From NCBI GenBank assembly GCA_013178305.1, contig JABLXB010000006.1:89921-153920 (forward strand): DNA of 64,000 nt, in the 5' to 3' direction. Shown in pieces: positions 1 through 64,000 of this stretch (within the stretch, counting starts at the first letter, position 1; each line of letters opens with the position of its first letter). Source of the DNA: Bacillota bacterium. Its GTDB lineage: Bacteria; Bacillota; Sulfobacillia; JABLXB01. Made by a program: the position numbers and the translations under genes. The notes below the pieces were generated by a model that saw nothing but the letters and a program-made list of their open reading frames with translations, ran no database searches and was not told the DNA's origin.

Positions 1-1
1 C

Positions 2-154
2 ACGCTTGGTGTCGCGCCCGCGTCTCTGGCCCACTATTACCTCCTCCTCTCGGCTGTCAACGCCCATCTCAGCTACCTCGAGAGCCAGGGCCTCGCGCAG
101 CCCCGAATTGAAGGCGCCGCCCTGAGGTGGCGCAAGGCGGGTGGCTCACAGTGA
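2..154 (+). CDS. C-terminal end of an unidentified protein (5' truncated)
   Basis: An open frame runs from the window edge to a TGA at 152-154 and encodes the last 50 residues of a protein. The visible part is helix-rich: an AHYYLLLSAVNAHLSYLE stretch, then a short basic tail. A helix followed by a helix-turn-strand of this kind resembles the C-terminal winged part of some metallo-beta-lactamase-fold hydrolases, but this is only an impression. Its stop overlaps the likely GTG start of the Nudix gene (GTGA at 151-154), so the two are probably translationally coupled and in one operon. Confidence 0.5.
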   Translation, partial: TLGVAPASLAHYYLLLSAVNAHLSYLESQGLAQPRIEGAALRWRKAGGSQ

Positions 155-600
155 AGAGGATGTACCCGGAGCAGCCGGTCGCGGCGGTCGCCGCCGTCAT
201 ACTGAGGCCTTCGAAAGGCAGCGGCACGCGTAAAATCCTGCTAATCAAGCGCGGCATTGAGCCCGCGGTGGGAAAGTGGAGCATCCCGGGGGGCGCGATC
301 GAGCTGGGCGAAGCGGCGCGGGACGCCGTCCGCCGCGAAGTGAAAGAAGAGTGCGGGCTCGATATCACGGTTCTAGACGTGTTCGAGATATTCGACGTCT
401 TCGTAAGGGATAACGCTGGCGCGCTCAAGTTCCACTACGTGATCATCGACTTCCTTGCGGAGCCGGAGGGCGGCTCGCTGGAGGCGGGATCCGATGTGAG
501 CGACGCCACGTGGGTAACACTTGGCGAGGCCGCTAACCTTGACATAACGCGAGGCACGCGCGAGGTGTTACGCCGGCTCGCGGAGCGCGGACTGATGTAA
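151..600 (+). CDS. Nudix hydrolase
   Basis: This 149-residue protein has a complete Nudix box, GX5EX7REUXEEXGU, at about residues 47-69: a GGAIELGE start, then REVKEECGL. The box binds Mg2+ and catalyses hydrolysis of nucleoside diphosphates linked to another group. The N-terminal PVAAVAAVILR and ILLIKRG strands and the W-S-IPGG approach are typical of ADP-ribose or NADH pyrophosphatase-like and MutT-like members; the substrate cannot be read from sequence. GTG 151 was preferred because it overlaps the upstream stop as GTGA and follows GGCGGGTGG. GTG 127 and ATG 160 are alternatives. Confidence 0.88.
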   Translation: MKRMYPEQPVAAVAAVILRPSKGSGTRKILLIKRGIEPAVGKWSIPGGAIELGEAARDAVRREVKEECGLDITVLDVFEIFDVFVRDNAGALKFHYVIIDFLAEPEGGSLEAGSDVSDATWVTLGEAANLDITRGTREVLRRLAERGLM

Positions 601-613
601 CCTGCAGCACACT

Positions 614-657
614 CGACGAGGGGCGGGCCCTGCGTTCGACGAGCCCGCCCCTCGTCG
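614..657. terminator. Bidirectional hairpin terminator between convergent genes
   Basis: A perfect 15-bp inverted repeat (614-628 with 643-657; arm CGACGAGGGGCGGGC) encloses a 14-nt loop. It lies between the ends of the convergent Nudix and adenosine-kinase genes. The T-run after it is very short (TTC), so termination strength is uncertain, but the position and stem stability fit a shared terminator. Confidence 0.75.
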
Positions 658-675
658 TTCCCTGATGCTCGCGCT

Positions 676-1161
676 CTACGCCTTATACCCGATCTTCCTG
701 AGGAAAGCCTTCCTGTGCTCGATATCCGACTGGCTCTCTATGCCCTTCGTCTTGAACCCATCTACCACGCCGAGGATGCCGCGCCCCTGTTCCGTTTCAG
801 CGACGAGCACTTCCACGGGATTCGCGGTCGCGCAGTAGAAGCCGCATACCTCGGGGACCTGCTTCAGGGCATTTAGAATGTTAATGGGAAAGCCGTTCTC
901 CATGAAGATGATGAAAGTGTGGCCCGTTGCCAGGTTGAGCGCGTTCTTCCGTGCGAGTTCGATCAGGCGGTCATCGTTGCCGGTGTACCTGGTGAGGCAT
1001 GGACCTGAAGACTCGTTGAACGCGAGACCCCACTTGAGCGACGGGGCCGTTGTCACTATCGCCTCATGAATGTCCTCGACGGTCTTTATGAAGTGCGATT
1101 GTCCGAGGATCATGTTCGTCTCGGGGTTGGGTTTCTCGATCCCGATCACGTGTATGTCCAC
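676..1161 (-). CDS. Adenosine-specific kinase family protein (former DUF355)
   Basis: The 161-residue product shows the family pattern: a GQSHFIKTVEDIHEAI stretch near the N terminus, then LKWGLAFNESSGPCLTRYTGND and a C-terminal GVVDGFKTKGIE segment. The family is named after an archaeal protein with adenosine-phosphorylating activity; its bacterial role is poorly known. GTG 1161 was chosen because AAAGGAGG lies about nine bases upstream. GTG 1167 and ATG 1194 are alternatives, but ATG 1194 would put the Shine-Dalgarno sequence inside the gene. It converges on the Nudix gene across a hairpin and diverges from the FAD oxidoreductase. Confidence 0.85.
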   Translation of the reverse strand: MDIHVIGIEKPNPETNMILGQSHFIKTVEDIHEAIVTTAPSLKWGLAFNESSGPCLTRYTGNDDRLIELARKNALNLATGHTFIIFMENGFPINILNALKQVPEVCGFYCATANPVEVLVAETEQGRGILGVVDGFKTKGIESQSDIEHRKAFLRKIGYKA

Positions 1162-1395
1162 AGGCACTCCCCCTCCTTTTCCCAATGTTTCCACCAGGGT
1201 CAGGCTTTATCCTGCATCGTACGCTGCGCGGTTTTTCTGAGCCGCGGTATGGATGGGGGAGGAAGGAATCGAACAGGCCCGTATCGAATAACTGTCGGGG
1301 CTATAAGCATACGCATGCGTGTCAGGAGAGAAAGTCTTGATCTCGGTAGAGTGGGCAGCCTGGCAGCCCAATGACGCCGTCCGGAGGTATCTGGG

Positions 1396-2538
1396 TTGGA
1401 GACGGCAGACGTAGTTGTCGTGGGCGGGGGAGTTCACGGCTGCGCCGTGGCGTATCACCTGGCAAGGCTGGGCGCGGGGCGTATAGTCGTATTCGACAGC
1501 CAGTACCTGGCGAGCGGCGGGACCGGCCGCTCCGCCGCCGGGGTGCGGCACCAGTTCGGCACCGAGATCAACTGTAATCTCGCCATGGAGAACATCCGCC
1601 GGTTCGAAACCCTCGAGCAGGACCTGGACTATGGCGGCGACATCGAATTCGCGCAAGGTGGCTATCTCCTCATAGCGTACAGCCAGGGACAGCTCCAGCA
1701 GTTCGAGCGAAACGTCGCCCTTCAAAACAGCCTCGGCATCGAATCCGTGATGTTGGAGCCGGACGACATTTCGTCCATCGCCCCTGACCTCAACCTCGAT
1801 GGCGTCCTGGGGGCGAGCTTCTGCCCCAGGGATGGGCACGCGAACCCGTTTCACGTGACGATGGCTTACGCTCGAGCCGCCGGGAGGCTCGGCGCGACGT
1901 TCCGCCTGTACGAAACGGTGGAAGCGCTTAGGGTACGGTCGGACAAGGTCGCAGGGGTCGTGACCGGCAGGTGCGCCGTGGATGCGCCAGTCGTCGTTGT
2001 GGCAGCCGGGGGACGCAGCGCTGACCTCCTGGCTACCGCGGGCGTGCAGGCGCCCATCTACTCGGAGAGGCACCAGATCCTCGTGACTGAGCCGTTCGAG
2101 CACGCGCTCAACCCCATGGTGCTGTGCTTCGACGACGGGACGTACTGGAAGCAGACCCCCCACGGGAGCTTCCTGATGGGAATCGGCGACCCCAACGAAG
2201 CCAAGGGCCACGCGGTCGGCTCGTCGTGGCAGTTCCTGCACGAGGTGTCGGTGAAGATAGAACGGCACATGCCGCGCCTGGCCGGAGCCCGCGTGGTCCG
2301 GCAGTGGGCGGGCACTTACGATATCACCCCCGATTCGCAGGCGATCATCGGACCCACACCGGTGGACGGGCTGTACGTCAATGCGGGGTGGAGCGGCCAC
2401 GGGTTCCAGTTTGCACCCACCATCGGGCAGATCCTCGCTGAGGTGGTACTCCACCGGCAGCCCATGATCGACGTGAGCCCCCTTTATCTCGAGAGGTTTG
2501 AGACCGGCAGGTTGATTCCGGAACCCGCTTGCGTGTAG
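1396..2538 (+). CDS. FAD-dependent amino-acid oxidoreductase (DAO / sarcosine oxidase beta type)
   Basis: This is a 380-residue flavoenzyme of the DAO superfamily. A GxGxxG dinucleotide fold (VVVVGGGVHGCAVAYHLA) lies at residues 5-22. A GGTGRSAAGVRHQFGTE segment matches the flavin-contacting region of sarcosine and dimethylglycine oxidase beta-like proteins. A C-terminal GLYVNAGWSGHGFQFAPTIG closes the FAD site. Such enzymes oxidise secondary or D-amino acids. The start is TTG 1396, with GGAGG eight bases upstream. The gene heads a same-strand series with a LIV transporter and an ornithine-cyclodeaminase-like enzyme, so an imported amino acid or N-alkylated derivative is the likely substrate. 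The upstream 230 bases hold an ACGCATGCGT palindrome (1311-1320) but no clear promoter. Confidence 0.87.
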   Translation: METADVVVVGGGVHGCAVAYHLARLGAGRIVVFDSQYLASGGTGRSAAGVRHQFGTEINCNLAMENIRRFETLEQDLDYGGDIEFAQGGYLLIAYSQGQLQQFERNVALQNSLGIESVMLEPDDISSIAPDLNLDGVLGASFCPRDGHANPFHVTMAYARAAGRLGATFRLYETVEALRVRSDKVAGVVTGRCAVDAPVVVVAAGGRSADLLATAGVQAPIYSERHQILVTEPFEHALNPMVLCFDDGTYWKQTPHGSFLMGIGDPNEAKGHAVGSSWQFLHEVSVKIERHMPRLAGARVVRQWAGTYDITPDSQAIIGPTPVDGLYVNAGWSGHGFQFAPTIGQILAEVVLHRQPMIDVSPLYLERFETGRLIPEPACV

Positions 2539-2659
2539 CTCCGCGCCGGGTTTCTCCAGTTTCGGCGAACCGGTTCCCGTGAAGGAGGTGGGCGGGAGGT
2601 AAAACGGCAGAGAAGTTGGAGATAGCGAGAACCGGAACAAATCCTGAAGGAGGGGGAAG

Positions 2660-3850
2660 ATGTTTAAAGGTAGACTCGTTGCGCTCCTCGTGATCCTGGT
2701 CATGATAGCTGGCATGGTTACCGGCTGCGGCGGGCAGCCCGCGCAGAAGCCTGCCGAGCAGAAACCGGCCGAACAGAAGCCGGCGGCGCCTGAAGCCATC
2801 AAGATCGCGGTGCAGGGCCCAATCTCGGGCCAGTGGGCGTTTGAGGGCGAGGGTTTTGTCCGCGCGGTGACGCTGCTTGCGGAGCAGCTGAACGCCAAGG
2901 GCGGGCTCCTCGGCAAGAAGGTCCAGATCGTCCAGGCCGACGACAAGAGCGACCCGAAGGAGTCGGCGCTCGTCGCTCAAAAGATGGTAGCGGAAAAGGT
3001 CATAGCGGTCATCGGCAGCTACGCCTCGGGCCTCACGGAGCCGGCGTCGGCCATCTATGACGAGGCGGGCATCCTCCACATCACGCCGTCTTCCACGGCG
3101 ACGAAGCTCACTACGAAGGGATACAAGAAGTTCTTCAGGACCTGCTTCCTCGATGACAGGCAAGGCCTTTTCGCCGCGGATTACATGGCGCAGAAGGGCT
3201 ACAAGAACGCCGCGATAATCCACGACAACACGACCTTTGCGAAGGGACTCGCCGAGTGGACCAAGAAGTACGCCGAGGAGAAGGGCATCAAGACCGTGTT
3301 CTTCGACGCCATCACCCCGGGTGAGAAGGACTTTACACCGACCCTCACCAAGGTGAAGGCCGCGAAACCCGACGTAGTCTACTTCACCGGCTACTTCCCG
3401 GAGGGCGGGCTCCTGTGCAAGCAGGCCAAGGACCTCAAGGTCAATGCCGTCTTCATGGGCGGCAACGCCGTCAACAACCCCGAGTTCGTGAAGATCGCCG
3501 GACTCAGCGCTGCGCAGGGCACGATCGTCACCACCGAACCGCTTCCGGACGATCTGCCTTATCCTGAGGCCAAGCAGTTCATGGCGGACTACAAGGCCAA
3601 GTACGGCGATTCCGCGAAGAGTGTATGGGCGCTGCTCGCGGCCGACGCGTTCCGTGTGATAGTCGAGGCAATCCAGAAGACCAGCAGTACCGATCCGGCG
3701 AAGCTCGCCGAGTACCTCCACACCAAGGTCAAAGACTTCCCCGGCATCTCGGGACCCATCATCGGGTTCGATGAGAAGGGCGACAGGCTGGGCACAATCC
3801 ACAAGGCCTACATCGTCAACGAGAAGGGCGAGTTCATACCGGCCAAGTAA
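2660..3850 (+). CDS. livK: Branched-chain amino-acid type ABC transporter, substrate-binding lipoprotein
   Basis: The 396-residue protein begins with a lipoprotein signal peptide: charged MFKGR, a hydrophobic core, and a MVTGC lipobox with Cys at about residue 23. A PAEQKPAEQKPA linker repeat tethers it to the membrane. The mature part is a class I periplasmic-binding fold of the Leu/Ile/Val type: IKIAVQGPISGQWAF at its start, AEQLNAKGGLLGKKVQ, and VIAVIGSYASGLTEPA. Ligand specificity in this family covers many amino acids, amides and aromatic acids and is not readable here. AAGGAGGGGG sits just upstream of ATG 2660. A hairpin after its stop separates it from the permease genes. Confidence 0.93.
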   Translation: MFKGRLVALLVILVMIAGMVTGCGGQPAQKPAEQKPAEQKPAAPEAIKIAVQGPISGQWAFEGEGFVRAVTLLAEQLNAKGGLLGKKVQIVQADDKSDPKESALVAQKMVAEKVIAVIGSYASGLTEPASAIYDEAGILHITPSSTATKLTTKGYKKFFRTCFLDDRQGLFAADYMAQKGYKNAAIIHDNTTFAKGLAEWTKKYAEEKGIKTVFFDAITPGEKDFTPTLTKVKAAKPDVVYFTGYFPEGGLLCKQAKDLKVNAVFMGGNAVNNPEFVKIAGLSAAQGTIVTTEPLPDDLPYPEAKQFMADYKAKYGDSAKSVWALLAADAFRVIVEAIQKTSSTDPAKLAEYLHTKVKDFPGISGPIIGFDEKGDRLGTIHKAYIVNEKGEFIPAK

Positions 3851-3858
3851 TGTCAGCA

Positions 3859-3883
3859 GGGGGCGGGGAATCACCCCGCTCCC
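3859..3883 (+). terminator. Intra-operon hairpin after the binding-protein gene
   Basis: GGGGGCGGGG (3859-3868) pairs with CCCCGCTCCC (3874-3883), with one G-U pair and a five-base loop. It lies between the binding-protein stop and the livH start. It probably stabilises the upstream mRNA or attenuates readthrough, so that binding protein is made in excess. The second LIV operon has an equivalent hairpin at 55539-55565. Confidence 0.65.
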
Positions 3884-3922
3884 TCCCAGACTCCACATAC
3901 TCACACCCGGGAGGACTCAGTT

Positions 3923-4837
3923 GTGGAGCAATTCTTCCAGCAAATGGTCAACGGCATCACGGTCGGATCGGTGTACGCCCTCGTGGCGCTGGGCTACACG
4001 ATGGTCTACGGGATCCTCCGCATGATTAACTTCGCCCACGGTGAGATGTTCATGCTCGGGTCATATATCGCCCTCACGCTGCTGGTTTCCCAGAAGGTCA
4101 ACCTGCTGGCGACGATTCCCAACCTGTTCGTCGTGCTGCTCGGCGTGTTCATTATGTCGATGATTGTGGTCGGGGGCGTAGGGGTGGCCATTGAACGGAT
4201 AGCGTACAGGCCGCTCCGGAAGGCGGGCAGGCTGGCGCCTATTGTGTCGGCGCTCGGGATGTCCCTGGCCGTGCAGAACGCGGTCATGCTCACCTACGGG
4301 ACCCAATACCAGGTGTTCCCCGAGGGACTTTTGCCGGAGTTGGTCTGGCAGGTCGCCGGAGTCGAGATCACCCTGATGCGGGTGGTCATCCTGCTGATCT
4401 CGGTCGGCCTGATGGCCGCCCTGTATATATTCGTTCAGAAAACTCCGCTGGGGACCGCCGTCCGCGCCACGGCGCTCGACCACGACGCCGCCAGGCTTAT
4501 GGGCATCGATGTGGACCGGATCATCCTTACGGTCTTCCTGATCGGGCCGGCCCTGGGCGCAGCGGGCGGCATAATGGTGGGGATCTATTACAGGCAGGTC
4601 AACTTCACGATGGGGTGGACCTACGGTCTTAAGGCGTTCACAGCCGCCATCCTCGGCGGAATCGGAAACATCCCCGGGGCGATGGTTGGCGGCCTCCTGC
4701 TCGGCATCCTGGAGACCCTGGGCGCGGGATATATCTCTACCGGGTGGAAGGACGCGTTCGCATTCATCATCCTGATAACGATTCTGGTGGTAAGGCCGAC
4801 GGGGCTGCTCGGTGAGAGAGTGGCCGAGAAGATCTAG
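3923..4837 (+). CDS. livH: LIV-type ABC transporter permease, LivH family
   Basis: This 304-residue integral membrane protein has the LivH pattern: NGITVGSVYALVALGYTMVYGI followed by MINFAHGEMFMLG, and a late cytoplasmic loop with RATALDHDAARLMGIDVDR, the EAA-like contact with the ATPases. About eight hydrophobic helices can be drawn. It should form the membrane channel with the LivM protein encoded 12 bases downstream. The start is GTG 3923 behind GGGAGGA. It is second in the transporter operon, after the binding protein and hairpin. Confidence 0.95.
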   Translation: MEQFFQQMVNGITVGSVYALVALGYTMVYGILRMINFAHGEMFMLGSYIALTLLVSQKVNLLATIPNLFVVLLGVFIMSMIVVGGVGVAIERIAYRPLRKAGRLAPIVSALGMSLAVQNAVMLTYGTQYQVFPEGLLPELVWQVAGVEITLMRVVILLISVGLMAALYIFVQKTPLGTAVRATALDHDAARLMGIDVDRIILTVFLIGPALGAAGGIMVGIYYRQVNFTMGWTYGLKAFTAAILGGIGNIPGAMVGGLLLGILETLGAGYISTGWKDAFAFIILITILVVRPTGLLGERVAEKI

Positions 4838-4849
4838 GTCTCGGAGAGG

Positions 4850-5842
4850 ATGACGAGAGTGCTGCCTCTAAACCGCGGTTCTTTGATGCCGGGCAAAGGC
4901 CGGACCGTGTTCCTGGCGTTACTCGGCTGCCTGCTTCTGCTGTACCCGCTCGTTGTGAACGACTACTGGACGATGGTGGGCAACTTCTACGGTATATACG
5001 TGCTGCTCGGCCTCAGCCTGAACCTGATCGTTGGAGACGCCGGCCTTTTCAACCTGGGCCACGCCGCGTTTTACGCTGTGGGCGCCTACAGCACGGCCAT
5101 CCTGAACACGGTGTTCGGAATACCCACGATGGCCCTGCTTCCCGTAAGCGCTCTCTTTGCAGCGCTGTTTGCAGTGCTGATCTCTAAACCGATACTCCAC
5201 CTGCGGGGAGACTACCTCGCCATAGTGACGATCGGCTTCGGCGAGATCGTACGGATCGCATTGTACCAGAACCCGTTCGACCTTACGGGCGGGCCGAACG
5301 GCATATTCGGAATCGCGAGGCCGCGGTTGTTCGGATTCGTTTTCCGGAGGCCGCACCACTATTTCTACCTCATCTGGGTTCTGGTAGTCATAACCATATT
5401 CGTCATGCGACGGCTCGAGGAATCTAGAGTGGGGCGGGCCTGGAACTGCATTCGCGAGGACGACCTTGCCGCCGAGGCCATGGGGATCGATACCGCGCGG
5501 CTCAAACTCCTGGCGTTCGCGCTCGGGGCCGGCGTCGCCGGAATGGCGGGGAACCTCTACGCGGGGAACATGACGGTCATCGCCCCCGAGAGTTTCAGTT
5601 TCTGGGAATCGGTGCTGATGTTCTGTATCGTCGTCCTGGGCGGCGCCGGGTCTGTCCCCGGAGTGATAGTGGGTGCGTTCGGCATGTTCGTCTTGCCCGA
5701 GCTGTTCCGGGGGTACTTCCTGCAGTCGAGGCTCCTGGTGTTCGGTCTGGCTATGGTGGCGATGATGCTGTTCAGGCCCGAGGGGCTGTTGCCGGTCCAG
5801 CAATGGAAGCGGGCGTCGGCCTCCTCGAGAAGCGAGGGATGA
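4850..5842 (+). CDS. livM: LIV-type ABC transporter permease, LivM family
   Basis: The 330-residue membrane protein carries LivM marks: GLSLNLIVGDAGLFNLGHAAFYAVGAY in an early helix pair, a [19 protein letters not shown] segment, and a C-terminal EDDLAAEAMGIDTARLKLLAFALGA ATPase-contact loop. It pairs with the LivH protein. GGAGAGG precedes ATG 4850, and the gene sits 12 bases after livH and 9 before livG. The membrane helices and length match the family throughout. Confidence 0.95.
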   Translation: MTRVLPLNRGSLMPGKGRTVFLALLGCLLLLYPLVVNDYWTMVGNFYGIYVLLGLSLNLIVGDAGLFNLGHAAFYAVGAYSTAILNTVFGIPTMALLPVSALFAALFAVLISKPILHLRGDYLAIVTIGFGEIVRIALYQNPFDLTGGPNGIFGIARPRLFGFVFRRPHHYFYLIWVLVVITIFVMRRLEESRVGRAWNCIREDDLAAEAMGIDTARLKLLAFALGAGVAGMAGNLYAGNMTVIAPESFSFWESVLMFCIVVLGGAGSVPGVIVGAFGMFVLPELFRGYFLQSRLLVFGLAMVAMMLFRPEGLLPVQQWKRASASSRSEG

Positions 5843-5851
5843 TGCTCTCCT

Positions 5852-6622
5852 ATGGCACTGCTTGAGGTAAAGTCACTAACGAAGAGATTTGGCGGCCTGA
5901 CCGCCGTCAGCAGGGTCGACTTCAAGATCGAGCAAGGGGAGATCCTTGGCCTGATCGGGCCCAACGGGGCCGGTAAAACCACGGTGTTCAACCTCATAAC
6001 CGGGATCTACCGCCCCGACGAGGGCGGCATCCTGCTGGACGGCCGAAGCATCGTCGGGCTGAGGCCCCACAAGATTGCCGAGCTCGGAGTGGCGAGGACG
6101 TTCCAGACGATACGCCTGTTCAAGAACCTCACCGCCCTGGAGAACGCGATGTCCGGGCGGCATTGCAGGACTCGCTCCGGCGTACTCTCAGCGATCCTGC
6201 AGCCACGTTCTCAGAGAGATGAGGAGCTCTCGATCCGGAGAGAGGCCCTGTCCCGCCTCGAAACCGTCGGCCTCCACGGTCACGAGGAGATGCTCGCCAA
6301 GAACCTGCCCTACGGCGACCAGAGGCGCCTGGAAATCGCCAGGGCGCTTGCCACCAGTCCTATACTGCTGATCCTGGACGAGCCGGCCGGCGGTCTCAAC
6401 GAGCAGGAAAGCATGGAACTCATGGGCTTGATAGGCCGCATCCGCGATTCCGGTATTACAGTGTTACTTATCGAGCACGACATGACGGTTGTGATGGGCA
6501 TCTCGGACCGAGTGGTCGTTCTCGACTATGGGGAGAAAATCGCCGAGGGGACCCCGGCGGAGGTCCAGTCCAACCCGCGGGTGGTTGAAGCCTACCTCGG
6601 AAAGGAAGAGGACGAACTCTGA
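5852..6622 (+). CDS. livG: LIV-type ABC transporter ATP-binding protein, LivG family
   Basis: This 256-residue ABC ATPase has Walker [10 protein letters not shown] at about residue 37, a LivG-specific [20 protein letters not shown] segment, Walker B ILLILDEPAGGLN and an IEHDM switch histidine. The signature region reads [15 protein letters not shown], in place of LSGGQ, as is usual for LivG. It energises the LivHM channel together with LivF. Its TGA overlaps the ATG of livF (TGATG, 6620-6624), coupling their translation. Confidence 0.95.
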   Translation: MALLEVKSLTKRFGGLTAVSRVDFKIEQGEILGLIGPNGAGKTTVFNLITGIYRPDEGGILLDGRSIVGLRPHKIAELGVARTFQTIRLFKNLTALENAMSGRHCRTRSGVLSAILQPRSQRDEELSIRREALSRLETVGLHGHEEMLAKNLPYGDQRRLEIARALATSPILLILDEPAGGLNEQESMELMGLIGRIRDSGITVLLIEHDMTVVMGISDRVVVLDYGEKIAEGTPAEVQSNPRVVEAYLGKEEDEL

Positions 6623-7338
6623 TGGCTCTCCTGCAAATCGAAGACCTCAACATCTACTACGGGGCGGTCCACGCTCTCAAGGGGATCGACCTGACGGTCG
6701 AGGAAGGGGAGATCGTCACCCTCCTCGGGGCGAACGGCGCGGGTAAGTCCACGACTCTCAGGGCCATATCGGGCCTTGTCAAGCCGAAATCGGGGCGGAT
6801 CCTGTTTCATGGTAAGGTACTCAACGATTGCCCCGCTCACGAAATCGTAAGGCTTGGTGTCTCGCAGTCGCCCGAGGGCCGGAAGGTGTTCTCGACGCTG
6901 ACCGTCGAGGAGAACCTCACCCTGGGCGCGTACGTGCGCCTGAAGGACCGCAAGGGCGTTGAGGGGACAAAGAAACGCGTGTTCGAGCTGTTTCCGAGGC
7001 TTCTCGAGAGGCGGGCGCAGCTCGCCGGGACCCTCTCGGGTGGCGAGCAGCAGATGCTCGCCATCGGCAGGGCACTCATGGCCTCGCCGCGCCTGCTATT
7101 GCTGGATGAGCCGTCGCTCGGGCTGGCCCCGCTCCTTGTGAAGAGCATCTTCTCTACGATAAAGGAGATCAACCAGCACGGTGTGACGATAGTCCTCGTC
7201 GAACAAAACGCGAGGGCCGCGCTGAAGCTGGCGCACCGCGCGTACGTGCTCGAAACGGGGAGGATCCCGCTGTCCGGGTCGGCGGCCGACTTCCTGAAGG
7301 ACGAGCGGGTCCGGAAGGCGTACCTGGGAGAAAAGTAG
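6622..7338 (+). CDS. livF: LIV-type ABC transporter ATP-binding protein, LivF family
   Basis: The 238-residue ATPase shows Walker A GANGAGKST, the LivF-type SQSPEGRKVFSTLTVEENL, a full LSGGEQQMLAIGRAL signature, Walker B LLLLDEPSLGLAP and VEQNA as the switch. It begins within the stop of livG. Together the five genes make a complete high-affinity uptake system. The cyclodeaminase-like gene starts 20 bases downstream and is probably in the same transcript. Confidence 0.95.
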   Translation: MALLQIEDLNIYYGAVHALKGIDLTVEEGEIVTLLGANGAGKSTTLRAISGLVKPKSGRILFHGKVLNDCPAHEIVRLGVSQSPEGRKVFSTLTVEENLTLGAYVRLKDRKGVEGTKKRVFELFPRLLERRAQLAGTLSGGEQQMLAIGRALMASPRLLLLDEPSLGLAPLLVKSIFSTIKEINQHGVTIVLVEQNARAALKLAHRAYVLETGRIPLSGSAADFLKDERVRKAYLGEK

Positions 7339-7358
7339 AAACGGGGAGTGTTCGAACT

Positions 7359-8438
7359 GTGAGGAACGGCGTGTCGAGCCCGGCGTGGAAGCCGGGGCAC
7401 AGTATCCTGTTCCTGTCCCGACGGGATGTGGCGGAATCAATAACGATGACGGAGGCCATTGAGGCCGCTGCGGCCGCATACGGGTCCGTCTCCGGCGGGA
7501 CCGCCCAGGTACCGGTCAGGACGCCCATAAGGGTTGATGCTCACGGAGGCGTCTCCCTGTTCATGCCGGGCTACGTGCCCGCATCCGCAGGGGGTGCCAC
7601 GGGCCTGAGAGGGGCGTCGGGCGGCCTCGGTATGAAGATGGCCTCGGTATTCCCGGGAAACACTTCGAAGGGATTACCAACGATCCTTGCTGCCGTACTG
7701 CTCGTCGACCCCGAGACCGGGGCGCCGGCGTGCCTGATGGAGGGGGCATACCTGACCGCCCTGCGCACGGGCGCGGCGGCGGCAGTGGCCGCGCTGTACA
7801 TGTCCAGGCCGGAGTCCTCGGTGGTGGCGGTCTTCGGTGCCGGTGGCCAGGCAAGGATGCAGATCCTGGGACTCCTGGACGTGCGCCGAATAGTCGAGAT
7901 AAGGATATTCGATCCGGCCCGCGACCGCGCGGAGGCGCTGGCGGCTGAGATCTCTCAGGTCGCTGCCGTGGGTAGGGTGGCGCCCGGATTCAAGTGCGTG
8001 GTGGCGCCTGGCGCACGCGAGGCCGTGGACGGCGCCGACATAGTGGTCACGGCCACCACCTCGTCGAAGCCGGTATTCAGGGCGGAATGGCTGAAGCCCG
8101 GGGCGCACATAAACGGAATCGGGTCGTTCAGGCCCGATATGCAGGAGGTCGGGGAGGACACCGTGGTACGCGCGGCGCGCGTGATCGTCGATTCCCGCGA
8201 AGCCGCGCTCGAGGAGGCCGGCGACGTGATAATCCCGCTCCGGAAAGGCCTCATCACAAGCGACAGGATAGCGGGGGAGATCGGCGACCTCGTGCTGGGA
8301 CGCCTGCGCGGGAGGCAGTCGCCCGACGAAATAACCTTCGCGAAAATGGTCGGCCTGTCCGCGCTGGATGTCAGCGTGGGTTCCGCGGTGTTCAGGAGAG
8401 CGCTGGAGTCGGGCAGGGGTACCGTCCTGCCGCTGTGA
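7359..8438 (+). CDS. Ornithine cyclodeaminase / mu-crystallin family dehydrogenase
   Basis: The 359-residue protein has the family's substrate-binding first half (GLGMKMASVFPGN, PTILAAVLLVDPETGAPACLMEG, LTALRTGAAAAVA) and a Rossmann NAD(P) site, VVAVFGAGGQARMQ, near residue 150. Members include ornithine cyclodeaminase, alanine dehydrogenase and pyrroline-2-carboxylate or other imine reductases. GTG 7359 follows CGGGGAG, and GTG 7371 is another candidate. Placed after a LIV transporter and a DAO-type flavoenzyme, it may reduce or deaminate an imine made from the imported compound; that is inference. Confidence 0.87.
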   Translation: MRNGVSSPAWKPGHSILFLSRRDVAESITMTEAIEAAAAAYGSVSGGTAQVPVRTPIRVDAHGGVSLFMPGYVPASAGGATGLRGASGGLGMKMASVFPGNTSKGLPTILAAVLLVDPETGAPACLMEGAYLTALRTGAAAAVAALYMSRPESSVVAVFGAGGQARMQILGLLDVRRIVEIRIFDPARDRAEALAAEISQVAAVGRVAPGFKCVVAPGAREAVDGADIVVTATTSSKPVFRAEWLKPGAHINGIGSFRPDMQEVGEDTVVRAARVIVDSREAALEEAGDVIIPLRKGLITSDRIAGEIGDLVLGRLRGRQSPDEITFAKMVGLSALDVSVGSAVFRRALESGRGTVLPL

Positions 8439-8455
8439 GCGGACACTGCCCGGTA

Positions 8456-8484
8456 TTGCACTCGACCGCAAGCGGTGTTATAAT
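8456..8484 (+). promoter_or_regulatory. Sigma-70 promoter of the fur-type gene
   Basis: TTGCAC (8456-8461) and a perfect TATAAT (8479-8484) are separated by exactly 17 bases. Transcription should begin near 8491, directly before a Fur-box palindrome, which predicts autorepression. Confidence 0.8.
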
Positions 8485-8495
8485 GTCGCCAGGGA

Positions 8496-8510
8496 TGAGA
8501 ATCGTTCTCA
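8496..8510. promoter_or_regulatory. Fur-box palindrome over the fur transcription start
   Basis: TGAGAATCGTTCTCA is a 6-3-6 inverted repeat matching half-sites of the Fur/PerR consensus. It lies about 12 bases after the TATAAT, at or just after the predicted start. It shares TGAGAAT and TTCTCA with the site at 9021-9035 upstream of feoB. Confidence 0.75.
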
Positions 8511-8528
8511 CATGTGAGGTTCCTGGCC

Positions 8529-8999
8529 TTGGACGGATATCCTGTGAAAACTGATTCGCTTGAGGCTTACAGGGACGCGCTGACAACGGCGGGATTCCGG
8601 TTTACCCGCCAGAGAGAGGCCGTTATCCGTGTACTCGCCGGCGCCGGCGGAGGCCACCTGAGTGCCGAGGAAATCGCCCAGGAAGTAAGGGCCACCGACG
8701 GGCCCGGTCTCGCCACGGTGTACCGCACGCTGTCGATGCTCGAGGGAATCGGCATTGTGAGAAGCATTGACCTCGGGGATGGACGGGCGCGGTACGAGAT
8801 CTCCGACGCCCCCGAGCACCACCACCATCACCTCATATGCACAGTGTGTGGGAGGGTGGAGGAGGTCGAACACGACCTCTTGCATCAGATCGAGGAGCAC
8901 GTAAAGGCTCGCCATGGTTTCGCAGTCAGGAATCATTCGTTGAAGATCTACGGCATCTGCAGCGTGTGCAGGGGTACGGGTGGTTCCACGGGTTCATAA
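8529..8999 (+). CDS. fur: Fur family metal-responsive transcriptional regulator
   Basis: The 156-residue protein has the Fur winged helix (FTRQREAVIRVLAG, HLSAEEIAQEV, GLATVYRTLSML) followed by a metal-binding dimerisation half. That half contains an EHHHHHLICTVCG His-Cys cluster and a second CSVC pair, together the usual structural zinc tetrad. Flanking Fur boxes and a FeoB neighbour point to iron sensing, not zinc (Zur) or peroxide (PerR). The start is uncertain: TTG 8529 has GAGGT eight bases upstream and was chosen. GTG 8514 and GTG 8544 are in frame. Expression should be self-limited through the palindrome at 8496. Confidence 0.9.
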   Translation: MDGYPVKTDSLEAYRDALTTAGFRFTRQREAVIRVLAGAGGGHLSAEEIAQEVRATDGPGLATVYRTLSMLEGIGIVRSIDLGDGRARYEISDAPEHHHHHLICTVCGRVEEVEHDLLHQIEEHVKARHGFAVRNHSLKIYGICSVCRGTGGSTGS

Positions 9000-9020
9000 G
9001 GGATTACGCGTGCCCACTAT

Positions 9021-9035
9021 TGAGAATGATTCTCA
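9021..9035. promoter_or_regulatory. Fur-box palindrome upstream of feoB
   Basis: TGAGAATGATTCTCA is a perfect 7-1-7 palindrome, 60 bases upstream of feoB, and very close to the classical GATAATGATTATC-type core. It overlaps a weak TTGAGA -35 candidate, as expected for iron-dependent repression of ferrous iron uptake. Confidence 0.8.
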
Positions 9036-9094
9036 GCCAAAGTTCACTTAAGGCCCGGGCGACGTTCAGAGCAGGTTGAAAGGGGCCTTCCCCA

Positions 9095-11284
9095 ATGAGA
9101 TCCGCCGTCGATACTGTACGAGACCTCGTAAGGTCGTTGTCTTCCCGGTTTTACGGGTACGGCAGGTGCCGGGGCTGCCACCGGTCGTGTCCAGGCCGGG
9201 GTAGCCGTCGGATGGCCGGCAGGGTCCTGCTTCTGGGCAACCCGAACGTGGGTAAGAGCGCGGTGTTTAACGCGCTCACAGGTGGCAGGGCGACTGTATC
9301 AAACTACCCCGGAACGACGGTGGAAATGCTGCAGGGTTTTCTGAAGGGCGTCTCCGCCTGCATTCAGGTGACAGATACCCCCGGGATGTATTCCATCGTC
9401 CCTGTGACTGAGGAGGAACGCATCGCGGTACGGGAGACGCTCACGGCTACGGAGAACACCGTAGTCGTGCAGGTCGGCGACGCCAAGAACCTCGAAAGGA
9501 CCCTGGCCTTAACCCTGCAGATACTCGATCTGCGAATCCCCCTGGTTCTTGTGCTTAACATGATGGACGAGGCCGAATCCGCCGGTATAAGCATCCACTC
9601 GGATGCGTTGAGCGGCTGTCTCGGCATACCCGTTGTGACGACGAGCGCTGTATCCGGGCGGGGGATTGAAGATCTTCGCAACGTCATTATCGGTAGCCTG
9701 GAGACAGTGTGGCTCGGCCGGCCCTGCGGGTGTATCTCAACCGGGGTTTCGTGTGCGGCTGCCGCCCTGTGGGGTCCCGTGGAGCTCGAGGGGCAGGATA
9801 GCGGAGCGGGGCCAGGGGGCGAGGCTGGCGAGGCTCTGCAACAGGCGAAGAGCATGCTTGAGGCGCTGAGCCGGTATTTCGAATCCCGGGCGCCGGGGCG
9901 CGGCCGGCTGTATGCATCTGTCTACCTTGAGGGCGGGCGCGACGGGCTGGCCGGTGTGCTGGACGAGGCCACACTCGTGGCCGCGCGCGACACCGTGGGA
10001 GACATCGACCCGCAGCAGGCGGAGCAGATCGCCCTTATCCTCGCGGGCGCCCGTCACGCGAGAGCCAGAGAACTCGCACGCCAAGCGCAGGCATGCACGG
10101 CGGAAGACGATGGTGCTCGCGGGCCCGCGGCCTCCGGGCGAGCCTTGCCGAAGACCGTCCCCGACATCGATAGGGTGCTGATACACCCGCTTCTGGGGTT
10201 TGTTCCGCTCGTCGCGGTCGTCTATTTTGGACTCTACCTCCTGGTAGGGAAGCTGGGGGCGGGGGTGGTCGTGGACTTTATCGACTCGGGGCTATTCGAG
10301 CGATTCGTGACCCCCAGGGCCACTACGGCAGTCGGCGCGTTCCCCGATCTCGCTCGTGACCTCCTCGCCGGTGACTACGGGTTACTCACGGTGGCGCTGC
10401 GGTACGCCTTCGCCATCATCATGCCTATAGTGGGCACGTTCTTCATCGCCTTCGCGCTGATCGAGGACTCCGGCTACCTTCCGAGAATGGCGCTCTTGCT
10501 CGACAGCTGGTTCAGGCGGTTGGGTCTCAACGGGCGCGCAGTTATACCGATAGTGCTGGGCTTCGGGTGCGACACCATGGCCACTGTAGTCACCCGGACG
10601 CTCGAAACAAGGAGAGAGAGGCTGATTGCCACAGTGATCCTGGCCCTGGCGATTCCATGCTCGGCGCAACTTGGACTCATCATGGCGATACTGTCCCCGC
10701 AGCCGGTCGCATTGTTGTTGTGGGCGCTGGTCGTGTTCGCGGTACTGGTGACAGTGGGTACGATGGCAGCGCGATTGCTACCGGGAGACCCGCCGGGTTT
10801 CTTTATGGAACTTCCTCCGCTCAGGGTCCCGCGACTGGCGAACATCCTTTCGAAGTCCTGGGCGAGGATGACGTGGTACGTGCTCGAGGTGATTCCGGTG
10901 TTCGCCGGCATGAGCGTGGTCCTGACGCTTGCGGACAGGTTTGGGGTGCTCGAGCGGGTCATAACCGTGATCGGGCCGCTCATGAGCTCGATGGGTCTGC
11001 CTGCGGCTGCGGCAGAGGTCTTCATATACGGCTTCTTCCGGCGCGACTACGGGGCTGCGGGGCTTTACGACCTGGCCAGGGCTGGTGTCCTGTCCACAAA
11101 CCAGATCCTGATCGCGGCCGTCGTTCTGACCCTGTTCGTTCCGTGTATCGCCCAGTTTACCGTAATGATGAGGGAGCGTGGGGTCACCGCCACGCTGGCA
11201 ATATCCGCGTTCGTGACGCTTTGCGCCGCAGGGGTTGGCATTGTTCTGAACGCCGCCATGGGCGCCCTGGGGGTGGTGTTGTGA
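9095..11284 (+). CDS. feoB: Ferrous iron transport protein B
   Basis: The 729-residue protein joins an N-terminal small GTPase domain to a polytopic membrane domain. G1 is GNPNVGKS at about residue 49, G2 lies in SNYPGTTVE, G3 is DTPG and G4 is NMMD. The membrane part has two Gate-like segments containing Cys (LGFGCDTMATVVTRTL, FVPCIAQF). It imports Fe2+ across the cytoplasmic membrane. ATG 9095 follows GAAAGGGG. An unusual 40-residue N-terminal extension with CRGCHRSC precedes the G domain, and the spacer between G domain and membrane domain is long. feoA-like sequence follows downstream, and a Fur box lies upstream. Confidence 0.93.
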   Translation: MRSAVDTVRDLVRSLSSRFYGYGRCRGCHRSCPGRGSRRMAGRVLLLGNPNVGKSAVFNALTGGRATVSNYPGTTVEMLQGFLKGVSACIQVTDTPGMYSIVPVTEEERIAVRETLTATENTVVVQVGDAKNLERTLALTLQILDLRIPLVLVLNMMDEAESAGISIHSDALSGCLGIPVVTTSAVSGRGIEDLRNVIIGSLETVWLGRPCGCISTGVSCAAAALWGPVELEGQDSGAGPGGEAGEALQQAKSMLEALSRYFESRAPGRGRLYASVYLEGGRDGLAGVLDEATLVAARDTVGDIDPQQAEQIALILAGARHARARELARQAQACTAEDDGARGPAASGRALPKTVPDIDRVLIHPLLGFVPLVAVVYFGLYLLVGKLGAGVVVDFIDSGLFERFVTPRATTAVGAFPDLARDLLAGDYGLLTVALRYAFAIIMPIVGTFFIAFALIEDSGYLPRMALLLDSWFRRLGLNGRAVIPIVLGFGCDTMATVVTRTLETRRERLIATVILALAIPCSAQLGLIMAILSPQPVALLLWALVVFAVLVTVGTMAARLLPGDPPGFFMELPPLRVPRLANILSKSWARMTWYVLEVIPVFAGMSVVLTLADRFGVLERVITVIGPLMSSMGLPAAAAEVFIYGFFRRDYGAAGLYDLARAGVLSTNQILIAAVVLTLFVPCIAQFTVMMRERGVTATLAISAFVTLCAAGVGIVLNAAMGALGVVL

Positions 11285-11394
11285 CCGGTTTTCGATGGGG
11301 GTGGCGAGGCCGCTGCAGACAGGCACATACTGCTCACGGTCACCATGGTCATGGTCACCCTGGTGACGACCGGCCGCCGTCCCCGAGGTCTTGC

Positions 11395-11661
11395 GTGCCG
11401 CTATGTCACTGGCCCGACGGTGCGAGGCTTCTGGTGGTGGGGATCCGTCCCGGGCACTCCGGTCGCGGCGACCTGGCATGCAGGAAACTCGCGTCGCTCG
11501 GGATAGTCGCCGGGTCGGCCATCAGGCTGATCCAGAAAAGGCCGTTGCCGGTAATCGCGCTGGGGAACTCGAAGTTCGCGATCGATATGAATACCGCCGA
11601 CCTCGTCATGTGCGTCCCGGACGGCGGCAGTACTGCTCAGTGTGCGGTGCTACCGGATTGA
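11395..11661 (+). CDS. feoA: FeoA-like SH3-domain protein
   Basis: This 88-residue protein has the FeoA fold pattern: PDGARLLVVGI, then ACRKLASLGIVAGSAIRLIQKRPLPVIALGNSKFAIDMNTADLVMC. FeoA partners FeoB in Fe2+ uptake. GTG 11395 has GAGGT five bases upstream. The frame stays open back to GTG 11281, which overlaps the feoB stop as GTGA and would add a 38-residue extension containing HTAHGHHGHGHPGDD. The usual order is feoA before feoB; here it follows. Confidence 0.8.
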   Translation: MPLCHWPDGARLLVVGIRPGHSGRGDLACRKLASLGIVAGSAIRLIQKRPLPVIALGNSKFAIDMNTADLVMCVPDGGSTAQCAVLPD

Positions 11662-11834
11662 CCGCGCGGGGAGAGACGGCGGGCAACGGTAAAGTTGCTC
11701 GCCAACCCAAATGTAACGTCGTATAATATTTCTTATGTAGAGTATAGTCGATTCCTTTGAGTATACCTCCTCGCCGTGTGAGGCACGGCACGTGCCGGAG
11801 GCCGCCTCAGGCCTGTCTTGAGCGGACAGTTGCC

Positions 11835-12842
11835 TCATTGGTGGGCCGCCGTGGGTCCTGATGCCGGGGCCTGCCGGCGGCTTAGGATGCCCCTGAGGGT
11901 CTCCAGCGTGATGTTACCGCCCGACAGCATGAGGGCCACGCGCTTGCCCTGGAGCCGATCAGCTATCTTGGTGGCGGCCGCTGTGGCGGCCGCGCCCGCG
12001 CCCTCGGCGACCTGGTGTGTGGTTTCGAGCAACATCTCGATGGCATTCTTCATCTCGTCCTCGGACACGAGGACCATATCGTCAAGATAGCGACTGAGGA
12101 TTCGGAACGGCAGCTCGAACGCCACCCGCGTTGCCAGCCCCTCCGCGAATGTGTTCGCGCTGTCGGTCCCGGTAAGGCGACCGTGTTTCCACGACAGGTA
12201 GACAGAGGGCGCGCGCTCGGCCTGAACCCCGATCACCTTTATGCGAGGTTCAATGGACTTCACCACTATGCACGCGCCGGATGCCCCGCTGCCACCGCCG
12301 ATGGGCACGATTATGTAATCGAGGTCGGGTAGATCTTCGACGACCTCAAGGGTGCAGGTCCCTACGCCGGCAATGAGCAGGGGTTCATTCATTGAGTGAA
12401 CGTAGCGGTAGCCCTCCTCCCTCGCCGTCTCCTCCACCCACCGGCGCGCTTCATCGAAATCCTTTCCCCGCAGGACAACCTCAGCTCCCAGGCTGCGCAT
12501 CGCGTCGACCTTGAGGGGATTGGCGCCCTCCGGAGCGCCGACGATAGCCCGCACGCCGAACGCCCTGGCAGCGTATGCGATGGATTGGCCGTGGTTTCCT
12601 GTAGACGCCGTGATGACACCGCGGGCCCGTTCTTCCGGCGTCAACTGCGAGACCAGATTCAGCCCGCCGCGCACCTTGAACGCGCCGACCGGCTGGAGAT
12701 TCTCGCACTTGACCCAGGCCTCGCACCCGAGAATCCTGCCCAGGGCCGCCGGCTTGATGAGCGGGGTCGGCTGCAGGAACCGGTTCACGATGGTTCTCGC
12801 ACGGAAAACGTCCGAGATGGTGGGATCCCACAACTCCGGCAT
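11835..12842 (-). CDS. Threonine/serine dehydratase-like PLP enzyme
   Basis: The 335-residue fold-type II PLP enzyme has the cofactor lysine in VGAFKVRGG (about residue 52), the STGNHGQSIAYAAR loop and the phosphate-binding IIVPIGGGSGASG. Its length and lack of a C-terminal ACT domain match catabolic threonine ammonia-lyase or serine racemase/dehydratase, not biosynthetic IlvA. It deaminates a hydroxy amino acid to a 2-keto acid. GGGAGGGAGAAG precedes ATG 12842. It is the last of four same-strand genes (permease, DUF89, patatin, dehydratase). The 173 bases between it and feoA hold a TATAAT with no matching -35 and a GGCACGTGCC palindrome. Confidence 0.88.
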   Translation of the reverse strand: MPELWDPTISDVFRARTIVNRFLQPTPLIKPAALGRILGCEAWVKCENLQPVGAFKVRGGLNLVSQLTPEERARGVITASTGNHGQSIAYAARAFGVRAIVGAPEGANPLKVDAMRSLGAEVVLRGKDFDEARRWVEETAREEGYRYVHSMNEPLLIAGVGTCTLEVVEDLPDLDYIIVPIGGGSGASGACIVVKSIEPRIKVIGVQAERAPSVYLSWKHGRLTGTDSANTFAEGLATRVAFELPFRILSRYLDDMVLVSEDEMKNAIEMLLETTHQVAEGAGAAATAAATKIADRLQGKRVALMLSGGNITLETLRGILSRRQAPASGPTAAHQ

Positions 12843-12874
12843 TTTCTTCTCCCTCCCTGGAGGATGACGAGGTC

Positions 12875-13642
12875 CTACTCAATGACGGCGAATGCCTGCT
12901 CCGCCGCTTCCCTGCCCCTCCTGATGAACTCCCTGGCCGCGGCGAAATCTATCAGGCTCAGGCCGGACAGGTCGGGCTGGATCAGCACGTCGGCATCGCG
13001 GACCTCTTTGTCGACGTTGGTGCGCTGGATGATGTCGTGGGCGTGGAGGATTATCTGGAAGACGTTCTTCGGCGGAGGCCCGCCCACGCCGCGGGAGTTC
13101 AACTCGACCGCGACCACGTAATCCGCCCCAATGGCGCGGGTCACGCTTGTGGGGACGTTGTTGCACAAGCCCCCGTCCACCAGCATCCTCCCGCCCATCT
13201 TGACCGGGACGAATATCCCGGGAATCGAGCAGCTCGCCCTGATGGCTTCGGATACGGGCCCCGAGTTGATGAGCACTTCCTCACCGGTACATATGTCGGT
13301 GGCCACTGCGGCGAATGGAATGTCGAGGTCCTCGAACCTCTTGCCCCCGATTATGGAGTCGAGGTGGGCTGCGAGTTTCCTCGTCCCGATGAGGCCGTCG
13401 CGCCTTACCGAGATCTCGGCGAGGTCCCGCCAGCGCGCGTGAAGCGCGATATCCATCATGCCGGCGAGGGGCACCCCTGCGGCGTACAGTCCACCTATTA
13501 CGGCGCCGCAGCTCGTGCCGGCTATGTACTCTATACGGACGCCGAGTTCCTCGAGTACCTGCAGCACGCCGATATGGGCAAGGCCCCTCACGACTCCGCC
13601 GCCCAGCGCGACGCCGACCCTATCGGGAAGTCGTGGACGCAC
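12875..13642 (-). CDS. Patatin-like phospholipase family protein (RssA type)
   Basis: The 255-residue protein has the patatin catalytic dyad: nucleophile serine in GTSCGAVIGG (about residue 44) and aspartate in MLVDGGLCNNVP. It also has the oxyanion-loop GVALGGGVVRGLAHIGVLQ at the N terminus. It is a soluble, single-domain acyl hydrolase of the bacterial RssA/YlbK group, with lipid substrates unknown. GTG 13642 was chosen with GGAGGGG upstream. It begins just before the stop of the DUF89 gene, so the pair is probably coupled. Confidence 0.9.
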   Translation of the reverse strand: MRPRLPDRVGVALGGGVVRGLAHIGVLQVLEELGVRIEYIAGTSCGAVIGGLYAAGVPLAGMMDIALHARWRDLAEISVRRDGLIGTRKLAAHLDSIIGGKRFEDLDIPFAAVATDICTGEEVLINSGPVSEAIRASCSIPGIFVPVKMGGRMLVDGGLCNNVPTSVTRAIGADYVVAVELNSRGVGGPPPKNVFQIILHAHDIIQRTNVDKEVRDADVLIQPDLSGLSLIDFAAAREFIRRGREAAEQAFAVIE

Positions 13643-13645
13643 CGT

Positions 13646-14527
13646 TCATTCCCCTCCGCGATCCTCGCGCAGCAGCACGAGGTCGAGTTTCTTCAACCCC
13701 ATCGTACGAGTGATGAGGTCGCACTTGCAGGTGAAGAGGAAGTATATGTTCCGCCGGGTCTCGCCTTTGAGCGCTTCGAAGTTCCCCTGGCCTTTCGATA
13801 TTATCACGTCCGCGCTGTCGAAAACCGCGCGGAACTCCTGCGAGCATTTCGACAGAACCACCCCCGGTAAAGCGGTCCCGTTGCTCACTATCGTAGCCAG
13901 GGAGTCAAGGCCCACCAGCCGAGCGTCGTCCGGCGTGGCATCGTTCACGATGGGCGCGCCTCTCGTCCCAAAGTACACCTCGAGGTGCGGGAACTCCTCA
14001 CGGATGTACGATACCAGCACCTTGTCAAATACGATTTCGCCTGCGTTGTCGCCGATGTAGAGGAGCACCCCTGCGCCGGCGAGGTCGCTCCTCAGGCTCT
14101 CGAGAGCGTTCCGGTCGATCTGCTTCGATTCAGCAGTCCGGATGGCCTCCATCACGGTTTCCTTATCTACATGACGAAGCACCCCGAAGTCTATGATGTT
14201 CCCCGCGGCGGCAAGCCTTACCGCTGTCAAGAATCTGTCCGCCGAGCGGGCGATGACGTTCCCGAGGTCGTCCTCAAGTTTCATCATCTCACGGTTGAAG
14301 TATTCCTTCTCGTTCTGGAACAGGTCGCGCGCTCCAGCAGCCTCACCGAGGATCCTGTAGATCGCCCCCGCCAGTTCGGGCGTGCTCGCCCACTCGCGCG
14401 CTGTCGCAATCTCGCCAAATATCCTCTTCATCACCGCGACCCGGCTGTTCTCATCAGGGCAGTACTTCATCGTCACGTCGTACGCCTGGCGCACGAGGCA
14501 GGGATAGCATTCAAAGAACGCGCGCAA
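13646..14527 (-). CDS. DUF89 / ARMT1-like damage-control phosphatase
   Basis: The 293-residue protein begins with a CYPC pair typical of the prokaryotic DUF89 subgroup. It carries the metal-site motif YIGDNAGEIVFD near residue 160 and a DVIISKGQGNFEAL segment near the end, which supplies further ligands. DUF89 enzymes are metal-dependent phosphatases proposed to remove damaged or inhibitory phosphometabolites. The start is TTG 14527; no ATG is available in this frame near the conserved N terminus. It sits between the permease and patatin genes on the same strand. Confidence 0.87.
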   Translation of the reverse strand: MRAFFECYPCLVRQAYDVTMKYCPDENSRVAVMKRIFGEIATAREWASTPELAGAIYRILGEAAGARDLFQNEKEYFNREMMKLEDDLGNVIARSADRFLTAVRLAAAGNIIDFGVLRHVDKETVMEAIRTAESKQIDRNALESLRSDLAGAGVLLYIGDNAGEIVFDKVLVSYIREEFPHLEVYFGTRGAPIVNDATPDDARLVGLDSLATIVSNGTALPGVVLSKCSQEFRAVFDSADVIISKGQGNFEALKGETRRNIYFLFTCKCDLITRTMGLKKLDLVLLREDRGGE

Positions 14528-14554
14528 CCGTCATCACCCACCCGGCCGAACCCG

Positions 14555-15859
14555 TCAGCGCTTGGACGGGAACGCCTTGAATACGAGATTGAGCAGTATG
14601 CCGAATACTGACGCCGTCGCTATCGCCGGAAGCTCCATACCCCAGATCGGGATGGTCCCCGTAAATGATACCGCGCCCGCCTTCAGCGCCCCGGGGTCCG
14701 CGAAGAACGATCCACCGATGCCGATGACCAGGATGGTGGCGCCTATCGCAAGGTTCCTCGGGTCGAACAGGTCTACCTTCTCCGAGATCATGAGCGCAAC
14801 GCCCTGGCCGCCGATGACGCCGAACAGGTATATCGATACTCCGCCGATAACCGCCACCGGAATGGTGTTAACGATGCCCGCTATCCATCCGAAGAAGCCC
14901 ATCACGATGGCCACCGCGGCGGCGGTCATGATCACGGGGACGGAGAAGTTTCGCGTTATCGCCATCAGGCTGTTGTTCTCGCCGTAGTTCGTCCCCGCGG
15001 GCCCTCCGATGAAGCCGGCGATAATGTCGCCGATCCCGTCGCCCATCAGGTTCTCGCCCAGCAGACCCGAGATACCGTAACGCCTCGACCGGCCGAGTTT
15101 CCCGGCGAGGTCATTGACGTAGAGGTCGATCTGGTAGAGGTGGGCGGTTGACTCCGGGATCGTGGCTATCGCGACCGGCATGATCGCGGCGATCGCTACG
15201 GGGCTCCATACCGGCATGGTGAACTTCGGGATCGCGAAGAACGCCGCTTTTTGCAGCGGCTCGAAGTTGACAACGCCTGTCGCCAGGGACGCAAGGTACC
15301 CCACGGCCACGCCGAACAGAACCGGAAGCTGCCCGAGCGCGCCTTTCAGGTACACCGAGAACAGGATGGTCGCCACAAGGGTAATGAGCGCCACCGTCCA
15401 GTTGGCAGCCGCCATGCTCATCGCCGCGAACGCGAGCGCGAGCCCTATGACGATCGCGACGCTACCCGTTACTATCGGTGGGAGTATCGTGTTGATGGAC
15501 TTCTGGCCGTACCGCTTGACCAGCCAACCGGCGATTATCGAGACCAGGCCGGATGCAACGATGCCGCACTGCGCCGCGGGAACGCCAGCGGCCTTCGCCA
15601 CTCCCGCGACGGCAGCTATGTACGAGAAGCTCGATCCGTAGTACAGCGGGATCCTGCGGCAGGTGAACAGGATGAATCCCAGGGTGGCAAGGCCACTCGC
15701 CACGATAGTGACACCGACGTCAAAGCCCGTGAGGATTGCCACCAGGACAGTCGCGGGGAACATGACGATTACATGCTGGAGCGCGAAGATGAGGAGTCGA
15801 CCTGGAGGCGGAGTGTCGTCCGGTAAATAGCCTACTACATGCGCGTTACGCTCATCCAT
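14555..15859 (-). CDS. uraA: Uracil-type nucleobase permease (NCS2 family)
   Basis: The 434-residue membrane protein has about 14 hydrophobic segments and the NCS2 hallmark TNYGENNSLMAIT. The equivalent YGEN in UraA contains the uracil-binding glutamate. ATG 15859 was chosen because AAGGGGGTTGG lies upstream; a longer frame to 15988 would run through the leader. The leader contains a PyrR-binding element, so the substrate is probably uracil and expression should fall when UMP/UTP is plentiful. The C terminus is intact. Confidence 0.9.
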   Translation of the reverse strand: MDERNAHVVGYLPDDTPPPGRLLIFALQHVIVMFPATVLVAILTGFDVGVTIVASGLATLGFILFTCRRIPLYYGSSFSYIAAVAGVAKAAGVPAAQCGIVASGLVSIIAGWLVKRYGQKSINTILPPIVTGSVAIVIGLALAFAAMSMAAANWTVALITLVATILFSVYLKGALGQLPVLFGVAVGYLASLATGVVNFEPLQKAAFFAIPKFTMPVWSPVAIAAIMPVAIATIPESTAHLYQIDLYVNDLAGKLGRSRRYGISGLLGENLMGDGIGDIIAGFIGGPAGTNYGENNSLMAITRNFSVPVIMTAAAVAIVMGFFGWIAGIVNTIPVAVIGGVSIYLFGVIGGQGVALMISEKVDLFDPRNLAIGATILVIGIGGSFFADPGALKAGAVSFTGTIPIWGMELPAIATASVFGILLNLVFKAFPSKR

Positions 15860-15943
15860 CAAACCAACCCCCTTGTGTGGGGCCGGTCGCGGACAGGCCA
15901 GCGTTGCCAATCCGGGGCGGAAACCGTGGTTATCGTTTTGTCC

Positions 15944-15975
15944 CCTTGCTAGCCTCACCGGACCAGCCTTAAAGG
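15944..15975 (-). promoter_or_regulatory. PyrR-binding leader element of the uracil permease mRNA
   Basis: Read on the minus strand, GGTCCGGTGAGGCT (15964-15951) matches the PyrR target ARUCCNGNGAGGYU at all but the first base. It is the loop of a hairpin closed by GCT/AGC and CCTT/AAGG arms. Known PyrR leaders are near-identical in form. Downstream, CCCCACACAAGGGG can pair the Shine-Dalgarno sequence, so control may be translational. The remaining intergenic bases up to 16224 show only the promoter at 15991-16019. Confidence 0.75.
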
Positions 15976-15990
15976 TACACTTCGCCATAG

Positions 15991-16019
15991 AATGTATCCT
16001 ATGGCTGTTCCGGTGTCAA
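15991..16019 (-). promoter_or_regulatory. Sigma-70 promoter of the uracil permease gene
   Basis: On the minus strand a perfect TTGACA (16019-16014) is followed after 17 bases by TACATT (15996-15991). CCATAG-N8-CTATGG (15985-16004) is an inverted repeat over the -10 and could be an operator. Transcription should start some 15 bases before the PyrR element. Confidence 0.65.
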
Positions 16020-16224
16020 CAGAAACCTCCTTCCATAAAATCCCTGACCCGGTGAGCAGGAGTATGTTCCTGTGCCGTCATATTTATCCTGCGTTATGTA
16101 ACTACTGCCTTGTTGACAAGGCCTTTCCAGGCGTGCCGTCGAATTCCGTAAACTTTGAACACCTCACCCCGAACAGTGACGGTCATGTGATGGACAGTTG
16201 ATGAATACCGGGAGGGAATCTGAT

Positions 16225-17661
16225 ATGAGACAATCAATGAGACAATCAAAAGGAATTGGCGGCCTTCCCTTCGCTGGTCACGCCGGCCCCTCCGCTGCCC
16301 CGTCGCGGATCGGCCGGCTACTGAGCGGAGCGGACAGGGCCATCATTACCGCGGGTGTCGTGGCGTCACTCGCCCTCTCACCCATGACCTTACCGCGGGT
16401 CGAGGCGGGTTCGTCCATCTCATCCGCTACGCCGGGCTATTCAGCCTCGGTGCGGGCGCCCCTTCCCTACCGGAGTTCCCCGGTCATTTATTCGGGTGTT
16501 ATACGGGGCGGTTACCAGTTCGGAGGCCGGGTCGCGGGGCGACCTGTAGTCTCCACCCCTACGCCGCCCGTGTATCCCGACCCGCAACCCCCTGTCGCCC
16601 CCTCTACGCTGGCGCAGCCAACTTCGTCGCCGGGAGGAGCCGGGGCCGGGACCTCCACTCAGCTGGCAGGCGCGGCGCCGTCTTCAGGCCCGGCGACCGA
16701 GGTCAGCAGGCCGGCTGCAGGGATTGGAGAGGTATTCGCCTATTGCCCCGTCGACTATCCCGGGGATCCGTCCGGGTACGTTTCGCTCAAGGCGCACGCC
16801 TCGAAAGTCCACACGGCAGCGGCTTTCCTTTACGGGATCGACGCGAGCGGCAGGCCATACGGAGAGGATGACCAGAGGCTCTTCGCATTGCAGAAGGCCG
16901 CTGGCTTCAATCTGGTCGCCGTGGTCCACAACTTCAGGAACGGGAACTTCGATCCCGAGGTCGTCCGCCCTTCCCTCGTGACGCTTGAAGGCAGGGCGCG
17001 CGCCGCCGGGGCAATCACGGACCTCGTGTTGTCAAAAGGCTACAGCGGCGTGAACATCGACTTCGAAGGCCTAACCCCCGATCTGAGGACCCCGTTTTCC
17101 CTGTTCATCAAGAACCTCGCGGGGAGGCTTCATCATCACGGGCGCACAGTCAGCATCGCTGTCCCCGCGAAGACGCGCGACATCCCGGGTGATGCCTGGA
17201 GCGGCGCATTCGACTACACCGCGCTGGCGAACGACGCGGATAGGCTCGTCATAATGGCCTACGACCAGCACTGGGTTAACGGGCCGGCGGGGCCGATAGC
17301 ATCCATAGGCTGGGTGGACAAGGTCGCCGCCTACGCGGCGAATGCGGCACCGCCGGAGAAGGTGCTCCTCGGAGTGCCTCAATACGCCTACGACTGGCCC
17401 GACGCCGGCGGGCCGGCGATGTACATCACTACGCCGCGGGCGATGCAGATAGCAGCCGAGACAGGGGCCGAAATACTCTGGGACAACGCCGCCCAGGTCC
17501 CGCACTTCTACTACTGGCGCGGCAGTGAGAAAAGGCACGTCTACATGGAAAACAGCTACAGCCTGGCGTTCAAGCTGAAGGTGGCCAGGTCGCGCGGGCT
17601 GGGCGGCATCGCTATCTGGAGGCTGGGTTACGAGGACCCGCTTATCTGGAGCATGCTGTAG
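16225..17661 (+). CDS. GH18 glycoside hydrolase, spore cortex/peptidoglycan type (SleL/YaaH-like)
   Basis: The 478-residue protein has a signal-anchor-like hydrophobic segment (ITAGVVASLALSP, about residues 43-55), then some 120 residues of low-complexity Pro/Ser/Gly sequence. A C-terminal GH18 barrel follows. The catalytic DxxDxDxE-type motif reads GVNIDFEG, and the barrel ends LGGIAIWRLGYEDP as in SleL, YaaH and YdhD. Those enzymes cleave N-acetylglucosaminyl bonds in spore cortex or cell wall. No LysM domains are present, unlike SleL; the proline-rich region may act as the wall spacer. ATG 16225 has GGAGGG eight bases upstream and was preferred to ATG 16201. Confidence 0.83.
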   Translation: MRQSMRQSKGIGGLPFAGHAGPSAAPSRIGRLLSGADRAIITAGVVASLALSPMTLPRVEAGSSISSATPGYSASVRAPLPYRSSPVIYSGVIRGGYQFGGRVAGRPVVSTPTPPVYPDPQPPVAPSTLAQPTSSPGGAGAGTSTQLAGAAPSSGPATEVSRPAAGIGEVFAYCPVDYPGDPSGYVSLKAHASKVHTAAAFLYGIDASGRPYGEDDQRLFALQKAAGFNLVAVVHNFRNGNFDPEVVRPSLVTLEGRARAAGAITDLVLSKGYSGVNIDFEGLTPDLRTPFSLFIKNLAGRLHHHGRTVSIAVPAKTRDIPGDAWSGAFDYTALANDADRLVIMAYDQHWVNGPAGPIASIGWVDKVAAYAANAAPPEKVLLGVPQYAYDWPDAGGPAMYITTPRAMQIAAETGAEILWDNAAQVPHFYYWRGSEKRHVYMENSYSLAFKLKVARSRGLGGIAIWRLGYEDPLIWSML

Positions 17662-17691
17662 CCTTGCGGTATTGGCGCTTCGTGGGTCCGG

Positions 17692-17731
17692 CGAACAGGT
17701 GTTTGCGCTACGCATGCCCGCGTGGTATAAT
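17692..17731 (+). promoter_or_regulatory. SOS-controlled promoter of lexA
   Basis: CGAACAGGTGTTTG (17692-17705) fits the Gram-positive LexA box CGAACRNRYGTTYG exactly. It overlaps a TTGCGC -35 (17703-17708), which is 17 bases from a perfect TATAAT (17726-17731). Binding would block polymerase, giving the usual autorepression of lexA. Confidence 0.85.
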
Positions 17732-17761
17732 TGGCGCGAAACGAACACGGGGGTGAGGTAG

Positions 17762-18367
17762 TTGGCGGAGGACCTGACTCCACGTCAGACCCAGATACTG
17801 CAGTTTATCAAGCGATGCGTCCAGGAAAAGGGGTATCCCCCGTCCGTCAGGGAAATCTGTCGCGCGGTCGGCCTCAGCTCCACCTCGACCGTCCACGGCC
17901 ACCTCGACAAGATCGAGCAGAAGGGACTCATCAAGAGGGATCCTACGAAACCGAGGACCATCGAGATCACGGGGTCGAAACACCCCGCGAAGCGCCTGGT
18001 TGACGTCCCGCTACTGGGCCGCGTGACCGCAGGCCAGCCGATCCTTGCAGTGCAGAATGTCGAGGACACCTTCCCCCTGCCCACGGACCTGATCGAGAGC
18101 GAAGAGGCCTTCCTGCTGTCTGTGAAGGGGGACAGCATGATAGGCTCGGGGATACTCGACGGTGATCACGTGCTGGTCAGGCCGCAGGACACCGCCGAGA
18201 ACGGGGATATAGTAGTCGCGCTTATCGGCGATGATGCCACCGTGAAGAAGTTCTTTCGCGAGGCCGACCACGTCCGGCTGCAGCCCGATAACCCCGCCAT
18301 GACGCCCATAATCACCCGCGACGTGAGGATAATCGGAAAGGTCATCGGCCTTTTCCGCCGCTATTAG
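17762..18367 (+). CDS. lexA: LexA SOS repressor
   Basis: The 201-residue protein has an N-terminal winged helix ([41 protein letters not shown]) and a C-terminal S24-type autoprotease. The Ala-Gly cleavage site is in RVTAGQP at about residue 90, the catalytic serine is in GDSMIGSG, and the lysine is in DATVKKFF. RecA-stimulated self-cleavage derepresses DNA-damage genes. TTG 17762 follows GTGAGGT. The gene ends within the last four bases of the convergent YnbB-like gene. Confidence 0.96.
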
Positions 18368-19698
18368 GCTTCTTTGGTCGCGTCAAGCACCGCTCCGGCC
18401 GCCTTCAGGGCGGCTATCATGACGTGCTCCTTCGAGAGTCCACCCTGCAGGTAGGCCCAGTATGGTTCCTCGAACGGCCCGTCGGCGCTCAACTCGATGG
18501 ATGATCCCTGCGTGAACGTACCCGCTGCCATGATCACGTCGTGATCGTAGCCCGGCATCCGCCAGGGTTCCGGTGTGACGTGCGAATCCACTGGCGACCA
18601 TGCCTGAATCGCCCCGCAGAAGGCCGAGAGGCGCTGCGGCGACCCCAGTCTGACCGCCTGCACGAGGTCGTAACGCGGCTCGCGGGCCAGAGGGCTAACC
18701 TGGAAGCCGAGGTTCTCGAACAGGCGAGCGCAGAACACTGCACCCTTGAGCGACTCGCAGACAGTATGGGGCGCGAGGAACAACCCGTGGAAGAATTCCC
18801 TGTTAAGGCCCAGCGTGGCGCCGACCTCGCCGCCCAGGCCGGGGGCGGTCAACCGCGCGGCCGCGGCATCGACGAAAGAGGCTCGACCCGCCACGTAGCC
18901 GCCCGTCCTGGCCAGGCCTCCACCGGGGTTCTTGATCAGCGACCCGGCGACCAGGTCCGCGCCAACCGAGGCCGGTTCCCGCTCCTCGACGAACTCGCCG
19001 TAGCAGTTGTCAACAACCACCGCGCACGATGGGCTGTGTGCCTTCACCTCGCGGGCGATCCTCCCTATCGTTTCCGTGGAGAGCGCGACCCTGTCCGAGT
19101 ATCCCCTCGACTTCTGGATATACACAGTCCGCGTGCCCCGGGACAGCGCCTCGCGCACAGCCTCCCAGGGCCTGTCAAGGCGAGTCAGGTCGAGTTCCCT
19201 GTAGGTTATGCCGTAGTCACGGAGTCCGCCGGTCAGCGCCGGCGCCGCAGTGGGCTTCGCCGGGGCGACGTAACCGCCGTGCGCAGAGCCATCCCGGGTC
19301 CCGTGTATAGTATCGTGCAAAGTCCTGTACACCGGTCCGGTCAGCGACAGGAGCTCGCTACCCGGCACGGCAGCGGCCAGGAGGGCGCATGCCACAGCGT
19401 GTGTACCGGATACGAACTGCAGCCGTACGAGGGCCTTTTCCGCCCCGAACACGAGGGCGTAGACGCGGTCCAGGGCCTCCCTGCCGGCGTCGCCGTAGCC
19501 GTAACCCGTGCTCGGGCAGAGGTTCGTCTCCGACACTCTGGTATCCCTGAATGCCTCCAGTACCCTCCTGGTATTACCCAGGGCCGTGGCATCCAGCCTG
19601 CCACATAGCGGCTCTACGTAATCAAGGGCCTCTCGCGCCGCGGAGCGGACCTCATCACGAAGGCCCAGCCTCTCGAGCGCCGCAATCATGAGTTCCAT
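18364..19698 (-). CDS. PLP enzyme of the aluminium-resistance / YnbB (methionine gamma-lyase-like) family
   Basis: This 444-residue fold-type I PLP enzyme has [36 protein letters not shown] and the Schiff-base lysine in [13 protein letters not shown]. Its relatives are annotated as aluminium resistance protein or methionine gamma-lyase-like, and their physiological reaction is unsettled. The gene regularly sits beside hflX and lexA in Firmicutes, as here. ATG 19698 lies inside the 3' end of hflX (44-base overlap). TTG 19707 is an alternative start. Confidence 0.87.
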
Positions 19699-20905
19699 CC
19701 TGCTCAATCCTGCTCCGTATCCTCCTCGACCATACGCGGGGCAACACCGCGCGAACTCTGATACCGTCGGCCAGGTAGTCAATTTCGGAGATCTTGCCGT
19801 TGGAGTGAATGAGCGACATGAGCGCCTGCATCGAATACGGGATCAGCAACTCCTCTTCCTGTCTGTCGACGCCGAGCCGCTCGTCTACGGCAGCCAGGAG
19901 CGAATCGAGGCCGGCCCCCGTGAGGGCTGATATCCGGACGGCGGGAGCGTATTGCTCGAGCACCGCGTCCGGGACGGGCCGCAGGTCGCACTTGTTGAAC
20001 ACCGTGACTACCGGCCGGTCGCCGGCCCCCAGCGATCTCAGGAGACCGGAAACGACCTCCATCTGCTGGGGATAGGCCGCGCTGCTGGCGTCAACGACGT
20101 GCACGAGAACGTCCGCCTCGAGGACCTCCTCCAGCGTCGCACGGAAAGCGGCCACGAGTTCGTGCGGAAGGTCCCTGATGAAGCCCACCGTGTCGATGAG
20201 CAGGGCGTCCTGTCCCGAAGGCAAGGCCACGCGCCTGACGGTCGGGTCGAGCGTGGCGAACAGCCTGTCCTCGGCGAGCACGCCCGCCCCCGTCAACGAG
20301 TTCAGGAGCGTCGACTTTCCCGAGTTGGTGTAGCCCACCAGGGCAATCACGGGGCACGGGACGGCCCTCCGCCTTGACCGCTGGATCTCGCGCCTCTCAC
20401 CTATGGCGTCGATCTCCTTGCGGAGGTCCCTTATCCGTCTCCTCATCCGGCGCCTGTCCACTTCCAGTTTGGTCTCGCCGGGACCGCGGGTTCCGATCCC
20501 TCCCCCCAACCTGGACAAGACCTTGCCACGTCCCGTCAACCGCGGCAGCGCGTACAGCATCTGCGCGAGTTCCACCTGGAGTTTGCCTTCCCCGGTCCTC
20601 GCGCGAGCCGCGAAGATGTCGAGTATCAGCTGGGTCCTGTCCACGGGGCGGGCATTCGTAGCGCGCTCGATGTTACGGATCTGAACGGGAGTCAGGTCCG
20701 AATTGAAGACGAGCACGGCGGCGCCGAGTTCCGACATGGCCACCCTGATCTCCTCGATCTTGCCCTTCCCGACGAAGAAGCCGGGATCGGGTGATTCCCT
20801 TACCTGCAAGAGGTGGCCGCGGACCTCCAGGCCGGCGGTATCGGCCAGCCTCACCATTTCCTCGGCCCGCTCCTCGCGGTCAGCCAGCGGCACCATCGGG
20901 CTCAC
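19655..20905 (-). CDS. hflX: Ribosome-associated GTPase HflX
   Basis: The 416-residue GTPase has the HflX N-terminal domain (SPDPGFFVGKGKIEEI, VFNSDLTPVQIRNIE, RTQLILDIFAARARTGEGKLQVELAQ), the glycine-rich SRLGGGIGTRGPGETKLE hinge, and a G domain with GYTNSGKST, DTVGF and NKCD. It splits or rescues stalled ribosomes. GTG 20905 is the first standard start, but the reading frame stays open to 20950. The added residues (DTAGALLVSVV) look like genuine family sequence, so a non-standard start further upstream is possible. Confidence 0.93.
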   Translation of the reverse strand: MSPMVPLADREERAEEMVRLADTAGLEVRGHLLQVRESPDPGFFVGKGKIEEIRVAMSELGAAVLVFNSDLTPVQIRNIERATNARPVDRTQLILDIFAARARTGEGKLQVELAQMLYALPRLTGRGKVLSRLGGGIGTRGPGETKLEVDRRRMRRRIRDLRKEIDAIGERREIQRSRRRAVPCPVIALVGYTNSGKSTLLNSLTGAGVLAEDRLFATLDPTVRRVALPSGQDALLIDTVGFIRDLPHELVAAFRATLEEVLEADVLVHVVDASSAAYPQQMEVVSGLLRSLGAGDRPVVTVFNKCDLRPVPDAVLEQYAPAVRISALTGAGLDSLLAAVDERLGVDRQEEELLIPYSMQALMSLIHSNGKISEIDYLADGIRVRAVLPRVWSRRIRSRIEQDGTHDCGAREAGPS

Positions 20906-21036
20906 GACTGAGACCAGTAGCGCTCCGGCGGTGTCTGTAACGACGACTCCTCACCCCTCTGAGAGCCCCGCGGCGCGAGAGCGACCGCGGCAGCCCTGCA
21001 AGGACAAATTATACCATATCGCGACCGCGGCCGGAG

Positions 21037-21675
21037 TCACTCCGCTTCCCCAAAACCCCAGTAACGTGAGTTGAAGAAGCCCTCCAGTACCCACACGAAC
21101 ACCGCGCCCAACACCGCGCCGGCGGTCCTGGCGAGGTCGACGGCGAATGCCAGCATCAGGATCCCCGACGACGCCAGGACCGTCTCCACAAGTCCGAGGC
21201 GGCGCGCGAAGGGCGCCGAAGACGGGCCCAGCGTCCTGTAGTCGATTGCATCGTCCAGGCCCTGGACGGCTGCCATGCAAAGGCCGCAAACCGCGGTGAC
21301 CCTGAACCCGCAGCCCGCCAGCGATATGAGGAGCGCCAGCGCCGACTCCTGCCAACCTGTGAGGCCCGACGGATAGTGGTCCCGCCCCGCGCCCCAGGCC
21401 ATCCCAAGGGCGTAGGAGCACAGGAACAGCCCCGCCGCGGTCTCGGGAGCGAACAATGCCCCGCAGACTAATGCCAGCATGGCGTACGGTAGCGAGGCAG
21501 CCCCGAGATTGCCCGCCAGGTTTGACTTGTCGCTGGCAGGCCTTGCCACGCCTGCTCCCCCGTCGAGCCAGTCATCCATGATCTTGACGGCCAGGCCTAC
21601 GAAGGCGGAGCAGAGGAAGAACCGCAAAATATTCAGGACTAATCCGCCCGATACGGCGCGCGCTATGCCGCTCAT
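21037..21675 (-). CDS. Hypothetical polytopic membrane protein
   Basis: The 212-residue protein has about five hydrophobic segments with small residues throughout and an early KIMDDWLDGG pair of acidic residues. The later YALGMAWGAGRDH and VQGLDDAIDYRT loops also carry Asp pairs. The Asp-rich pattern faintly recalls prenyltransferase-type membrane enzymes, but the spacing is not convincing and no function is assigned. ATG 21675 follows GGGAGGATGCACG. It lies between the small membrane protein gene and hflX on the same strand. Confidence 0.65.
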   Translation of the reverse strand: MSGIARAVSGGLVLNILRFFLCSAFVGLAVKIMDDWLDGGAGVARPASDKSNLAGNLGAASLPYAMLALVCGALFAPETAAGLFLCSYALGMAWGAGRDHYPSGLTGWQESALALLISLAGCGFRVTAVCGLCMAAVQGLDDAIDYRTLGPSSAPFARRLGLVETVLASSGILMLAFAVDLARTAGAVLGAVFVWVLEGFFNSRYWGFGEAE

Positions 21676-21713
21676 CGTGCATCCTCCCACAGCCGCCCAC
21701 TGCGGCGCGGCCA

Positions 21714-21989
21714 CTAGGAGGATATGTCCGGGGCCCGTGGTCGAGACTGGATGGGACGGCGAGTATCGAACGCGTCAGGAGCCGGGAGCACGCCAGGCGA
21801 ACACAAGGGGCACCACCCCGAACGGAGCGCTGCCTCCCTTGCGACGATCAGGGCCTCAGCCCGGCCGCATCGGGTGCCGTGGCGTAATCCCGCGCGCCGC
21901 CCCGCGGCGAACGCCACGGCCGCGAGGAGAGCCGCCGCGCTCGCGAGCAACAGCCATGCCTGCCAGGAGAATGGCGATCCCGGAACCAA
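21714..21989 (-). CDS. Small single-pass membrane protein of unknown function
   Basis: The 91-residue protein has one strong transmembrane helix (WQAWLLLASAAALLAAVAF, residues 9-27) followed by basic GRRAGLRHG, so the N terminus is probably outside. A WCPLC pair lies near residue 60. TTG 21989 has GAGGAGG nine bases upstream, which is the main reason to accept it. No family was recognised. It lies between the GTPase gene and the polytopic membrane protein in one direction. Confidence 0.55.
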   Translation of the reverse strand: MVPGSPFSWQAWLLLASAAALLAAVAFAAGRRAGLRHGTRCGRAEALIVAREAALRSGWCPLCSPGVLPAPDAFDTRRPIQSRPRAPDISS

Positions 21990-22056
21990 GGCTCAACGCC
22001 TCCTCGGATGACTTCACTCCGGAAGGCACAGTCTACCGCGCCTCCAGCAAGGGCGG

Positions 22057-22662
22057 TCAGACGTGCTGTACTATGAATGCCTTCACCTGCCGGAAGCCGG
22101 TACCTCGCGCGGCCGACGTGGGAATGACCACGCACGCCGGAAACATCCGCCTTATGTAGGCGAGACCGGCCTCGGACCCGTAAAGGTCCATCTTGTTCGC
22201 CAGCACCGCGTAGCCGAGCTTGGTCCTGGAGAATGCCGCTATCTGCAGGTCGACGTCGCCCAGGGCCTCCGGAGCGCCCGGTTGGGTGGCCTTCGAGGCG
22301 TCGACGACGTGCAGGACGACGTCGCTGGAACGGAGCCTTTTCAGGGCCTGGGCCATTGCAGATCTGGCAGCGGGGTCGGGGTGGATGCCCTCGGATATGC
22401 CCGGCGTATCGGTGAGGTAGAAATCCCTTATCCCCTTGCCGACTCTGATGCGAAGCACTGCGGGACGCACTTCCATCGTGGTGTGGGGCGTTGGCTCGAC
22501 GAGACCGCTGCGCGCGGTCTCGAATGAGCAGGAAAGCTCGTAAGTCCCCCCTCGCGGCGCCGGCGCGAACTGCAGGACCCTGGCGCCTATGTACTCCGCG
22601 AAGTTTATGAGGAACAACGTCTTACCGGCGTTGGGTTTCCCGATTATGATGCAGTCCCTCAA
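22057..22662 (-). CDS. TRAFAC-class GTPase next to spoVK
   Basis: The 201-residue protein is a compact G domain: P-loop GKPNAGKT at about residue 8, a T in the switch region, DTPGISEG for G3, NKMD for G4, and PTSAARGTG for G5. It is not Era, Der or Obg by its other segments, and I know no assigned function. It starts 41 bases inside the 3' end of spoVK, so translation is probably coupled and a sporulation link is plausible. Confidence 0.8.
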   Translation of the reverse strand: MRDCIIIGKPNAGKTLFLINFAEYIGARVLQFAPAPRGGTYELSCSFETARSGLVEPTPHTTMEVRPAVLRIRVGKGIRDFYLTDTPGISEGIHPDPAARSAMAQALKRLRSSDVVLHVVDASKATQPGAPEALGDVDLQIAAFSRTKLGYAVLANKMDLYGSEAGLAYIRRMFPACVVIPTSAARGTGFRQVKAFIVQHV

Positions 22663-23596
22663 GTCCGGCGGCCTCCCCGATTTCTTCCTCAGCGATAGTC
22701 ATCAGCGCATCGCGCTCGAATATCTCCCGCTCGACCACCCTTACCGCCTGCCTGCGGATCGCCCGCTCGATCAGGTTCCTGACGAGCCGCGCGTTGGAGG
22801 GAACGGATTCGGCGGCAGTCAGGCGTGCGAGGTGCTCCGCGAGCGCGCCCTTCGCTTCGGGAGTGAGCGTGTACTGGCGCGTCCTGAGCATTACACCCGC
22901 GATATCCAGGAGCTCGTCAACGCTGTAATCCGGAAACGCCAGGTGGAGCGGGAACCTCGATCTGAGCCCGGGGTTGGTCCAGAGGAACCGTTCCATCTCG
23001 TCCGGGTACCCGGCCAGGACCAGAACAAAATCGCCCTTGTGGTCCTCCATGGCCTTGACGAGCGTATCGATGGCTTCTTTGCCGAAATCCTTCTCCCCGC
23101 CCCGCGCGAGCGAATACGCCTCGTCGATGAACAGCATCCCGCCCAGCGCCCTCTTGACCTGCTCCCTGGTCCTCTGCGCAGTATGGCCTATGTACTCCCC
23201 CACCAGGTCCGCCCTTTCGACCTCAATCAGGTGGCCCTTCTCAAGCGCGCCCGCGTCCCTCAGGATCCTCCCAAGTATCCGCGCTACAGTCGTCTTGCCG
23301 GTACCCGGATTGCCGGTGAATATCATGTGGAGTACGGTGGGCTCCGTGGCGAGACCCACCCTCTGCCGGCGCCGCTGAACCTCCACGAAGGCGTGGGTCT
23401 CCCTGACCAGCGCTTTGACCTCCGTGAGGCCGACAAGGGAATGTAGCTCCTCCAGCGGGTCCTGCTGCATGGAAGGTGGGGTCTTTGCGGGCGCCGGGGG
23501 GCTGGAGCCGTGCTCGCGGAGCATCCTGAAAACCTCGGGCGCGCCGACCTTGCCATCCTCGAAGAGGCGCACGATCTCGTCGTAGGTTCTCAACAC
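22622..23596 (-). CDS. spoVK: Stage V sporulation protein K (AAA+ ATPase)
   Basis: The 324-residue AAA+ protein of the SpoVK/CbbX type has a LVGLTEVKALVRE arm, Walker A TGNPGTGKTT at about residue 94, Walker B GGMLFIDEAYSLA, sensor region VLAGYPDEMERFL, and an SRFPLHLAFPDY arginine-finger segment. In Bacillus, spoVK is made in the mother cell and needed for spore maturation. GTG 23596 follows GGGGGAAG. A sporulation-type promoter candidate lies 28-63 bases upstream. The gene overlaps the downstream GTPase gene. Confidence 0.93.
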   Translation of the reverse strand: MLRTYDEIVRLFEDGKVGAPEVFRMLREHGSSPPAPAKTPPSMQQDPLEELHSLVGLTEVKALVRETHAFVEVQRRRQRVGLATEPTVLHMIFTGNPGTGKTTVARILGRILRDAGALEKGHLIEVERADLVGEYIGHTAQRTREQVKRALGGMLFIDEAYSLARGGEKDFGKEAIDTLVKAMEDHKGDFVLVLAGYPDEMERFLWTNPGLRSRFPLHLAFPDYSVDELLDIAGVMLRTRQYTLTPEAKGALAEHLARLTAAESVPSNARLVRNLIERAIRRQAVRVVEREIFERDALMTIAEEEIGEAAGLEGLHHNRETQRR

Positions 23597-23623
23597 CGGC
23601 TTCCCCCTATCCCCCGCCGTCTA

Positions 23624-23659
23624 TAAGCTATGCGCCGCCGGCCTCCCGTGACAGAATGG
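23624..23659 (-). promoter_or_regulatory. Candidate sigma-K/sigma-E type promoter of spoVK; also copy A of a 36-bp repeat
   Basis: On the minus strand GTCAC is followed after 15 bases by CATAGCTTA, matching the AC-N15/17-CATAnnnTA form of mother-cell sigma-K promoters. It ends 28 bases before the spoVK start. The same 36 bases recur with 7 mismatches in direct orientation at 40586-40621. Whether it is a promoter, a boundary repeat or both cannot be decided by eye. Confidence 0.5.
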
Positions 23660-23722
23660 TGAATCAGCATAGTGACAACACGACCTGCTGCGGTGTCATA
23701 CCCAAGGAACCAGACCCCGATA

Positions 23723-23779
23723 GAGAGGATGGCCAAGGGGAACCGCGAAAGAACGCTACCGGCGGAGTTCCATCCTCTC
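23723..23779. terminator. Long inverted repeat downstream of the desulfidase gene
   Basis: GAGAGGATGG (23723-23732) is the exact reverse complement of 23770-23779, and the interior can add a GGAACCGC/GCGGaGTTCC stem. A GGATCTGCAGATCC palindrome follows at 23782-23795. The position, just after the end of the minus-strand desulfidase gene, suggests a terminator or mRNA 3' structure. No T-run is visible. Confidence 0.45.
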
Positions 23780-23805
23780 CAGGATCTGCAGATCCAAGCC
23801 CACCA

Positions 23806-25140
23806 TCATCCCTCGATCCGGGCTCCTCGGACCCCGACTATCAGTGGATCAACCTGGTTCAGAACTGGACTGAAAGACCCAATCGTGCATAAGGTCTCTC
23901 CGAGGGAGCAGCCGACAATACCGGCCTCACCGTGCGAGAAAACCCCGCTCACCGCCATCTGCCCTGCCAGGGCGCCCTCGGCAGCCCCGGCTGCGCATTT
24001 GAGGGCGCAACTGGCCTTGGCGCCATCACATAGCATCCCATAGAGGTTCCCTATCACCGTTTGAGCTGCTCCCTCCACCTGTTTCTTGTGACCTCCCATT
24101 AGCCAGCAGACCGAAGCAGCCACTCCGGCCCCTGCGCTTACCGCTCCACACAGTGCAGATATATTTCCAGTAAAAGCCTTAACATAGAGATTTGTAGCGT
24201 GTGCCAGCAACAGAGACTTAACCTCTTTGATTGGCCCGGCGTTGACGGCTCTTGCCGCCAGAAGGACGGGAATACTAATCGATATGCCCTGGTTGCCGCT
24301 TCCACAGGATGTAAGCACCGGCCATATAACGCCCGCCATTCGTGCGCAAACCGCTGCGGCCACCCACAATCGAGCCTTTGTGATGAGACTACGCCCAACC
24401 TCATCCTTTGCGGGGGCACAGGTAAGGATGTTCGAAAGAGCATGGGGAAAGTCCGGTAGCGAGACAGAACATCCTCCATGTAAGGACTGCTCCGCCAGCG
24501 ATAACGCCGACAAAGCACCTTCTTGCAGGTACTGGATTTCGTCCACGTCCGCGGACATGATCATGTCAAGCAGAAAACCGTAGGAGAATTGCTTGACGGA
24601 TTCCATGGAAGACCATCTACTTGGTGCCGGGTCTCCTTTGTCCATGCCTTCTGGGGGCACAGGCTGCTCGACGACGACCTGTCCGTCTACCATCATCCTG
24701 GTAATACGTGTGTGATTGCCCTCTATAGTCACTTCTGCTGTTCTGGTTGCCCCCACCACTCTTGCCAGGCAATACACGCCCGTATAACGGAGACTGCAGC
24801 TCGCCTTCACGCTGTTGCTGTCCAGGAGCCGGTGCGCCTCCCGCACAGTACGTGGATCAACACCACTTAGGGCTTCTAGACCCATCTCAGGCCTACCCAC
24901 GACAGCTCCAAGGGCCGCCGCGATTTCCGGACCTTTCCGGTCGGTGCCCGGAAGACCGACAGCCAGGCAATTCTTCATTACTCCAGGGCTTACGGTTACC
25001 TCCACGCGGGCGGGGGATTCGCTAATCAGGCTTTTCGATTTGGCCGCCGCGAAGGCTATCATGGCTGGCTCCGTACAAACCGTCGCCTTCTCAGCCCCTT
25101 GCCGTACCAACGCCAACAGAAGGCTTGCTTCCTCCGTCAT
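23806..25140 (-). CDS. L-cysteine desulfidase family protein (CdsB/CyuA, UPF0597)
   Basis: The 444-residue protein matches the iron-sulfur L-cysteine desulfidase family. It has KNCLAVGLPGTDRKGPEIAAALGA near residue 55, then TSCGSGNQGISISIPV, and a C-terminal CDGAKASCALKCAAGA cluster whose cysteines, with the SCGSG cysteine, should hold the [4Fe-4S] cluster. The reaction is cysteine to pyruvate, ammonia and sulfide. ATG 25140 follows AAGGGGGAG; a longer frame to 25326 would cross the promoter. A sigma-54 promoter lies 51-67 bases upstream and a divergent sigma-54 activator is adjacent, so induction is probably strict. Confidence 0.87.
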   Translation of the reverse strand: MTEEASLLLALVRQGAEKATVCTEPAMIAFAAAKSKSLISESPARVEVTVSPGVMKNCLAVGLPGTDRKGPEIAAALGAVVGRPEMGLEALSGVDPRTVREAHRLLDSNSVKASCSLRYTGVYCLARVVGATRTAEVTIEGNHTRITRMMVDGQVVVEQPVPPEGMDKGDPAPSRWSSMESVKQFSYGFLLDMIMSADVDEIQYLQEGALSALSLAEQSLHGGCSVSLPDFPHALSNILTCAPAKDEVGRSLITKARLWVAAAVCARMAGVIWPVLTSCGSGNQGISISIPVLLAARAVNAGPIKEVKSLLLAHATNLYVKAFTGNISALCGAVSAGAGVAASVCWLMGGHKKQVEGAAQTVIGNLYGMLCDGAKASCALKCAAGAAEGALAGQMAVSGVFSHGEAGIVGCSLGETLCTIGSFSPVLNQVDPLIVGVRGARIEG

Positions 25141-25190
25141 TGGAGCACTCCCCCTTGCAGTATCCTCAGTGCATGCGTTCAACCCCCTGA

Positions 25191-25207
25191 AGCAAGATCC
25201 GTACCAA
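25191..25207 (-). promoter_or_regulatory. Sigma-54 (-24/-12) promoter of the cysteine desulfidase gene
   Basis: On the minus strand TTGGTACGGATCTTGCT has GG and GC exactly ten bases apart and differs little from the consensus TGGCACG-N4-TTGC. It directs transcription into the desulfidase gene and needs an activator of the kind encoded divergently at 25399. Confidence 0.8.
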
Positions 25208-25260
25208 TCTGCCCGGGTAGGAGAACACGTGCATAGCAGTGGCCTTCGCCGGGCGTCTGT

Positions 25261-25325
25261 TGTCGCAGAATGAGAATATCCCACTTTGACACGACACTTC
25301 AGCAGGGGAATCGCATGTCGCGACA
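25261..25325. promoter_or_regulatory. Candidate enhancer sites for the sigma-54 activator
   Basis: TGTCG (25261-25265) and CGACA (25292-25296) form a spaced inverted pair, and TGTCGCGACA (25316-25325) is a perfect palindrome of the same half-site. They lie 54-134 bases upstream of the sigma-54 promoter, a normal distance for bacterial enhancer-binding proteins. Confidence 0.5.
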
Positions 25326-25398
25326 AATAAGATAGGCGGCTACTATCCGAAAACGAGCTGTGGGTTCACTCTGATGACGATGTCTGGGGTGTAGACAG

Positions 25399-27207
25399 AT
25401 GACGAGCAACCTCCTGGCGACACAACCCATGAAATCATTTCTTCAGGAAGTAGCCGTTTCGGTGTCCACCATCCTGGACTTGGATGTAACAATCGTGGAC
25501 GCGTCTCTGGTGCGAGTGGCGGGTACCGGCGCCTACAGCAGCGTGGTGGACGAGCAGCTGCCCTTGTTGTGTTCCTTCGGTTCCGTGTTGCGTTCAGGTG
25601 CTCCCTGCCTCGTTTCGCGGCCGCGCGAGGATCCGGCGTGCTCGACGTGCGACAAACACGACCGTTGTCGTGAGACGTGTCACCTGGCTTTCCCACTGTC
25701 CCTGGAAGACCAGCCCGTCGGGGTTTTGTCGCTGGTCGCATTCACTGAGGAGCAGCGGCAACGAATCGTCCACCGTCAGGTCGAGTACTCCTCATTCCTC
25801 CACCACATAGCGAGACTCGTAGCCATGTCCCTACGTAGTGAAGTCACTTCCCGCAAGCTGGCGGAAGAACGTGACCGCCTGAACGGCATCGTCGACGCAA
25901 TTGCAGAAGGAATCATAGCTGTCGACGACATGGGGATCGTTGTGTGCTGCAACCGGGTGGCATACGAGGCTCTGGGTTTCGACAATCAGTGTGTTGTGAG
26001 CAAGCCGCTGGCTGACTTCATTCCCGAAGCACCTGTACTGGGGATCCTGAAATCCGGAACCGCCCACGTCAACAGGGAAGTCATCCTCCCCGGCCGGTCG
26101 CGACGATTGCGCCATATCAGTACAGGGACTCCCCTGTTCAGCCAGGGCAAGGTCGTGGGAGCGGTAGCCCTTCTCCGAACCGCAGAAGAAGCCCATCGTA
26201 TGGTTTATGAGATTTCGGAGCGCCAGCCGGACAGGGCCATCGACCACATCCTGGGCAATGATCCACGCCTCCAAGAGGCAAAGAAAATGGCCCTTGTTGC
26301 CGCCGCTGGTAACGCTACAGTCCTCCTGGCAGGAGAGAGCGGTACGGGTAAGGAGCTTTTTGCCCGGGCTATCCACTACCATAGCCCCCGGTCTGATGGA
26401 CCCTTCGTGGCTGTCAACTGCGCGGCTCTCCCTGAAGACCTCCTCGAATCCGAACTCTTTGGTTATGAAGAGGGAGCGTTTACAGGTGCCAAACGGGGCG
26501 GCAAGCCCGGGAAGTTCGAGCTGGCTGCTGGTGGGACCATTTTCTTGGACGAAGTGGCCGACTGTTCTCTACGGTTACAGGCAGAACTCCTGAGGGCTCT
26601 CGATAGGCGTGAGATCCAGAGGATCGGGGGCACGTGCACTGTCTACGTGGATGTGCGCGTAGTGGCGGCTACCAATCGAGACCTTGAGACGATGGTACGA
26701 CAGGGCGAATTCCGTGAGGACCTCTATTATCGTCTAAGTGTAATACCTATTCACATCCCACCCTTGCGCCAGCGTAAGGGCGACATCGGACTCCTTCTCG
26801 ACGCTATGCTGCAACGCTACTCTCGAGGTATGAACCACCTTGAGACGCAGATCTCTCCATCCGTAAGGAAGTTGCTGTGCGAGTACTCCTGGCCCGGCAA
26901 TGTGCGCGAACTGGAAAACACCGTTCAATACATGCTGCATGCCTGCACTGGTACCGTGATCGAGCCTGCGCATCTGCCACCGCGCATCCGCAAGAAATCC
27001 TCACATAGTCCGATGGGAGTATCGCTCGATCCGGCATCTGGCAGCCTGCTCATGCCCGCCGACGAGTGGGAGAAAGAAGCGATCGCCGAGGGTTTGAGGC
27101 GATACGGGAATGCACCTAACGCAAAAGAGCTGCTCGCGCGGGAGCTTGGGATGAGTCGTTCCAGCATATACCGAAAGATCAAGCGCTATGGTCTCGATAA
27201 CTTGTGA
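25399..27207 (+). CDS. Sigma-54-dependent activator with a Cys-cluster sensor and PAS domain
   Basis: The 602-residue regulator has four parts. A GAF-like sensor (about 1-150) carries a [14 protein letters not shown] cluster (C-X2-C-X5-C-X3-C, around residues 75-90). A PAS domain (about 155-270) follows. The AAA+ domain has Walker A GESGTGKE, a GAFTGA sigma-54 contact loop, FLDEVADCS and an RWPGN-like [12 protein letters not shown] Fis-type HTH ends the protein ([21 protein letters not shown]). The cysteines could bind an iron-sulfur cluster or metal, fitting control of a cysteine/sulfide gene. It is divergent from the desulfidase gene, its likely target. Confidence 0.9.
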
Positions 27208-27264
27208 CGGAGTCCCCGCCACGGAGTTACCCCGCGGAGCCTGGGAGGTCTCACGTGGCCGTAA

Positions 27265-27318
27265 GGCGATCACTCGCTTCGACCATCGAGGTAACCCCGG
27301 TTGCAGGGAGTGATCGCC
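27265..27318. terminator. Inverted repeat between convergent operons
   Basis: GGCGATCACTC (27265-27275) is exactly complementary to GAGTGATCGCC (27308-27318), with a 32-base loop. It sits between the sigma-54 activator and the end of the ORP-like operon, which converge, and probably helps separate the two transcripts. There is no T-run. Confidence 0.45.
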
Positions 27319-27357
27319 AGCGTAGTTGCATTCCAGGGAGCGTGTCCACGATGCCGA

Positions 27358-28134
27358 TCAGGTCTTCCCCAGGACATTGGCGAAGCTTATGCTCGCTTCA
27401 CCCCGGTATTCCTCAACTAGACCGCTGTCACACGCCTTCGCAAAATCCGTGTCAAGTGGCAGGGACCCCAGATACCTTGCGTTGGTAGTCTCGGCGAGTG
27501 CCTGACCAGATGGCTCTCCAAATGGATAGATGTTCTCGCCACACTTGGGACACCTTACGAAACCCATGTTTTCGACTACTCCCAGAACAGGGATGTCCAT
27601 CTGCTTGACCATTTTGATGGCCTTTCTCACAACCATGCCGGCGAGGCCCTGCGGTGACGAGACGATCACTACCCCTTCCACCGGCAACGACTGCATCACC
27701 GTCAGAGGAGCATCGCCAGTCCCTGGGGGCAGGTCTACAATCAGGTAGTCTAGGTCGCCCCATATGACGTCCGTCCAGAACTGTCTCACCGCCGAAGCGA
27801 TAAGGGGGCCCCTCCAGATTACGGGGTCGTCTTCATGATCTAATAGCAGATTAAGCGATATCACTCGTATGCCGGATCTGGTTTTGGGCGCCACCAGTCC
27901 CAAGCCTGTGGTCTCTGCCTTCTGAGACAGCCCAAACATTCTCGGAATGCTGGGGCCGGTGATATCGGCATCCATTACCCCGACGGCGTAGCCATGCCTC
28001 GACGCCTCGACGGCAAGAAGCGCAGCCACCGATGACTTGCCCACGCCACCTTTACCACTCATGACGGCTATCACGTGCTGTATGTCGTTCAATTGGCCCT
28101 GGGGGAGTTTGGAAATGCCCTCGTTTCCTGTCAT
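27358..28134 (-). CDS. mrp: Mrp/NBP35-type iron-sulfur carrier ATPase
   Basis: This 258-residue P-loop ATPase has the deviant Walker A SGKGGVGKSS at about residue 28, DADITGPSIPRMFGL, a WRGPLIASAVRQFW segment, VDLPPGTGDAPLT, and a late RCPKCGENIYPFG with the CxxC that holds a bridging [4Fe-4S] cluster. Family members load or transfer iron-sulfur clusters. ATG 28134 has AGGAGG upstream and overlaps the preceding gene's stop as ATGA. It is the last gene of a seven-gene minus-strand operon resembling the ORP cluster of Desulfovibrio. Confidence 0.92.
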   Translation of the reverse strand: MTGNEGISKLPQGQLNDIQHVIAVMSGKGGVGKSSVAALLAVEASRHGYAVGVMDADITGPSIPRMFGLSQKAETTGLGLVAPKTRSGIRVISLNLLLDHEDDPVIWRGPLIASAVRQFWTDVIWGDLDYLIVDLPPGTGDAPLTVMQSLPVEGVVIVSSPQGLAGMVVRKAIKMVKQMDIPVLGVVENMGFVRCPKCGENIYPFGEPSGQALAETTNARYLGSLPLDTDFAKACDSGLVEEYRGEASISFANVLGKT

Positions 28135-28991
28135 GCCGTAAACGCCTCCTGTATCCTCTGCCACATGCACTGAATCTCTCTTGCAGCCGGTCCATTCGAA
28201 TATTCCACTACCGGCATTCCCTGAACCATAGCTCTCGTCACGTCGTGGTCGATAGGAATCCGCCCTAAGACGGGGACTCCCTTCTTGCGGCACCTGCTCT
28301 CGATCTGCCTCGAGACCGCCTCATCCAGGTCGAACCTGTTTATGCAGGCTGCGGTATTTACGCCGAAGGGTTCGCAAACCTTGAGAATCCGGCGGAAATC
28401 GTGAAAACCGGACACCGTGGGCTCGATCACGAGTAGAACGAGGGAGACCCCTGCCATCGATGCCATGACAGGGCACCCCATGCCCGGTGGTCCGTCCAGG
28501 ATTACCATGTCCTTGGCGGTCGTCTCTGCCACCTGCCGGGCTCTCTCGCGCAGGACCGCCACGAGCCTACCTGAGTTTCCTTCGCCGGCCACCAGCCGCG
28601 CGTGTATGAGCGGGCCGTAAGGGGTATCTGACTGAAACCAGTGACCGGAGATGCTGTCCACCATCTCTATAGCGTTCTCCGGACACACCCGTACACACAG
28701 CCCACACCCCTCGCAGGACGTTTCATCCACCACATACCCGCTGATAGCTTCGAACCTACAGGCAGAAATGCACTTGCCGCATGCGGAGCATCTCGATGAC
28801 TCGATCACAGCTTTCCTGGATCCCACGAACTCGTTTTCAGGCCCTTTCCTGCAATGCACTATCAGGTGAAGGTCAGCAGCGTCCACATCGCAATCCACAA
28901 GGACCGAGTCACCAGACAGTGCGGAAAAAGAACCCGTTATCGACGTTTTTCCCGTCCCACCTTTTCCGCTCAACAACAGCAACTCTTTCAT
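28131..28991 (-). CDS. MinD-family ATPase with inserted two-cluster ferredoxin domain (first of two)
   Basis: The 286-residue protein opens with KELLLLSGKGGTGKTS, a MinD-type P-loop. It carries an inserted 2x[4Fe-4S] ferredoxin module (CSACGKCISAC and CEGCGLCVRVC) between residues 65 and 115. The ATPase resumes with ILDGPPGMGCPV. In Desulfovibrio, paired proteins of this type belong to the ORP complex, whose cellular role is still debated. Its start overlaps the stop of the paralogue upstream (TGATG at 28989-28993). Confidence 0.9.
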   Translation of the reverse strand: MKELLLLSGKGGTGKTSITGSFSALSGDSVLVDCDVDAADLHLIVHCRKGPENEFVGSRKAVIESSRCSACGKCISACRFEAISGYVVDETSCEGCGLCVRVCPENAIEMVDSISGHWFQSDTPYGPLIHARLVAGEGNSGRLVAVLRERARQVAETTAKDMVILDGPPGMGCPVMASMAGVSLVLLVIEPTVSGFHDFRRILKVCEPFGVNTAACINRFDLDEAVSRQIESRCRKKGVPVLGRIPIDHDVTRAMVQGMPVVEYSNGPAAREIQCMWQRIQEAFTA

Positions 28992-29902
28992 CAATCCGTC
29001 ACCTGCCCGAGACGGTTGTGCGCACCGCTCAGCCCGGCGCCTGGCTCGCACGACGGCTTGCCCGCTGCACTGGCAACCCTGTCCCAGAGCATGCGGAAAC
29101 ACTCCTCCCATTCGCGGGAGACGGTGGAGACCGGTATCCCTCTCGCGTAGAGCCGCGCCAGGTCTTCATCATACGGCATGCGCATGAGAACGGGGATGCC
29201 TGCCTTGCGGCAGTACTCCGATACTTCGCCAGTGCCCAGGTCGCAACGATTGATGACTACCCCACCCGGTATGCGTACCTGGCTCAGCATGTCCAGCGCA
29301 ATCTCCAGGTCGTTGAGGCCGAACGGGGTAGGTTCGGTGACAAGAACGCAGAAGTCGCAGCCCTTAACCGATTCCACAACGGGGCAGGAAGTCCCGGGCG
29401 GGCAATCCAGTATGATAGCTCCTTCCTCCCATGCCAGCCGTTTGACCTGCCTGATTAGCGGGGGGGACATTGCTTCGCCTGGAGTCAGCCTACCGTGTAC
29501 GAAGCGTATGCGGGACCTAATCCCTTCCTCAATTTCGCCTATCTGCCTGGGAGTCTCCTTGAGCGCCTTCTCCGGGCACATTTCTACACACGCCCCGCAA
29601 GAGTGGCACAGCTCGTCGAGGATAAACACCCTATTCGGAGAAACGAGAATGGCATGAAACTGGCACACCTCTGAGCATACGTCGCAGTTGGTGCAGCGGC
29701 TTTCGTCGACCTGTGGTGCGGGGGTGAATGCGCTCCGCCTGACCGTCCAGGATGGCTTTACGAATAGGTGAGCGTTCGGCTCCTCCACATCGCAGTCAAT
29801 GAGCTGAACCGGTTCCCCGAGACCGCTCACCGCGAACGCCATATTCACCGCGACGGTCGTCTTGCCAGTCCCGCCCTTGCCGCTCGCAACGCATACTTTC
29901 AT
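28991..29902 (-). CDS. MinD-family ATPase with inserted two-cluster ferredoxin domain (second of two)
   Basis: The 303-residue paralogue has SGKGGTGKTT, DCDVEEPNAHLF, ferredoxin Cys sets CTNCDVCSEVC and CHSCGACVEMC, then ILDCPPGTSCPV and VTEPTPFGLNDLE. It diverges enough from its neighbour that the two probably form a heteromeric ATPase instead of being recent duplicates. ATG 29902 follows CGGGGGTG; an upstream in-frame start at 29947 lacks support. The operon continues with overlapping genes on both sides. Confidence 0.9.
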   Translation of the reverse strand: MKVCVASGKGGTGKTTVAVNMAFAVSGLGEPVQLIDCDVEEPNAHLFVKPSWTVRRSAFTPAPQVDESRCTNCDVCSEVCQFHAILVSPNRVFILDELCHSCGACVEMCPEKALKETPRQIGEIEEGIRSRIRFVHGRLTPGEAMSPPLIRQVKRLAWEEGAIILDCPPGTSCPVVESVKGCDFCVLVTEPTPFGLNDLEIALDMLSQVRIPGGVVINRCDLGTGEVSEYCRKAGIPVLMRMPYDEDLARLYARGIPVSTVSREWEECFRMLWDRVASAAGKPSCEPGAGLSGAHNRLGQVTD

Positions 29903-29983
29903 ACCCCGAACACCCCCGAAAACGGCGGCAGGCCGGCGAGGGGCCACCGCCTGCCGCCTCGATCACCGATCCGGGGTTACTCG

Positions 29984-30301
29984 TCATTCCCGGTCCTTAT
30001 TGCCGCGGTCTTCGATTTCTGACAACCGCTTTTCCACGTCGTTCAGCTCGGTTCTCAGCAGTTCGGCCTGCCTCCGCAGAAACTCGCCTTCATCCTGCGG
30101 TACGTCTGCCTGTCTCCACGGCGCCCAGGCCGCCAGCGCGCCAGCCCCTGCAAGTGCGGGCACAAATGCCCACCACCTCCTGGGAAGCCATGGGTAAAGC
30201 CTGCAGTTCGCCCCCCAGAGACCTCCGGAGCCCCCCAGTCCGGGCCTACCAGCGCCGCCCTTCCAGAAGCCAGGACCATAGATATCCCTGCCACGAAGCA
30301 T
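29984..30301 (-). CDS. DUF5320-like glycine-rich protein with coiled coil
   Basis: The 105-residue protein has an N-terminal Gly-rich stretch (GPGFWKGGAGRPGLGGSGG), a hydrophobic middle (RRWWAFVPALAGAGALAAWAPW), and a charged C-terminal helix (EFLRRQAELLRTELNDVEKRLSEIE) predicted as coiled coil. This layout matches the DUF5320 proteins commonly found with NifX/MinD cassettes. Its job is unknown. AGGAGGTGAGACTG precedes ATG 30301. Confidence 0.75.
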   Translation of the reverse strand: MLRGRDIYGPGFWKGGAGRPGLGGSGGLWGANCRLYPWLPRRWWAFVPALAGAGALAAWAPWRQADVPQDEGEFLRRQAELLRTELNDVEKRLSEIEDRGNKDRE

Positions 30302-30345
30302 CAGTCTCACCTCCTATCGCTCTTTGTCGACCAAGGCCAACAGGC

Positions 30346-30705
30346 CTAGGAGTGATGCTCGCACCCATCGGAGTCTGGATGGTCGCAGGCGCTCTCGCCC
30401 CGCTCAAGGGTTCCAGCGAGGTACTGTGCAACCGCTTTCTCAACGCTTCCGTATACCCCGGTAACGGTCTCGATCTTCTGCTCACTGAAAAGCGCCTGGG
30501 CCCTGGGCCCCATGCCGCCCGCAATTATGCAGGAGACTCCAAGCTGCCCAAGATATCCCGGGAGGAATCCCGGTTCATGCCCCGGATTGGGAATTATCGT
30601 GCGGCTCTTTACCTCGCCATTCTCAATCTCGAATAACGTGTACTCGGGACACCTTCCGAAGTGCGGCGAAACGTTTATCCCCTCCGTGGCCACTGCTATC
30701 TTCAT
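30346..30705 (-). CDS. NifX/NifB-type cofactor-binding protein (ORP-like)
   Basis: The 119-residue protein starts KIAVATEGINVSPHFGRCPEYTLFEIENG, continues with the GYLGQLGVSCIIAGGMGPRAQALF core of the dinitrogenase Fe-Mo cofactor-binding fold, and ends in a Cys/His-rich tail (CDHPDSDGCEHH). Relatives carry Mo/Fe or Mo-Cu-S clusters. No nitrogenase genes are nearby. ATG 30705 has GGGGGTG upstream. Confidence 0.88.
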   Translation of the reverse strand: MKIAVATEGINVSPHFGRCPEYTLFEIENGEVKSRTIIPNPGHEPGFLPGYLGQLGVSCIIAGGMGPRAQALFSEQKIETVTGVYGSVEKAVAQYLAGTLERGESACDHPDSDGCEHHS

Positions 30706-30758
30706 CAGATCACCCCCAACGTCGTCGAATAAGCGATAGACCTCGCTGGCTTCAAAAT

Positions 30759-31130
30759 TCAAATGCGGCCGGCGCCGAAGTGCTGGGATACTGTAGGGCC
30801 AGTGATCGGAGCCAGATTGCCGCCTTTGTACGCCTCAACAGCTTCCGCTACGGTCCCACTGACCCCCGAATACGCGTCAATCCTTGCAGCCTGAAGTGCG
30901 GAAATAGCGTTGGGACCCACGTTACCCACGATAACCGCCGAGACGCCCGCCTGCACCAGCGCCTGAGCAGTCTTCATTCCCGCCCCTCCAGGCGCGTCAA
31001 CTCCCGGATTGGGCAACGATTCGTGCCGCATCGTCTCAGTGTCCACCACGACAAAATACAGGCACCGGCCAAATCTGGGATCGACCTGGGAATCCATCCC
31101 CTTTCCCTGTGCGGGGACCGCAACCTTCAT
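30759..31130 (-). CDS. NifX/NifB-type cofactor-binding protein, second copy
   Basis: The 123-residue protein begins KVAVPAQGKGMDSQVDPRFGRC and has ALVQAGVSAVIVGNVGPNAISALQAARI, the ORP/NifX fold. It differs from the downstream copy in its core and lacks the Cys/His tail, so the two may act as different cluster carriers. GAGGGGAGGCTGGTGAA precedes ATG 31130. It is the second gene of the operon after the DUF134 regulator. Confidence 0.88.
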   Translation of the reverse strand: MKVAVPAQGKGMDSQVDPRFGRCLYFVVVDTETMRHESLPNPGVDAPGGAGMKTAQALVQAGVSAVIVGNVGPNAISALQAARIDAYSGVSGTVAEAVEAYKGGNLAPITGPTVSQHFGAGRI

Positions 31131-31162
31131 TTCACCAGCCTCCCCTCACAAAGTAAAATGTG

Positions 31163-31654
31163 CTACCAACGCCGCCTCGGCCCGTATCCACGCCCCCACG
31201 GAGCTCCCGCCGGCGGTCCACTTGTGCGGCCGAGAACTACCGCCACAGGTCCCCGCCCACATCTCGGACACGTTAACGCGGGGGCTTCCTCGTCCTCCTT
31301 ATCCGCTTTGACGACTCCCGCCTCCCATTCCTTACCGCACCCGAGACACCTCAACCGGTTCCCTGCCAGTTCGTAGTTGCCGCCTTCGATGCGGATAGCC
31401 CTTCCTTCCACCAGCCCCCTTACGAGTTTGAATCGGGCAGCGGCAAGCATCCTCTGAAAGGTACTCTGTGAAATGCCCATCTTCTCCGCACAAGAGTCCT
31501 GGTCCAACCCTTCGAGGTCCTTCAGCCGCAAGGCCTCCATCTCTTCCACGGTCAATACCTCTTCCTGAAGGTCGGCCATCGGAACCCCCGCCGGCTTGAA
31601 GTACCTCACATATGGGAAGAAGGCAACGTTACGCCGCTTAGGTGGTTTCGGCAA
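31163..31654 (-). CDS. DUF134 family DNA-binding protein with zinc ribbon
   Basis: The 163-residue protein has the DUF134 helix-turn-helix (LTVEEMEALRLKDLEGLDQDSCAEKMGISQSTFQRML, about residues 33-70). A C-terminal zinc-ribbon-like CLGCGKEW...CPRCGRGP follows, with a Gly/Arg-rich tail. It heads the ORP-like operon and probably regulates it. GGAGGG touches ATG 31660, so TTG 31654, seven bases from the Shine-Dalgarno sequence, is the likelier start. An inverted repeat around the promoter is a candidate operator. Confidence 0.85.
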   Translation of the reverse strand: MPKPPKRRNVAFFPYVRYFKPAGVPMADLQEEVLTVEEMEALRLKDLEGLDQDSCAEKMGISQSTFQRMLAAARFKLVRGLVEGRAIRIEGGNYELAGNRLRCLGCGKEWEAGVVKADKEDEEAPALTCPRCGRGPVAVVLGRTSGPPAGAPWGRGYGPRRRW

Positions 31655-31680
31655 CGTCATCCCTCCATAAGTTAATGTAC

Positions 31681-31733
31681 GACTTAGGATGTGCATCTAT
31701 ACCCATTATATGATCTAAGTCTGCCCAACGCAA
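31681..31733 (-). promoter_or_regulatory. Promoter and inverted-repeat operator of the ORP-like operon
   Basis: On the minus strand TTGCGT (31733-31728) lies 17 bases from a perfect TATAAT (31710-31705). GACTTAG (31681-31687) and CTAAGTC (31715-31721) are exact inverted arms flanking the -10, a layout expected for repression, possibly by the DUF134 protein. Nothing else is seen in the gap to 31817. Confidence 0.65.
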
Positions 31734-31817
31734 GACCCCGACCGCGTATCTACCAAGAAGTCCCGATCAACCTCTGCCTTCTTAGATAGTCGATCGCCGC
31801 ATTGTGCAGAGCGCTTG

Positions 31818-32369
31818 CTATTTAGCACCCATCCTCAGGCAGGAAATTATTTCTTCAAGTCTCGAAACAAGCGCCTTTACCCTGGGAGCCAGATACTCCT
31901 CCATCTCCGGATTTACCTCACCATATCGTCGCAATCGGCGAGGCTCGGAGTCCACCAACCCTTCCCATAGGCTGCTCGCCCTGGCAAAGATACTTGCACG
32001 CACAGATTGCGTGCGCATCTGAAGGTTTAGATCACTGCGCAAGACGTCCACTTCTTCTCTCAGGGCAATAACATGACGGCGAACCTTTTCCCTCTGTGCC
32101 GGGCTCAAGTCGTTTGTTTCGCTATACATAATACCTCGCCGCTCCCGACCGTCCGCCCAGGCCTCAAAGTCAAAAAGGGCCTCATCAAGCAGAGCGAGGA
32201 TAACCGATAGGCTGCGCCGTTGGCTTTCGTTCATAAGTTCCGCTGTCCGGAGATATTCCTCTGTACGGAGCATGTCCGGGCACATATCATTGACATTGTT
32301 GTCACCTGTGATTGCCTGGTCGGCGGTGTTCTTTCCTACGGACACAGCCTGGATAAAGCGACGCTTCAC
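31818..32369 (-). CDS. Unknown 183-residue helical protein controlled by a fluoride riboswitch
   Basis: The protein is mostly charged helix with no signal peptide or membrane segment. Residues about 35-75 (RTAELMNESQRRSLSVILALLDEALFDFEAWADG), 85-115 (AQREKVRRHVIALREEVDVLR) and the C-terminal LAPRVKALVSRLEEIISCLR look like helical-bundle or coiled-coil segments. I do not recognise a family. GTG 32369 has GGGGGGCGATAAC upstream. The frame is open further 5', but that part is the riboswitch. It is the only gene behind riboswitch (a). Confidence 0.75.
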   Translation of the reverse strand: MKRRFIQAVSVGKNTADQAITGDNNVNDMCPDMLRTEEYLRTAELMNESQRRSLSVILALLDEALFDFEAWADGRERRGIMYSETNDLSPAQREKVRRHVIALREEVDVLRSDLNLQMRTQSVRASIFARASSLWEGLVDSEPRRLRRYGEVNPEMEEYLAPRVKALVSRLEEIISCLRMGAK

Positions 32370-32420
32370 GTTATCGCCCCCCAGATAGGTTCGCAGCACT
32401 GGACCTCCACGGTGGTAAAC

Positions 32421-32495
32421 GAGAAAGCCCCTACGAGCAATCGTAGGAGCTATCATCTTGCGAAGAATCCGGCGAGCCCCATCGCCTGTGTTACG
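32421..32495 (-). promoter_or_regulatory. Fluoride (crcB) riboswitch (a), minus strand
   Basis: The aptamer opens with GGCGATGGGGCTCGCC (32486-32471). It continues to the conserved GATAGCTCCTACG, which pairs with CGTAGGGGCT across a six-base loop to form the terminator, followed by TTTCTCGTTT. The layout matches known crcB-motif RNAs base for base in the conserved parts. The regulated gene starts at 32369. Confidence 0.9.
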
Positions 32496-32499
32496 TTGA

Positions 32500-32528
32500 A
32501 TTATAATTGAGACATCCCTGGATTGCAA
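32500..32528 (-). promoter_or_regulatory. Promoter for riboswitch (a)
   Basis: On the minus strand TTGCAA (32528-32523) and TATAAT (32505-32500) are 17 bases apart and lead straight into the riboswitch aptamer. It diverges from the promoter of riboswitch (b), some 40 bases away. Confidence 0.75.
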
Positions 32529-32559
32529 GGCGCGCGGGGGTTGATGCCCACATTCTGGA

Positions 32560-32588
32560 TTGTCGCGGAAGCCGAGTAGGCATAATAT
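32560..32588 (+). promoter_or_regulatory. Promoter for riboswitch (b)
   Basis: TTGTCG (32560-32565) is 17 bases from TAATAT (32583-32588); CATAAT (32581-32586) is a second -10 reading. Weaker than the other fluoride-island promoters, but correctly placed just before the aptamer. Confidence 0.5.
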
Positions 32589-32589
32589 T

Positions 32590-32676
32590 AGAGAGGTGGC
32601 GATGGAGCTCGCCCATTCATTCGAGATCAGCCCTCGTGATAGCTCCTACAATTACCTGTAGGGGCTTTTTGCTTCT
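32590..32676 (+). promoter_or_regulatory. Fluoride (crcB) riboswitch (b), plus strand
   Basis: GGCGATGGAGCTCGCC (32598-32613) forms the first aptamer stem. GTGATAGCTCCTACA then pairs with TGTAGGGGC over ATTACC, followed by TTTTT: a textbook intrinsic terminator competing with the fluoride-bound fold. The MFS transporter starts at 32698. Confidence 0.93.
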
Positions 32677-32697
32677 ACAAGAAAATGGGGTGGGTTC

Positions 32698-33930
32698 ATG
32701 GCAAGCGCGCGGGCAAGTACAACCCGTTCGTCGTGGCTCAACAGGAACGTCTGGGGGATGGCCGTTACGAGCTTCCTCTCCGACACCAGCCACGAGATGG
32801 CGACATCGGTACTTCCATCATTCCTGACGGCGCTTGGTTCGCCCCCTCTGGTTCTTGGGGCGATTGAGGGCGTATCGGATGCGCTCTCAAGTTTTGTAAA
32901 GCTAGGCGCAGGCTGGTATTCGGATAAAGTTGGCCGCAGGAAAGGCATAGTGGTCGCCGGATACTTCATAACCGGTGTAGCCTTATCGCTGTTTGCGTTC
33001 GCCAACGGGTGGGCGCTTGTGATGGTTGCCAGGGCACTTGGTTGGCTTGGACGCGGCGTGAGAGGACCGCTGCGCGATGCCATGCTGTTGGATTCAGTGG
33101 ATCAGAAGGATCGCGGGAAGGCGTTTGGGTTTCACCGCGCGGGTGACACCTTGGGTGCTATAGTGGGACCCCTCACGGCAGCCGCGCTGTTGGGCTTCTT
33201 CAAGCAAGCCGGCCCTGGCTCCGGCGTACCTGCATTAAGAGGCATATTCCTGCTAACCCTTCTGCCCGGCGTTGGGTCCGCGGTTGCGTTCGCTTCGCTA
33301 GTCAAAGAGAAACACGGCGCCGGGAAATCTCAACACAAGTTCTGGGCGACCTTACACCGCATGCCATCGGGATTCCGGAGATACCTGGTCGGCATCGCCA
33401 CATTTGGAATAGGAGACTTCTCACATACCCTCTTGATACTTGCGGCCACCCAGATTCTGAAACCATCCTGGGGCATCACCAGAGCGGCGCAGGTGGCTGC
33501 GATACTGTATGTCCTCCGGAACGTGTCGTACACGCTCTTTTCGTACCCGGTCGGACTCCTCAGCGATCGGTTAGGTCGTAGGTATGTTCTCGTCTTCGGA
33601 TATGCAATTGGCGCGGTTACCATGCTTGGCTTTTCGGCACTGTTCGCATTCCCCAACTACGTGTTACCCATACTATTTCTGCTCTTCACGGGCGCTGGAC
33701 TATATATTGCGGTGGAAGATACCCTTGAAGGGGCACTAACAGCGGATCTTGTACCCGACTCCGGAGTACGAGCCACCGCTCTTGGGCTGCTGGGCGTCGT
33801 CAACGGGGTTGGCGACCTGGTTTCAAGCCTAGTGGTAGGTGGCCTATGGAACGCAAGCCCGCCGATGGCCTTCGCGTATTCGGCGTTCATGATGTTGGCC
33901 GGCGCCCTGGTGCTGAGCCAGTTTCGGTAG
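32698..33930 (+). CDS. MFS transporter controlled by a fluoride riboswitch
   Basis: The 410-residue protein has 11-12 hydrophobic segments. It carries the MFS loop motif GWYSDKVGRRKG between helices 2 and 3, and a repeat of it (GLLSDRLGRRYV) in the second half. SFLSDTSHEMATSVLPSFL near the N terminus and RGVRGPLRDAMLLDSV after helix 4 are marks of a prokaryotic MFS subgroup of unknown substrate. Control by riboswitch (b) suggests export of fluoride, a fluorinated compound, or an ion whose balance is upset by fluoride. ATG 32698 follows GGGGTGGG. It converges on the DUF4129 operon. Confidence 0.88.
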   Translation: MASARASTTRSSWLNRNVWGMAVTSFLSDTSHEMATSVLPSFLTALGSPPLVLGAIEGVSDALSSFVKLGAGWYSDKVGRRKGIVVAGYFITGVALSLFAFANGWALVMVARALGWLGRGVRGPLRDAMLLDSVDQKDRGKAFGFHRAGDTLGAIVGPLTAAALLGFFKQAGPGSGVPALRGIFLLTLLPGVGSAVAFASLVKEKHGAGKSQHKFWATLHRMPSGFRRYLVGIATFGIGDFSHTLLILAATQILKPSWGITRAAQVAAILYVLRNVSYTLFSYPVGLLSDRLGRRYVLVFGYAIGAVTMLGFSALFAFPNYVLPILFLLFTGAGLYIAVEDTLEGALTADLVPDSGVRATALGLLGVVNGVGDLVSSLVVGGLWNASPPMAFAYSAFMMLAGALVLSQFR

Positions 33931-34024
33931 GAGCGTTACACTTGAAGACGCGCGGGCGTGGGATCTGCAACTGCCATATGCCGCATCACACCGATTCTAG
34001 TGCCGGCACGTCAAAACGACAGAA

Positions 34025-34055
34025 CACTCCAGTAGGGCCTAGCCCTACTGGAGTG
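34025..34055. terminator. Perfect 14-bp hairpin between convergent transcripts
   Basis: CACTCCAGTAGGGC (34025-34038) and its exact complement (34042-34055) flank a CTA loop. It lies in the 220-base space between the MFS gene and the DUF4129 gene, which converge, and probably ends both transcripts. No T-run follows. Nothing else is seen in this gap. Confidence 0.6.
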
Positions 34056-34150
34056 CAGCTCCAGCCCTGCCAGCCTGCACGCAACATCCGCGAACTCTGC
34101 CAGCAAACCGCGGCGCGCCGGTCTTGATCTGTCCCCCATACTCCCAGGTG

Positions 34151-35545
34151 TCATACCCTGTTGTTTCCTATTCTATTTACAGACCGCACAATCTCCGCCA
34201 GGCACCGGTCAAGCTCTTCGTATTCGCCAGCCTCGACTGTGTATGCTCCGTATCTGACACGGATGTAAAGGTTGGTAAGGAACTCCACTGCCCCCCGCGG
34301 CGCAGGGGCGGCAGCCAGGAACCTGGGAAGGTATTCATACGGAGTCTCACTACTTCGGCGTCCGGCGTTTACCTTGGCCCCCAGGCCAAGCAAACGGCGG
34401 TAGGCTGTCCTTACTCGAGAAGGGTCTCCTCCATCTGCCGGTTCGCCACAGGACCCCGGCTCACAAGTCTGGTGCCCGGCAGCCAGCCACGGTAATTCAG
34501 CCCAGGACCAGATGGACTCACGGGTTTCCAAGACGCCCTCCTCCTCGGGTTCCAGTCTGAGCCAGATGGAGCTCATGAAGATGGACAGCATGACATAGGC
34601 GACAAAAAGAATGCCCAGCGCAAATACAAGCCCGACCAACCATGGCGGAAGACTGCGCAGGGTTTCTTCCTTGAGCTGGTCGGCGAAAGAGATGGTTACC
34701 CCGATCGGCGGGAGTCTCGCGGGACGCCTTGCGATCCACCGCATCAGGGGTTCAATGACCCGCCCCACTATCACTGCAATCGGCAACACGATTCCTAACA
34801 GTACGCCGGCAATCCACAGGAGGAACCGTCTAACGACAGCGGCGGCCCCAACCACATCACGGCCCGCCAATAGCCAACCAGCGGCGGTTGGAACTACCAC
34901 CACGCCCAGCGCCGCGATTATGGCGATTCTTCGCCAGGCTTTCCCGTGGGGGGGCCCCGGCTGTCCCACCTCCTCGGCCTGTAGGATGATGGCCGACATA
35001 CTTGTGCCTGCCAGTGCCAGTAATCCCGCGACGAAGAAACTCGCCATGCAAAGGACCAACCGTCCGGTAGAGTCGCTGGGCAAGCCCATCATGGGCGACA
35101 GGATAAGCAACAAGATCAATCGCAGTGTAAGGCTGGCAAATTGCTCGCTCAGCGCCCCATGATTCCGGTAATACTGCACAACCACAGCCCCGCGCCACCA
35201 GAGGAAAAGAAGGATGATTAGACTGGTCGTAAATGCATCTCCGGGAGCCGGTGCGAGAATCGCTGCGAGAGCTGCCGTGGAAACCAGCCCGCTCACCCCA
35301 ATGCCCGCCCGAAGGTAACCCAGGCTCACCTTTCTCTGGTAAAGATTCTCCGTCACCAGGGACCCAGCAGTGATCGCCAGAGCCTGAACCCACAGTACGG
35401 GCTTCTCAACATAAGCATCTAAACCCACGGCGGAGAAGATGACGATTTCCCAGGCGTACCAAAGAGCCATCTCCATGGCCAGGACCAGCGCATCCGTGAC
35501 GCCGAACGGCTTACCCGATCTGGAGCTCAAGCGGTGCACCCCCAT
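34151..35545 (-). CDS. Polytopic membrane protein with C-terminal DUF4129 domain
   Basis: The 464-residue protein has about nine hydrophobic helices up to residue 350. A cytoplasmic tail ends with the DUF4129 pattern: AYRRLLGLGAKVNAGRRSSETPYEYLPRF and LTNLYIRVRYGAYTVEAGEYEELDRCL. DUF4129 proteins regularly accompany MoxR ATPases and DUF58 proteins, often fused to transglutaminase domains. Here the transglutaminase part is absent. The gene overlaps the DUF58 gene by 35 bases and is last in the crcB operon. Confidence 0.83.
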   Translation of the reverse strand: MGVHRLSSRSGKPFGVTDALVLAMEMALWYAWEIVIFSAVGLDAYVEKPVLWVQALAITAGSLVTENLYQRKVSLGYLRAGIGVSGLVSTAALAAILAPAPGDAFTTSLIILLFLWWRGAVVVQYYRNHGALSEQFASLTLRLILLLILSPMMGLPSDSTGRLVLCMASFFVAGLLALAGTSMSAIILQAEEVGQPGPPHGKAWRRIAIIAALGVVVVPTAAGWLLAGRDVVGAAAVVRRFLLWIAGVLLGIVLPIAVIVGRVIEPLMRWIARRPARLPPIGVTISFADQLKEETLRSLPPWLVGLVFALGILFVAYVMLSIFMSSIWLRLEPEEEGVLETRESIWSWAELPWLAAGHQTCEPGSCGEPADGGDPSRVRTAYRRLLGLGAKVNAGRRSSETPYEYLPRFLAAAPAPRGAVEFLTNLYIRVRYGAYTVEAGEYEELDRCLAEIVRSVNRIGNNRV

Positions 35546-36722
35546 CTAAATGGACTCGACGCACGGTTACCCCCGGGCATTGATCCAGGTGAGCATTTTG
35601 CCCCACAAGCAGTACGATTACCTGCCGACCGGTATCCCTGGCGGCCAGGATGGAGTCTCTTAGCTCCTCGTTTGTGAACCCTGTGACCAGTACCACGCCA
35701 CAACCAGGTGGAAGTCCCGGAACCTCCGAATCCAACAACGTACAAATTGAACCGGATGGGCCATGCATCTTGGCCAGTGCCGCGAGTCCCTCCTCCAACA
35801 TTTCGGGGGAACGGCTGGGGGGTATCTTCAAACCTGTGCCGGTGCCCGCGACGCAACCATTTGAGAAGATTCCTGCCACATAACGGTTCTCAAGGCAGAG
35901 ACTGAACACTGAGGCGGCTACGGTAATCGCTTGATCGAGAAGGTCAACGTCCAATCCCAGCCAGGGAGGGTCATATGTGGCGGCGTTCAAAAAGACCGCC
36001 GTGCAGGTCTCGGCCCTGGGCTCATATACCTTGACCTGGAGGCTCCCTGTCCTAGCAGTCGCTTTCCAGTGAATGCGCTTGAAGCTGTCCGAAGGATCAT
36101 AGTCGCGTATGCCGGCTACGAAGGATGGGTCCTGCAGCAGCCGGTCGCTGACCCTGGTATCACCAAGCGGCCGCCGCGCTGGTAACCCCAGTGCCTCCAG
36201 GGGTAGAATCCTCGGATAGACAATCAGGTGGGTCGTATCCTTGAGCGCCAGCGTTTCCTTGCAGAACCCAAAAGGGTCTCCACACGTGAGCCTGGCTGGG
36301 CCGAGAGAGTAATAGCCGCGCCGGGGGAACCGGATTTCATACTGGCGGCGGACCCGCTCGTAGTAGCCCAACGATACGAAGGAAAGCAGTCTCTTGCGCC
36401 CGGGGATATAATGGATACCCAGGCGTCCTCCCTTCAGGATCAGGTCCTCTGGAACATCTTCCTCCATCTGAAGCCAGGTGATGGGCAGGAGCTTATGGTT
36501 TTCCAGGGTTATAGTCAGGGTTGCCGGCTCCCCTGGGAAAGTCCTGAGCGGGTGAATCTCCTTATTATAAGATACTCGCTTCAGGCTGATCTTTCCCCAG
36601 CTATAGGCAGCCAGGCTTATGGCCAGCACCGATACGTTCGCCATGAACAGCAGGCGCTGCTTCCACAGCAGGCTTAAGACACCAAGCACGATAAACAACG
36701 GGGTCCATGAGGCGGAGAACAT
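35511..36722 (-). CDS. DUF58 (vWA-like) membrane-associated protein
   Basis: The 403-residue protein starts with two hydrophobic helices (about 5-45), then a beta-rich region. The DUF58 core GIRDYDPSDSFKRIHWKATARTG lies near residue 210 and a vWA-like tail follows. DUF58 proteins act with MoxR ATPases, probably in assembling or maturing surface complexes. ATG 36722 lies two bases after the moxR stop (TGACATG). It is in the crcB operon behind riboswitch (c). Confidence 0.88.
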   Translation of the reverse strand: MFSASWTPLFIVLGVLSLLWKQRLLFMANVSVLAISLAAYSWGKISLKRVSYNKEIHPLRTFPGEPATLTITLENHKLLPITWLQMEEDVPEDLILKGGRLGIHYIPGRKRLLSFVSLGYYERVRRQYEIRFPRRGYYSLGPARLTCGDPFGFCKETLALKDTTHLIVYPRILPLEALGLPARRPLGDTRVSDRLLQDPSFVAGIRDYDPSDSFKRIHWKATARTGSLQVKVYEPRAETCTAVFLNAATYDPPWLGLDVDLLDQAITVAASVFSLCLENRYVAGIFSNGCVAGTGTGLKIPPSRSPEMLEEGLAALAKMHGPSGSICTLLDSEVPGLPPGCGVVLVTGFTNEELRDSILAARDTGRQVIVLLVGQNAHLDQCPGVTVRRVHLDGGAPLELQIG

Positions 36723-36723
36723 G

Positions 36724-37695
36724 TCATCTCACCGGCATTCCAGCAAGGTCTTCCACCGGAACGGGTGTGCAATCGAGCGCTTCCCCTACGAGCCTCTCCG
36801 CGTTCCCACCCGCAAGCCGGCTCTGGGTTTTCAGAAGGAGGCGGTGAGCAAATACCGGCCCGGCCAGTCGTTTGATGTCGTCGGGTACTACGAAATCCCT
36901 CCCTTGGGTGAGCGCGTGGGCTTGGGCACACCGGTACATGGCAAGCGTCGCCCGCGGACTGGCGCCCAGGCGGGACGAGGAGTGGGTTCGCGTTGCCCTC
37001 ACAACATCGACCAAGTAGCCCAGTACCACATCTGTTACCCTGACAGTCTTGGCGGCGCCTTGCAGTCCCAGTACCTGTTCCGGCGAGAGCACTGGGGCCA
37101 GGTCCGATAGCGGGTCGAGTGTTCCAAAACGCTGGACAATACCCATTTCCAGATCCCTTTCAGGGTAGCCCAGGCTAATCCTAAGCATAAACCGATCCAG
37201 CTGTGCCTCCGGCAATGGATACGTGCCCTCCATTTCGATGGGGTTCTGCGTTGCCAGGACCATGAACGGCCGAGGTAACTCGCGTGTTACTCCGTCCACC
37301 GTCACCTGCCGCTCTCCCATGGCTTCCAGGAGGCTGGACTGTGTTCTAGGAGTGGCCCTGTTGATTTCGTCCGCCAAGACGATATGCGCCATAACCGGCC
37401 CAGGCCGGAATTGAAACTCCCCCAGTTTTTGGTTGAAGTAGTTGAGTCCAGTCACGTCCGATGGCATCAGGTCGGGGGTGAACTGAATCCTCTGGAACGA
37501 GCAATCGAGGGACTCTGCAAGGGCTTTCGCCAGCGTGGTCTTCCCTATTCCCGGAACATCTTCCAGCAGTACATGCCCTTCCGCTAGCAGGGCAACAACG
37601 AGAAGGTCCATGGTTTCCTCTCTACCGACGAATGCTCTCCGAACATTGGTCTTCAATTCACGGATGAGAGAGTACGCAGTGAACATATCCATCAA
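36724..37695 (-). CDS. moxR: MoxR-family AAA+ ATPase
   Basis: The 323-residue AAA+ chaperone has Walker A EDVPGIGKTTLAKALA near residue 38, PSDVTGLNYFNQ, Walker B HIVLADEINRATPRTQSSLLEAM, sensor 1 VLATQNPIEMEGTYPLPEAQLDRF, and the C-terminal lid. MoxR proteins help insert metals or assemble complexes together with vWA proteins such as the DUF58 partner encoded next. TTG 37695 has TAGGAGG eight bases upstream; ATG 37692 is in frame. It follows the DUF190 fragment by 13 bases. Confidence 0.92.
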   Translation of the reverse strand: MMDMFTAYSLIRELKTNVRRAFVGREETMDLLVVALLAEGHVLLEDVPGIGKTTLAKALAESLDCSFQRIQFTPDLMPSDVTGLNYFNQKLGEFQFRPGPVMAHIVLADEINRATPRTQSSLLEAMGERQVTVDGVTRELPRPFMVLATQNPIEMEGTYPLPEAQLDRFMLRISLGYPERDLEMGIVQRFGTLDPLSDLAPVLSPEQVLGLQGAAKTVRVTDVVLGYLVDVVRATRTHSSSRLGASPRATLAMYRCAQAHALTQGRDFVVPDDIKRLAGPVFAHRLLLKTQSRLAGGNAERLVGEALDCTPVPVEDLAGMPVR

Positions 37696-37707
37696 GGATT
37701 CTTCCTC

Positions 37708-37833
37708 CTACGCGCTATTGGCCGCTCGCTCGCGCCTGTCGACAATCTCAACTAGCAAAGGCAAATCGGTTGATAGATCTAGTAATCGCGCCGAGTGTAT
37801 CCGACTGTCCGCCCCAAATCCTTCAATTCTCAC
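37708..37833 (-). CDS. DUF190 mini-protein or remnant (41 residues)
   Basis: A 41-codon gene begins GTG 37833, with GGAGG nine bases upstream, and ends TAG 37708. Its sequence RIEGFGADSRIHSARLLDL then STDLPLLVEIVDRRER matches the central part of DUF190 proteins (GFG..., DLP..VEIVD..ER). About 40 N-terminal and 25 C-terminal residues of the normal domain are missing. Full DUF190 genes are frequent neighbours of crcB, as here. It could be a decayed gene or a retained mini-domain; the intact ribosome-binding site favours translation. Confidence 0.7.
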   Translation of the reverse strand: MRIEGFGADSRIHSARLLDLSTDLPLLVEIVDRRERAANSA

Positions 37834-37835
37834 AA

Positions 37836-38216
37836 CTACATACCTCCACCTCCCAGCATTTGGCCGGTACCCAATCCAATGAAAGCACCTAGTACCCCTA
37901 AAGCCGTCGAAACAACCATGTAAACGATGGCCCTGAATACGTCGCCTTCCCGAAGCATTATGAGAGACTCCAGGGTGAACGTCGAGAATGTCGTGAAGGC
38001 ACCAAGCAGCCCGATGGCCGCAAAGGACCGAGATTGAGAGGATAAAGTGCCGGCGAGCGTAAACGAATGGAGCATTCCTGTAAAAAAGCTCCCCGAGAGG
38101 TTGATAGCCAGTGTGCCCCACGGGAAAATCACTCCCAGCAGGCTCCCAAAGTACAGCGACACAAGGTATCTTAGTGTTGCGCCGAATGCTCCACCCACTG
38201 CGATTGCTACTAGCAT
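37836..38216 (-). CDS. crcB: Fluoride ion channel CrcB/Fluc
   Basis: The 126-residue protein has four transmembrane helices. It shows the Fluc motifs GGAFGATLRYL at residue 8, GTLAINLSGSFFTG with the conserved Asn, and GLLGAFTTFSTFTLE with the phenylalanine-box and Na+-site region. It forms dual-topology dimers that let F- leave the cell. GGGGGTTGAGGC precedes ATG 38216. A single copy is present, so a homodimer is expected. It is first in a five-gene minus-strand operon behind riboswitch (c). Confidence 0.95.
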   Translation of the reverse strand: MLVAIAVGGAFGATLRYLVSLYFGSLLGVIFPWGTLAINLSGSFFTGMLHSFTLAGTLSSQSRSFAAIGLLGAFTTFSTFTLESLIMLREGDVFRAIVYMVVSTALGVLGAFIGLGTGQMLGGGGM

Positions 38217-38307
38217 GCCTCAACCCCCGTCAAAGCGTAAACCTCTTAGTCCAATCCTGGGTTGCTCTATTGGCCAGTCTTGAGTGGCCATGACGCTTCC
38301 CAACTAT

Positions 38308-38382
38308 GAGTAAGGCTCCCACGGTTATCCGTAGGAGCCATCATCACAGAGGACACCTGGCGAGCCCCATCGCCTATACTGT
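38308..38382 (-). promoter_or_regulatory. Fluoride (crcB) riboswitch (c), minus strand
   Basis: GGCGATGGGGCTCGCC (38374-38359) is the aptamer stem. GATGATGGCTCCTACGG pairs with CCGTGGGAGCC over ATAA. The run after the stem (TTACTC) is not T-rich, so this copy may terminate poorly or act on translation. It precedes crcB by about 90 bases. Confidence 0.9.
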
Positions 38383-38387
38383 TCTGA

Positions 38388-38416
38388 ATTATAGCCTATG
38401 GACCGTTGGGCTGCAA
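38388..38416 (-). promoter_or_regulatory. Promoter for riboswitch (c) and the crcB operon
   Basis: On the minus strand TTGCAG (38416-38411) and TATAAT (38393-38388) are 17 bases apart, leading into the riboswitch. The 160 bases between this and the divergent promoter at 38575 show no recognised feature. Confidence 0.75.
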
Positions 38417-38574
38417 CCTACAGAGGGGGTACTGCTCGAAGCGACCGGACCGACCTGTCCCAGAAAGAAAGCTGCCCTCCGTCTAACGACAGCAAGGGGA
38501 TGATGGAGCGCTTCTATCCACTCCTCCACTGCGCCCTCACTAACGTGGAGCCCGCACATGGAGCCCGCGCTTGG

Positions 38575-38604
38575 TTGCATCGGCGACTGAAGAAATGGTA
38601 CAAT
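38575..38604 (+). promoter_or_regulatory. Promoter for riboswitch (d)
   Basis: TTGCAT (38575-38580) and TACAAT (38599-38604) are 18 bases apart, directly before the aptamer of riboswitch (d). Three of the four island promoters share a TTGCA -35. Confidence 0.65.
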
Positions 38605-38609
38605 ACCAC

Positions 38610-38707
38610 CTAAAGGTGATGGGGCTCGCCGAAATTACCCGGACGAGTCGGGGGTTTACGTTCACGGGTTGATGGCTCCTGTCGTGTTGACAGGGGCTAT
38701 TTTGTTT
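38610..38707 (+). promoter_or_regulatory. Fluoride (crcB) riboswitch (d), plus strand
   Basis: GGTGATGGGGCTCGCC (38615-38630) opens the aptamer. A longer third stem than in the other copies leads to GATGGCTCCTGTC, which pairs with GACAGGGGC over GTGTT, then TATTTTGTTT. The dynamin-like gene starts at 38725. Confidence 0.9.
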
Positions 38708-38724
38708 GTGATGGAGGGACTCCA

Positions 38725-40497
38725 ATGCTTCAGCAGTACGCATCTCAAAAAGCTGCCCTTCTGAAGGCTCTATCGTTAGTTCAAGAAGTAGCCGAAGGTG
38801 CCGGACGGCCTGAGGTACGACAGGCGGCAGAACAGATATCCGAACAACTGCGCCAGGGGCGATTCAATTTGGTAGTATTAGGAGAGTTCAAGAGGGGTAA
38901 GTCGACTCTCATCAACGCCATGCTGGGGAAAGAGGTCGTTTCTGCAGGGGTTACCCCTTTGACATCAGTGGCAACCGAAATCGCATACGCCGAGAATGAC
39001 TGTGCGATGGTGCATTTTATGGACGGCAGCAAGAAAACCATAGATCTCAAAGAGATTCACGAGTACGCCACCGAGAAATACAACCCTCTCAACCGGAAAC
39101 GCGTGGGTAAAGTTGAGGCATTTGTTCAGTCGTCGTTCTTGGCGGATGGCCTGGTTCTCGTTGATACTCCTGGCGTCGGTTCTACCTATATGCACAACAC
39201 GAAATCAGCGTATGAATACATCCCCAAAGCAGACGCAGCCATATTCGTTGTGTCGGCTGATCCGCCCATCAGCAAAGCGGAGTGTGATTTCATACGGGAT
39301 GTACGCAAGTATGTAGACAAGATTTTCTTCGTTCAGAACAAAGTCGACTACCTGGCTGAGGAGGATATGGCCGAGTCATTAACCTTCACGCAGGGGGTCA
39401 TTGCCTCCGAAGTGGGGAGCGCTGGAATTGAACTATATCCCATTTCGGCGAGGCTGGCTCTCGAGGCAAAGAAAAGCGGTAACACGGAGATACTTCACGA
39501 GAGCATGCTGCCCGCATTCGAATCTGACATCGGTGGATTCCTGGTTAAGGGAAAAGGTGAGACTCTGCTTGAATCAGTTGGGCGGAAGACCGCGAACCTC
39601 CTGGCGGACCTCGAACTTGCTCTCTCCCTAGAACGTAAGGCCATTACCACTCCGTATGACGAGCTTGCGGCCAAAGCACAGGAGTTCTCGGATCTGGCCA
39701 AGAGAATCGAGAGGGAGCAGATGGAAGCAGAATGGATTCTAGATGGCGAAGTCGAGAGACTGTCTGCAGAAGTCATCGAGGAAATCGAGAACTTCAAGGC
39801 TCAGGCAACCGCATCCATTACGAGAGAGCTCGACATCTGCTGGAGCGAAACCGAAGATGCCTCTATCAAGAACCTACCCGAGATACTCACCCAATTTGTC
39901 AAGGCTAGGATCCTTCAGTATTTCACCAGTTTTCGGGAGGCCGCAGTCAGCCTAGCAGAAGATCGATTTAGGCAGATTGCCGGTCACCTCGCATGCAGGA
40001 TAGCGCCGCGCATCGCGGATATCAAGGCCTCTGCCGCAAGACTGTACAACATGGAGATCGAAATCCGCTCGGAGCCTATTCACTTTCAACAAGAAACGGA
40101 CTTCTACTTCCGGCTCGATGAGCTGCCCACGCTCCTGCCTCTTAAGCCTGGGACTCTCCAATCGTTCTTGCCCAAGAGGGTGGCCAGGGAAATGATTCGT
40201 AGGGCAACCACCGAAAAGGCATACATGCTTGTCGACCGGCAGTGTGGGAGAATCCGGTATGATGTCTTAGCGCGGCTGAATAATAGTACTTCTCTACTGA
40301 AGAGAGAGATGCAGCGACGGTTCCAGGATCTCCTGTCGCTTACGGAGGGTCTCTTCAACAAAACACTCGAAAGGCAGAAGAGTGGCAGGGCGGAAATATC
40401 GGCCCGGGTCTCGGAACTCGACAACCTGAGTGCCAAGATCGCTGACATCTCCCCGCCCCGCGCAGCCGCGGTCGGGGATTCGTGCCGAAGCAGGTGA
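38725..40497 (+). CDS. Bacterial dynamin-like GTPase controlled by a fluoride riboswitch
   Basis: The 590-residue protein has a dynamin-family G domain: LGEFKRGKSTLINAMLG (G1, about residues 52-68), GVTPLTSVATEI (G2), DTPGVGST (G3) and QNKVD (G4). A long helical stalk (residues 290-560) follows, with a hydrophobic hairpin-like patch around LDELPTLLPLKPGTLQSFLP. Bacterial dynamins bind and remodel membranes during stress or cell-envelope damage. ATG 38725 has GGAGGGAC upstream. It is the only gene after riboswitch (d). Codon use is less GC-rich than in flanking housekeeping genes. Confidence 0.88.
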   Translation: MLQQYASQKAALLKALSLVQEVAEGAGRPEVRQAAEQISEQLRQGRFNLVVLGEFKRGKSTLINAMLGKEVVSAGVTPLTSVATEIAYAENDCAMVHFMDGSKKTIDLKEIHEYATEKYNPLNRKRVGKVEAFVQSSFLADGLVLVDTPGVGSTYMHNTKSAYEYIPKADAAIFVVSADPPISKAECDFIRDVRKYVDKIFFVQNKVDYLAEEDMAESLTFTQGVIASEVGSAGIELYPISARLALEAKKSGNTEILHESMLPAFESDIGGFLVKGKGETLLESVGRKTANLLADLELALSLERKAITTPYDELAAKAQEFSDLAKRIEREQMEAEWILDGEVERLSAEVIEEIENFKAQATASITRELDICWSETEDASIKNLPEILTQFVKARILQYFTSFREAAVSLAEDRFRQIAGHLACRIAPRIADIKASAARLYNMEIEIRSEPIHFQQETDFYFRLDELPTLLPLKPGTLQSFLPKRVAREMIRRATTEKAYMLVDRQCGRIRYDVLARLNNSTSLLKREMQRRFQDLLSLTEGLFNKTLERQKSGRAEISARVSELDNLSAKIADISPPRAAAVGDSCRSR

Positions 40498-40585
40498 AAC
40501 ACCTCTGCGCAGGGCGAACGATTTCGCCGGGGGGCCTCAAACAAGAACACCCCGTTCCGCCGCGAAACCGCAGTCCGTACTATCG

Positions 40586-40621
40586 TAAGTTATGCGGCGC
40601 GGCCGTCCCGTGACAGAACGA
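40586..40621. repeat. Copy B of a 36-bp imperfect direct repeat
   Basis: These bases match 23624-23659 at 29 of 36 positions, including an identical 13-base TCCCGTGACAGAA. They fall between the dynamin-like gene and the GntR gene, near the end of the low-GC block. On the minus strand the AC-N15-CATAACTTA pattern is kept, but no gene starts downstream of it in that direction. Confidence 0.5.
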
Positions 40622-40632
40622 GGACAATTCCT

Positions 40633-41313
40633 TTATGGGTCAGTGATTTCTTTGATTTTTTCGTTTTCAAGAAATTCTTGAATGAAACTTTCCATATGCG
40701 CGTGCACAGCGGCTTCGGCCTTGAGCTCGTCTCCCTCTACTATCGCTTCGAATACCCGCCTGTGCTCGAGTGTGCTGCGCTGGAGCCTTCCGGGTATCCC
40801 GAAGATCAGCTTGAAGAACCTTTCCTGGTGGTCACTCAGGTTGTCCATCAGGGCCTCAAGCCGCCTGTTCCTCACTGCCGCGATCAGGAACCTGTGGAAC
40901 TGGTCGCCGAGGGCCCTACAGGCGTCCTCATCCCCTCTCCGGATGGCGTCATCAGCCCCTTCGATCAGGCTTTCCGCCTCCTCGATCTGCTCCTTGGTAA
41001 GCGTACGCGCAGCCACGCGGGCCGCCATGCCTTCGAGAAGGCTCTTGAGGTGATACACTTCGCGTATATCCTCGCGCGAAATCGGGGCGACGTAAAAGCC
41101 CTTGTATGGATAGAAGACCACCAGTCCCTCCTTCTCGAGTTTGCGGAGGGCATCTCTCACCGGCGTCTTGGAAATGTGCAGCTGCTGCGCCAGCGACGTT
41201 TCCACAAGAGGCTGGCCCGGCCTCAGCACGAGGTTGATAATGGCGGCCTTGATACTCTGATACGCGCGTTCGGTGAGGGGCAATGCCCCTTCAAGCGGTT
41301 CAAGCGATGCCAT
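40633..41313 (-). CDS. GntR-family regulator with FCD ligand domain
   Basis: The 226-residue protein has a GntR winged helix (ERAYQSIKAAIINLVLRPGQPLVETSLAQQLHISKTPVRDALRKLEKEGLV) and a helical FCD domain. Its metal/ligand histidines appear in DQFHRFLI, EHRRVFEAI and VHAHMESF. FCD regulators answer carboxylates such as those carried by tripartite tricarboxylate transporters, in keeping with the tct genes just upstream in the transcript. ATG 41313 begins the conserved region. It is the last gene of the minus-strand series. Confidence 0.9.
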   Translation of the reverse strand: MASLEPLEGALPLTERAYQSIKAAIINLVLRPGQPLVETSLAQQLHISKTPVRDALRKLEKEGLVVFYPYKGFYVAPISREDIREVYHLKSLLEGMAARVAARTLTKEQIEEAESLIEGADDAIRRGDEDACRALGDQFHRFLIAAVRNRRLEALMDNLSDHQERFFKLIFGIPGRLQRSTLEHRRVFEAIVEGDELKAEAAVHAHMESFIQEFLENEKIKEITDP

Positions 41314-41368
41314 GATCGGCTAAGACCTCCCACGAAACCGGCGCCCGGCCTGGCGGCGGTCGGGCCAG

Positions 41369-41686
41369 CTACTCCTTAAGCCCCTTGAACGGGCGGACTT
41401 CGAACAGCACCGTGCCCCCGGGTGTGTAGGGCTGACCCGGGTCGGCACACTGCCAGAGGCGGCCCTCAAGTCCAAGATTGTCGAGGTCGACACCCAGCCG
41501 GACGGCAAAAACCACGGGATACAACCCGCAAAACGCGTAGCCGCATATGGGGCCGGATTTCTCTTTGCAAATGTTGGCGCCCTTCAGGACGATCTTATCA
41601 CCCGGCTTGATGCCTGCCGCGCAATGGCCCTTTACTTCTCTCGCAACGATCTCGACTTCTCGGGTTATCTCGGCCACCCTCTTCAT
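41369..41686 (-). CDS. TIGR04076 family small protein
   Basis: The 105-residue protein has GHCAAGIKPGDKIVLKG, CKEKSGPICGYAFCGLYPVVFAVRLGVDL and WQCADPGQPYTPGGTVLFEV, the pattern of the TIGR04076 family. The family is widespread in anaerobes and functionally unassigned. Five conserved cysteines suggest metal or cluster binding. It lies between tctA and the GntR regulator. Confidence 0.8.
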   Translation of the reverse strand: MKRVAEITREVEIVAREVKGHCAAGIKPGDKIVLKGANICKEKSGPICGYAFCGLYPVVFAVRLGVDLDNLGLEGRLWQCADPGQPYTPGGTVLFEVRPFKGLKE

Positions 41687-41735
41687 TTCTCAACCCCCCA
41701 GCACTATAGCCACAGGTAGATTGTTTGACCGAGGT

Positions 41736-43220
41736 TCAAACCTGCGCGCGGCGGTCCACGAGCTGGCGGCGGACCATAACCGCCATCGTAAGCACCGCCA
41801 CCAGGAGTAGAGTAGCGCTGATGGGGCGCGTCACAAAGATGGACCACGACCCGTGTGACATGATCAGCGCCTGCCTTACCGCGTTCTCGATCATTGGTCC
41901 GAGGATCAGGGAGAGTACCACCGGCGCTACCGGATAGCCGTATTTCTCCATGAAGTAGCCGAGCACCCCGAACGCTATGGCGAACATCACCTGCAGCGTG
42001 GAGCCCGACTCCGCAAATGCCCCAATTATCGAGAACACCGCCACGGTAGCGACAAGATACTCCTTCCTGATGGTGGCCATCAGGGTTACCGGTTTGATGA
42101 GAAAGAATCCTACCGCGAACATGATCAGATTGGCCAGTATCATTCCGGCGAAGATCGGGTAGATCACGTCGAGGTTATCCTTGAACAGCATTGGCCCGGG
42201 CTGGAGACCCTGGATCGTCAAGGCGCCCAGCAACACCGCGGTGACGGCGTCTCCGGGAATTCCCAGGGTAAGCATGGGTATCATCGCGCCGCCGGAGACA
42301 GCGTTGTTCGCCGATTCAGGCGCGGCGATCCCCTCGATAATACCCGTGCCGAATAGTTCGGGATTCCTTGATGTGCGCCTTGCTTCCCCGTATGCCATGT
42401 ACGCCGCGATCGTGCCCCCGGCGCCCGGGAGAATCCCGACCCACGTACCTATGAGGCTTCCGCGGACGGCAGCCTTCAGTATCCTCTTCAGCTCGTCCAG
42501 CGTCGGCCACACCCTGCCTATGTTCGTGTTAACAACCTGTACCCGGTTCTTTGCTCCAGCCAGCCGGAGCACCTCCGCCATCGCGAAGAAGCCGATCACG
42601 GCGGGCAGGAACGGCACGCCTCCAGCAAGCGCCAGGCTGCCGAAAGTGAACCGCGGCACCGGGAGGATCGGGTCAAGGCCGATAGTCGACAGGAGCAGGC
42701 CGAAGGCCGCCGCCATAGCGCCCTTCAGGAGGGACTTTCCGGAAACCGCGAACACCGTCGTCAGGCCGAACACTCCCACCGCGGCGTACTCGGCAGGCGA
42801 GAACGCCAGGGCGAAACGCGCGAGCGGCGGCGAGAGGAATATCATTATCAGCGCCGACACCAGCCCTCCGAAGGTCGAAGCGATGAGGGCGGCCCCGATC
42901 GCCTTGCCGGGTTGCCCCTTCTGGGCGAGCGGATAGCCATCGAGGACTGTGGCCGCCGCGGCCGGAGTCCCCGGTGTCCTGATGGTGATGGCGGTGATTG
43001 AGCCGCCGTACATACCTCCACAGTATATCGCCAGCAACAGGAGCAGGGCAGGAATTGCGGGAAGGCCAATCGTAAACGGGATCAGTAGAGCGATCGCCAA
43101 CGTAGCCGTGAGCCCCGGTACCGCGCCGAAGACGATCCCTATCACGGCCCCCAGCATCATCACCAGGAAGTTTGACGGCTGGAACACAGCTTGTAGCGCG
43201 TATGCTATAGGGTGGGACAT
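41736..43220 (-). CDS. tctA: Tripartite tricarboxylate transporter, large membrane subunit TctA
   Basis: The 494-residue protein has about 12 membrane helices and the TctA motifs GAVPGLTATLAIALLIPFT near residue 30, YGGSITAITIRTPGTPAAAAT, GILPGAGGTIAAYMAYG, and SGGAMIPMLTLGIPGDAVTAVLLGAL. It is the transport pore for a carboxylate delivered by TctC. AAGGGGGCGACCAG precedes ATG 43220, 22 bases after tctB. Confidence 0.95.
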   Translation of the reverse strand: MSHPIAYALQAVFQPSNFLVMMLGAVIGIVFGAVPGLTATLAIALLIPFTIGLPAIPALLLLLAIYCGGMYGGSITAITIRTPGTPAAAATVLDGYPLAQKGQPGKAIGAALIASTFGGLVSALIMIFLSPPLARFALAFSPAEYAAVGVFGLTTVFAVSGKSLLKGAMAAAFGLLLSTIGLDPILPVPRFTFGSLALAGGVPFLPAVIGFFAMAEVLRLAGAKNRVQVVNTNIGRVWPTLDELKRILKAAVRGSLIGTWVGILPGAGGTIAAYMAYGEARRTSRNPELFGTGIIEGIAAPESANNAVSGGAMIPMLTLGIPGDAVTAVLLGALTIQGLQPGPMLFKDNLDVIYPIFAGMILANLIMFAVGFFLIKPVTLMATIRKEYLVATVAVFSIIGAFAESGSTLQVMFAIAFGVLGYFMEKYGYPVAPVVLSLILGPMIENAVRQALIMSHGSWSIFVTRPISATLLLVAVLTMAVMVRRQLVDRRAQV

Positions 43221-43242
43221 CTGGTCGCCCCCTTCAAGGTGT

Positions 43243-43719
43243 TCATCTAAACAGGCTTCCTGCAGGCAACGACGCCTTTAGCAGGTAGGAGAAGACCACG
43301 TGAACCACCGCCACGACGATCACCGCGTTGCCCGCGGCGCGTTTCAGGTCCCGCTTCTCCTGCGTGACAAGGGTGAGGGACACGCAGTAAAGAAACGTGG
43401 AGAGCATGAAGCCTATGACCACCATTGCGTAGTAGTAGGCGGCCGATAGCCCGACGGCGAGCAGCACTGTCGTAGTGTTTTCGTCACCGGCCCGATACCC
43501 ATCCTCGGCCCCATCTTCGGTGAGCGGCCTCAGCTTTGCAGCTATTTGCAGGAGGGCCAGGACAATGAGCAGGCCGGCGGAGACCCGAGGAAAGAACTCG
43601 GGCCCCGCCAGATTGACCTCAAAGGATGGGAGCCTGCCAGCCGCATTGATGAACACAGCTGAAACCACGATGGCCAGCAATCCTGCCACCACATCAGGGT
43701 GCAACAGTTTGGCTTTCAT
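43243..43719 (-). CDS. tctB: Tripartite tricarboxylate transporter, small membrane subunit TctB
   Basis: The 158-residue protein has four hydrophobic helices and the TctB features AGPEFFPRVSAGLLIVLALLQ and a late LLKASLPAG end. It supports TctA in the membrane. ATG 43719 follows GTGGGGC and removes 17 unlikely residues from a longer frame starting GTG 43770, which overlaps tctC. Confidence 0.9.
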   Translation of the reverse strand: MKAKLLHPDVVAGLLAIVVSAVFINAAGRLPSFEVNLAGPEFFPRVSAGLLIVLALLQIAAKLRPLTEDGAEDGYRAGDENTTTVLLAVGLSAAYYYAMVVIGFMLSTFLYCVSLTLVTQEKRDLKRAAGNAVIVVAVVHVVFSYLLKASLPAGSLFR

Positions 43720-43766
43720 CGTTTGCCCCACTTTCGACCTCGTCGTATTTCGGAACGCCAGGGTAA

Positions 43767-44741
43767 TCACTGCTTGCCGGTCAGGTTCAGGTCCTTTACC
43801 ACCTGGACAACCCTGGGATACAGGTTATCAACGAACTTCTTGAATTCCGCGGCATCCCTGAAGAACGGGTCGAACTTCGATTTCTTCGCGGATTCCAGGA
43901 ACTCGGGGTTCTTGTACGCCTTGACGAAGGCATCTTCCAGGACCTTCTTCACATCCGCGGAGATTCCCTTCGGAACTGCTATCGCGCGCCAGGACTCGTA
44001 CACCACGTCGTACCCGAGTTCCTTTAGCGTTGGGGCGTTCGGGTAATCCGGCATGCGGCTGTCTGTCGTCACAGCGAGCAGCCGGATAGTCCCTGACTTT
44101 ATGTGCTGGTCGGCCAGGGAAATCGTGTTCATCTGGGCATCTATGTGCTTGCCGAGGAGCGCCGCATTGAGGTCCGGCGAGCCCTTGAAGGGAACTACGG
44201 AGAACTTGGCGCCGGAGGCTTTTTCGAGCAGCGCCACCGCCTGGTGGAATACGCCGCCGAGGGGCGTCGTGCCGATCTTCACCTTCTCGGGGTTCGATTT
44301 TGCGGACTCAACAAGGTCCTGAAGCGTCTTGAACTGGCTGTCTCCGTGCACCATAACGCCGAAGGGTTGCGCCGTGAATTGCATCAGGTACTCAAAATCA
44401 TCGTACTTGACCGGAGACGTGCCCATGGCCTGATTCGTAAGGATGTCGAAGGTGGCCAGGCAGACGGTGTACCCATCGTTCTTCGCCTTCGCGGCTTGTG
44501 CCCAGCCCATGGCGCCGTTAGAGCCTGCCACATTGGTGGGGCTTATGGCTACGCCAAGCTCCTTTTCCGCGTGCTTGGCAATCAGCCGGGCGGCCAGGTC
44601 CGAGGCCCCGCCTGCGGGCCAGGGAATGATCATGTCGATTTGCTTGGCGGGAAATTTCTTTCCACTACTACAACCTGGCAAGACTAACCCGACCACGAGC
44701 GCGAGGACCAGGATCAACAAAGCGCTTCTCTTTGGTGGCAT
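43767..44741 (-). CDS. tctC: Tripartite tricarboxylate transporter substrate-binding lipoprotein TctC
   Basis: The 324-residue binding protein has a lipoprotein signal (LVLPGC, Cys at about residue 24), then IDMIIPWPAGGASDLAARLIA. It continues with TNVAGSNGAMGWAQAAKAKNDGYT, GGVFHQAVALLEKASGAKFSVVPFKGSPDLNAALLGKHIDAQ and PKGISADVKKVLEDAF, the standard Bug/TctC layout. It captures a carboxylate outside the cell. AAGGGGGTAAGCGCAAC precedes ATG 44741. Confidence 0.94.
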   Translation of the reverse strand: MPPKRSALLILVLALVVGLVLPGCSSGKKFPAKQIDMIIPWPAGGASDLAARLIAKHAEKELGVAISPTNVAGSNGAMGWAQAAKAKNDGYTVCLATFDILTNQAMGTSPVKYDDFEYLMQFTAQPFGVMVHGDSQFKTLQDLVESAKSNPEKVKIGTTPLGGVFHQAVALLEKASGAKFSVVPFKGSPDLNAALLGKHIDAQMNTISLADQHIKSGTIRLLAVTTDSRMPDYPNAPTLKELGYDVVYESWRAIAVPKGISADVKKVLEDAFVKAYKNPEFLESAKKSKFDPFFRDAAEFKKFVDNLYPRVVQVVKDLNLTGKQ

Positions 44742-44776
44742 GTTGCGCTTACCCCCTTAATTCGGCTGAGTCAATA

Positions 44777-45079
44777 CTAGAACATCAGGTTCAACGCTTC
44801 CTCTCCCGTCATACCCTCGGTCACCCCAAGTGAGCGCGCCGCTTCTGTGGCGGCATCGACGGTTGCGTCGAGGAGGTCTCGCAGCGACCTCACGCCAGTA
44901 ACCCTGGCTCCAACGATTTCCCGCTCCCTGTGCAGATCATCGAGGCGCTTCAGGTCAACCAGGCCACACATCACGTAACCCCTGGGAGCAGCTATCGCTA
45001 GCAGGTTGGTTTTCGGGAGCTGGACCGAAATGCCCACGCACAGACCATTCCTCACTTTCAAGGGGACCATTTCTACCAC
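44777..45079 (-). CDS. DUF1805 (YunC-like) protein
   Basis: The 100-residue protein has the DUF1805 segment LPKTNLLAIAAPRGYVMCGLVDLKRLDD near residue 20 and VGARVTGVRSLRDLLDATV after it. The family is structurally known but has no assigned reaction. GTG 45079 lies seven bases after AGGAGG. A large palindrome 35-65 bases upstream suggests that this gene and tctCBA form a regulated unit. Confidence 0.85.
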   Translation of the reverse strand: MVEMVPLKVRNGLCVGISVQLPKTNLLAIAAPRGYVMCGLVDLKRLDDLHREREIVGARVTGVRSLRDLLDATVDAATEAARSLGVTEGMTGEEALNLMF

Positions 45080-45113
45080 GCGTTCACCTCCTGTCCATAA
45101 TTGTCAGACGATA

Positions 45114-45144
45114 CGGCATATCGGATACGATATCCGTCATGCCG
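45114..45144. promoter_or_regulatory. 31-bp palindromic operator candidate upstream of DUF1805-tctCBA
   Basis: CGGCAT-AT-CGGATA-CGA-TATCCG-TC-ATGCCG is symmetrical about 45129 except for one internal dinucleotide. It sits upstream of the DUF1805 gene, where a regulator dimer would control the transport genes. The FCD proteins encoded at 45275 and 40633 are the obvious candidates. No clear -35/-10 pair is visible. Confidence 0.6.
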
Positions 45145-45190
45145 GGTGTTCGACGCCTGGCCGGCTGATTCCTCCCCGGCATACAGACAG

Positions 45191-45230
45191 TTTCAGGGCA
45201 GGGCGGTGCACTCCGCCCTGCCCTGAAACG
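45191..45230. terminator. Perfect 17-bp hairpin after the FCD regulator gene
   Basis: GTTTCAGGGCAGGGCGG (45191-45207) is exactly complementary to 45214-45230 around TGCACT. It follows the end of the regulator gene on the minus strand and would end that transcript, so the DUF1805-tct genes need their own promoter. On the minus strand no T-run follows. Confidence 0.65.
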
Positions 45231-45274
45231 CGCCCCCGATCATCGCTTCGAAACACCATTGATCAGCCCTGGAC

Positions 45275-46003
45275 CTAGTTGGTGTGCAACATGAGGTAAT
45301 TCCTGATGTCTCCCATGACGCCGTCGATGTGATCCAGCATGGCCTTCTCGGCCGCCTCGGGGTTTCCATCAGCAACAGCCCGGTACACCTTGCGGTGCTC
45401 GTCAACAAGGCGGCCCTTCACGTGGAGTCTCACATACTCGTAAAGGGGGGCAAGCTCCGTATCCTGTGAAACGAGTTCGTAGGCGGCCTCCAGAGAGCGG
45501 TTTCCGCTGGCCCTGGCTACCAGCCGGTGAAAGAGCATATCCATGTCCGAGCCGGTTTCGCCCTGGTTGATGCGTCTTTCCTGCTCAATGAGGGCCTCCC
45601 CCATTCGCCCGGCGTCCAGGGCCGTCGCATTTATGGCAGCCAGCCTGGCCGTCTCGCGCTCGATCGCGCGCCTGGCCTGGAGCACCTCCAACAGCTGCTT
45701 GCACTTGCTGGCGTCAAGCAGGCGCTCGGCCCCGCCTGTACCGAACGCCCGCCGGCCGGCATCCAGGTATGCGAAACGCTCGACCCCCGACTGCGTAAGC
45801 ATCCTTCCGCGGTTTGAGACCCTGGTGGTGAATCCCCTGGCGTCGAGCTCGTGAAGGATTCGGCCGGCGGTAGCCTCGCTGATGGGGTACCCGTGCCTGG
45901 CCAGCGTCTCGCGCAAGGCCCAGGACCCGACGGCGGCACCGGCGGCCTCGTGTATTGCCTTCAGTGTAAGGTACTCCAAATCAGATCGTGGAAGTGGTTT
46001 CAT
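45275..46003 (-). CDS. FCD-domain regulator with an atypical N-terminal winged helix
   Basis: The C-terminal two-thirds of this 242-residue protein is an FCD-type helical domain (ARRAIERETARLAA, FHRLVARASGNRSL, DEHRKVYRAVADGNPEAAEKAMLDHIDGV). The N terminus (SDLEYLTLKAIHEAAGAAVGSWALRETLARHGYPISEATAGRILHELDARGF) is not the usual GntR form; it resembles the NrpR/RNase R winged helix. ATG 46003 lies 40 bases after the TPP enzyme gene. It probably regulates this cluster. Confidence 0.82.
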   Translation of the reverse strand: MKPLPRSDLEYLTLKAIHEAAGAAVGSWALRETLARHGYPISEATAGRILHELDARGFTTRVSNRGRMLTQSGVERFAYLDAGRRAFGTGGAERLLDASKCKQLLEVLQARRAIERETARLAAINATALDAGRMGEALIEQERRINQGETGSDMDMLFHRLVARASGNRSLEAAYELVSQDTELAPLYEYVRLHVKGRLVDEHRKVYRAVADGNPEAAEKAMLDHIDGVMGDIRNYLMLHTN

Positions 46004-46042
46004 CGCACCTCGAGTACGCCTCCCGGCCTCGCGAGTCCCCGT

Positions 46043-47647
46043 CTATATCTGGTGGTCATATTCCGCCGGGTCGATCTTGACTTCAATTACCACCGGGCAG
46101 TCCCCGTAGAGATTGGCGCGTACGCAGTCTCTCAGTGACTCGAGGGACGCGCAAGACATGCCCCTGGCACCGAAGCCCTCCGCTATTTGAGCCCAACGCG
46201 CCGGCCCGAAGTCCACTCCGTAGCGTTCGTACTTCCTTCTTGCCTGGACGACCCTGATCAGCGACAGGCACTCGTCGTTGAATACCACGTAGACAACGCC
46301 TTGCTTCAATCTAACGGCGGTCTCAAGTTCGTGGACCATCATCGCGAACCCTCCGTCGCCGATGATTCCCAGCACGGGCCTCTCGCCCATGCACTTCTTG
46401 ACGGCGATGGCGCCGGGAACACCGTAGCCCATCGACGACAGGCCATTGGACATGAAGAACGTCAGCGGCTGGCTGGCCGGCCAGATCTGGCCCGCGAGTA
46501 GCTTGTGGGAACCGACGTCACAGACGAATGCACCGCCGGCGGGGAGTGCCTCCCTGATGGCCATCAGTGCGGCTGCAGGAGACAGGCCGTTGGCGGAAGA
46601 AGCGCCGCCCGGGGCTACCTTCTCCCGTATTGCCGCACGCGCCGACGCCAGGTGTTCGCTGGTCCATTCGTGTCCGCCGGAGTAGCCCTTGCTCAGACTG
46701 GCGAGGATGGCTGGGATTGATCCAACGAGATAGTCCCCCTCCCATTCCGCGCGGTCCCTCGGGGATTCCTCCAGCCACACTATGGGCGCGGTCGCCGGCC
46801 ACGTCTTGTCGGCCTCACTTGCGTCAAACCCCACACCGAGGATGAGATCGCACCCCTTGATGAACTCCAGCACCCGATCGTCCGCGGCCATACCGGTGGC
46901 AATCCCGACGAAAAGCGGGTGGTCGTGTGGAAACACGCCCTTTGCTTTGGGAGACAGCAGCACCGGAACGCCGTGACGCTCTACGAACTCCCGGAGTGGT
47001 CCAGCGACCGATACGGGATCCACATTGATGCCTGCGCACACCGCGGGGCGCTGAGACTTGCGGAGGCGCTCGACTACCTGAACCATGCTGACCGTGCTGT
47101 GCTGTTCGGCCCGGGGCGGCGAGGCCCCATCCCCCAGCGAACCCGGAAGGACTGCCTGAGAGCGACCCACGTTGCTCGCGAGTTCTAGGTGAACGGGTCC
47201 TCGGGGCCGCCTCATGGCGACCTCTATCGCGGCGGGAACCACTACATCCGCATTGTCCGGAGTGACTCTGACCGACCATTTCGTGACCGGACCGTAAAGC
47301 GAGCACAAGTCGATTCGCTGGTGCGGCATCTGCCTGTAAGTTTCAGTGGACAGCTGACCTGTTATCGCTATCATGGGCGACCGGTCGAGGTAGGCGTTCG
47401 CCACGCCAGTCAAGAGGTTCGTCGCTCCAGGGCCAAGTGTGGAGAGGCAGGCTCCCGGTCTGCCGGATACCTGGCCGGTAACGTCGGCCATGAACGCAGC
47501 GGCCGCCTCATGGCGCGTGAGGGTGAAGGTAAGACCGGCCCTCCGGCCACACTCAACGAAGTCGAGCACCTCGCCGCCAGGCAGCCCGAAGACCTCCCTG
47601 ACCCCGGCGTCGAGTAGCCCTTTTACGATCGCTTCAGCTACCAGCAT
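46043..47647 (-). CDS. Thiamine-pyrophosphate-dependent enzyme, acetolactate synthase-like
   Basis: The 534-residue enzyme has the TPP fold in full: catalytic Glu in TLTRHEAAAAFMADV (about residue 48), GPGATNLLTGVANAYLD, a central Rossmann-like domain, and the TPP/Mg motif GDGGFAMMVHELETAVR with a later N. Acetolactate synthase, glyoxylate carboligase, sulfoacetaldehyde acetyltransferase and other decarboxylases share this fold. No small regulatory subunit is adjacent, so biosynthetic IlvB is unlikely. With RidA and a carboxylate transporter it probably serves catabolism. Confidence 0.87.
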   Translation of the reverse strand: MLVAEAIVKGLLDAGVREVFGLPGGEVLDFVECGRRAGLTFTLTRHEAAAAFMADVTGQVSGRPGACLSTLGPGATNLLTGVANAYLDRSPMIAITGQLSTETYRQMPHQRIDLCSLYGPVTKWSVRVTPDNADVVVPAAIEVAMRRPRGPVHLELASNVGRSQAVLPGSLGDGASPPRAEQHSTVSMVQVVERLRKSQRPAVCAGINVDPVSVAGPLREFVERHGVPVLLSPKAKGVFPHDHPLFVGIATGMAADDRVLEFIKGCDLILGVGFDASEADKTWPATAPIVWLEESPRDRAEWEGDYLVGSIPAILASLSKGYSGGHEWTSEHLASARAAIREKVAPGGASSANGLSPAAALMAIREALPAGGAFVCDVGSHKLLAGQIWPASQPLTFFMSNGLSSMGYGVPGAIAVKKCMGERPVLGIIGDGGFAMMVHELETAVRLKQGVVYVVFNDECLSLIRVVQARRKYERYGVDFGPARWAQIAEGFGARGMSCASLESLRDCVRANLYGDCPVVIEVKIDPAEYDHQI

Positions 47648-47688
47648 CGAAAGCCCCCCTATTCAGCACGCTCGCTATCGGGCGTGGG

Positions 47689-48075
47689 TTATTGCTCGAC
47701 AGATGCAATTGCCAGTACCTCGATAAGCGCCCCCGCGGCCAGCCGCTGCACTTCGACGCAAACCCGGGCAGGTGGCTCGGCGGGGAAATACTCGCCGAAC
47801 ACGACGTTGAACTCGGGTACGAGGTCTAGATCCGTCACGTAACAGTCGATCCTGAGGACCGTCTCGAGCGACCCGCCCGCGGCCTCGATGACCGCCCGGA
47901 GGTTCTCCAGGGCTTGTCGCGCCTGTGCTGTCATCCCCGGGCCAGCAAGCTTTCCCGTGGCGGGATCGCGCCCCAGCTGTCCCGAAGTGAAGATGAGCCC
48001 CCGAATGCAGGTCGCCTGCGATATTGGCGACAGCGGTACGGGCGCTGCCCTGGTTCTTGTTACCGTCTTCCTCAC
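47689..48075 (-). CDS. ridA: RidA/YjgF family enamine/imine deaminase
   Basis: The 128-residue protein has the RidA pattern IRGLIFTSGQLGRDPATGKL, QARQALENLRAVIEAAGGSLE and VLRIDCYVTDL, ending in PPARVCVEVQRLAAGALIEVLAIA, which includes the substrate Arg. It hydrolyses reactive enamines or imines. It is first in the minus-strand series with the TPP enzyme. The 298 bases upstream to hfq hold a TATAAT on the plus strand (48223-48228) without a good -35, and otherwise nothing recognised. Confidence 0.9.
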   Translation of the reverse strand: MRKTVTRTRAAPVPLSPISQATCIRGLIFTSGQLGRDPATGKLAGPGMTAQARQALENLRAVIEAAGGSLETVLRIDCYVTDLDLVPEFNVVFGEYFPAEPPARVCVEVQRLAAGALIEVLAIASVEQ

Positions 48076-48373
48076 GTTGCGCTTTTCTCCCCTTTCTGAA
48101 GACTATGAAGGTCGCATGGAGCAGTCGCAGGTATCCCTGATGAGTAGTGACCCTGCCTACCGCTGTTGCAAATGTTCTACGTGGGGCGGCTATTTCCTTC
48201 ACGAGGTGGCTCGCGGTGAATCTATAATACTGGGGGCGGCGAACATTGATGAGTAATGAATGGCCCCAGGAAGCCTCGCTCCAGGGCGAAATTCAAGGGG
48301 CAAGCCCGGCGGCAAACAACCCACATGCTGTCGCAGGCTGTGCGAGGGGACTGTCAATCCCGGCGTGTCTGCC

Positions 48374-48628
48374 CTACTGTTCGGAGGCTTCCCGTCTGAG
48401 TTCGCCTATGGCCATGTTGACGGGGCGAACAGGAGTGATCGTGGAGATCGCGTGCTTGTACACGAGGAGCTGCTTTCCGTCACTGTCCATCACTACGGTG
48501 AAGTTGTCGAATCCCTTGACAAGCCCTTTAATCTGGAACCCGTTGACCAGGTAGATCGTGACGTAAACCGAATCCTTACGTACTTGGTTCAGGAAGCTAT
48601 CTTGCAGATTGATCTGAGGCTTGGTCAT
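48374..48628 (-). CDS. hfq: RNA chaperone Hfq
   Basis: The 84-residue protein is a complete Hfq: [40 protein letters not shown] (Sm1) and [12 protein letters not shown] (Sm2, with the YKHA RNA-binding residues). It forms a hexameric ring for small-RNA regulation. It follows miaA closely, the conserved Firmicutes order. Confidence 0.95.
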
Positions 48629-48666
48629 CCAGAACGCACCTCGTTCCCATGCTCTGCTACCCTTTT

Positions 48667-49611
48667 CTACGCTGGCAACAGTTTTCCTTCAATAAGCCGG
48701 GTTACCTCTTCCAGAACGGAGTCCTTTGGGCGATTATTTCCAACGTTCACCCAGGTTATTCTAGGGTCGTTCCTGAACCAGGTGAGCTGCCGCTTGGCGA
48801 AGCGGCGGGTGTTGCGCTTCAGTAGTCGCACCGCTTCTTCGAGGGTGCTTCTACCGAACAGGAAATCGATCATCTCCCTGTATCCCAGGCTCTGCATCGA
48901 GAACAGCCGCTCCCCGTACCCCATTTCGTGGAGGCGCCTTACCTCCGACGGCAGCCCGGCGGCGATCATCCTGTCCACCCTGGCGTCGATCCGCCTGTAT
49001 AGCTCGGGTCTGGGCACATCAAGCGCGACCACCAGCGTGTCGAGCAACCCCTCGCCGCGGCGCCGGGCGAACTCGGATAGTGGCACACCGGTCAGCCGGT
49101 AGACCTCCAGCGCGCGTATCAGGCGCCTCCGGTCGTTCTCGTGGATCCTTGCCGCCGAGACCGGGTCGACTTCCGACAGCATGTTGTGGAGCGCGCGTGC
49201 CCCCAGATTGTTCGCCACTTCCCCCAGTTCGGCGCGTATCCGTTCGTCGCCTGGAGCGTCGGGGAAACAGTATTCGTTTACGACGGCTCGAATGTACAAG
49301 GCGGTCCCGCCGACCATCATCGGGAGCCGCCCCCTCCCCACTATCGCGCGCGCCGCCTCCAGCACCAGCCGCTGGAACTCGGCGACTGAAAACGGCTGGT
49401 CGGGGTCGAGGATATCGATGAGGTGGTGTGGGACGCCGCGGCGTTCCTCCAGTGGGGGCTTTGCGGTGCCGATGTCCATGTGGCGATATACCTGCATCGA
49501 GTCGGCGGAGATGATCTCGCCCCCGTGCCTGAGCGCAAGTTCGATGCCCAGGACGGTCTTACCCGTGGCGGTCGCGCCGGTCAGCACGAACAGCGGCATC
49601 GTGTGGTGCAC
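48667..49611 (-). CDS. miaA: tRNA dimethylallyltransferase MiaA
   Basis: The 314-residue enzyme has P-loop GATATGKT at about residue 12, [30 protein letters not shown], and the C-terminal [16 protein letters not shown]. It adds a dimethylallyl group to A37 of tRNAs reading UNN codons, the substrate then methylthiolated by MiaB (encoded at 58935). GTG 49611 follows GGAGGTAGCAC at the end of mutL; ATG 49599 is in frame. Confidence 0.95.
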
Positions 49612-49614
49612 GTG

Positions 49615-51432
49615 CTACCTCCTGCCAAATCGTCTCTCCAGTTCGCCGATGCCTAGTTCGATCACGGTCGGCCTGCCGTGGGGGCACCTCAACGGATCCG
49701 AAGTCGCCGCGAGGTCGCGCAGGAGCTGCGCGGCCTCGAACTCCGAAAGGCTGCTTCCCGCCCTCACGGCTGAGTGGCATGCGGCCAGCGCGCGAGCGGC
49801 CAGTTCCACGGGACTCCGGCCGTGCGGCGCCGCCGACGCCGCCTGTACAACGCTGAGGAGCAGCCCGCGAGTGTGCGTCGAGTCGAAGCCCGACGGGATG
49901 CCCCTGAGCAGTAGGGTATTATTGCCGAAAGGCTCGACATTGAACCCCATTTCACGCAGCGTATCAAGTACATCGAGCGCCGCCTCATATTCGCCCGGCG
50001 GCAGGTCGACGACCTCGGGGACGACCAGCGTCTGGCTGGCAACGGGCTCTTCCCTGCGCGCGTACCGCTCGAACGCCACCCGTTCGTGCGCCGCATGCTG
50101 GTCGATAATGCATAAGCTTCGGGGCCCCTCCGCCAGGATGTAGGAGTCGAATACCTGCCCGACCACGCGGAGCCCGGCAAGGGGGCCCGCTGCGGGCCCA
50201 GGGACGGGGCCGGGAGGCAGTGGCTCGCCTCCGGCAGCGCTGTGACTGCGCTCAGGCGGCCCGTATGCCGCGACTGCCTCGCGGCCTGACCACGCGAGGC
50301 CCGCGCTTGCGCCCGCCGTTGAGTCGTTCGACTGTACTCCGCCAGGGCCTTCGCGAACCCATCCGGTTCCGGTGGAGGCCCGTGCCGTCGACGGGCCTGC
50401 GATTTCGACGCCGTTACACGCGGAGAGCGCCGCCCGCACTGCGGCGTAAACCGCACGCTTCACGTCAATCTCGCGGGATATCCTGACCTCGGTCTTCTGG
50501 GGGTGGACGTTCACATCCACCCATGCGGGCGGGAGCAGGATGTTCACGAAGAAAACGGGGTAGCGCCGCCCGTGTATCAGGCCGGAATATGCCTCCTCGA
50601 TGGCAGCGCGTATGGATGGGGATCGCACGTGCCTCGAGTTGATGAATATGTACTGGATAGACCTGGCGCCGCGGGCGGTCCCGGGGTCGCCCGCGTACCC
50701 GCCTATCCGAACGCCGTCGCCGGCCGCCGGGCTGGCGGGCGTCCCGCCCCCGAGCGCGAGCATCCGGTCCGCCAGCTGGGTGCCGTACAGGGAGGCGATA
50801 GCGTCTTTCAGAAAGCCGGTCCCCTGCGTCCTCATCACCACGTTACCGTCCACGCCGAGGCTGAAGGCGACGCCGGGGTTTCCCAGCGCCAGCGCGTAAA
50901 GGGCGTCGGTAATCCGCGCCGACTCGGCGTCATCGCTCTTGAGGAACTTGAGTCTCGCAGGGACGTTGAAGAACAGGTTACCCGCCTCGACTGTCGTTCC
51001 GGGGGGCGCCGCGCACTCCTCCGAGGAAACCAGCCTCCCCCATTCCACCACCACCAGCGTGCCCGACGGGGAATCCGACGGGCGCGTCCTGAGCTCAACT
51101 CGCGAAACAGCGGCGATGCTGGCGAGCGCCTCCCCGCGGAAGCCCATGGTACTCACACCCGCGATGTCCTCCACCCGACGTATCTTGGAGGTGGCGTGTC
51201 TGGAGAACGCGAGCACGGCGTCGTCCCCGGGCATGCCGCTCCCGTTGTCGGTCACGCGGATGAGACGCCTCCCTCCCGCCTGGACAACGACCGCGATCCT
51301 CGTGGCGCCGGCATCGAGCGCGTTCTCCACAAGCTCCTTCACCGCCGACGCGGGGCGCTCGACCACCTCGCCCGCGGCTATTTTGCTGGCTGTTACCTCA
51401 TCGAGTACGGCTATCCTGCCCAGGTGACACAC
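49615..51432 (-). CDS. mutL: DNA mismatch repair protein MutL
   Basis: The 605-residue protein has a GHKL ATPase N terminus (VVERPASAVKELVENALDAGAT, DNGSGM, STMGFRGEALASI), an NVHPQKTEVRI linker to the transducer domain, and a Pro/Gly-rich spacer around residues 340-430. The C-terminal endonuclease domain has the DQHAAHERVAFE metal motif and CPHGRP. It is therefore a nicking-competent MutL, as expected in bacteria lacking MutH. It sits between mutS and miaA with short spacings. Confidence 0.96.
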   Translation of the reverse strand: MCHLGRIAVLDEVTASKIAAGEVVERPASAVKELVENALDAGATRIAVVVQAGGRRLIRVTDNGSGMPGDDAVLAFSRHATSKIRRVEDIAGVSTMGFRGEALASIAAVSRVELRTRPSDSPSGTLVVVEWGRLVSSEECAAPPGTTVEAGNLFFNVPARLKFLKSDDAESARITDALYALALGNPGVAFSLGVDGNVVMRTQGTGFLKDAIASLYGTQLADRMLALGGGTPASPAAGDGVRIGGYAGDPGTARGARSIQYIFINSRHVRSPSIRAAIEEAYSGLIHGRRYPVFFVNILLPPAWVDVNVHPQKTEVRISREIDVKRAVYAAVRAALSACNGVEIAGPSTARASTGTGWVREGPGGVQSNDSTAGASAGLAWSGREAVAAYGPPERSHSAAGGEPLPPGPVPGPAAGPLAGLRVVGQVFDSYILAEGPRSLCIIDQHAAHERVAFERYARREEPVASQTLVVPEVVDLPPGEYEAALDVLDTLREMGFNVEPFGNNTLLLRGIPSGFDSTHTRGLLLSVVQAASAAPHGRSPVELAARALAACHSAVRAGSSLSEFEAAQLLRDLAATSDPLRCPHGRPTVIELGIGELERRFGRR

Positions 51433-51469
51433 CCCCTGTCCGACCCCAGCCGCGCGCTTGGCGCGGGGG

Positions 51470-54184
51470 TCACCCGGATTCCTTCAGGGTCTTCTGCATC
51501 TCAGAAAGCCTCGCGAGCGATTCCATGGGGGTCATGTTGTTGACGTCCGCGCCCCTGATCGCGGCGAGGACTTCCGCCTCCGCCGGAGTGAGGCGTTCGG
51601 CAGAGTCCGGGCCGGCCGGATCCTCGCCGCCCGCGCCACCGGCAGATCTTTCGCCGCCTCCAGCAGCGGCTGCCGTCTCCAGCAGCGATATCTGGCGAGG
51701 CCTCGAGGGGCTCTGCTCCTCCAGCGACCTGAGGATGACTTGCGCCCGTCTTATGACTTCCCGCGGTAATCCCGCCATCCGCGCGACATTGACGCCGTAA
51801 CTCCTGTCGACGCTGCCCGGGGTCAACCGGTAGAGGAACGTGAGTTCACCGTTCTTCTCCACCGCCGTGACGTGGAAGTTCCTCACCGCGGCGAGACGAC
51901 GTTCGACCTGCGCAAGCTCGTGGTAGTGGGTGGTGAACAGCGTCAGGCACCCGACCTCGTCGTGAAGGTACTCGAGCGCCGCCTGGGCGAGCGCCATGCC
52001 GTCGTAAGTGCTGGTGCCACGCCCGAGCTCGTCCACGAGCACGAGGCTGCGCGCCGTCGCCGAGTTGAGAATGCCGGCTACCTCGCTGAGTTCGACCATG
52101 AAGGTACTGCGCCCGCCGGACAGGTCCTCGTAGGAGCCCGTCCGATAGAACACCGCATCGAGCAGGCCGATTGTGGCGGCGGCAGCCGGGACGTATGAAC
52201 CTATGTGAGCCATGAGTGCGATCAGGCCGGTAGTCGCCAGGATCGTCGACTTGCCGGCCATGTTGGGTCCCGTGATCAGGAGCACCCGCTGACCGGCGGC
52301 GTCGAGGCCGATATCGTTGGGGACGAACCTCTCGGGGCCGAGTACCTTCTCGAGGACCGGGTGGCGCCCGTCCTTTATCGAAATGACCGCTTCGTCAAGG
52401 ACCGCGGGCCTCGAGTATCCGCATTCCGCCGCCACTTCCGCCAGGGACGCCAGGCAGTCCGCCTCTGCGACAGCCCTGGCCCTCTTCTGGATCTCGGCGC
52501 ACCGCGCGGCCACCCTGTCGCGAACGTCGCAGAAGATCCCGTACTCGAGTTCCGACAGGTTTTGCTGCGCACCCAGCACCTGCGACTCCCTGTCCTTCAG
52601 TTCGGGTGTGACGAATCGCTCGGCGTCGGTCAGCGTCTGTCTCCGGATGTAATGCGGCGGCACGAGGTGAAGGTTCGGCCGCGTTACCTCTATGTAGTAC
52701 CCGAATACCTTGTTGAAACCCACCTTCAGCGACTTGATCCCCGTGGCCTCACGTTCGGACTGTTCGAGCCGCGAGATCCAGCTCTTGCCGTCCCTTGAAG
52801 AGGACCTCAGGGAGTCCACAGTCGCGTCATAGCCGTCCCTTATCAACCCGCCATCCCGGAGCGTCATCGGCGGGTCCTCAATGATAGCGCGGGCAATCAA
52901 CCCCGAGACGTCCTCCAGAGGGGCGATGGCCTCGACGATCTGCCTGATGAGGGCGGGCGGCCCGGCTTCCCCGAGCGACCGGAGCAGGAACGACCGTATT
53001 TCCCCCAGTGTTTCGAGCGATTGCGCGAGCGCGACGAGGTCCCTGGCGTTGGCCGACCCCGTGGACACTCGCCCGGCTATCCGCTCCATGTCGTATACCT
53101 GACGGAGGCTTTCCCGCAGGCGCATGCGTATCTGAGGGCTGTCGACAAGGAAGCCCACGGCGTTCAGCCGCTCCTCAACAGCGGCGACATTGCGCAGGGG
53201 CCTCTCGATCCAGGCCGTGATGGTCCGGGCGCCCATGGCCGTCACGGTCCTGTCGAGCACCCACAGCAACGTCGCGCGTCGCGACCCGTCCTGGTCCCGC
53301 CTGACAAGCTCGAGGTTGCGCCTGGTGGATGGGTCGATCGACACATAGTCGCCCGCGCGGTATACCCGCACCGAGGATAGCTGGGCGACCGTAGACTTCT
53401 GCGTCTCCCGCACGTAGCGCAGCAGGGCGCCGGCAGCCGAGACCGCCGCGGGCATACCGTCGAGGCCGAAACCGGAGACAGACGCCACCCCGAACTGCCG
53501 CATCATCGTCGAAGCCGCCTCATCGGGGGCAAATGCCCTCTCCTCGTACACTGTCACGATCGACGCGGGGCACTGCTGCCTAAACGTCCTGATTGCGGGG
53601 TCGTTCTGCAGCGCCATGGGGACCAGGACCTCCGAGGGCGTAACCCTGAGGAGCTCGGGCAGAGCCGCGGACGCCACGGCAGCGCCCGCCGCCCCGGCGT
53701 CCGGTTCCACCTGGGTCGTGAAGAATTCCCCGGTCGAGACGTCGGCGAATGCAACGCCGGCAACGGTTCGCCTGCCTCCCCCCCGGATGAGAGATACCGA
53801 GGCGATGTAGTTGTTTCGCCTCTCGTCGAGCATCTCCCCGTCCGTAACGGTTCCGGGGGTGATGACCCTGACTACCTCGCGGTTAACCAGGCCTTTTGCG
53901 GTCCGCGGATCCTCAACCTGTTCGCACACCGCGATCCTGTAACCCTTCGAGATGAGCCGCGATATGTATTGAGTCGAGGCGTGGTGCGGGATACCGCACA
54001 TCGGAGCCCTCTCGCCTCTCCCCGCGTCCCTTCCTGTAAGAACCAGCTCCAGCTCGCGCGACGCCACCTCGGCGTCCTCGTAGAAAAGCTCGTAGAAGTC
54101 CCCGAGCCTGAAGAAGAGGAGCATGCCGGGGTACTGCCGCTTTATGTCCTTGTACTGTCTCAGCATGGGTGTCGTGGCGTCCAC
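51470..54184 (-). CDS. mutS: DNA mismatch repair protein MutS
   Basis: The 904-residue protein shows the mismatch-reading FFRLGDFYELF (Phe-X-Glu) near residue 30, the lever and clamp domains, and the ATPase: GPNMAGKST, DELGRGTSTYDG and TTHYHELAQ. The C-terminal 100 residues include a Gly/Ala-rich insert and end LARLSEMQKTL. GTG 54184 has GGGAGGGG upstream; a frame open to 54448 adds only implausible sequence. It is divergent from the second LIV operon. Confidence 0.95.
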   Translation of the reverse strand: MDATTPMLRQYKDIKRQYPGMLLFFRLGDFYELFYEDAEVASRELELVLTGRDAGRGERAPMCGIPHHASTQYISRLISKGYRIAVCEQVEDPRTAKGLVNREVVRVITPGTVTDGEMLDERRNNYIASVSLIRGGGRRTVAGVAFADVSTGEFFTTQVEPDAGAAGAAVASAALPELLRVTPSEVLVPMALQNDPAIRTFRQQCPASIVTVYEERAFAPDEAASTMMRQFGVASVSGFGLDGMPAAVSAAGALLRYVRETQKSTVAQLSSVRVYRAGDYVSIDPSTRRNLELVRRDQDGSRRATLLWVLDRTVTAMGARTITAWIERPLRNVAAVEERLNAVGFLVDSPQIRMRLRESLRQVYDMERIAGRVSTGSANARDLVALAQSLETLGEIRSFLLRSLGEAGPPALIRQIVEAIAPLEDVSGLIARAIIEDPPMTLRDGGLIRDGYDATVDSLRSSSRDGKSWISRLEQSEREATGIKSLKVGFNKVFGYYIEVTRPNLHLVPPHYIRRQTLTDAERFVTPELKDRESQVLGAQQNLSELEYGIFCDVRDRVAARCAEIQKRARAVAEADCLASLAEVAAECGYSRPAVLDEAVISIKDGRHPVLEKVLGPERFVPNDIGLDAAGQRVLLITGPNMAGKSTILATTGLIALMAHIGSYVPAAAATIGLLDAVFYRTGSYEDLSGGRSTFMVELSEVAGILNSATARSLVLVDELGRGTSTYDGMALAQAALEYLHDEVGCLTLFTTHYHELAQVERRLAAVRNFHVTAVEKNGELTFLYRLTPGSVDRSYGVNVARMAGLPREVIRRAQVILRSLEEQSPSRPRQISLLETAAAAGGGERSAGGAGGEDPAGPDSAERLTPAEAEVLAAIRGADVNNMTPMESLARLSEMQKTLKESG

Positions 54185-54265
54185 TTTACCCCTCCCGCCA
54201 GGCCGTGAATTCTGCCCGTGTCCACGAAAAACCTCTTGGGGCGGCAGCGCAAGGAGGAATTCGGG

Positions 54266-54289
54266 ATGAGTTGGCAGAATGTTGCCTGA
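54266..54289 (+). other. Seven-codon leader ORF with a strong Shine-Dalgarno sequence
   Basis: AAGGAGG (54251-54257) lies eight bases before ATG-AGT-TGG-CAG-AAT-GTT-GCC-TGA, predicting the peptide MSWQNVA. A GGGGC-CATA-GCCCC hairpin (54304-54317) and the binding-protein ribosome site follow. It may be a leader peptide affecting expression of the LIV operon, or chance. Confidence 0.35.
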
Positions 54290-54341
54290 TCGAGAACAGA
54301 AAAGGGGCCATAGCCCCGAGAAAGTACAGGAGGTGCAGAAC

Positions 54342-55523
54342 GTGGGTTTTCGGGGGTCATCTAGTCTCAAAGCGGCCGCCTTCGCTCTCGTCACCGTGAT
54401 GCTTGCCGGCGTGCTCAGCGGCTGCGGCGGGGGATCATCCGAGATCAAGATCGGGTGCTTCTATCCGCTGACGGGCGCCAACGCGGCAAAGGGGCAGTTC
54501 AACAAGAACGGAACCCAGCTCGCGATCGACGACATCAACGCCGCCGGAGGACTCCTCGGCAAGAAGGTCGTTCCCGTGTACGAGGACACCCAGTCCAAGA
54601 AGGAGAACGTCCCGAACGTCGTCCGCAAGCTAATCGAGCAGGACAAGGCCGTCGCGCTCATGGGCGAGGTCGCCAGCTCCAACTCGATCGCTGCCGGCCC
54701 CGTCGTGAAGCAGCTCAAGGTCCCAGCCATTGCGCCGACGTCCACCAACCCGAAGGTCGTTATGGACCCCGAAGATGTGACCAAACTGAACCCATTCTAC
54801 TTCCGCGCCTGCTTCATCGACCCGCTGCAGGGCGCCGTCCTCGCGAACTTCGTCTCGAAGAACCTTAACAAGACGAAGGCGGCCCTCCTCTACAACATAG
54901 CGCAGGATTACAACAAGGGACTTGCCCAGTTCTTCAAGGAGAGGTTCCAGAAGAACGGCGGCACGATCATCGCCGAAGAGACCTATCCCGACCAAACCCA
55001 GGACTTCAAGCCGCAGCTCACCAAGATCAAGGAAGCCAATCCTGAAGCAATCATCATTCCCAACACCTACGCCGAGAACGGCCTCATACTGAGGCAGGCG
55101 AAGGAACTCGGGATTAATGCCATCTTCCTCGCCGGCGACGCGTCGCACGCGCCGAAACTGATCGAGATCGGCGGCGACGGAGCGGAAGGCGTGTACCTCA
55201 CCACTCTGTACGCGCCGGACGACCCCGACCCCAAGGCGCAGGCTTTCGCCAAGAAGTACCGCGATAAGTTCAAGGAGGAGCCGAACAGCAACGCGTGCTT
55301 CTCCTATGAGGCAATGATGGTCATCGGCGAGGCGGTCAAGAAGGCCGGCAAGGCCGAGCCCCAGGCGATCCGCGATGCCATGGAGAACGTCAAGGACATC
55401 GAGGTTCCCTCGGGTAAGTTCACCATGGACCCAAAGACCCACAACCCGCTCAACAAACCGGTCGTCGTCATCCAGGTCAAGGGCAACGGGTTCGTGTTCG
55501 TGACTAAGGTGACGCCGGAGTAA
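54342..55523 (+). CDS. livK: LIV-type ABC transporter substrate-binding lipoprotein, second operon
   Basis: The 393-residue lipoprotein has a signal ending VLSGC (Cys at about residue 29). The binding fold includes IKIGCFYPLTGANAAKG, DDINAAGGLLGKKVVPVYEDTQSKKE and AVALMGEVASSNSIA. It differs clearly from the protein encoded at 2660, so it should bind another ligand. GTG 54342 has AGGAGG eight bases upstream, and a longer frame from 54279 lacks support. A strong hairpin follows its stop. Confidence 0.94.
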   Translation: MGFRGSSSLKAAAFALVTVMLAGVLSGCGGGSSEIKIGCFYPLTGANAAKGQFNKNGTQLAIDDINAAGGLLGKKVVPVYEDTQSKKENVPNVVRKLIEQDKAVALMGEVASSNSIAAGPVVKQLKVPAIAPTSTNPKVVMDPEDVTKLNPFYFRACFIDPLQGAVLANFVSKNLNKTKAALLYNIAQDYNKGLAQFFKERFQKNGGTIIAEETYPDQTQDFKPQLTKIKEANPEAIIIPNTYAENGLILRQAKELGINAIFLAGDASHAPKLIEIGGDGAEGVYLTTLYAPDDPDPKAQAFAKKYRDKFKEEPNSNACFSYEAMMVIGEAVKKAGKAEPQAIRDAMENVKDIEVPSGKFTMDPKTHNPLNKPVVVIQVKGNGFVFVTKVTPE

Positions 55524-55538
55524 CACAAGTGATTGGTG

Positions 55539-55565
55539 ACCGGGCCCCGACTCGCGGGGCCCGGT
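55539..55565 (+). terminator. Intra-operon hairpin after the second binding-protein gene
   Basis: ACCGGGCCCCG (55539-55549) pairs exactly with CGGGGCCCGGT (55555-55565) around five bases. It is placed like the hairpin at 3859-3883, between binding protein and livH, and likely sets the ratio of binding protein to permease. Confidence 0.7.
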
Positions 55566-55602
55566 ATTCCATTATGGCAATACCTCAAAGGAGCCCACAC
55601 TA

Positions 55603-56487
55603 ATGAAGGAGTTCACGCAGCAACTCTTGAACGGCCTCGCGATAGGCAGCGTTTATGCCCTGGTGGCCGTCGGGTATACCCTTGTGTTCGGCGTGCTCCG
55701 GTTCATCAACTTCGCCCACGGCAGCGTCCTGACGTTCGCCGCGTACGTCTCGCTGTTCGGGATGCTTGCCTTGAAGCTCCCGTTCGCGGTCGCTTTCGGG
55801 GGCAGCCTTGTGGTAAGCGGGCTCTTCTCCATCATGGTGGAAAGGCAGGCGTACAGGCCCCTTCGCCTGCAGGGCGCGCCCAATCTCAACTTACTGATCA
55901 CCTCTATCGGCGTGTCGCTTCTCGTGGAAAACGCAATAATCGTGTTTTACAGCGCGGATTTCTTCGTGTTCCCGAAAGTCCTGAGTTCTTCAACGATTTC
56001 CCTCGGAGGGGTGGCCACGATCCCCCCCGTTGACCTGCTCCTCACGGGCGTGGCGATTACACTGATGGTCCTGCTGTACGTTTTTGTCAACTACACCAAG
56101 ATGGGTGTGGCTATACAGGCGCTCGCGTACGACCGCGACGCGGCCGCGCTGATGGGGATCAACATCAACCTGGCCATCGCTTACACCTTCTTCATAGCCG
56201 GGACGATGGCGTCCGCCGCCGGCGTGCTCATCGGTATGAAGTTCAACGTGAACCCGTACCTCGGCGGGTTGTTCGGGGTGAAGTCGTTCGCCGCGGCCGT
56301 CGTTGGTGGCATCGGCAGTATCCCGGGCTCATACCTGGGCGGCTACCTCATCGGGATCCTCGAGACAATGGGCGCCGGCTACGTATCGTCCAACTACAAG
56401 GACGCCATAGCATTCGTGCTGCTCGTTTTGATACTGCTTTTCAAGCCCAGCGGTCTGCTCGGCCGGGGGTTACAGGAAAAGGTGTGA
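55603..56487 (+). CDS. livH: LIV-type permease LivH, second operon
   Basis: The 294-residue membrane protein has NGLAIGSVYALVAVGYTLVFGVLRFINFAHGSVL near its start and the ATPase-contact loop ALAYDRDAAALMGININLA. It is the LivH half of the channel. CTCAAAGGAGCCC precedes ATG 55603. The next gene starts five bases after its stop. Confidence 0.95.
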   Translation: MKEFTQQLLNGLAIGSVYALVAVGYTLVFGVLRFINFAHGSVLTFAAYVSLFGMLALKLPFAVAFGGSLVVSGLFSIMVERQAYRPLRLQGAPNLNLLITSIGVSLLVENAIIVFYSADFFVFPKVLSSSTISLGGVATIPPVDLLLTGVAITLMVLLYVFVNYTKMGVAIQALAYDRDAAALMGININLAIAYTFFIAGTMASAAGVLIGMKFNVNPYLGGLFGVKSFAAAVVGGIGSIPGSYLGGYLIGILETMGAGYVSSNYKDAIAFVLLVLILLFKPSGLLGRGLQEKV

Positions 56488-56491
56488 CGAC

Positions 56492-57529
56492 ATGAGCGTA
56501 AACGGATCGAAGGCCTTCGCAAGGGGGCTGACGACGCTGGCTGTACTCGTCGTCGGCGCCTGGGTGCTCGGGTCGCTGCTCCAGGCGACCCTCCCGAACT
56601 ACTTCACCGGAATACTCACGTTCGTGGCAATAAACTCCGTGCTCGCCCTGAGCTGGAATCTGGTGTCCGGCTTCACCGGGCAGTTCAGCCTCGGCCACGC
56701 CGGCTTCATGGCGGTCGGCGGTTACACGTCCGCCATTCTAATGGTCCGGCTGAAGCTGCCATTCGTGGTTTCGTTCGTCTCAGGCGGGATCTTCGCCGGG
56801 GTACTCGGCTTCCTCGTAGGGTTTCCCTCGCTCCGGCTTGCCGGCGATTACCTGGCCATCGTCACTCTCGGCTTCCAGTACATCATGTTGGCCGTGCTCA
56901 ACAACACGACTGATTTGACCGGTGGCGGGCTCGGGATGGCCGGCGTTCCGTTCAGGACGTATCTGCCCGTTGCCTCCCTGACCCTTGTTTGCACACTGTG
57001 GTTGCTCTCCAACGTCGTACATTCCAAACAGGGGCGCTGCTTCGTGGCGGTCAAGGAAGACGACATCGCAGCGCAGTCGGTCGGCATTAACACCACCTAC
57101 TACAAGGTGCTCGCGTTCATCATATCGTCGTTCTTCGCCGGTTTGGGCGGCGCGCTGCTCGGGCACTTCACCATGTACCTGCACCCCGACATATTCAACT
57201 ACCTCAAGTCGATTGAATCGGTCTCCATGGTCATTCTCGGGGGCCTCGGCAGCCTGACCGGTTCCATAGTCGGCGCAATCTGCATCACGCTGGTACCTGA
57301 GGTGTTCAGGAACCTCGCCACGCTCGCGTCGAGGATCGGCCTCACCGAGGCCGGCGATTTCCTGAGGCGCGGCTGGATGGTGTTCTACGCCCTCCTCTTC
57401 CTCATCATGATGCTGGCGAGGCCCAAGGGCCTCATGGGTGGCCGCGAACTCACCTGGGCCGGCCTGCGCTCGCTGGCCGGCGGCTTCGCCGGTGGAAAGG
57501 GGGGTAGGCAGTGGCCGTCCTCGAAGTAA
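56492..57529 (+). CDS. livM: LIV-type permease LivM, second operon
   Basis: The 345-residue protein has [45 protein letters not shown] and the [26 protein letters not shown] contact loop, all LivM features. Its 3' end overlaps the livG start by 19 bases. It completes the membrane channel with the LivH protein. Confidence 0.95.
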
Positions 57530-58284
57530 GGGGTCTCACGATAAGGTTCGGCGGGCTGGTCGCTGTCAACGACGTCTCGCTCGACGTTGACGAAGGGAAG
57601 ATCATCGGGCTGATAGGGCCGAACGGCGCCGGCAAGACCACGATCTTCAATCTCATAACCGGTGTCTACACCCCCACGAAGGGCGAAGTCAGGTACCGCG
57701 GCAGGAGCCTGGTCGGGTTAAAGCCGTACCAGGTAGCCCACCTTGGCGCGGTGCGCACGTTCCAGAACATCAGATTATTCAAGAACCTCACAGTATACGA
57801 GAACGTGAGGACCGCCGCGCACGCGGCAGCGAACTACTCGCTCCTGGACGGCTTCCTGCACACGCCGAAGTACCACAAGTACGAGTCGGAGCTCGACGAC
57901 TGGTCGCGGAAGCTCCTCAAGATGCTCAACCTGGACTCCAGGGCCTCCGACGTCGCGTCGAGCCTTCCGTACGGCCTGCAACGCCGCCTGGAGATCGCCA
58001 GGGCGCTGGCACTGAAACCCGAGCTCCTGCTGCTGGATGAACCGGCCGCCGGCATGAACCCATACGAGTGCCGCGACCTGATATCGTTCATCAGGGAGAT
58101 CCGCGGGCAGTTCGACCTGACCATATTCATAATCGAGCATCACATGGACGTGATCATGAGCATTTCCGACAGGATGTACGTCCTGAACTTCGGACAGCTG
58201 TTAGCCGAGGGCACGCCGGCCGAGATCCAGGGCAATCCGCGCGTCATCGAGGCTTACCTCGGGGAGGAGGAACGTGATGCTTAA
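57511..58284 (+). CDS. livG: LIV-type ATP-binding protein LivG, second operon
   Basis: The 257-residue ATPase shows [61 protein letters not shown] and IEHHMD. It begins at GTG 57511 behind AAGGGGGG, inside the end of livM. It is one of the two nucleotide-binding subunits. Confidence 0.95.
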
Positions 58285-58978
58285 GGTCGAGAGTCTCAAC
58301 GTCTACTACGGCGGCATCCACGCCCTCGACGACGTCTCTCTCGAGGTCAGGCCGGGCGAAGTCGTGACCATAATCGGCGCGAACGGCGCCGGGAAGAGTA
58401 CCCTCCTGAGGACCATATCGGGCCTGGTAAAGGTGAGCTCCGGTGACGTTACCTTCCTGGAGAAGACGATCGTGGGGGTGCCGTCCCACGAGATCGTGGC
58501 CCGCGGCATAGCCCACGCTCCGGAGGGCAGGCGCATATTCGGAAACCTGACGGTCAAACACAACCTGAAACTGGGCGCATTCCTCCGGAAGGATCAGGAC
58601 CAGATCGGCCGGGACATGGAGCGCGTGTTCCGCCTGTTCCCCCGCCTGAAAGAGCGCGAGACCCAGCTGGCGGGCACACTCTCAGGCGGCGAGCAGCAGA
58701 TGCTGTGCATAGGCAGGGCGCTCATGTCGGCGCCGAAGCTGCTGCTCCTCGACGAGCCCTCGATGGGTCTCGCGCCCGTGCTCGTACAGGAGATATACCG
58801 CGAGGTGCACAAGCTCCGCGAGGAGGTGACGATACTCCTCGTCGAGCAGAACGCCTACCAGGCGTTGCGGGCGGCCGACAGGGGCTACGTGCTCGAGACG
58901 GGGCGAATCGTCATGGAAGGCCCGTGCGAGCAGATCAGGAAAGACCCGGAGGTGAAGAAGGCTTACCTGGGAGGCTAG
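58277..58978 (+). CDS. livF: LIV-type ATP-binding protein LivF, second operon
   Basis: The 233-residue ATPase has GANGAGKST, HAPEGRRIFGNLTVKHNL, LSGGEQQMLCIGRAL, LLLLDEPSMGLAP and VEQNAY. ATG 58277 follows GGAGGAACGTG and overlaps the end of livG by eight bases. Its 3' end overlaps the end of the convergent miaB gene by 44 bases, an unusually large tail overlap. Confidence 0.95.
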   Translation: MLKVESLNVYYGGIHALDDVSLEVRPGEVVTIIGANGAGKSTLLRTISGLVKVSSGDVTFLEKTIVGVPSHEIVARGIAHAPEGRRIFGNLTVKHNLKLGAFLRKDQDQIGRDMERVFRLFPRLKERETQLAGTLSGGEQQMLCIGRALMSAPKLLLLDEPSMGLAPVLVQEIYREVHKLREEVTILLVEQNAYQALRAADRGYVLETGRIVMEGPCEQIRKDPEVKKAYLGG

Positions 58979-60302
58979 ATTCGAGGGTCCAGGTGCGCGC
59001 CTTCACGATCCCCACTTCGACCAGGGAGTTCCGCGCGACCTCCCCCGGGATCAACACCACCTTGTTGGTCTTGGTCCTCCCCATCGACACCGCGGGGTCC
59101 TTCTCGCTGGGCCCTTCAACCAGCACCTCGACGCTCGACCCGACGAGTCCCTGGTTGATGCGCAGGGCGATGGGGTTGATCTCCCTCGTCAACGCGGCCA
59201 GCCTGCGTCGCCGCTCCTCGATGGGGACCTGGCCGGGCATCGCGGCTGCGCTCGTCCCGCTCCGCGGCGAGTACATGAACGTGTACGCCATGTCGAAACG
59301 CACGGTCCTCACGAGGTCGAGGGTATCCTCGAAGTCTCGCTCGGTTTCGCCCGGGAAACCGACTATGATATCCGTAGTCACCGAGGCCCCCGGGGCTGCC
59401 ATGCGGACCCTCTCGATCAGGTCCATGTACCGGTCGCGAGTGTACCCGCGGTTCATCGCCTGGAGCACTTTATCGGCGCCGGCCTGGACAGGCAGGTGAA
59501 AGTGCTCGCAAACGTGCCGGGAAGACGCGACGGCATCGATTATGTCCTGGGAAAAGTCCTTCGGGTGTGACGTCATGTAGCGGATCCGCTCGATGCCTCG
59601 CACCGAATCGAGCGTGCTGAGGAGCGACGAGAAGCCGCGGTCGTCACCGGCGTCTTTACCGTAGGAATTGACGTTTTGCCCGAGCAGCATGATCTCCTTG
59701 AATCCGGCAGAGACCGCGTCCTTTACCTCGGAGACCACGTCATCCGCCTTCCTGCTCCGCTCCCTTCCCCTCACGTACGGGACAATGCAGTAGGAACAGA
59801 AGTTGTTGCAGCCGTGCATGATGGTAACGTAGGCGGTCACGCCCCGGCCGCGAACGAACGGTTGCGGTCCCGCCTCGGGCCTCTCGCACGTCCACACATC
59901 GAACACGCGGCCTCCCCCCGACCTCACGGCGTCAACGAGATCGGGCAGCTCGCGCATGTTGAATGTCCCAAACACCAGGTCGACGTGCGGGAGCTTTGTC
60001 CTGATCCGCTCGGCGATCTCCTGTTGCTGGGTCATGCACCCGCCCACAGCGATCACGAGGTGGGCCTTGCGGTCTTTGAGTCGCTTGAGATCTCCGAGAC
60101 GCCCCATAATGCGCCTCTCGGCCGTCTCACGGACGCAGCAGGTATTGACGACGATGACGTCCGCATCCTCCAGAGATGCGGCGGGCGTGTAGCCGCGTCC
60201 TTCCAGTAAACCAGCCATGATCTCGGAATCGCGGACGTTCATCTGGCAGCCGAACGTGAGGATGGAGTATTTCAACGATGGGTCATCCCGCACTTCAGTC
60301 AT
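58935..60302 (-). CDS. miaB: tRNA-2-methylthio-N6-dimethylallyladenosine synthase MiaB
   Basis: The 455-residue radical-SAM methylthiotransferase has the N-terminal cluster cysteines (TFGCQMN, NTCCVRE, GGCMTQ), the SAM motif GCNNFCSYC, LGQNVNSYG, and a C-terminal TRAM domain ending near VEVGIVKARTW. It adds CH3S to the i6A37 made by MiaA. ATG 60302 overlaps the stop of the repeat protein gene (ATGA). The usual mutS-miaB adjacency is broken here by the second LIV operon. Confidence 0.95.
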   Translation of the reverse strand: MTEVRDDPSLKYSILTFGCQMNVRDSEIMAGLLEGRGYTPAASLEDADVIVVNTCCVRETAERRIMGRLGDLKRLKDRKAHLVIAVGGCMTQQQEIAERIRTKLPHVDLVFGTFNMRELPDLVDAVRSGGGRVFDVWTCERPEAGPQPFVRGRGVTAYVTIMHGCNNFCSYCIVPYVRGRERSRKADDVVSEVKDAVSAGFKEIMLLGQNVNSYGKDAGDDRGFSSLLSTLDSVRGIERIRYMTSHPKDFSQDIIDAVASSRHVCEHFHLPVQAGADKVLQAMNRGYTRDRYMDLIERVRMAAPGASVTTDIIVGFPGETERDFEDTLDLVRTVRFDMAYTFMYSPRSGTSAAAMPGQVPIEERRRRLAALTREINPIALRINQGLVGSSVEVLVEGPSEKDPAVSMGRTKTNKVVLIPGEVARNSLVEVGIVKARTWTLESSLPGKPSSPPGLS

Positions 60303-60805
60303 CGTCCCCCGCCCGCCGCATAGGAGCGCTGCACGGTTTTCATGTAGTAGTAGGTCATAGCGACGAGCACCGCTGCGAGCAACGGGAGAACGCCGGGGGT
60401 GTAGGATACGTTTACGTCCATTCCCAGGATACCGCCTCCGACGCGGCCCAGCAGGCCATTCCCTCGCGACTCGAGCGTGCAGTCGAAGCCGAGGACTCTG
60501 CCTCCGCACCTGCCGGTTATCCTTTCCCGGTTTTCCGACCACTCCAGTACGAGATCCTTGCCCACGAGCGGGCTTCCGAACCTCCCTTCGGCCTTATTAT
60601 CCGTAAGCCGGACCCATACATCCTTGCCGAAGAGGGTTCCTCCGATCCGTCCGCGCAGCGTGCCAGATCCCCTGTCGTAGAACAGGTTCAATGAGCCACC
60701 CGCCCAGACGCCCCCCAGCCTCCCAGTGACCGACTTGCTCTCGACCTCGCACTTGAGGCTGTAGCCGATCAGAGACCCCCCGATCCTCCCGATGATCTCA
60801 ACCAT
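60299..60805 (-). CDS. Six-repeat beta-structured protein with a C-terminal membrane anchor
   Basis: The 168-residue protein is built of six units of about 22-24 residues. Each starts GR[ILFCV]G[GS] and continues with a G at position 8-9 and alternating hydrophobics (units begin near residues 6, 28, 52, 74, 98 and 120). One helix (LPLLAAVLVAMTYYYM, about 140-155) and a short tail close the protein, so it looks tail-anchored with a beta-roll or solenoid facing the cytoplasm. I recognise no family. It overlaps miaB by four bases. Confidence 0.72.
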   Translation of the reverse strand: MVEIIGRIGGSLIGYSLKCEVESKSVTGRLGGVWAGGSLNLFYDRGSGTLRGRIGGTLFGKDVWVRLTDNKAEGRFGSPLVGKDLVLEWSENRERITGRCGGRVLGFDCTLESRGNGLLGRVGGGILGMDVNVSYTPGVLPLLAAVLVAMTYYYMKTVQRSYAAGGGR

Positions 60806-60946
60806 TCAGTTCCCCCATTCCATCAGGGACATACTGCCCGTCCTACGACCCAACCGGCCAATCGTTTCTACCAAACCTGCGAAAACCCCTGCTTGCAGGG
60901 AAACAATACTGCCGGGGAGAATCGCTGGGTACGAGGGGAAGCGGCT

Positions 60947-61681
60947 TTGGACAGGGTGGTTCGCGCCATCATCCGCCGTTCGGGGGCGGCCATATCGGAC
61001 TTCAACATGATCGAGCACGGCGACAGGCTGGCCGTGGGGCTTTCCGGCGGTAAGGACAGCCTATCCCTCCTGTACGCTCTCGCCCACTTTCGCCGCGTGG
61101 CGCCTGTTGAATTCGAGCTGGCGGCCGTCACCGTGTCCCTCGGCTGGGGAACCGACCTTTCCCCCGCAGCCTCGTTCTGTGAGTCACTAGGCGTCCCACA
61201 CCACGTCGAAGATACAAACATCGGAAAGATAGTATTCGATGTGCGGCACGAGGGAAACCCGTGCTCCCTTTGCGCGAACATGAGGCGGGGCGCACTCAAC
61301 AACGCCGCCCGCAGACTCGGGTGCAACAAGGTCGCTCTCGCCCATCACCTCGATGACGCACTCGAGACCCTGCTCATGAACGTGTTCTTCTCCGGCCGGG
61401 CGACCACCTTCTCCCCCAGCACCTACCTCTCGAGAAAAGACCTGACCGTGGTACGCCCGCTGGTGTACTGCACGGAGGCCATGACCCTCGATGTCGCGCG
61501 CACACTCGACTTGCCGGTAATCCGAGCTGACTGCCCTGCGGCCGGAAAAACGTCGCGCCAGGCGCTGAAGAGACTTGTGTCAGGCCTGCGCGGGTCGAAT
61601 CCCAGGATCGACGAGAGCATCCTATCGTCGATGAAGGGGCTGTGGGGCGCAGGGTCCGGCCGTCGCCAGGCCGGAGGCTAG
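60947..61681 (+). CDS. TtcA-like ATP-pyrophosphatase (tRNA thiolation family)
   Basis: The 244-residue protein has the PP-loop GLSGGKDSLSLLYAL near residue 33, CSLCANMRRG with the CxxC of TtcA/Ncs6-type enzymes, and LAHHLDDALETLLMNVFF. A further Cys lies in RADCPAAGKTSR. These enzymes activate a tRNA base for sulfur transfer, often with an iron-sulfur cluster held by the three Cys. TTG 60947 follows GAGGGGAAG. It shares its last bases with the convergent gene at 61678. Confidence 0.85.
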   Translation: MDRVVRAIIRRSGAAISDFNMIEHGDRLAVGLSGGKDSLSLLYALAHFRRVAPVEFELAAVTVSLGWGTDLSPAASFCESLGVPHHVEDTNIGKIVFDVRHEGNPCSLCANMRRGALNNAARRLGCNKVALAHHLDDALETLLMNVFFSGRATTFSPSTYLSRKDLTVVRPLVYCTEAMTLDVARTLDLPVIRADCPAAGKTSRQALKRLVSGLRGSNPRIDESILSSMKGLWGAGSGRRQAGG

Positions 61682-62112
61682 GCCCACGTCTCCCACGGCC
61701 CGGCGACCGGCTCGAAATGCCAGCAGCCCCGCCGGACGGCGGGCCTCCAGTCGCCCGCATCAAGGAGCGCGGAGAGGCGCTCCGCGAACCGCTCCGCCTC
61801 TTCTCTGCTTGTAAAATACATGAACGCTACCCGGTCGAACCCACCGGTGGCCTCCCTCGGCATCGGGTTAACGCTTACCTTGCCCATCAACCGGCGGTCC
61901 CGCATTGCGGCGTCCATAAGTACGTCCAGCAGGGCTTCTCCGCGGGGGGAATCTCCGAGCCAGACCTCCACCTTCCAGCAATCCCTGGTCGCCGCAGGAG
62001 CCTCTCCCGTGAGCGAAAACTCGAAGGAGCAGGAACTGCAATCCCGCTCCTGGCCCTCGCCGTATCCGAAGTGGATCCACACCGGCCCCTCGGAGATGAA
62101 ATGCCGGTTCAA
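61678..62112 (-). CDS. Hypothetical 144-residue protein
   Basis: No family is recognised. The protein has an early RDCSSCSFEF Cys pair, a WKVEVWLGDSP strand, and a C-terminal FMYFTSREEAERFAERLSALLDAGDWRP segment, so it seems a small alpha/beta protein. ATG 62112 overlaps the stop of the upstream gene (ATGA). Its end touches the TtcA-like gene. No signal peptide or membrane helix is present. Confidence 0.7.
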   Translation of the reverse strand: MNRHFISEGPVWIHFGYGEGQERDCSSCSFEFSLTGEAPAATRDCWKVEVWLGDSPRGEALLDVLMDAAMRDRRLMGKVSVNPMPREATGGFDRVAFMYFTSREEAERFAERLSALLDAGDWRPAVRRGCWHFEPVAGPWETWA

Positions 62113-62693
62113 CCGCCGAAAAGCCTCCCGAGGAACGACTTCCTCCGCGTCCGCCTGGACGCATGCGTGATCAATTCAGTCCTGAGTTGCCTGACCTCCT
62201 GGTGGGTCCTCATCAGGGCCGTCAGGAGCCTGTCTCTGTCTTCCGCCCGCCGCTTCTCGCTCAGTTCGAGATCCCTGGTAAGCCTGTCGAGCTTGGATTC
62301 CAGTCTCTCCTCGGGCGAGGCTTCAGGATTATCGGTCATGAGGCGCCGTACTTCCTCATCAGACGCGCCGTCGTTGCGGAGGGCGACAATTCGCCGTATG
62401 ACAGGCACGAGGCTCGCGGGGAGCCCACCCGTCACAGCGCTGCCGTGGGCTTCCGGAGCATCCCCGGCTTCCGTCGCGGCCTCCTCGGCCCGTTGCGCCC
62501 TCTCAGTGCCCTCCTCGAGCAGGTCCAGCCACGGTTCCCTTTCCCCATCGCCCGGTTCCACCCCGGCCTCGCGAGCGCCGGAAGGGATTCCGAGTATATC
62601 CGGGAAATCGGCGATGATCTTCCTCAGGACGGAGGGCGTGACCCCGAGATCGTCGCAGACCTTCGAAAGCGGTATGGCGCAGTCTGTTTCCAT
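62109..62693 (-). CDS. Hypothetical protein with MerR-like N terminus and coiled coil
   Basis: The 194-residue protein begins IPLSKVCDDLGVTPSVLRKIIADFPDILG, a MerR-type helix-turn-helix start, followed by an acidic low-complexity linker (about 40-90). A second helix-turn-helix-like stretch (RRIVALRNDGASDEEVRRLM) and a long charged coiled coil (ESKLDRLTRDLELSEKRRAED) follow. It ends in basic RKSFLGRLFGG, which could touch the membrane. It may be a DNA-binding or division-site protein. It diverges from spoIIP. Confidence 0.72.
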   Translation of the reverse strand: METDCAIPLSKVCDDLGVTPSVLRKIIADFPDILGIPSGAREAGVEPGDGEREPWLDLLEEGTERAQRAEEAATEAGDAPEAHGSAVTGGLPASLVPVIRRIVALRNDGASDEEVRRLMTDNPEASPEERLESKLDRLTRDLELSEKRRAEDRDRLLTALMRTHQEVRQLRTELITHASRRTRRKSFLGRLFGG

Positions 62694-62817
62694 TGGCGCC
62701 TCCTTGGCAGTTGTGGAATAGATTCCCGCAAGATTCTACGCGTCCGGTTGCGTTTCCTTTCCGGCGCGAGCGCCGCAGGCCGTATACGCTTGATCGGCCC
62801 TTGGGATCATATTGATT

Positions 62818-63783
62818 ATGGGCCGTTCTGACACCAGACCCAGACATCCCACACCGCGCTGGGCGCCCGCGCTGCTCCTCGCGATCGCAGTGACCGGCGC
62901 CGCGATCACTGTATTCCGCGACGGCCTGACCGGCCACGCGCGGGAACTCCGCGGCGCCTGCAGGGTCATCAGCGGACCCGGCGGCGAGGTCCTGCTCCAC
63001 ACCTCACTCCCGGTGTTCACTGGGGACGGGTTCGTGGCATCATCCAACCGGTCGTACAGGGTAGTGGAGGTAGGCGGCGACTACGCAAGGGCGGAACCAG
63101 TCACCGAGGGGGAACAGCCGGTCGTGACCGAACCGTGCTACGCCCACGGCGCGGCGGCGAACGGTGGCCCCGGGGGATTGTCGGCGATGCCCCTCGGGCT
63201 GACCACGCGCGTCATAGTGATTTATCACACCCATACGGACGAGTCATACGTGCCAGGCGATGGTTCGGCGTCCACCCCCGGACGGGGCGGAATCGTCGCT
63301 GTGGGCGGATCCCTGCGGCAGGCGCTCGAATCGGTCGGATACGCCGTCATCCACGACCAGACGGTACACGCGCCCCACGATGCGATGGCCTACGTCCGCT
63401 CGCGCAGGACCGCCTACTCCAACCTCAAGTACCAGCCCTATTTGACATTCGACATCCACAGAGACGGGGGCCCCGCGAGCGGTTACCTCACCGACGTGGG
63501 CGGCCAGACCACGTGCCAGATCCTGCTCGTTGTGGGTAGGCAGAACCCTCTCATGGCGGCGAACCTGAGCGTCGCCAGGCGAATAAAGGCCGCCGCCGAC
63601 GCATCGTACCCTGGGCTGATAAAGGGGATCTTCCTCGCGCGGGGACACTATAACCAGGACCTCGATCCAGGGGCGCTTCTGATCGAGGTCGGTTCCGAGC
63701 ACGTCCCGAGAGCCCTCGCGGTAAGGTCGATGGGGCTGTTCGCAGAGGTCCTGGCGAGGACGTTTGGCGCCCCCGGAATCTGA
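62818..63783 (+). CDS. spoIIP: Stage II sporulation protein P (SpoIIP-type cell-wall hydrolase)
   Basis: The 321-residue protein has an N-terminal anchor (WAPALLLAIAVTGAAITVF, about 14-32). A C-terminal SpoIIP amidase/endopeptidase domain carries IYHTHTDESYVP near residue 140, FDIHRDGGP and LLIEVGSEH with the catalytic Zn ligands, and the usual NPLMAANLSVARRI helix. SpoIIP helps drive engulfment by cutting septal peptidoglycan. ATG 62818 was used; TTG 62812 is six bases earlier. Confidence 0.9.
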   Translation: MGRSDTRPRHPTPRWAPALLLAIAVTGAAITVFRDGLTGHARELRGACRVISGPGGEVLLHTSLPVFTGDGFVASSNRSYRVVEVGGDYARAEPVTEGEQPVVTEPCYAHGAAANGGPGGLSAMPLGLTTRVIVIYHTHTDESYVPGDGSASTPGRGGIVAVGGSLRQALESVGYAVIHDQTVHAPHDAMAYVRSRRTAYSNLKYQPYLTFDIHRDGGPASGYLTDVGGQTTCQILLVVGRQNPLMAANLSVARRIKAAADASYPGLIKGIFLARGHYNQDLDPGALLIEVGSEHVPRALAVRSMGLFAEVLARTFGAPGI

Positions 63784-63815
63784 GAGCACCCTTTGGGGCG
63801 GAGGAGGTTTTCTCC

Positions 63816-64000
63816 ATGGGCGACAGTGGCGCCCCCGCAAGCGGGCATAAGGCCCGCACACCTCACGCGATAATGGAGGCCGTAGCCGAAGTCGGAGTCG
63901 GAGCCGGAGCCGGAGGGGCTCATCCTCTCTGGTGGAGCGAATCGTGGTCTATCGACGCGCTCAACGACGAGGTCTACGACGACGAGGCCTGGCCCGAGCA
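63816..64000 (+). CDS. Start of an unidentified gene (3' truncated)
   Basis: GGAGGAGG (63800-63807) stands eight bases before ATG 63816, and the frame is open to the window end (61 codons). The visible part has a Val/Gly/Ala run (AEVGVGAGAGGAHPLWW) and then an acidic stretch (DALNDEVYDDEAWPE). No family is recognised. It follows spoIIP by 32 bases and may be in its operon. Confidence 0.6.
   Translation, partial: MGDSGAPASGHKARTPHAIMEAVAEVGVGAGAGGAHPLWWSESWSIDALNDEVYDDEAWPE

Follow-up and report, generated by a model that had tools for sequence, protein, structure and literature searches.

The window, a 64,000-nucleotide stretch of a Bacillota genome, contains a fluoride island (32.4–40.5 kb) that holds all four credible fluoride riboswitches of the 3.37-Mb assembly (Table 1). 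The four face a crcB–MoxR–DUF58–DUF4129 gene series, a gene for a dynamin-like GTPase, an MFS transporter gene and a gene for a small protein of no known family. Only the riboswitch of the crcB operon exceeds the Rfam gathering score; the other three fall just under it and would therefore be missed by routine annotation. The three riboswitches besides the dynamin leader, implied by an initial annotation made from the sequence, proved to be real. The listed start of the small-protein open reading frame (ORF) is wrong because the start must follow the riboswitch, which puts the real start below about position 32430. This small, mostly helical-looking protein behind its own fluoride riboswitch is another candidate fluoride gene; relatives adjoin fluoride-linked dynamins at two further loci (L140, positions 209–661; L147, positions 4321–4740).

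Table 1 Features of the fluoride island, with positions in the window
Feature	Position	Strand	Evidence
Small protein ORF, no known family	31818..32528	-	No Pfam match; relatives beside fluoride dynamins
Fluoride riboswitch for small helical protein gene	32437..32495	-	RF01734 31.9 bits, E 4.1e-5; R1 47.4 bits
Fluoride riboswitch for MFS gene	32589..32655	+	RF01734 31.8 bits, E 4.4e-5; R1 41.4 bits
MFS transporter, family recurring in fluoride–dynamin clusters	32698..33930	+	MFS_1 E 5.8e-33
DUF4129 membrane protein	34151..35545	-	PF13559 E 1e-11
DUF58 protein	35511..36722	-	PF01882 E 1.1e-5
MoxR AAA ATPase, in line behind crcB	36724..37695	-	AAA_3 E 6.6e-66
crcB (Fluc fluoride channel), 126 aa	37836..38216	-	PF02537 E 9.2e-25
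Fluoride riboswitch for crcB operon, divergent	38325..38383	-	RF01734 36.1 bits, above gathering
Fluoride riboswitch aptamer (RF01734/crcB motif), dynamin leader	38606..38688	+	32.0 bits, E=3.7e-5 (cmscan); clade model R1 49.2 bits (not independent), E 4.2e-9
Intrinsic terminator hairpin, putative ON-switch expression platform	38671..38701	+	14 pairs (terminator scan); fold -20.4 kcal/mol, z -5.75
Dynamin-like GTPase (P0001)	38725..40497	+	590 aa; Dynamin_N E=3.4e-28; structure model; tree

The dynamin gene, its leader and its product

The aptamer ahead of the dynamin gene matches RF01734 over the full length of the model (1–64), but its score is 2 bits short of the gathering threshold (34) and a default Rfam scan therefore misses it. 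All invariant bases of the fluoride aptamer are present. The higher score from the clade model R1 is not independent, as the window copy is among the 35 relatives from which R1 was built. The 5′ arm of the terminator is the 3′ pseudoknot strand of the aptamer, and fluoride ON switches commonly have a terminator that overlaps the aptamer (Weinberg 2010, PMC2864571). The leader RNA has both the conserved core and the overlapping expression platform of RF01734; control of the dynamin by fluoride is well supported, and fluoride would be expected to induce the gene. The dynamin ATG lies 16–18 nt past the T-run of the terminator and the following gene (40633–41313) is on the opposite strand, so that the dynamin is the sole gene behind its riboswitch. 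The initial annotation had described it in this way, as the only gene after riboswitch (d) with an AUG 18 bases from the terminator tail, and had recognized a dynamin with all G motifs and a long helical stalk; both descriptions hold.

The protein matches Pfam Dynamin_N with 99 bits (cut-off 27) and its G motifs are intact (G53-EFKRGKST-61, P78-L-T80, DTPG at 147–150 and NKVD at 205–208). In an AlphaFold model (pLDDT 81), the GTPase domain is followed by long antiparallel stalk helices (residues 311–375, 384–440 and 484–552) and a flexible tip (441–483), at which model confidence is lowest (pLDDT about 42–58). The mean net charge per 100 residues is +9 at the stalk tip (468–490) and −5 to −6 in stalk helices 1 and 2. 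No other distal region is as positively charged or as hydrophobic as the tip; this hydrophobicity is moderate, and the tip contains no transmembrane span. By its GTPase motifs and its helical neck and stalk with a tip, the protein belongs to the dynamin superfamily. Membrane binding and assembly-stimulated GTP hydrolysis are predicted, with the charged, hydrophobic tip as a hint. No NCBIfam model reaches its cut-off, so the subfamily lacks a curated name in that collection.

Profile and fold searches identified IniA, BDLP, SynDLP, the Campylobacter dynamin pair and mitofusins as the closest solved structures, at whole-chain TM-scores of 0.3–0.5, values that are expected for hinged proteins and are not decisive. 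The best structural match is the mycobacterial isoniazid-inducible IniA (6j72, Foldseek E 1.2e-21), a single dynamin of similar size; however, identity is about 18%, and IniA is regulated by drug or envelope stress rather than by a fluoride riboswitch. BDLP of Nostoc (2j68) ranks first among solved structures by sequence profile (E 5e-47) and shares the GTPase domain, neck, helical stalk and tip at 15–16% identity in the fold alignment, and we know of no link between BDLP and fluoride. DynA of Bacillus subtilis, a dynamin with a protective role at stressed membranes (PMC8844932), combines two GTPase domains in one fusion protein, whereas the window protein has one. Membership of the DynA family (NF052648; two fused dynamin modules, about 1190 aa) was rejected on the basis of the single module of 590 aa and a score of 63.8 bits against a cut-off of 1600.

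A dynamin clade linked to fluoride riboswitches

Homologs were gathered by protein similarity alone. A tree of 131 dynamins places all 98 riboswitch-linked sequences in a single clade of 119 members (support 99), which includes Bacillota, Thermodesulfobacteriota, Nitrospirota, Actinomycetota, Planctomycetota and other phyla; the window protein belongs to this clade, where it has a long branch and L076 as its sister. Sixty-nine clade members are directly behind a riboswitch (≤300 nt), 29 have one at 0.3–3 kb, 17 have none and 4 could not be judged, which gives a same-strand riboswitch within 3 kb for 98 of the 115 judgeable members, counts that include weak model matches of 20–30 bits. A stricter cut of at least 35 bits leaves 57 direct and 22 operon linkages among 114 judgeable members. 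Linkage persists after clustering at 70% identity (77 clusters, 74 of them judgeable and 58 of these linked, 42 directly and 16 by operon) and is thus not explained by redundancy. Some of the 17 members at which no riboswitch was detected are in fluoride clusters (for example, L140 and L110).

None of the 12 dynamins outside the clade, which are mostly members of tandem pairs, has a riboswitch. A separate draw of home-phylum dynamins with the Pfam model found riboswitches at clade members only, and the fused or paired dynamins in it had no fluoride riboswitch. We therefore rejected the linkage as a general property of dynamins: in the same phylum, dynamins that are tandem, fused or paired lack it. 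Two sequence features also separate the clade: ExxNPxN between G2 and G3 (116 of 119 members) and DTPG[VIL]GS in switch II (108 of 119; clade form DTPG[V/I]GSxxxHN), each found in 0 of the 12 outside dynamins compared, a set that does not include IniA. The window protein carries E117-KYNPLN and DTPGVGSTYMHNT, and its tree position and signature together place it in the clade. Campylobacter DLP1/2 and LeoA/LeoBC belong to the same superfamily and work as neighbouring pairs, whereas clade members are mostly single genes. A role in phage defence was provisionally rejected: the likeness to LeoA/LeoBC reported by PADLOC is at the level of the superfamily only, and clade loci show fluoride genes.

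Another dynamin branch, divergent and long-stemmed, also lies behind fluoride riboswitches at four loci (L111, L112, L114 and L115), in three of them with a DUF6062 gene between. The fluoride dynamin is apparently split into two frames in a few genomes (L094, positions 8738–10440; L100, positions 8620–9954), by frameshift, sequencing error or decay.

The pairing recurs in each sample examined. In the home phylum (Bacillota), 398 genomes were searched with the window protein and, separately, with RF01734; fluoride riboswitches were carried by 36 of the 38 genomes with the dynamin versus 113 of the 360 others (odds ratio 39, p 7.5e-15). A riboswitch model built from 35 sequences was run over about 20 kb of DNA surrounding every homolog of this sample; dynamin starts typically lie 20–100 nt downstream of the aptamer. 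A cross-phylum sample of one genome per species, searched with the protein profile alone, yielded 80 named loci from Thermodesulfobacteriota, Nitrospirota, Actinomycetota, Bacillota, Planctomycetota (Brocadiales), KSB1 and other phyla. A same-strand riboswitch was found within 300 nt at 52 loci and farther upstream at 12; 11 had none and 4 were at a contig end. The 80th locus (L199), in which the ORF was uncalled and a riboswitch lies just upstream, was left out of this count. In a replicate sample of 198 evenly drawn genomes from the phylum of Desulfacinum hydrothermale (Thermodesulfobacteriota), 17 of 20 full-length homologs had a riboswitch directly upstream; by Rfam matches alone, 19 of 112 fluoride riboswitches there lie directly before a clade-type dynamin gene (hand count from tables). 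Terminators were predicted before the gene at 59 of the 69 directly linked loci and overlap the aptamer in 48 of the 59. Cultured carriers include Desulfovirgula thermocuniculi DSM 16036, Geosporobacter subterraneus DSM 17957 and Desulfacinum hydrothermale DSM 13146. A mobile, plasmid-borne fluoride island was considered and rejected, as 72,556 plasmids contained no homolog of the window dynamin at E 1e-30. The initial annotation had given a lack of recurrence in other genomes as a refutation; the survey decisively contradicts such a lack, as the pairing occurs across many phyla and marks a single dynamin clade. This suggests that the fluoride-switched dynamin is a widespread, apparently unreported part of bacterial fluoride survival.

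Genes around the clade loci and previous reports

Within 5 kb of 118 clade loci we found genes for Na+/H+ exchangers (NhaP, 28), MFS transporters (27), DUF6062 (21), Usp (19), HEAT-repeat proteins (17), DUF190 (16), enolase (12), P-type ATPases (11), CrcB (11), MutS domain V (10), MoxR (9), DUF58 (9) and H+-pyrophosphatase (7). All of these are minimum counts: family assignment relied on BLAST, and ORF calling at times chose an incorrect overlapping frame, crcB in the window being one such case. No fluoride-cluster families were found near the dynamins outside the clade. CrcB/Fluc, CLC-F, NhaP, enolase, pyrophosphatase, UspA and MutS are members of the fluoride regulon that share the RNA switch and often the cluster (PMC2864571 and PMC11139923), and the clade neighbourhoods mix known fluoride genes with families that are unnamed in the parts of the open fluoride literature covered by our search.

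Some of these families show recurrent arrangements. The order dynamin–MoxR–DUF58–DUF4129 (or to the contig end) behind one riboswitch is present in five distinct Bacillota genomes and two further contigs. The MoxR–DUF58–DUF4129 triad is behind crcB in the window (34151–37695, minus strand), directly behind the riboswitch in a family relative (L122, genome G001) and behind the dynamin in several Bacillota; apart from the window and L122, triad loci are L081, L082, L084, L088, L094, L160, L178 and L187. We saw no report of this triad in a fluoride regulon, one open paper with both terms being outside the scope of the search. MutS domain V proteins in fluoride clusters are encoded by two adjacent genes (L088, L090, L098, L101, L103, L111, L114 and others), a pairing suggestive of a heterodimer. 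DUF6062 is often the first gene behind the fluoride riboswitch (loci including L077, L078, L080, L091, L111, L114 and L115), and HEAT-repeat proteins commonly come after the fluoride dynamin.

No paper in the open literature searched combines ‘fluoride riboswitch’ with ‘dynamin’, a scope that excludes subscription papers and the gene lists and supplement of Baker et al. 2012. Within that scope, the statement of the initial annotation that no dynamin had been reported in a fluoride regulon agrees with the text available to the search. No dynamin is among the regulon members named in the portions covered of the open fluoride papers, and none is named in the corresponding portions of the 2010 motif paper, a 2020 review of orphan riboswitches, a 2024 fluoride review and a paper on an Enterobacter fluoride operon. 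Neither the RNA nor the superfamily is new; what appears new is the subfamily and the part it has in the response to fluoride.

Possible functions under fluoride stress

We consider it somewhat probable that the gene encodes a fluoride-induced dynamin-like GTPase of a distinct subfamily that acts on the membrane within the fluoride-resistance regulon of many bacteria, and this is the best explanation that we have. As F− and Mg2+ rise, the aptamer pseudoknot (GGGGCU with GGCUCC) would hold the strand that forms the 5′ arm of the terminator, so that transcription reads through into the dynamin gene, a step strongly supported by the layout of aptamer and terminator. The protein may then bind the inner face of the membrane through its positive, hydrophobic stalk tip, and GTP-driven assembly could tether, reseal or remodel the membrane. 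The membrane would thereby be kept tight and energized while HF enters and dissociates; two members of the regulon, the Na+/H+ antiporter and the Fluc channel, which is voltage-driven, would depend on a membrane in this state. Action at the cytoplasmic face is suggested by analogy with related proteins: DynA of B. subtilis clusters at nisin-damaged membrane (PMC8844932), and the drug-induced IniA mediates membrane fission (PMC6715688). According to PMC11139923, fluoride gets into the cell as HF; the cytoplasm becomes more acidic, the proton-motive force on which Fluc and the antiporters depend falls, and membrane-integrity genes respond to fluoride. A membrane-tightening dynamin would fit this physiology, and membrane protection or remodelling under fluoride stress is the most likely function. 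Of the two roles that the initial annotation had thought conceivable, membrane repair or a fluoride-sensitive GTPase, the former is favoured by fold and relatives.

The main rival is that a housekeeping dynamin is inhibited by fluoride, through a transition-state-like trap of GDP with AlFx, BeFx or MgFx, and is overproduced in compensation, as are enolase and pyrophosphatase. For these two enzymes, overproduction to offset inhibition is the accepted reading (PMC11139923 and PMC5533749); fluoride-sensitive enolase (12 loci) and H+-pyrophosphatase (7 loci) are in the same clusters as the dynamin, further neighbours are nucleotide hydrolases (MoxR, MutS domain V and P-type ATPase), and a GTPase that offsets its own inhibition would be regulated in the same way as one that serves the membrane. 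However, a housekeeping protein should be maintained independently of fluoride, yet clade members are as a rule linked to a riboswitch, the gene is present in only 38 of the 398 genomes of the phylum, and other dynamins of the same phylum, whose GTPase chemistry should be just as sensitive, have no fluoride riboswitch; we consider compensation unlikely. Slightly less likely still is that the dynamin clusters or matures membrane proteins of the fluoride response (channels, antiporters or MoxR–DUF58–DUF4129) instead of acting on bulk lipid. Transporters are the commonest neighbours and the recurrent gene order with the triad noted above would suit such an assembly factor, but no neighbour is constant and the dynamin is alone behind its riboswitch at many loci, including the window.

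Dynamin-family GTPases form GDP–metal-fluoride complexes, and the nucleotide site is intact here, so that a GDP-bound GTPase could in principle soak up AlF4− or BeF3−. Such a sink is very improbable: toxic cell fluoride exceeds about 100 micromolar (PMC11139923), far beyond the binding capacity of a protein, and a 590-aa stalked protein is costly, with its conserved stalk and tip left unexplained. The probability of a misannotation, or of a riboswitch-like sequence lying near a dynamin gene by coincidence, is negligible; the window aptamer does score below the Rfam gathering threshold, but the recurrence across phyla with a matching terminator layout, together with the controls, rules out a chance association.

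The switch-region signature of the clade, with ExxNPxN ahead of G3 and DTPGxGSxxxHNT within switch II, might tune the GTPase to fluoride, making it resistant to metal-fluoride trapping or directly switched by it, such that a fluoride-induced and fluoride-gated dynamin would remodel the membrane only under fluoride stress; we regard this reading as improbable.

The fluoride response has so far been explained by exporters, pH control and the replacement of inhibited enzymes. The clade described here would add a conserved mechanochemical membrane GTPase, with the implication that the membrane, or a GTPase, may be an unrecognized target of fluoride. Bacterial dynamins, the roles of which are mostly unknown, would gain a clade whose inducer is defined and which can thus be approached directly by experiment.
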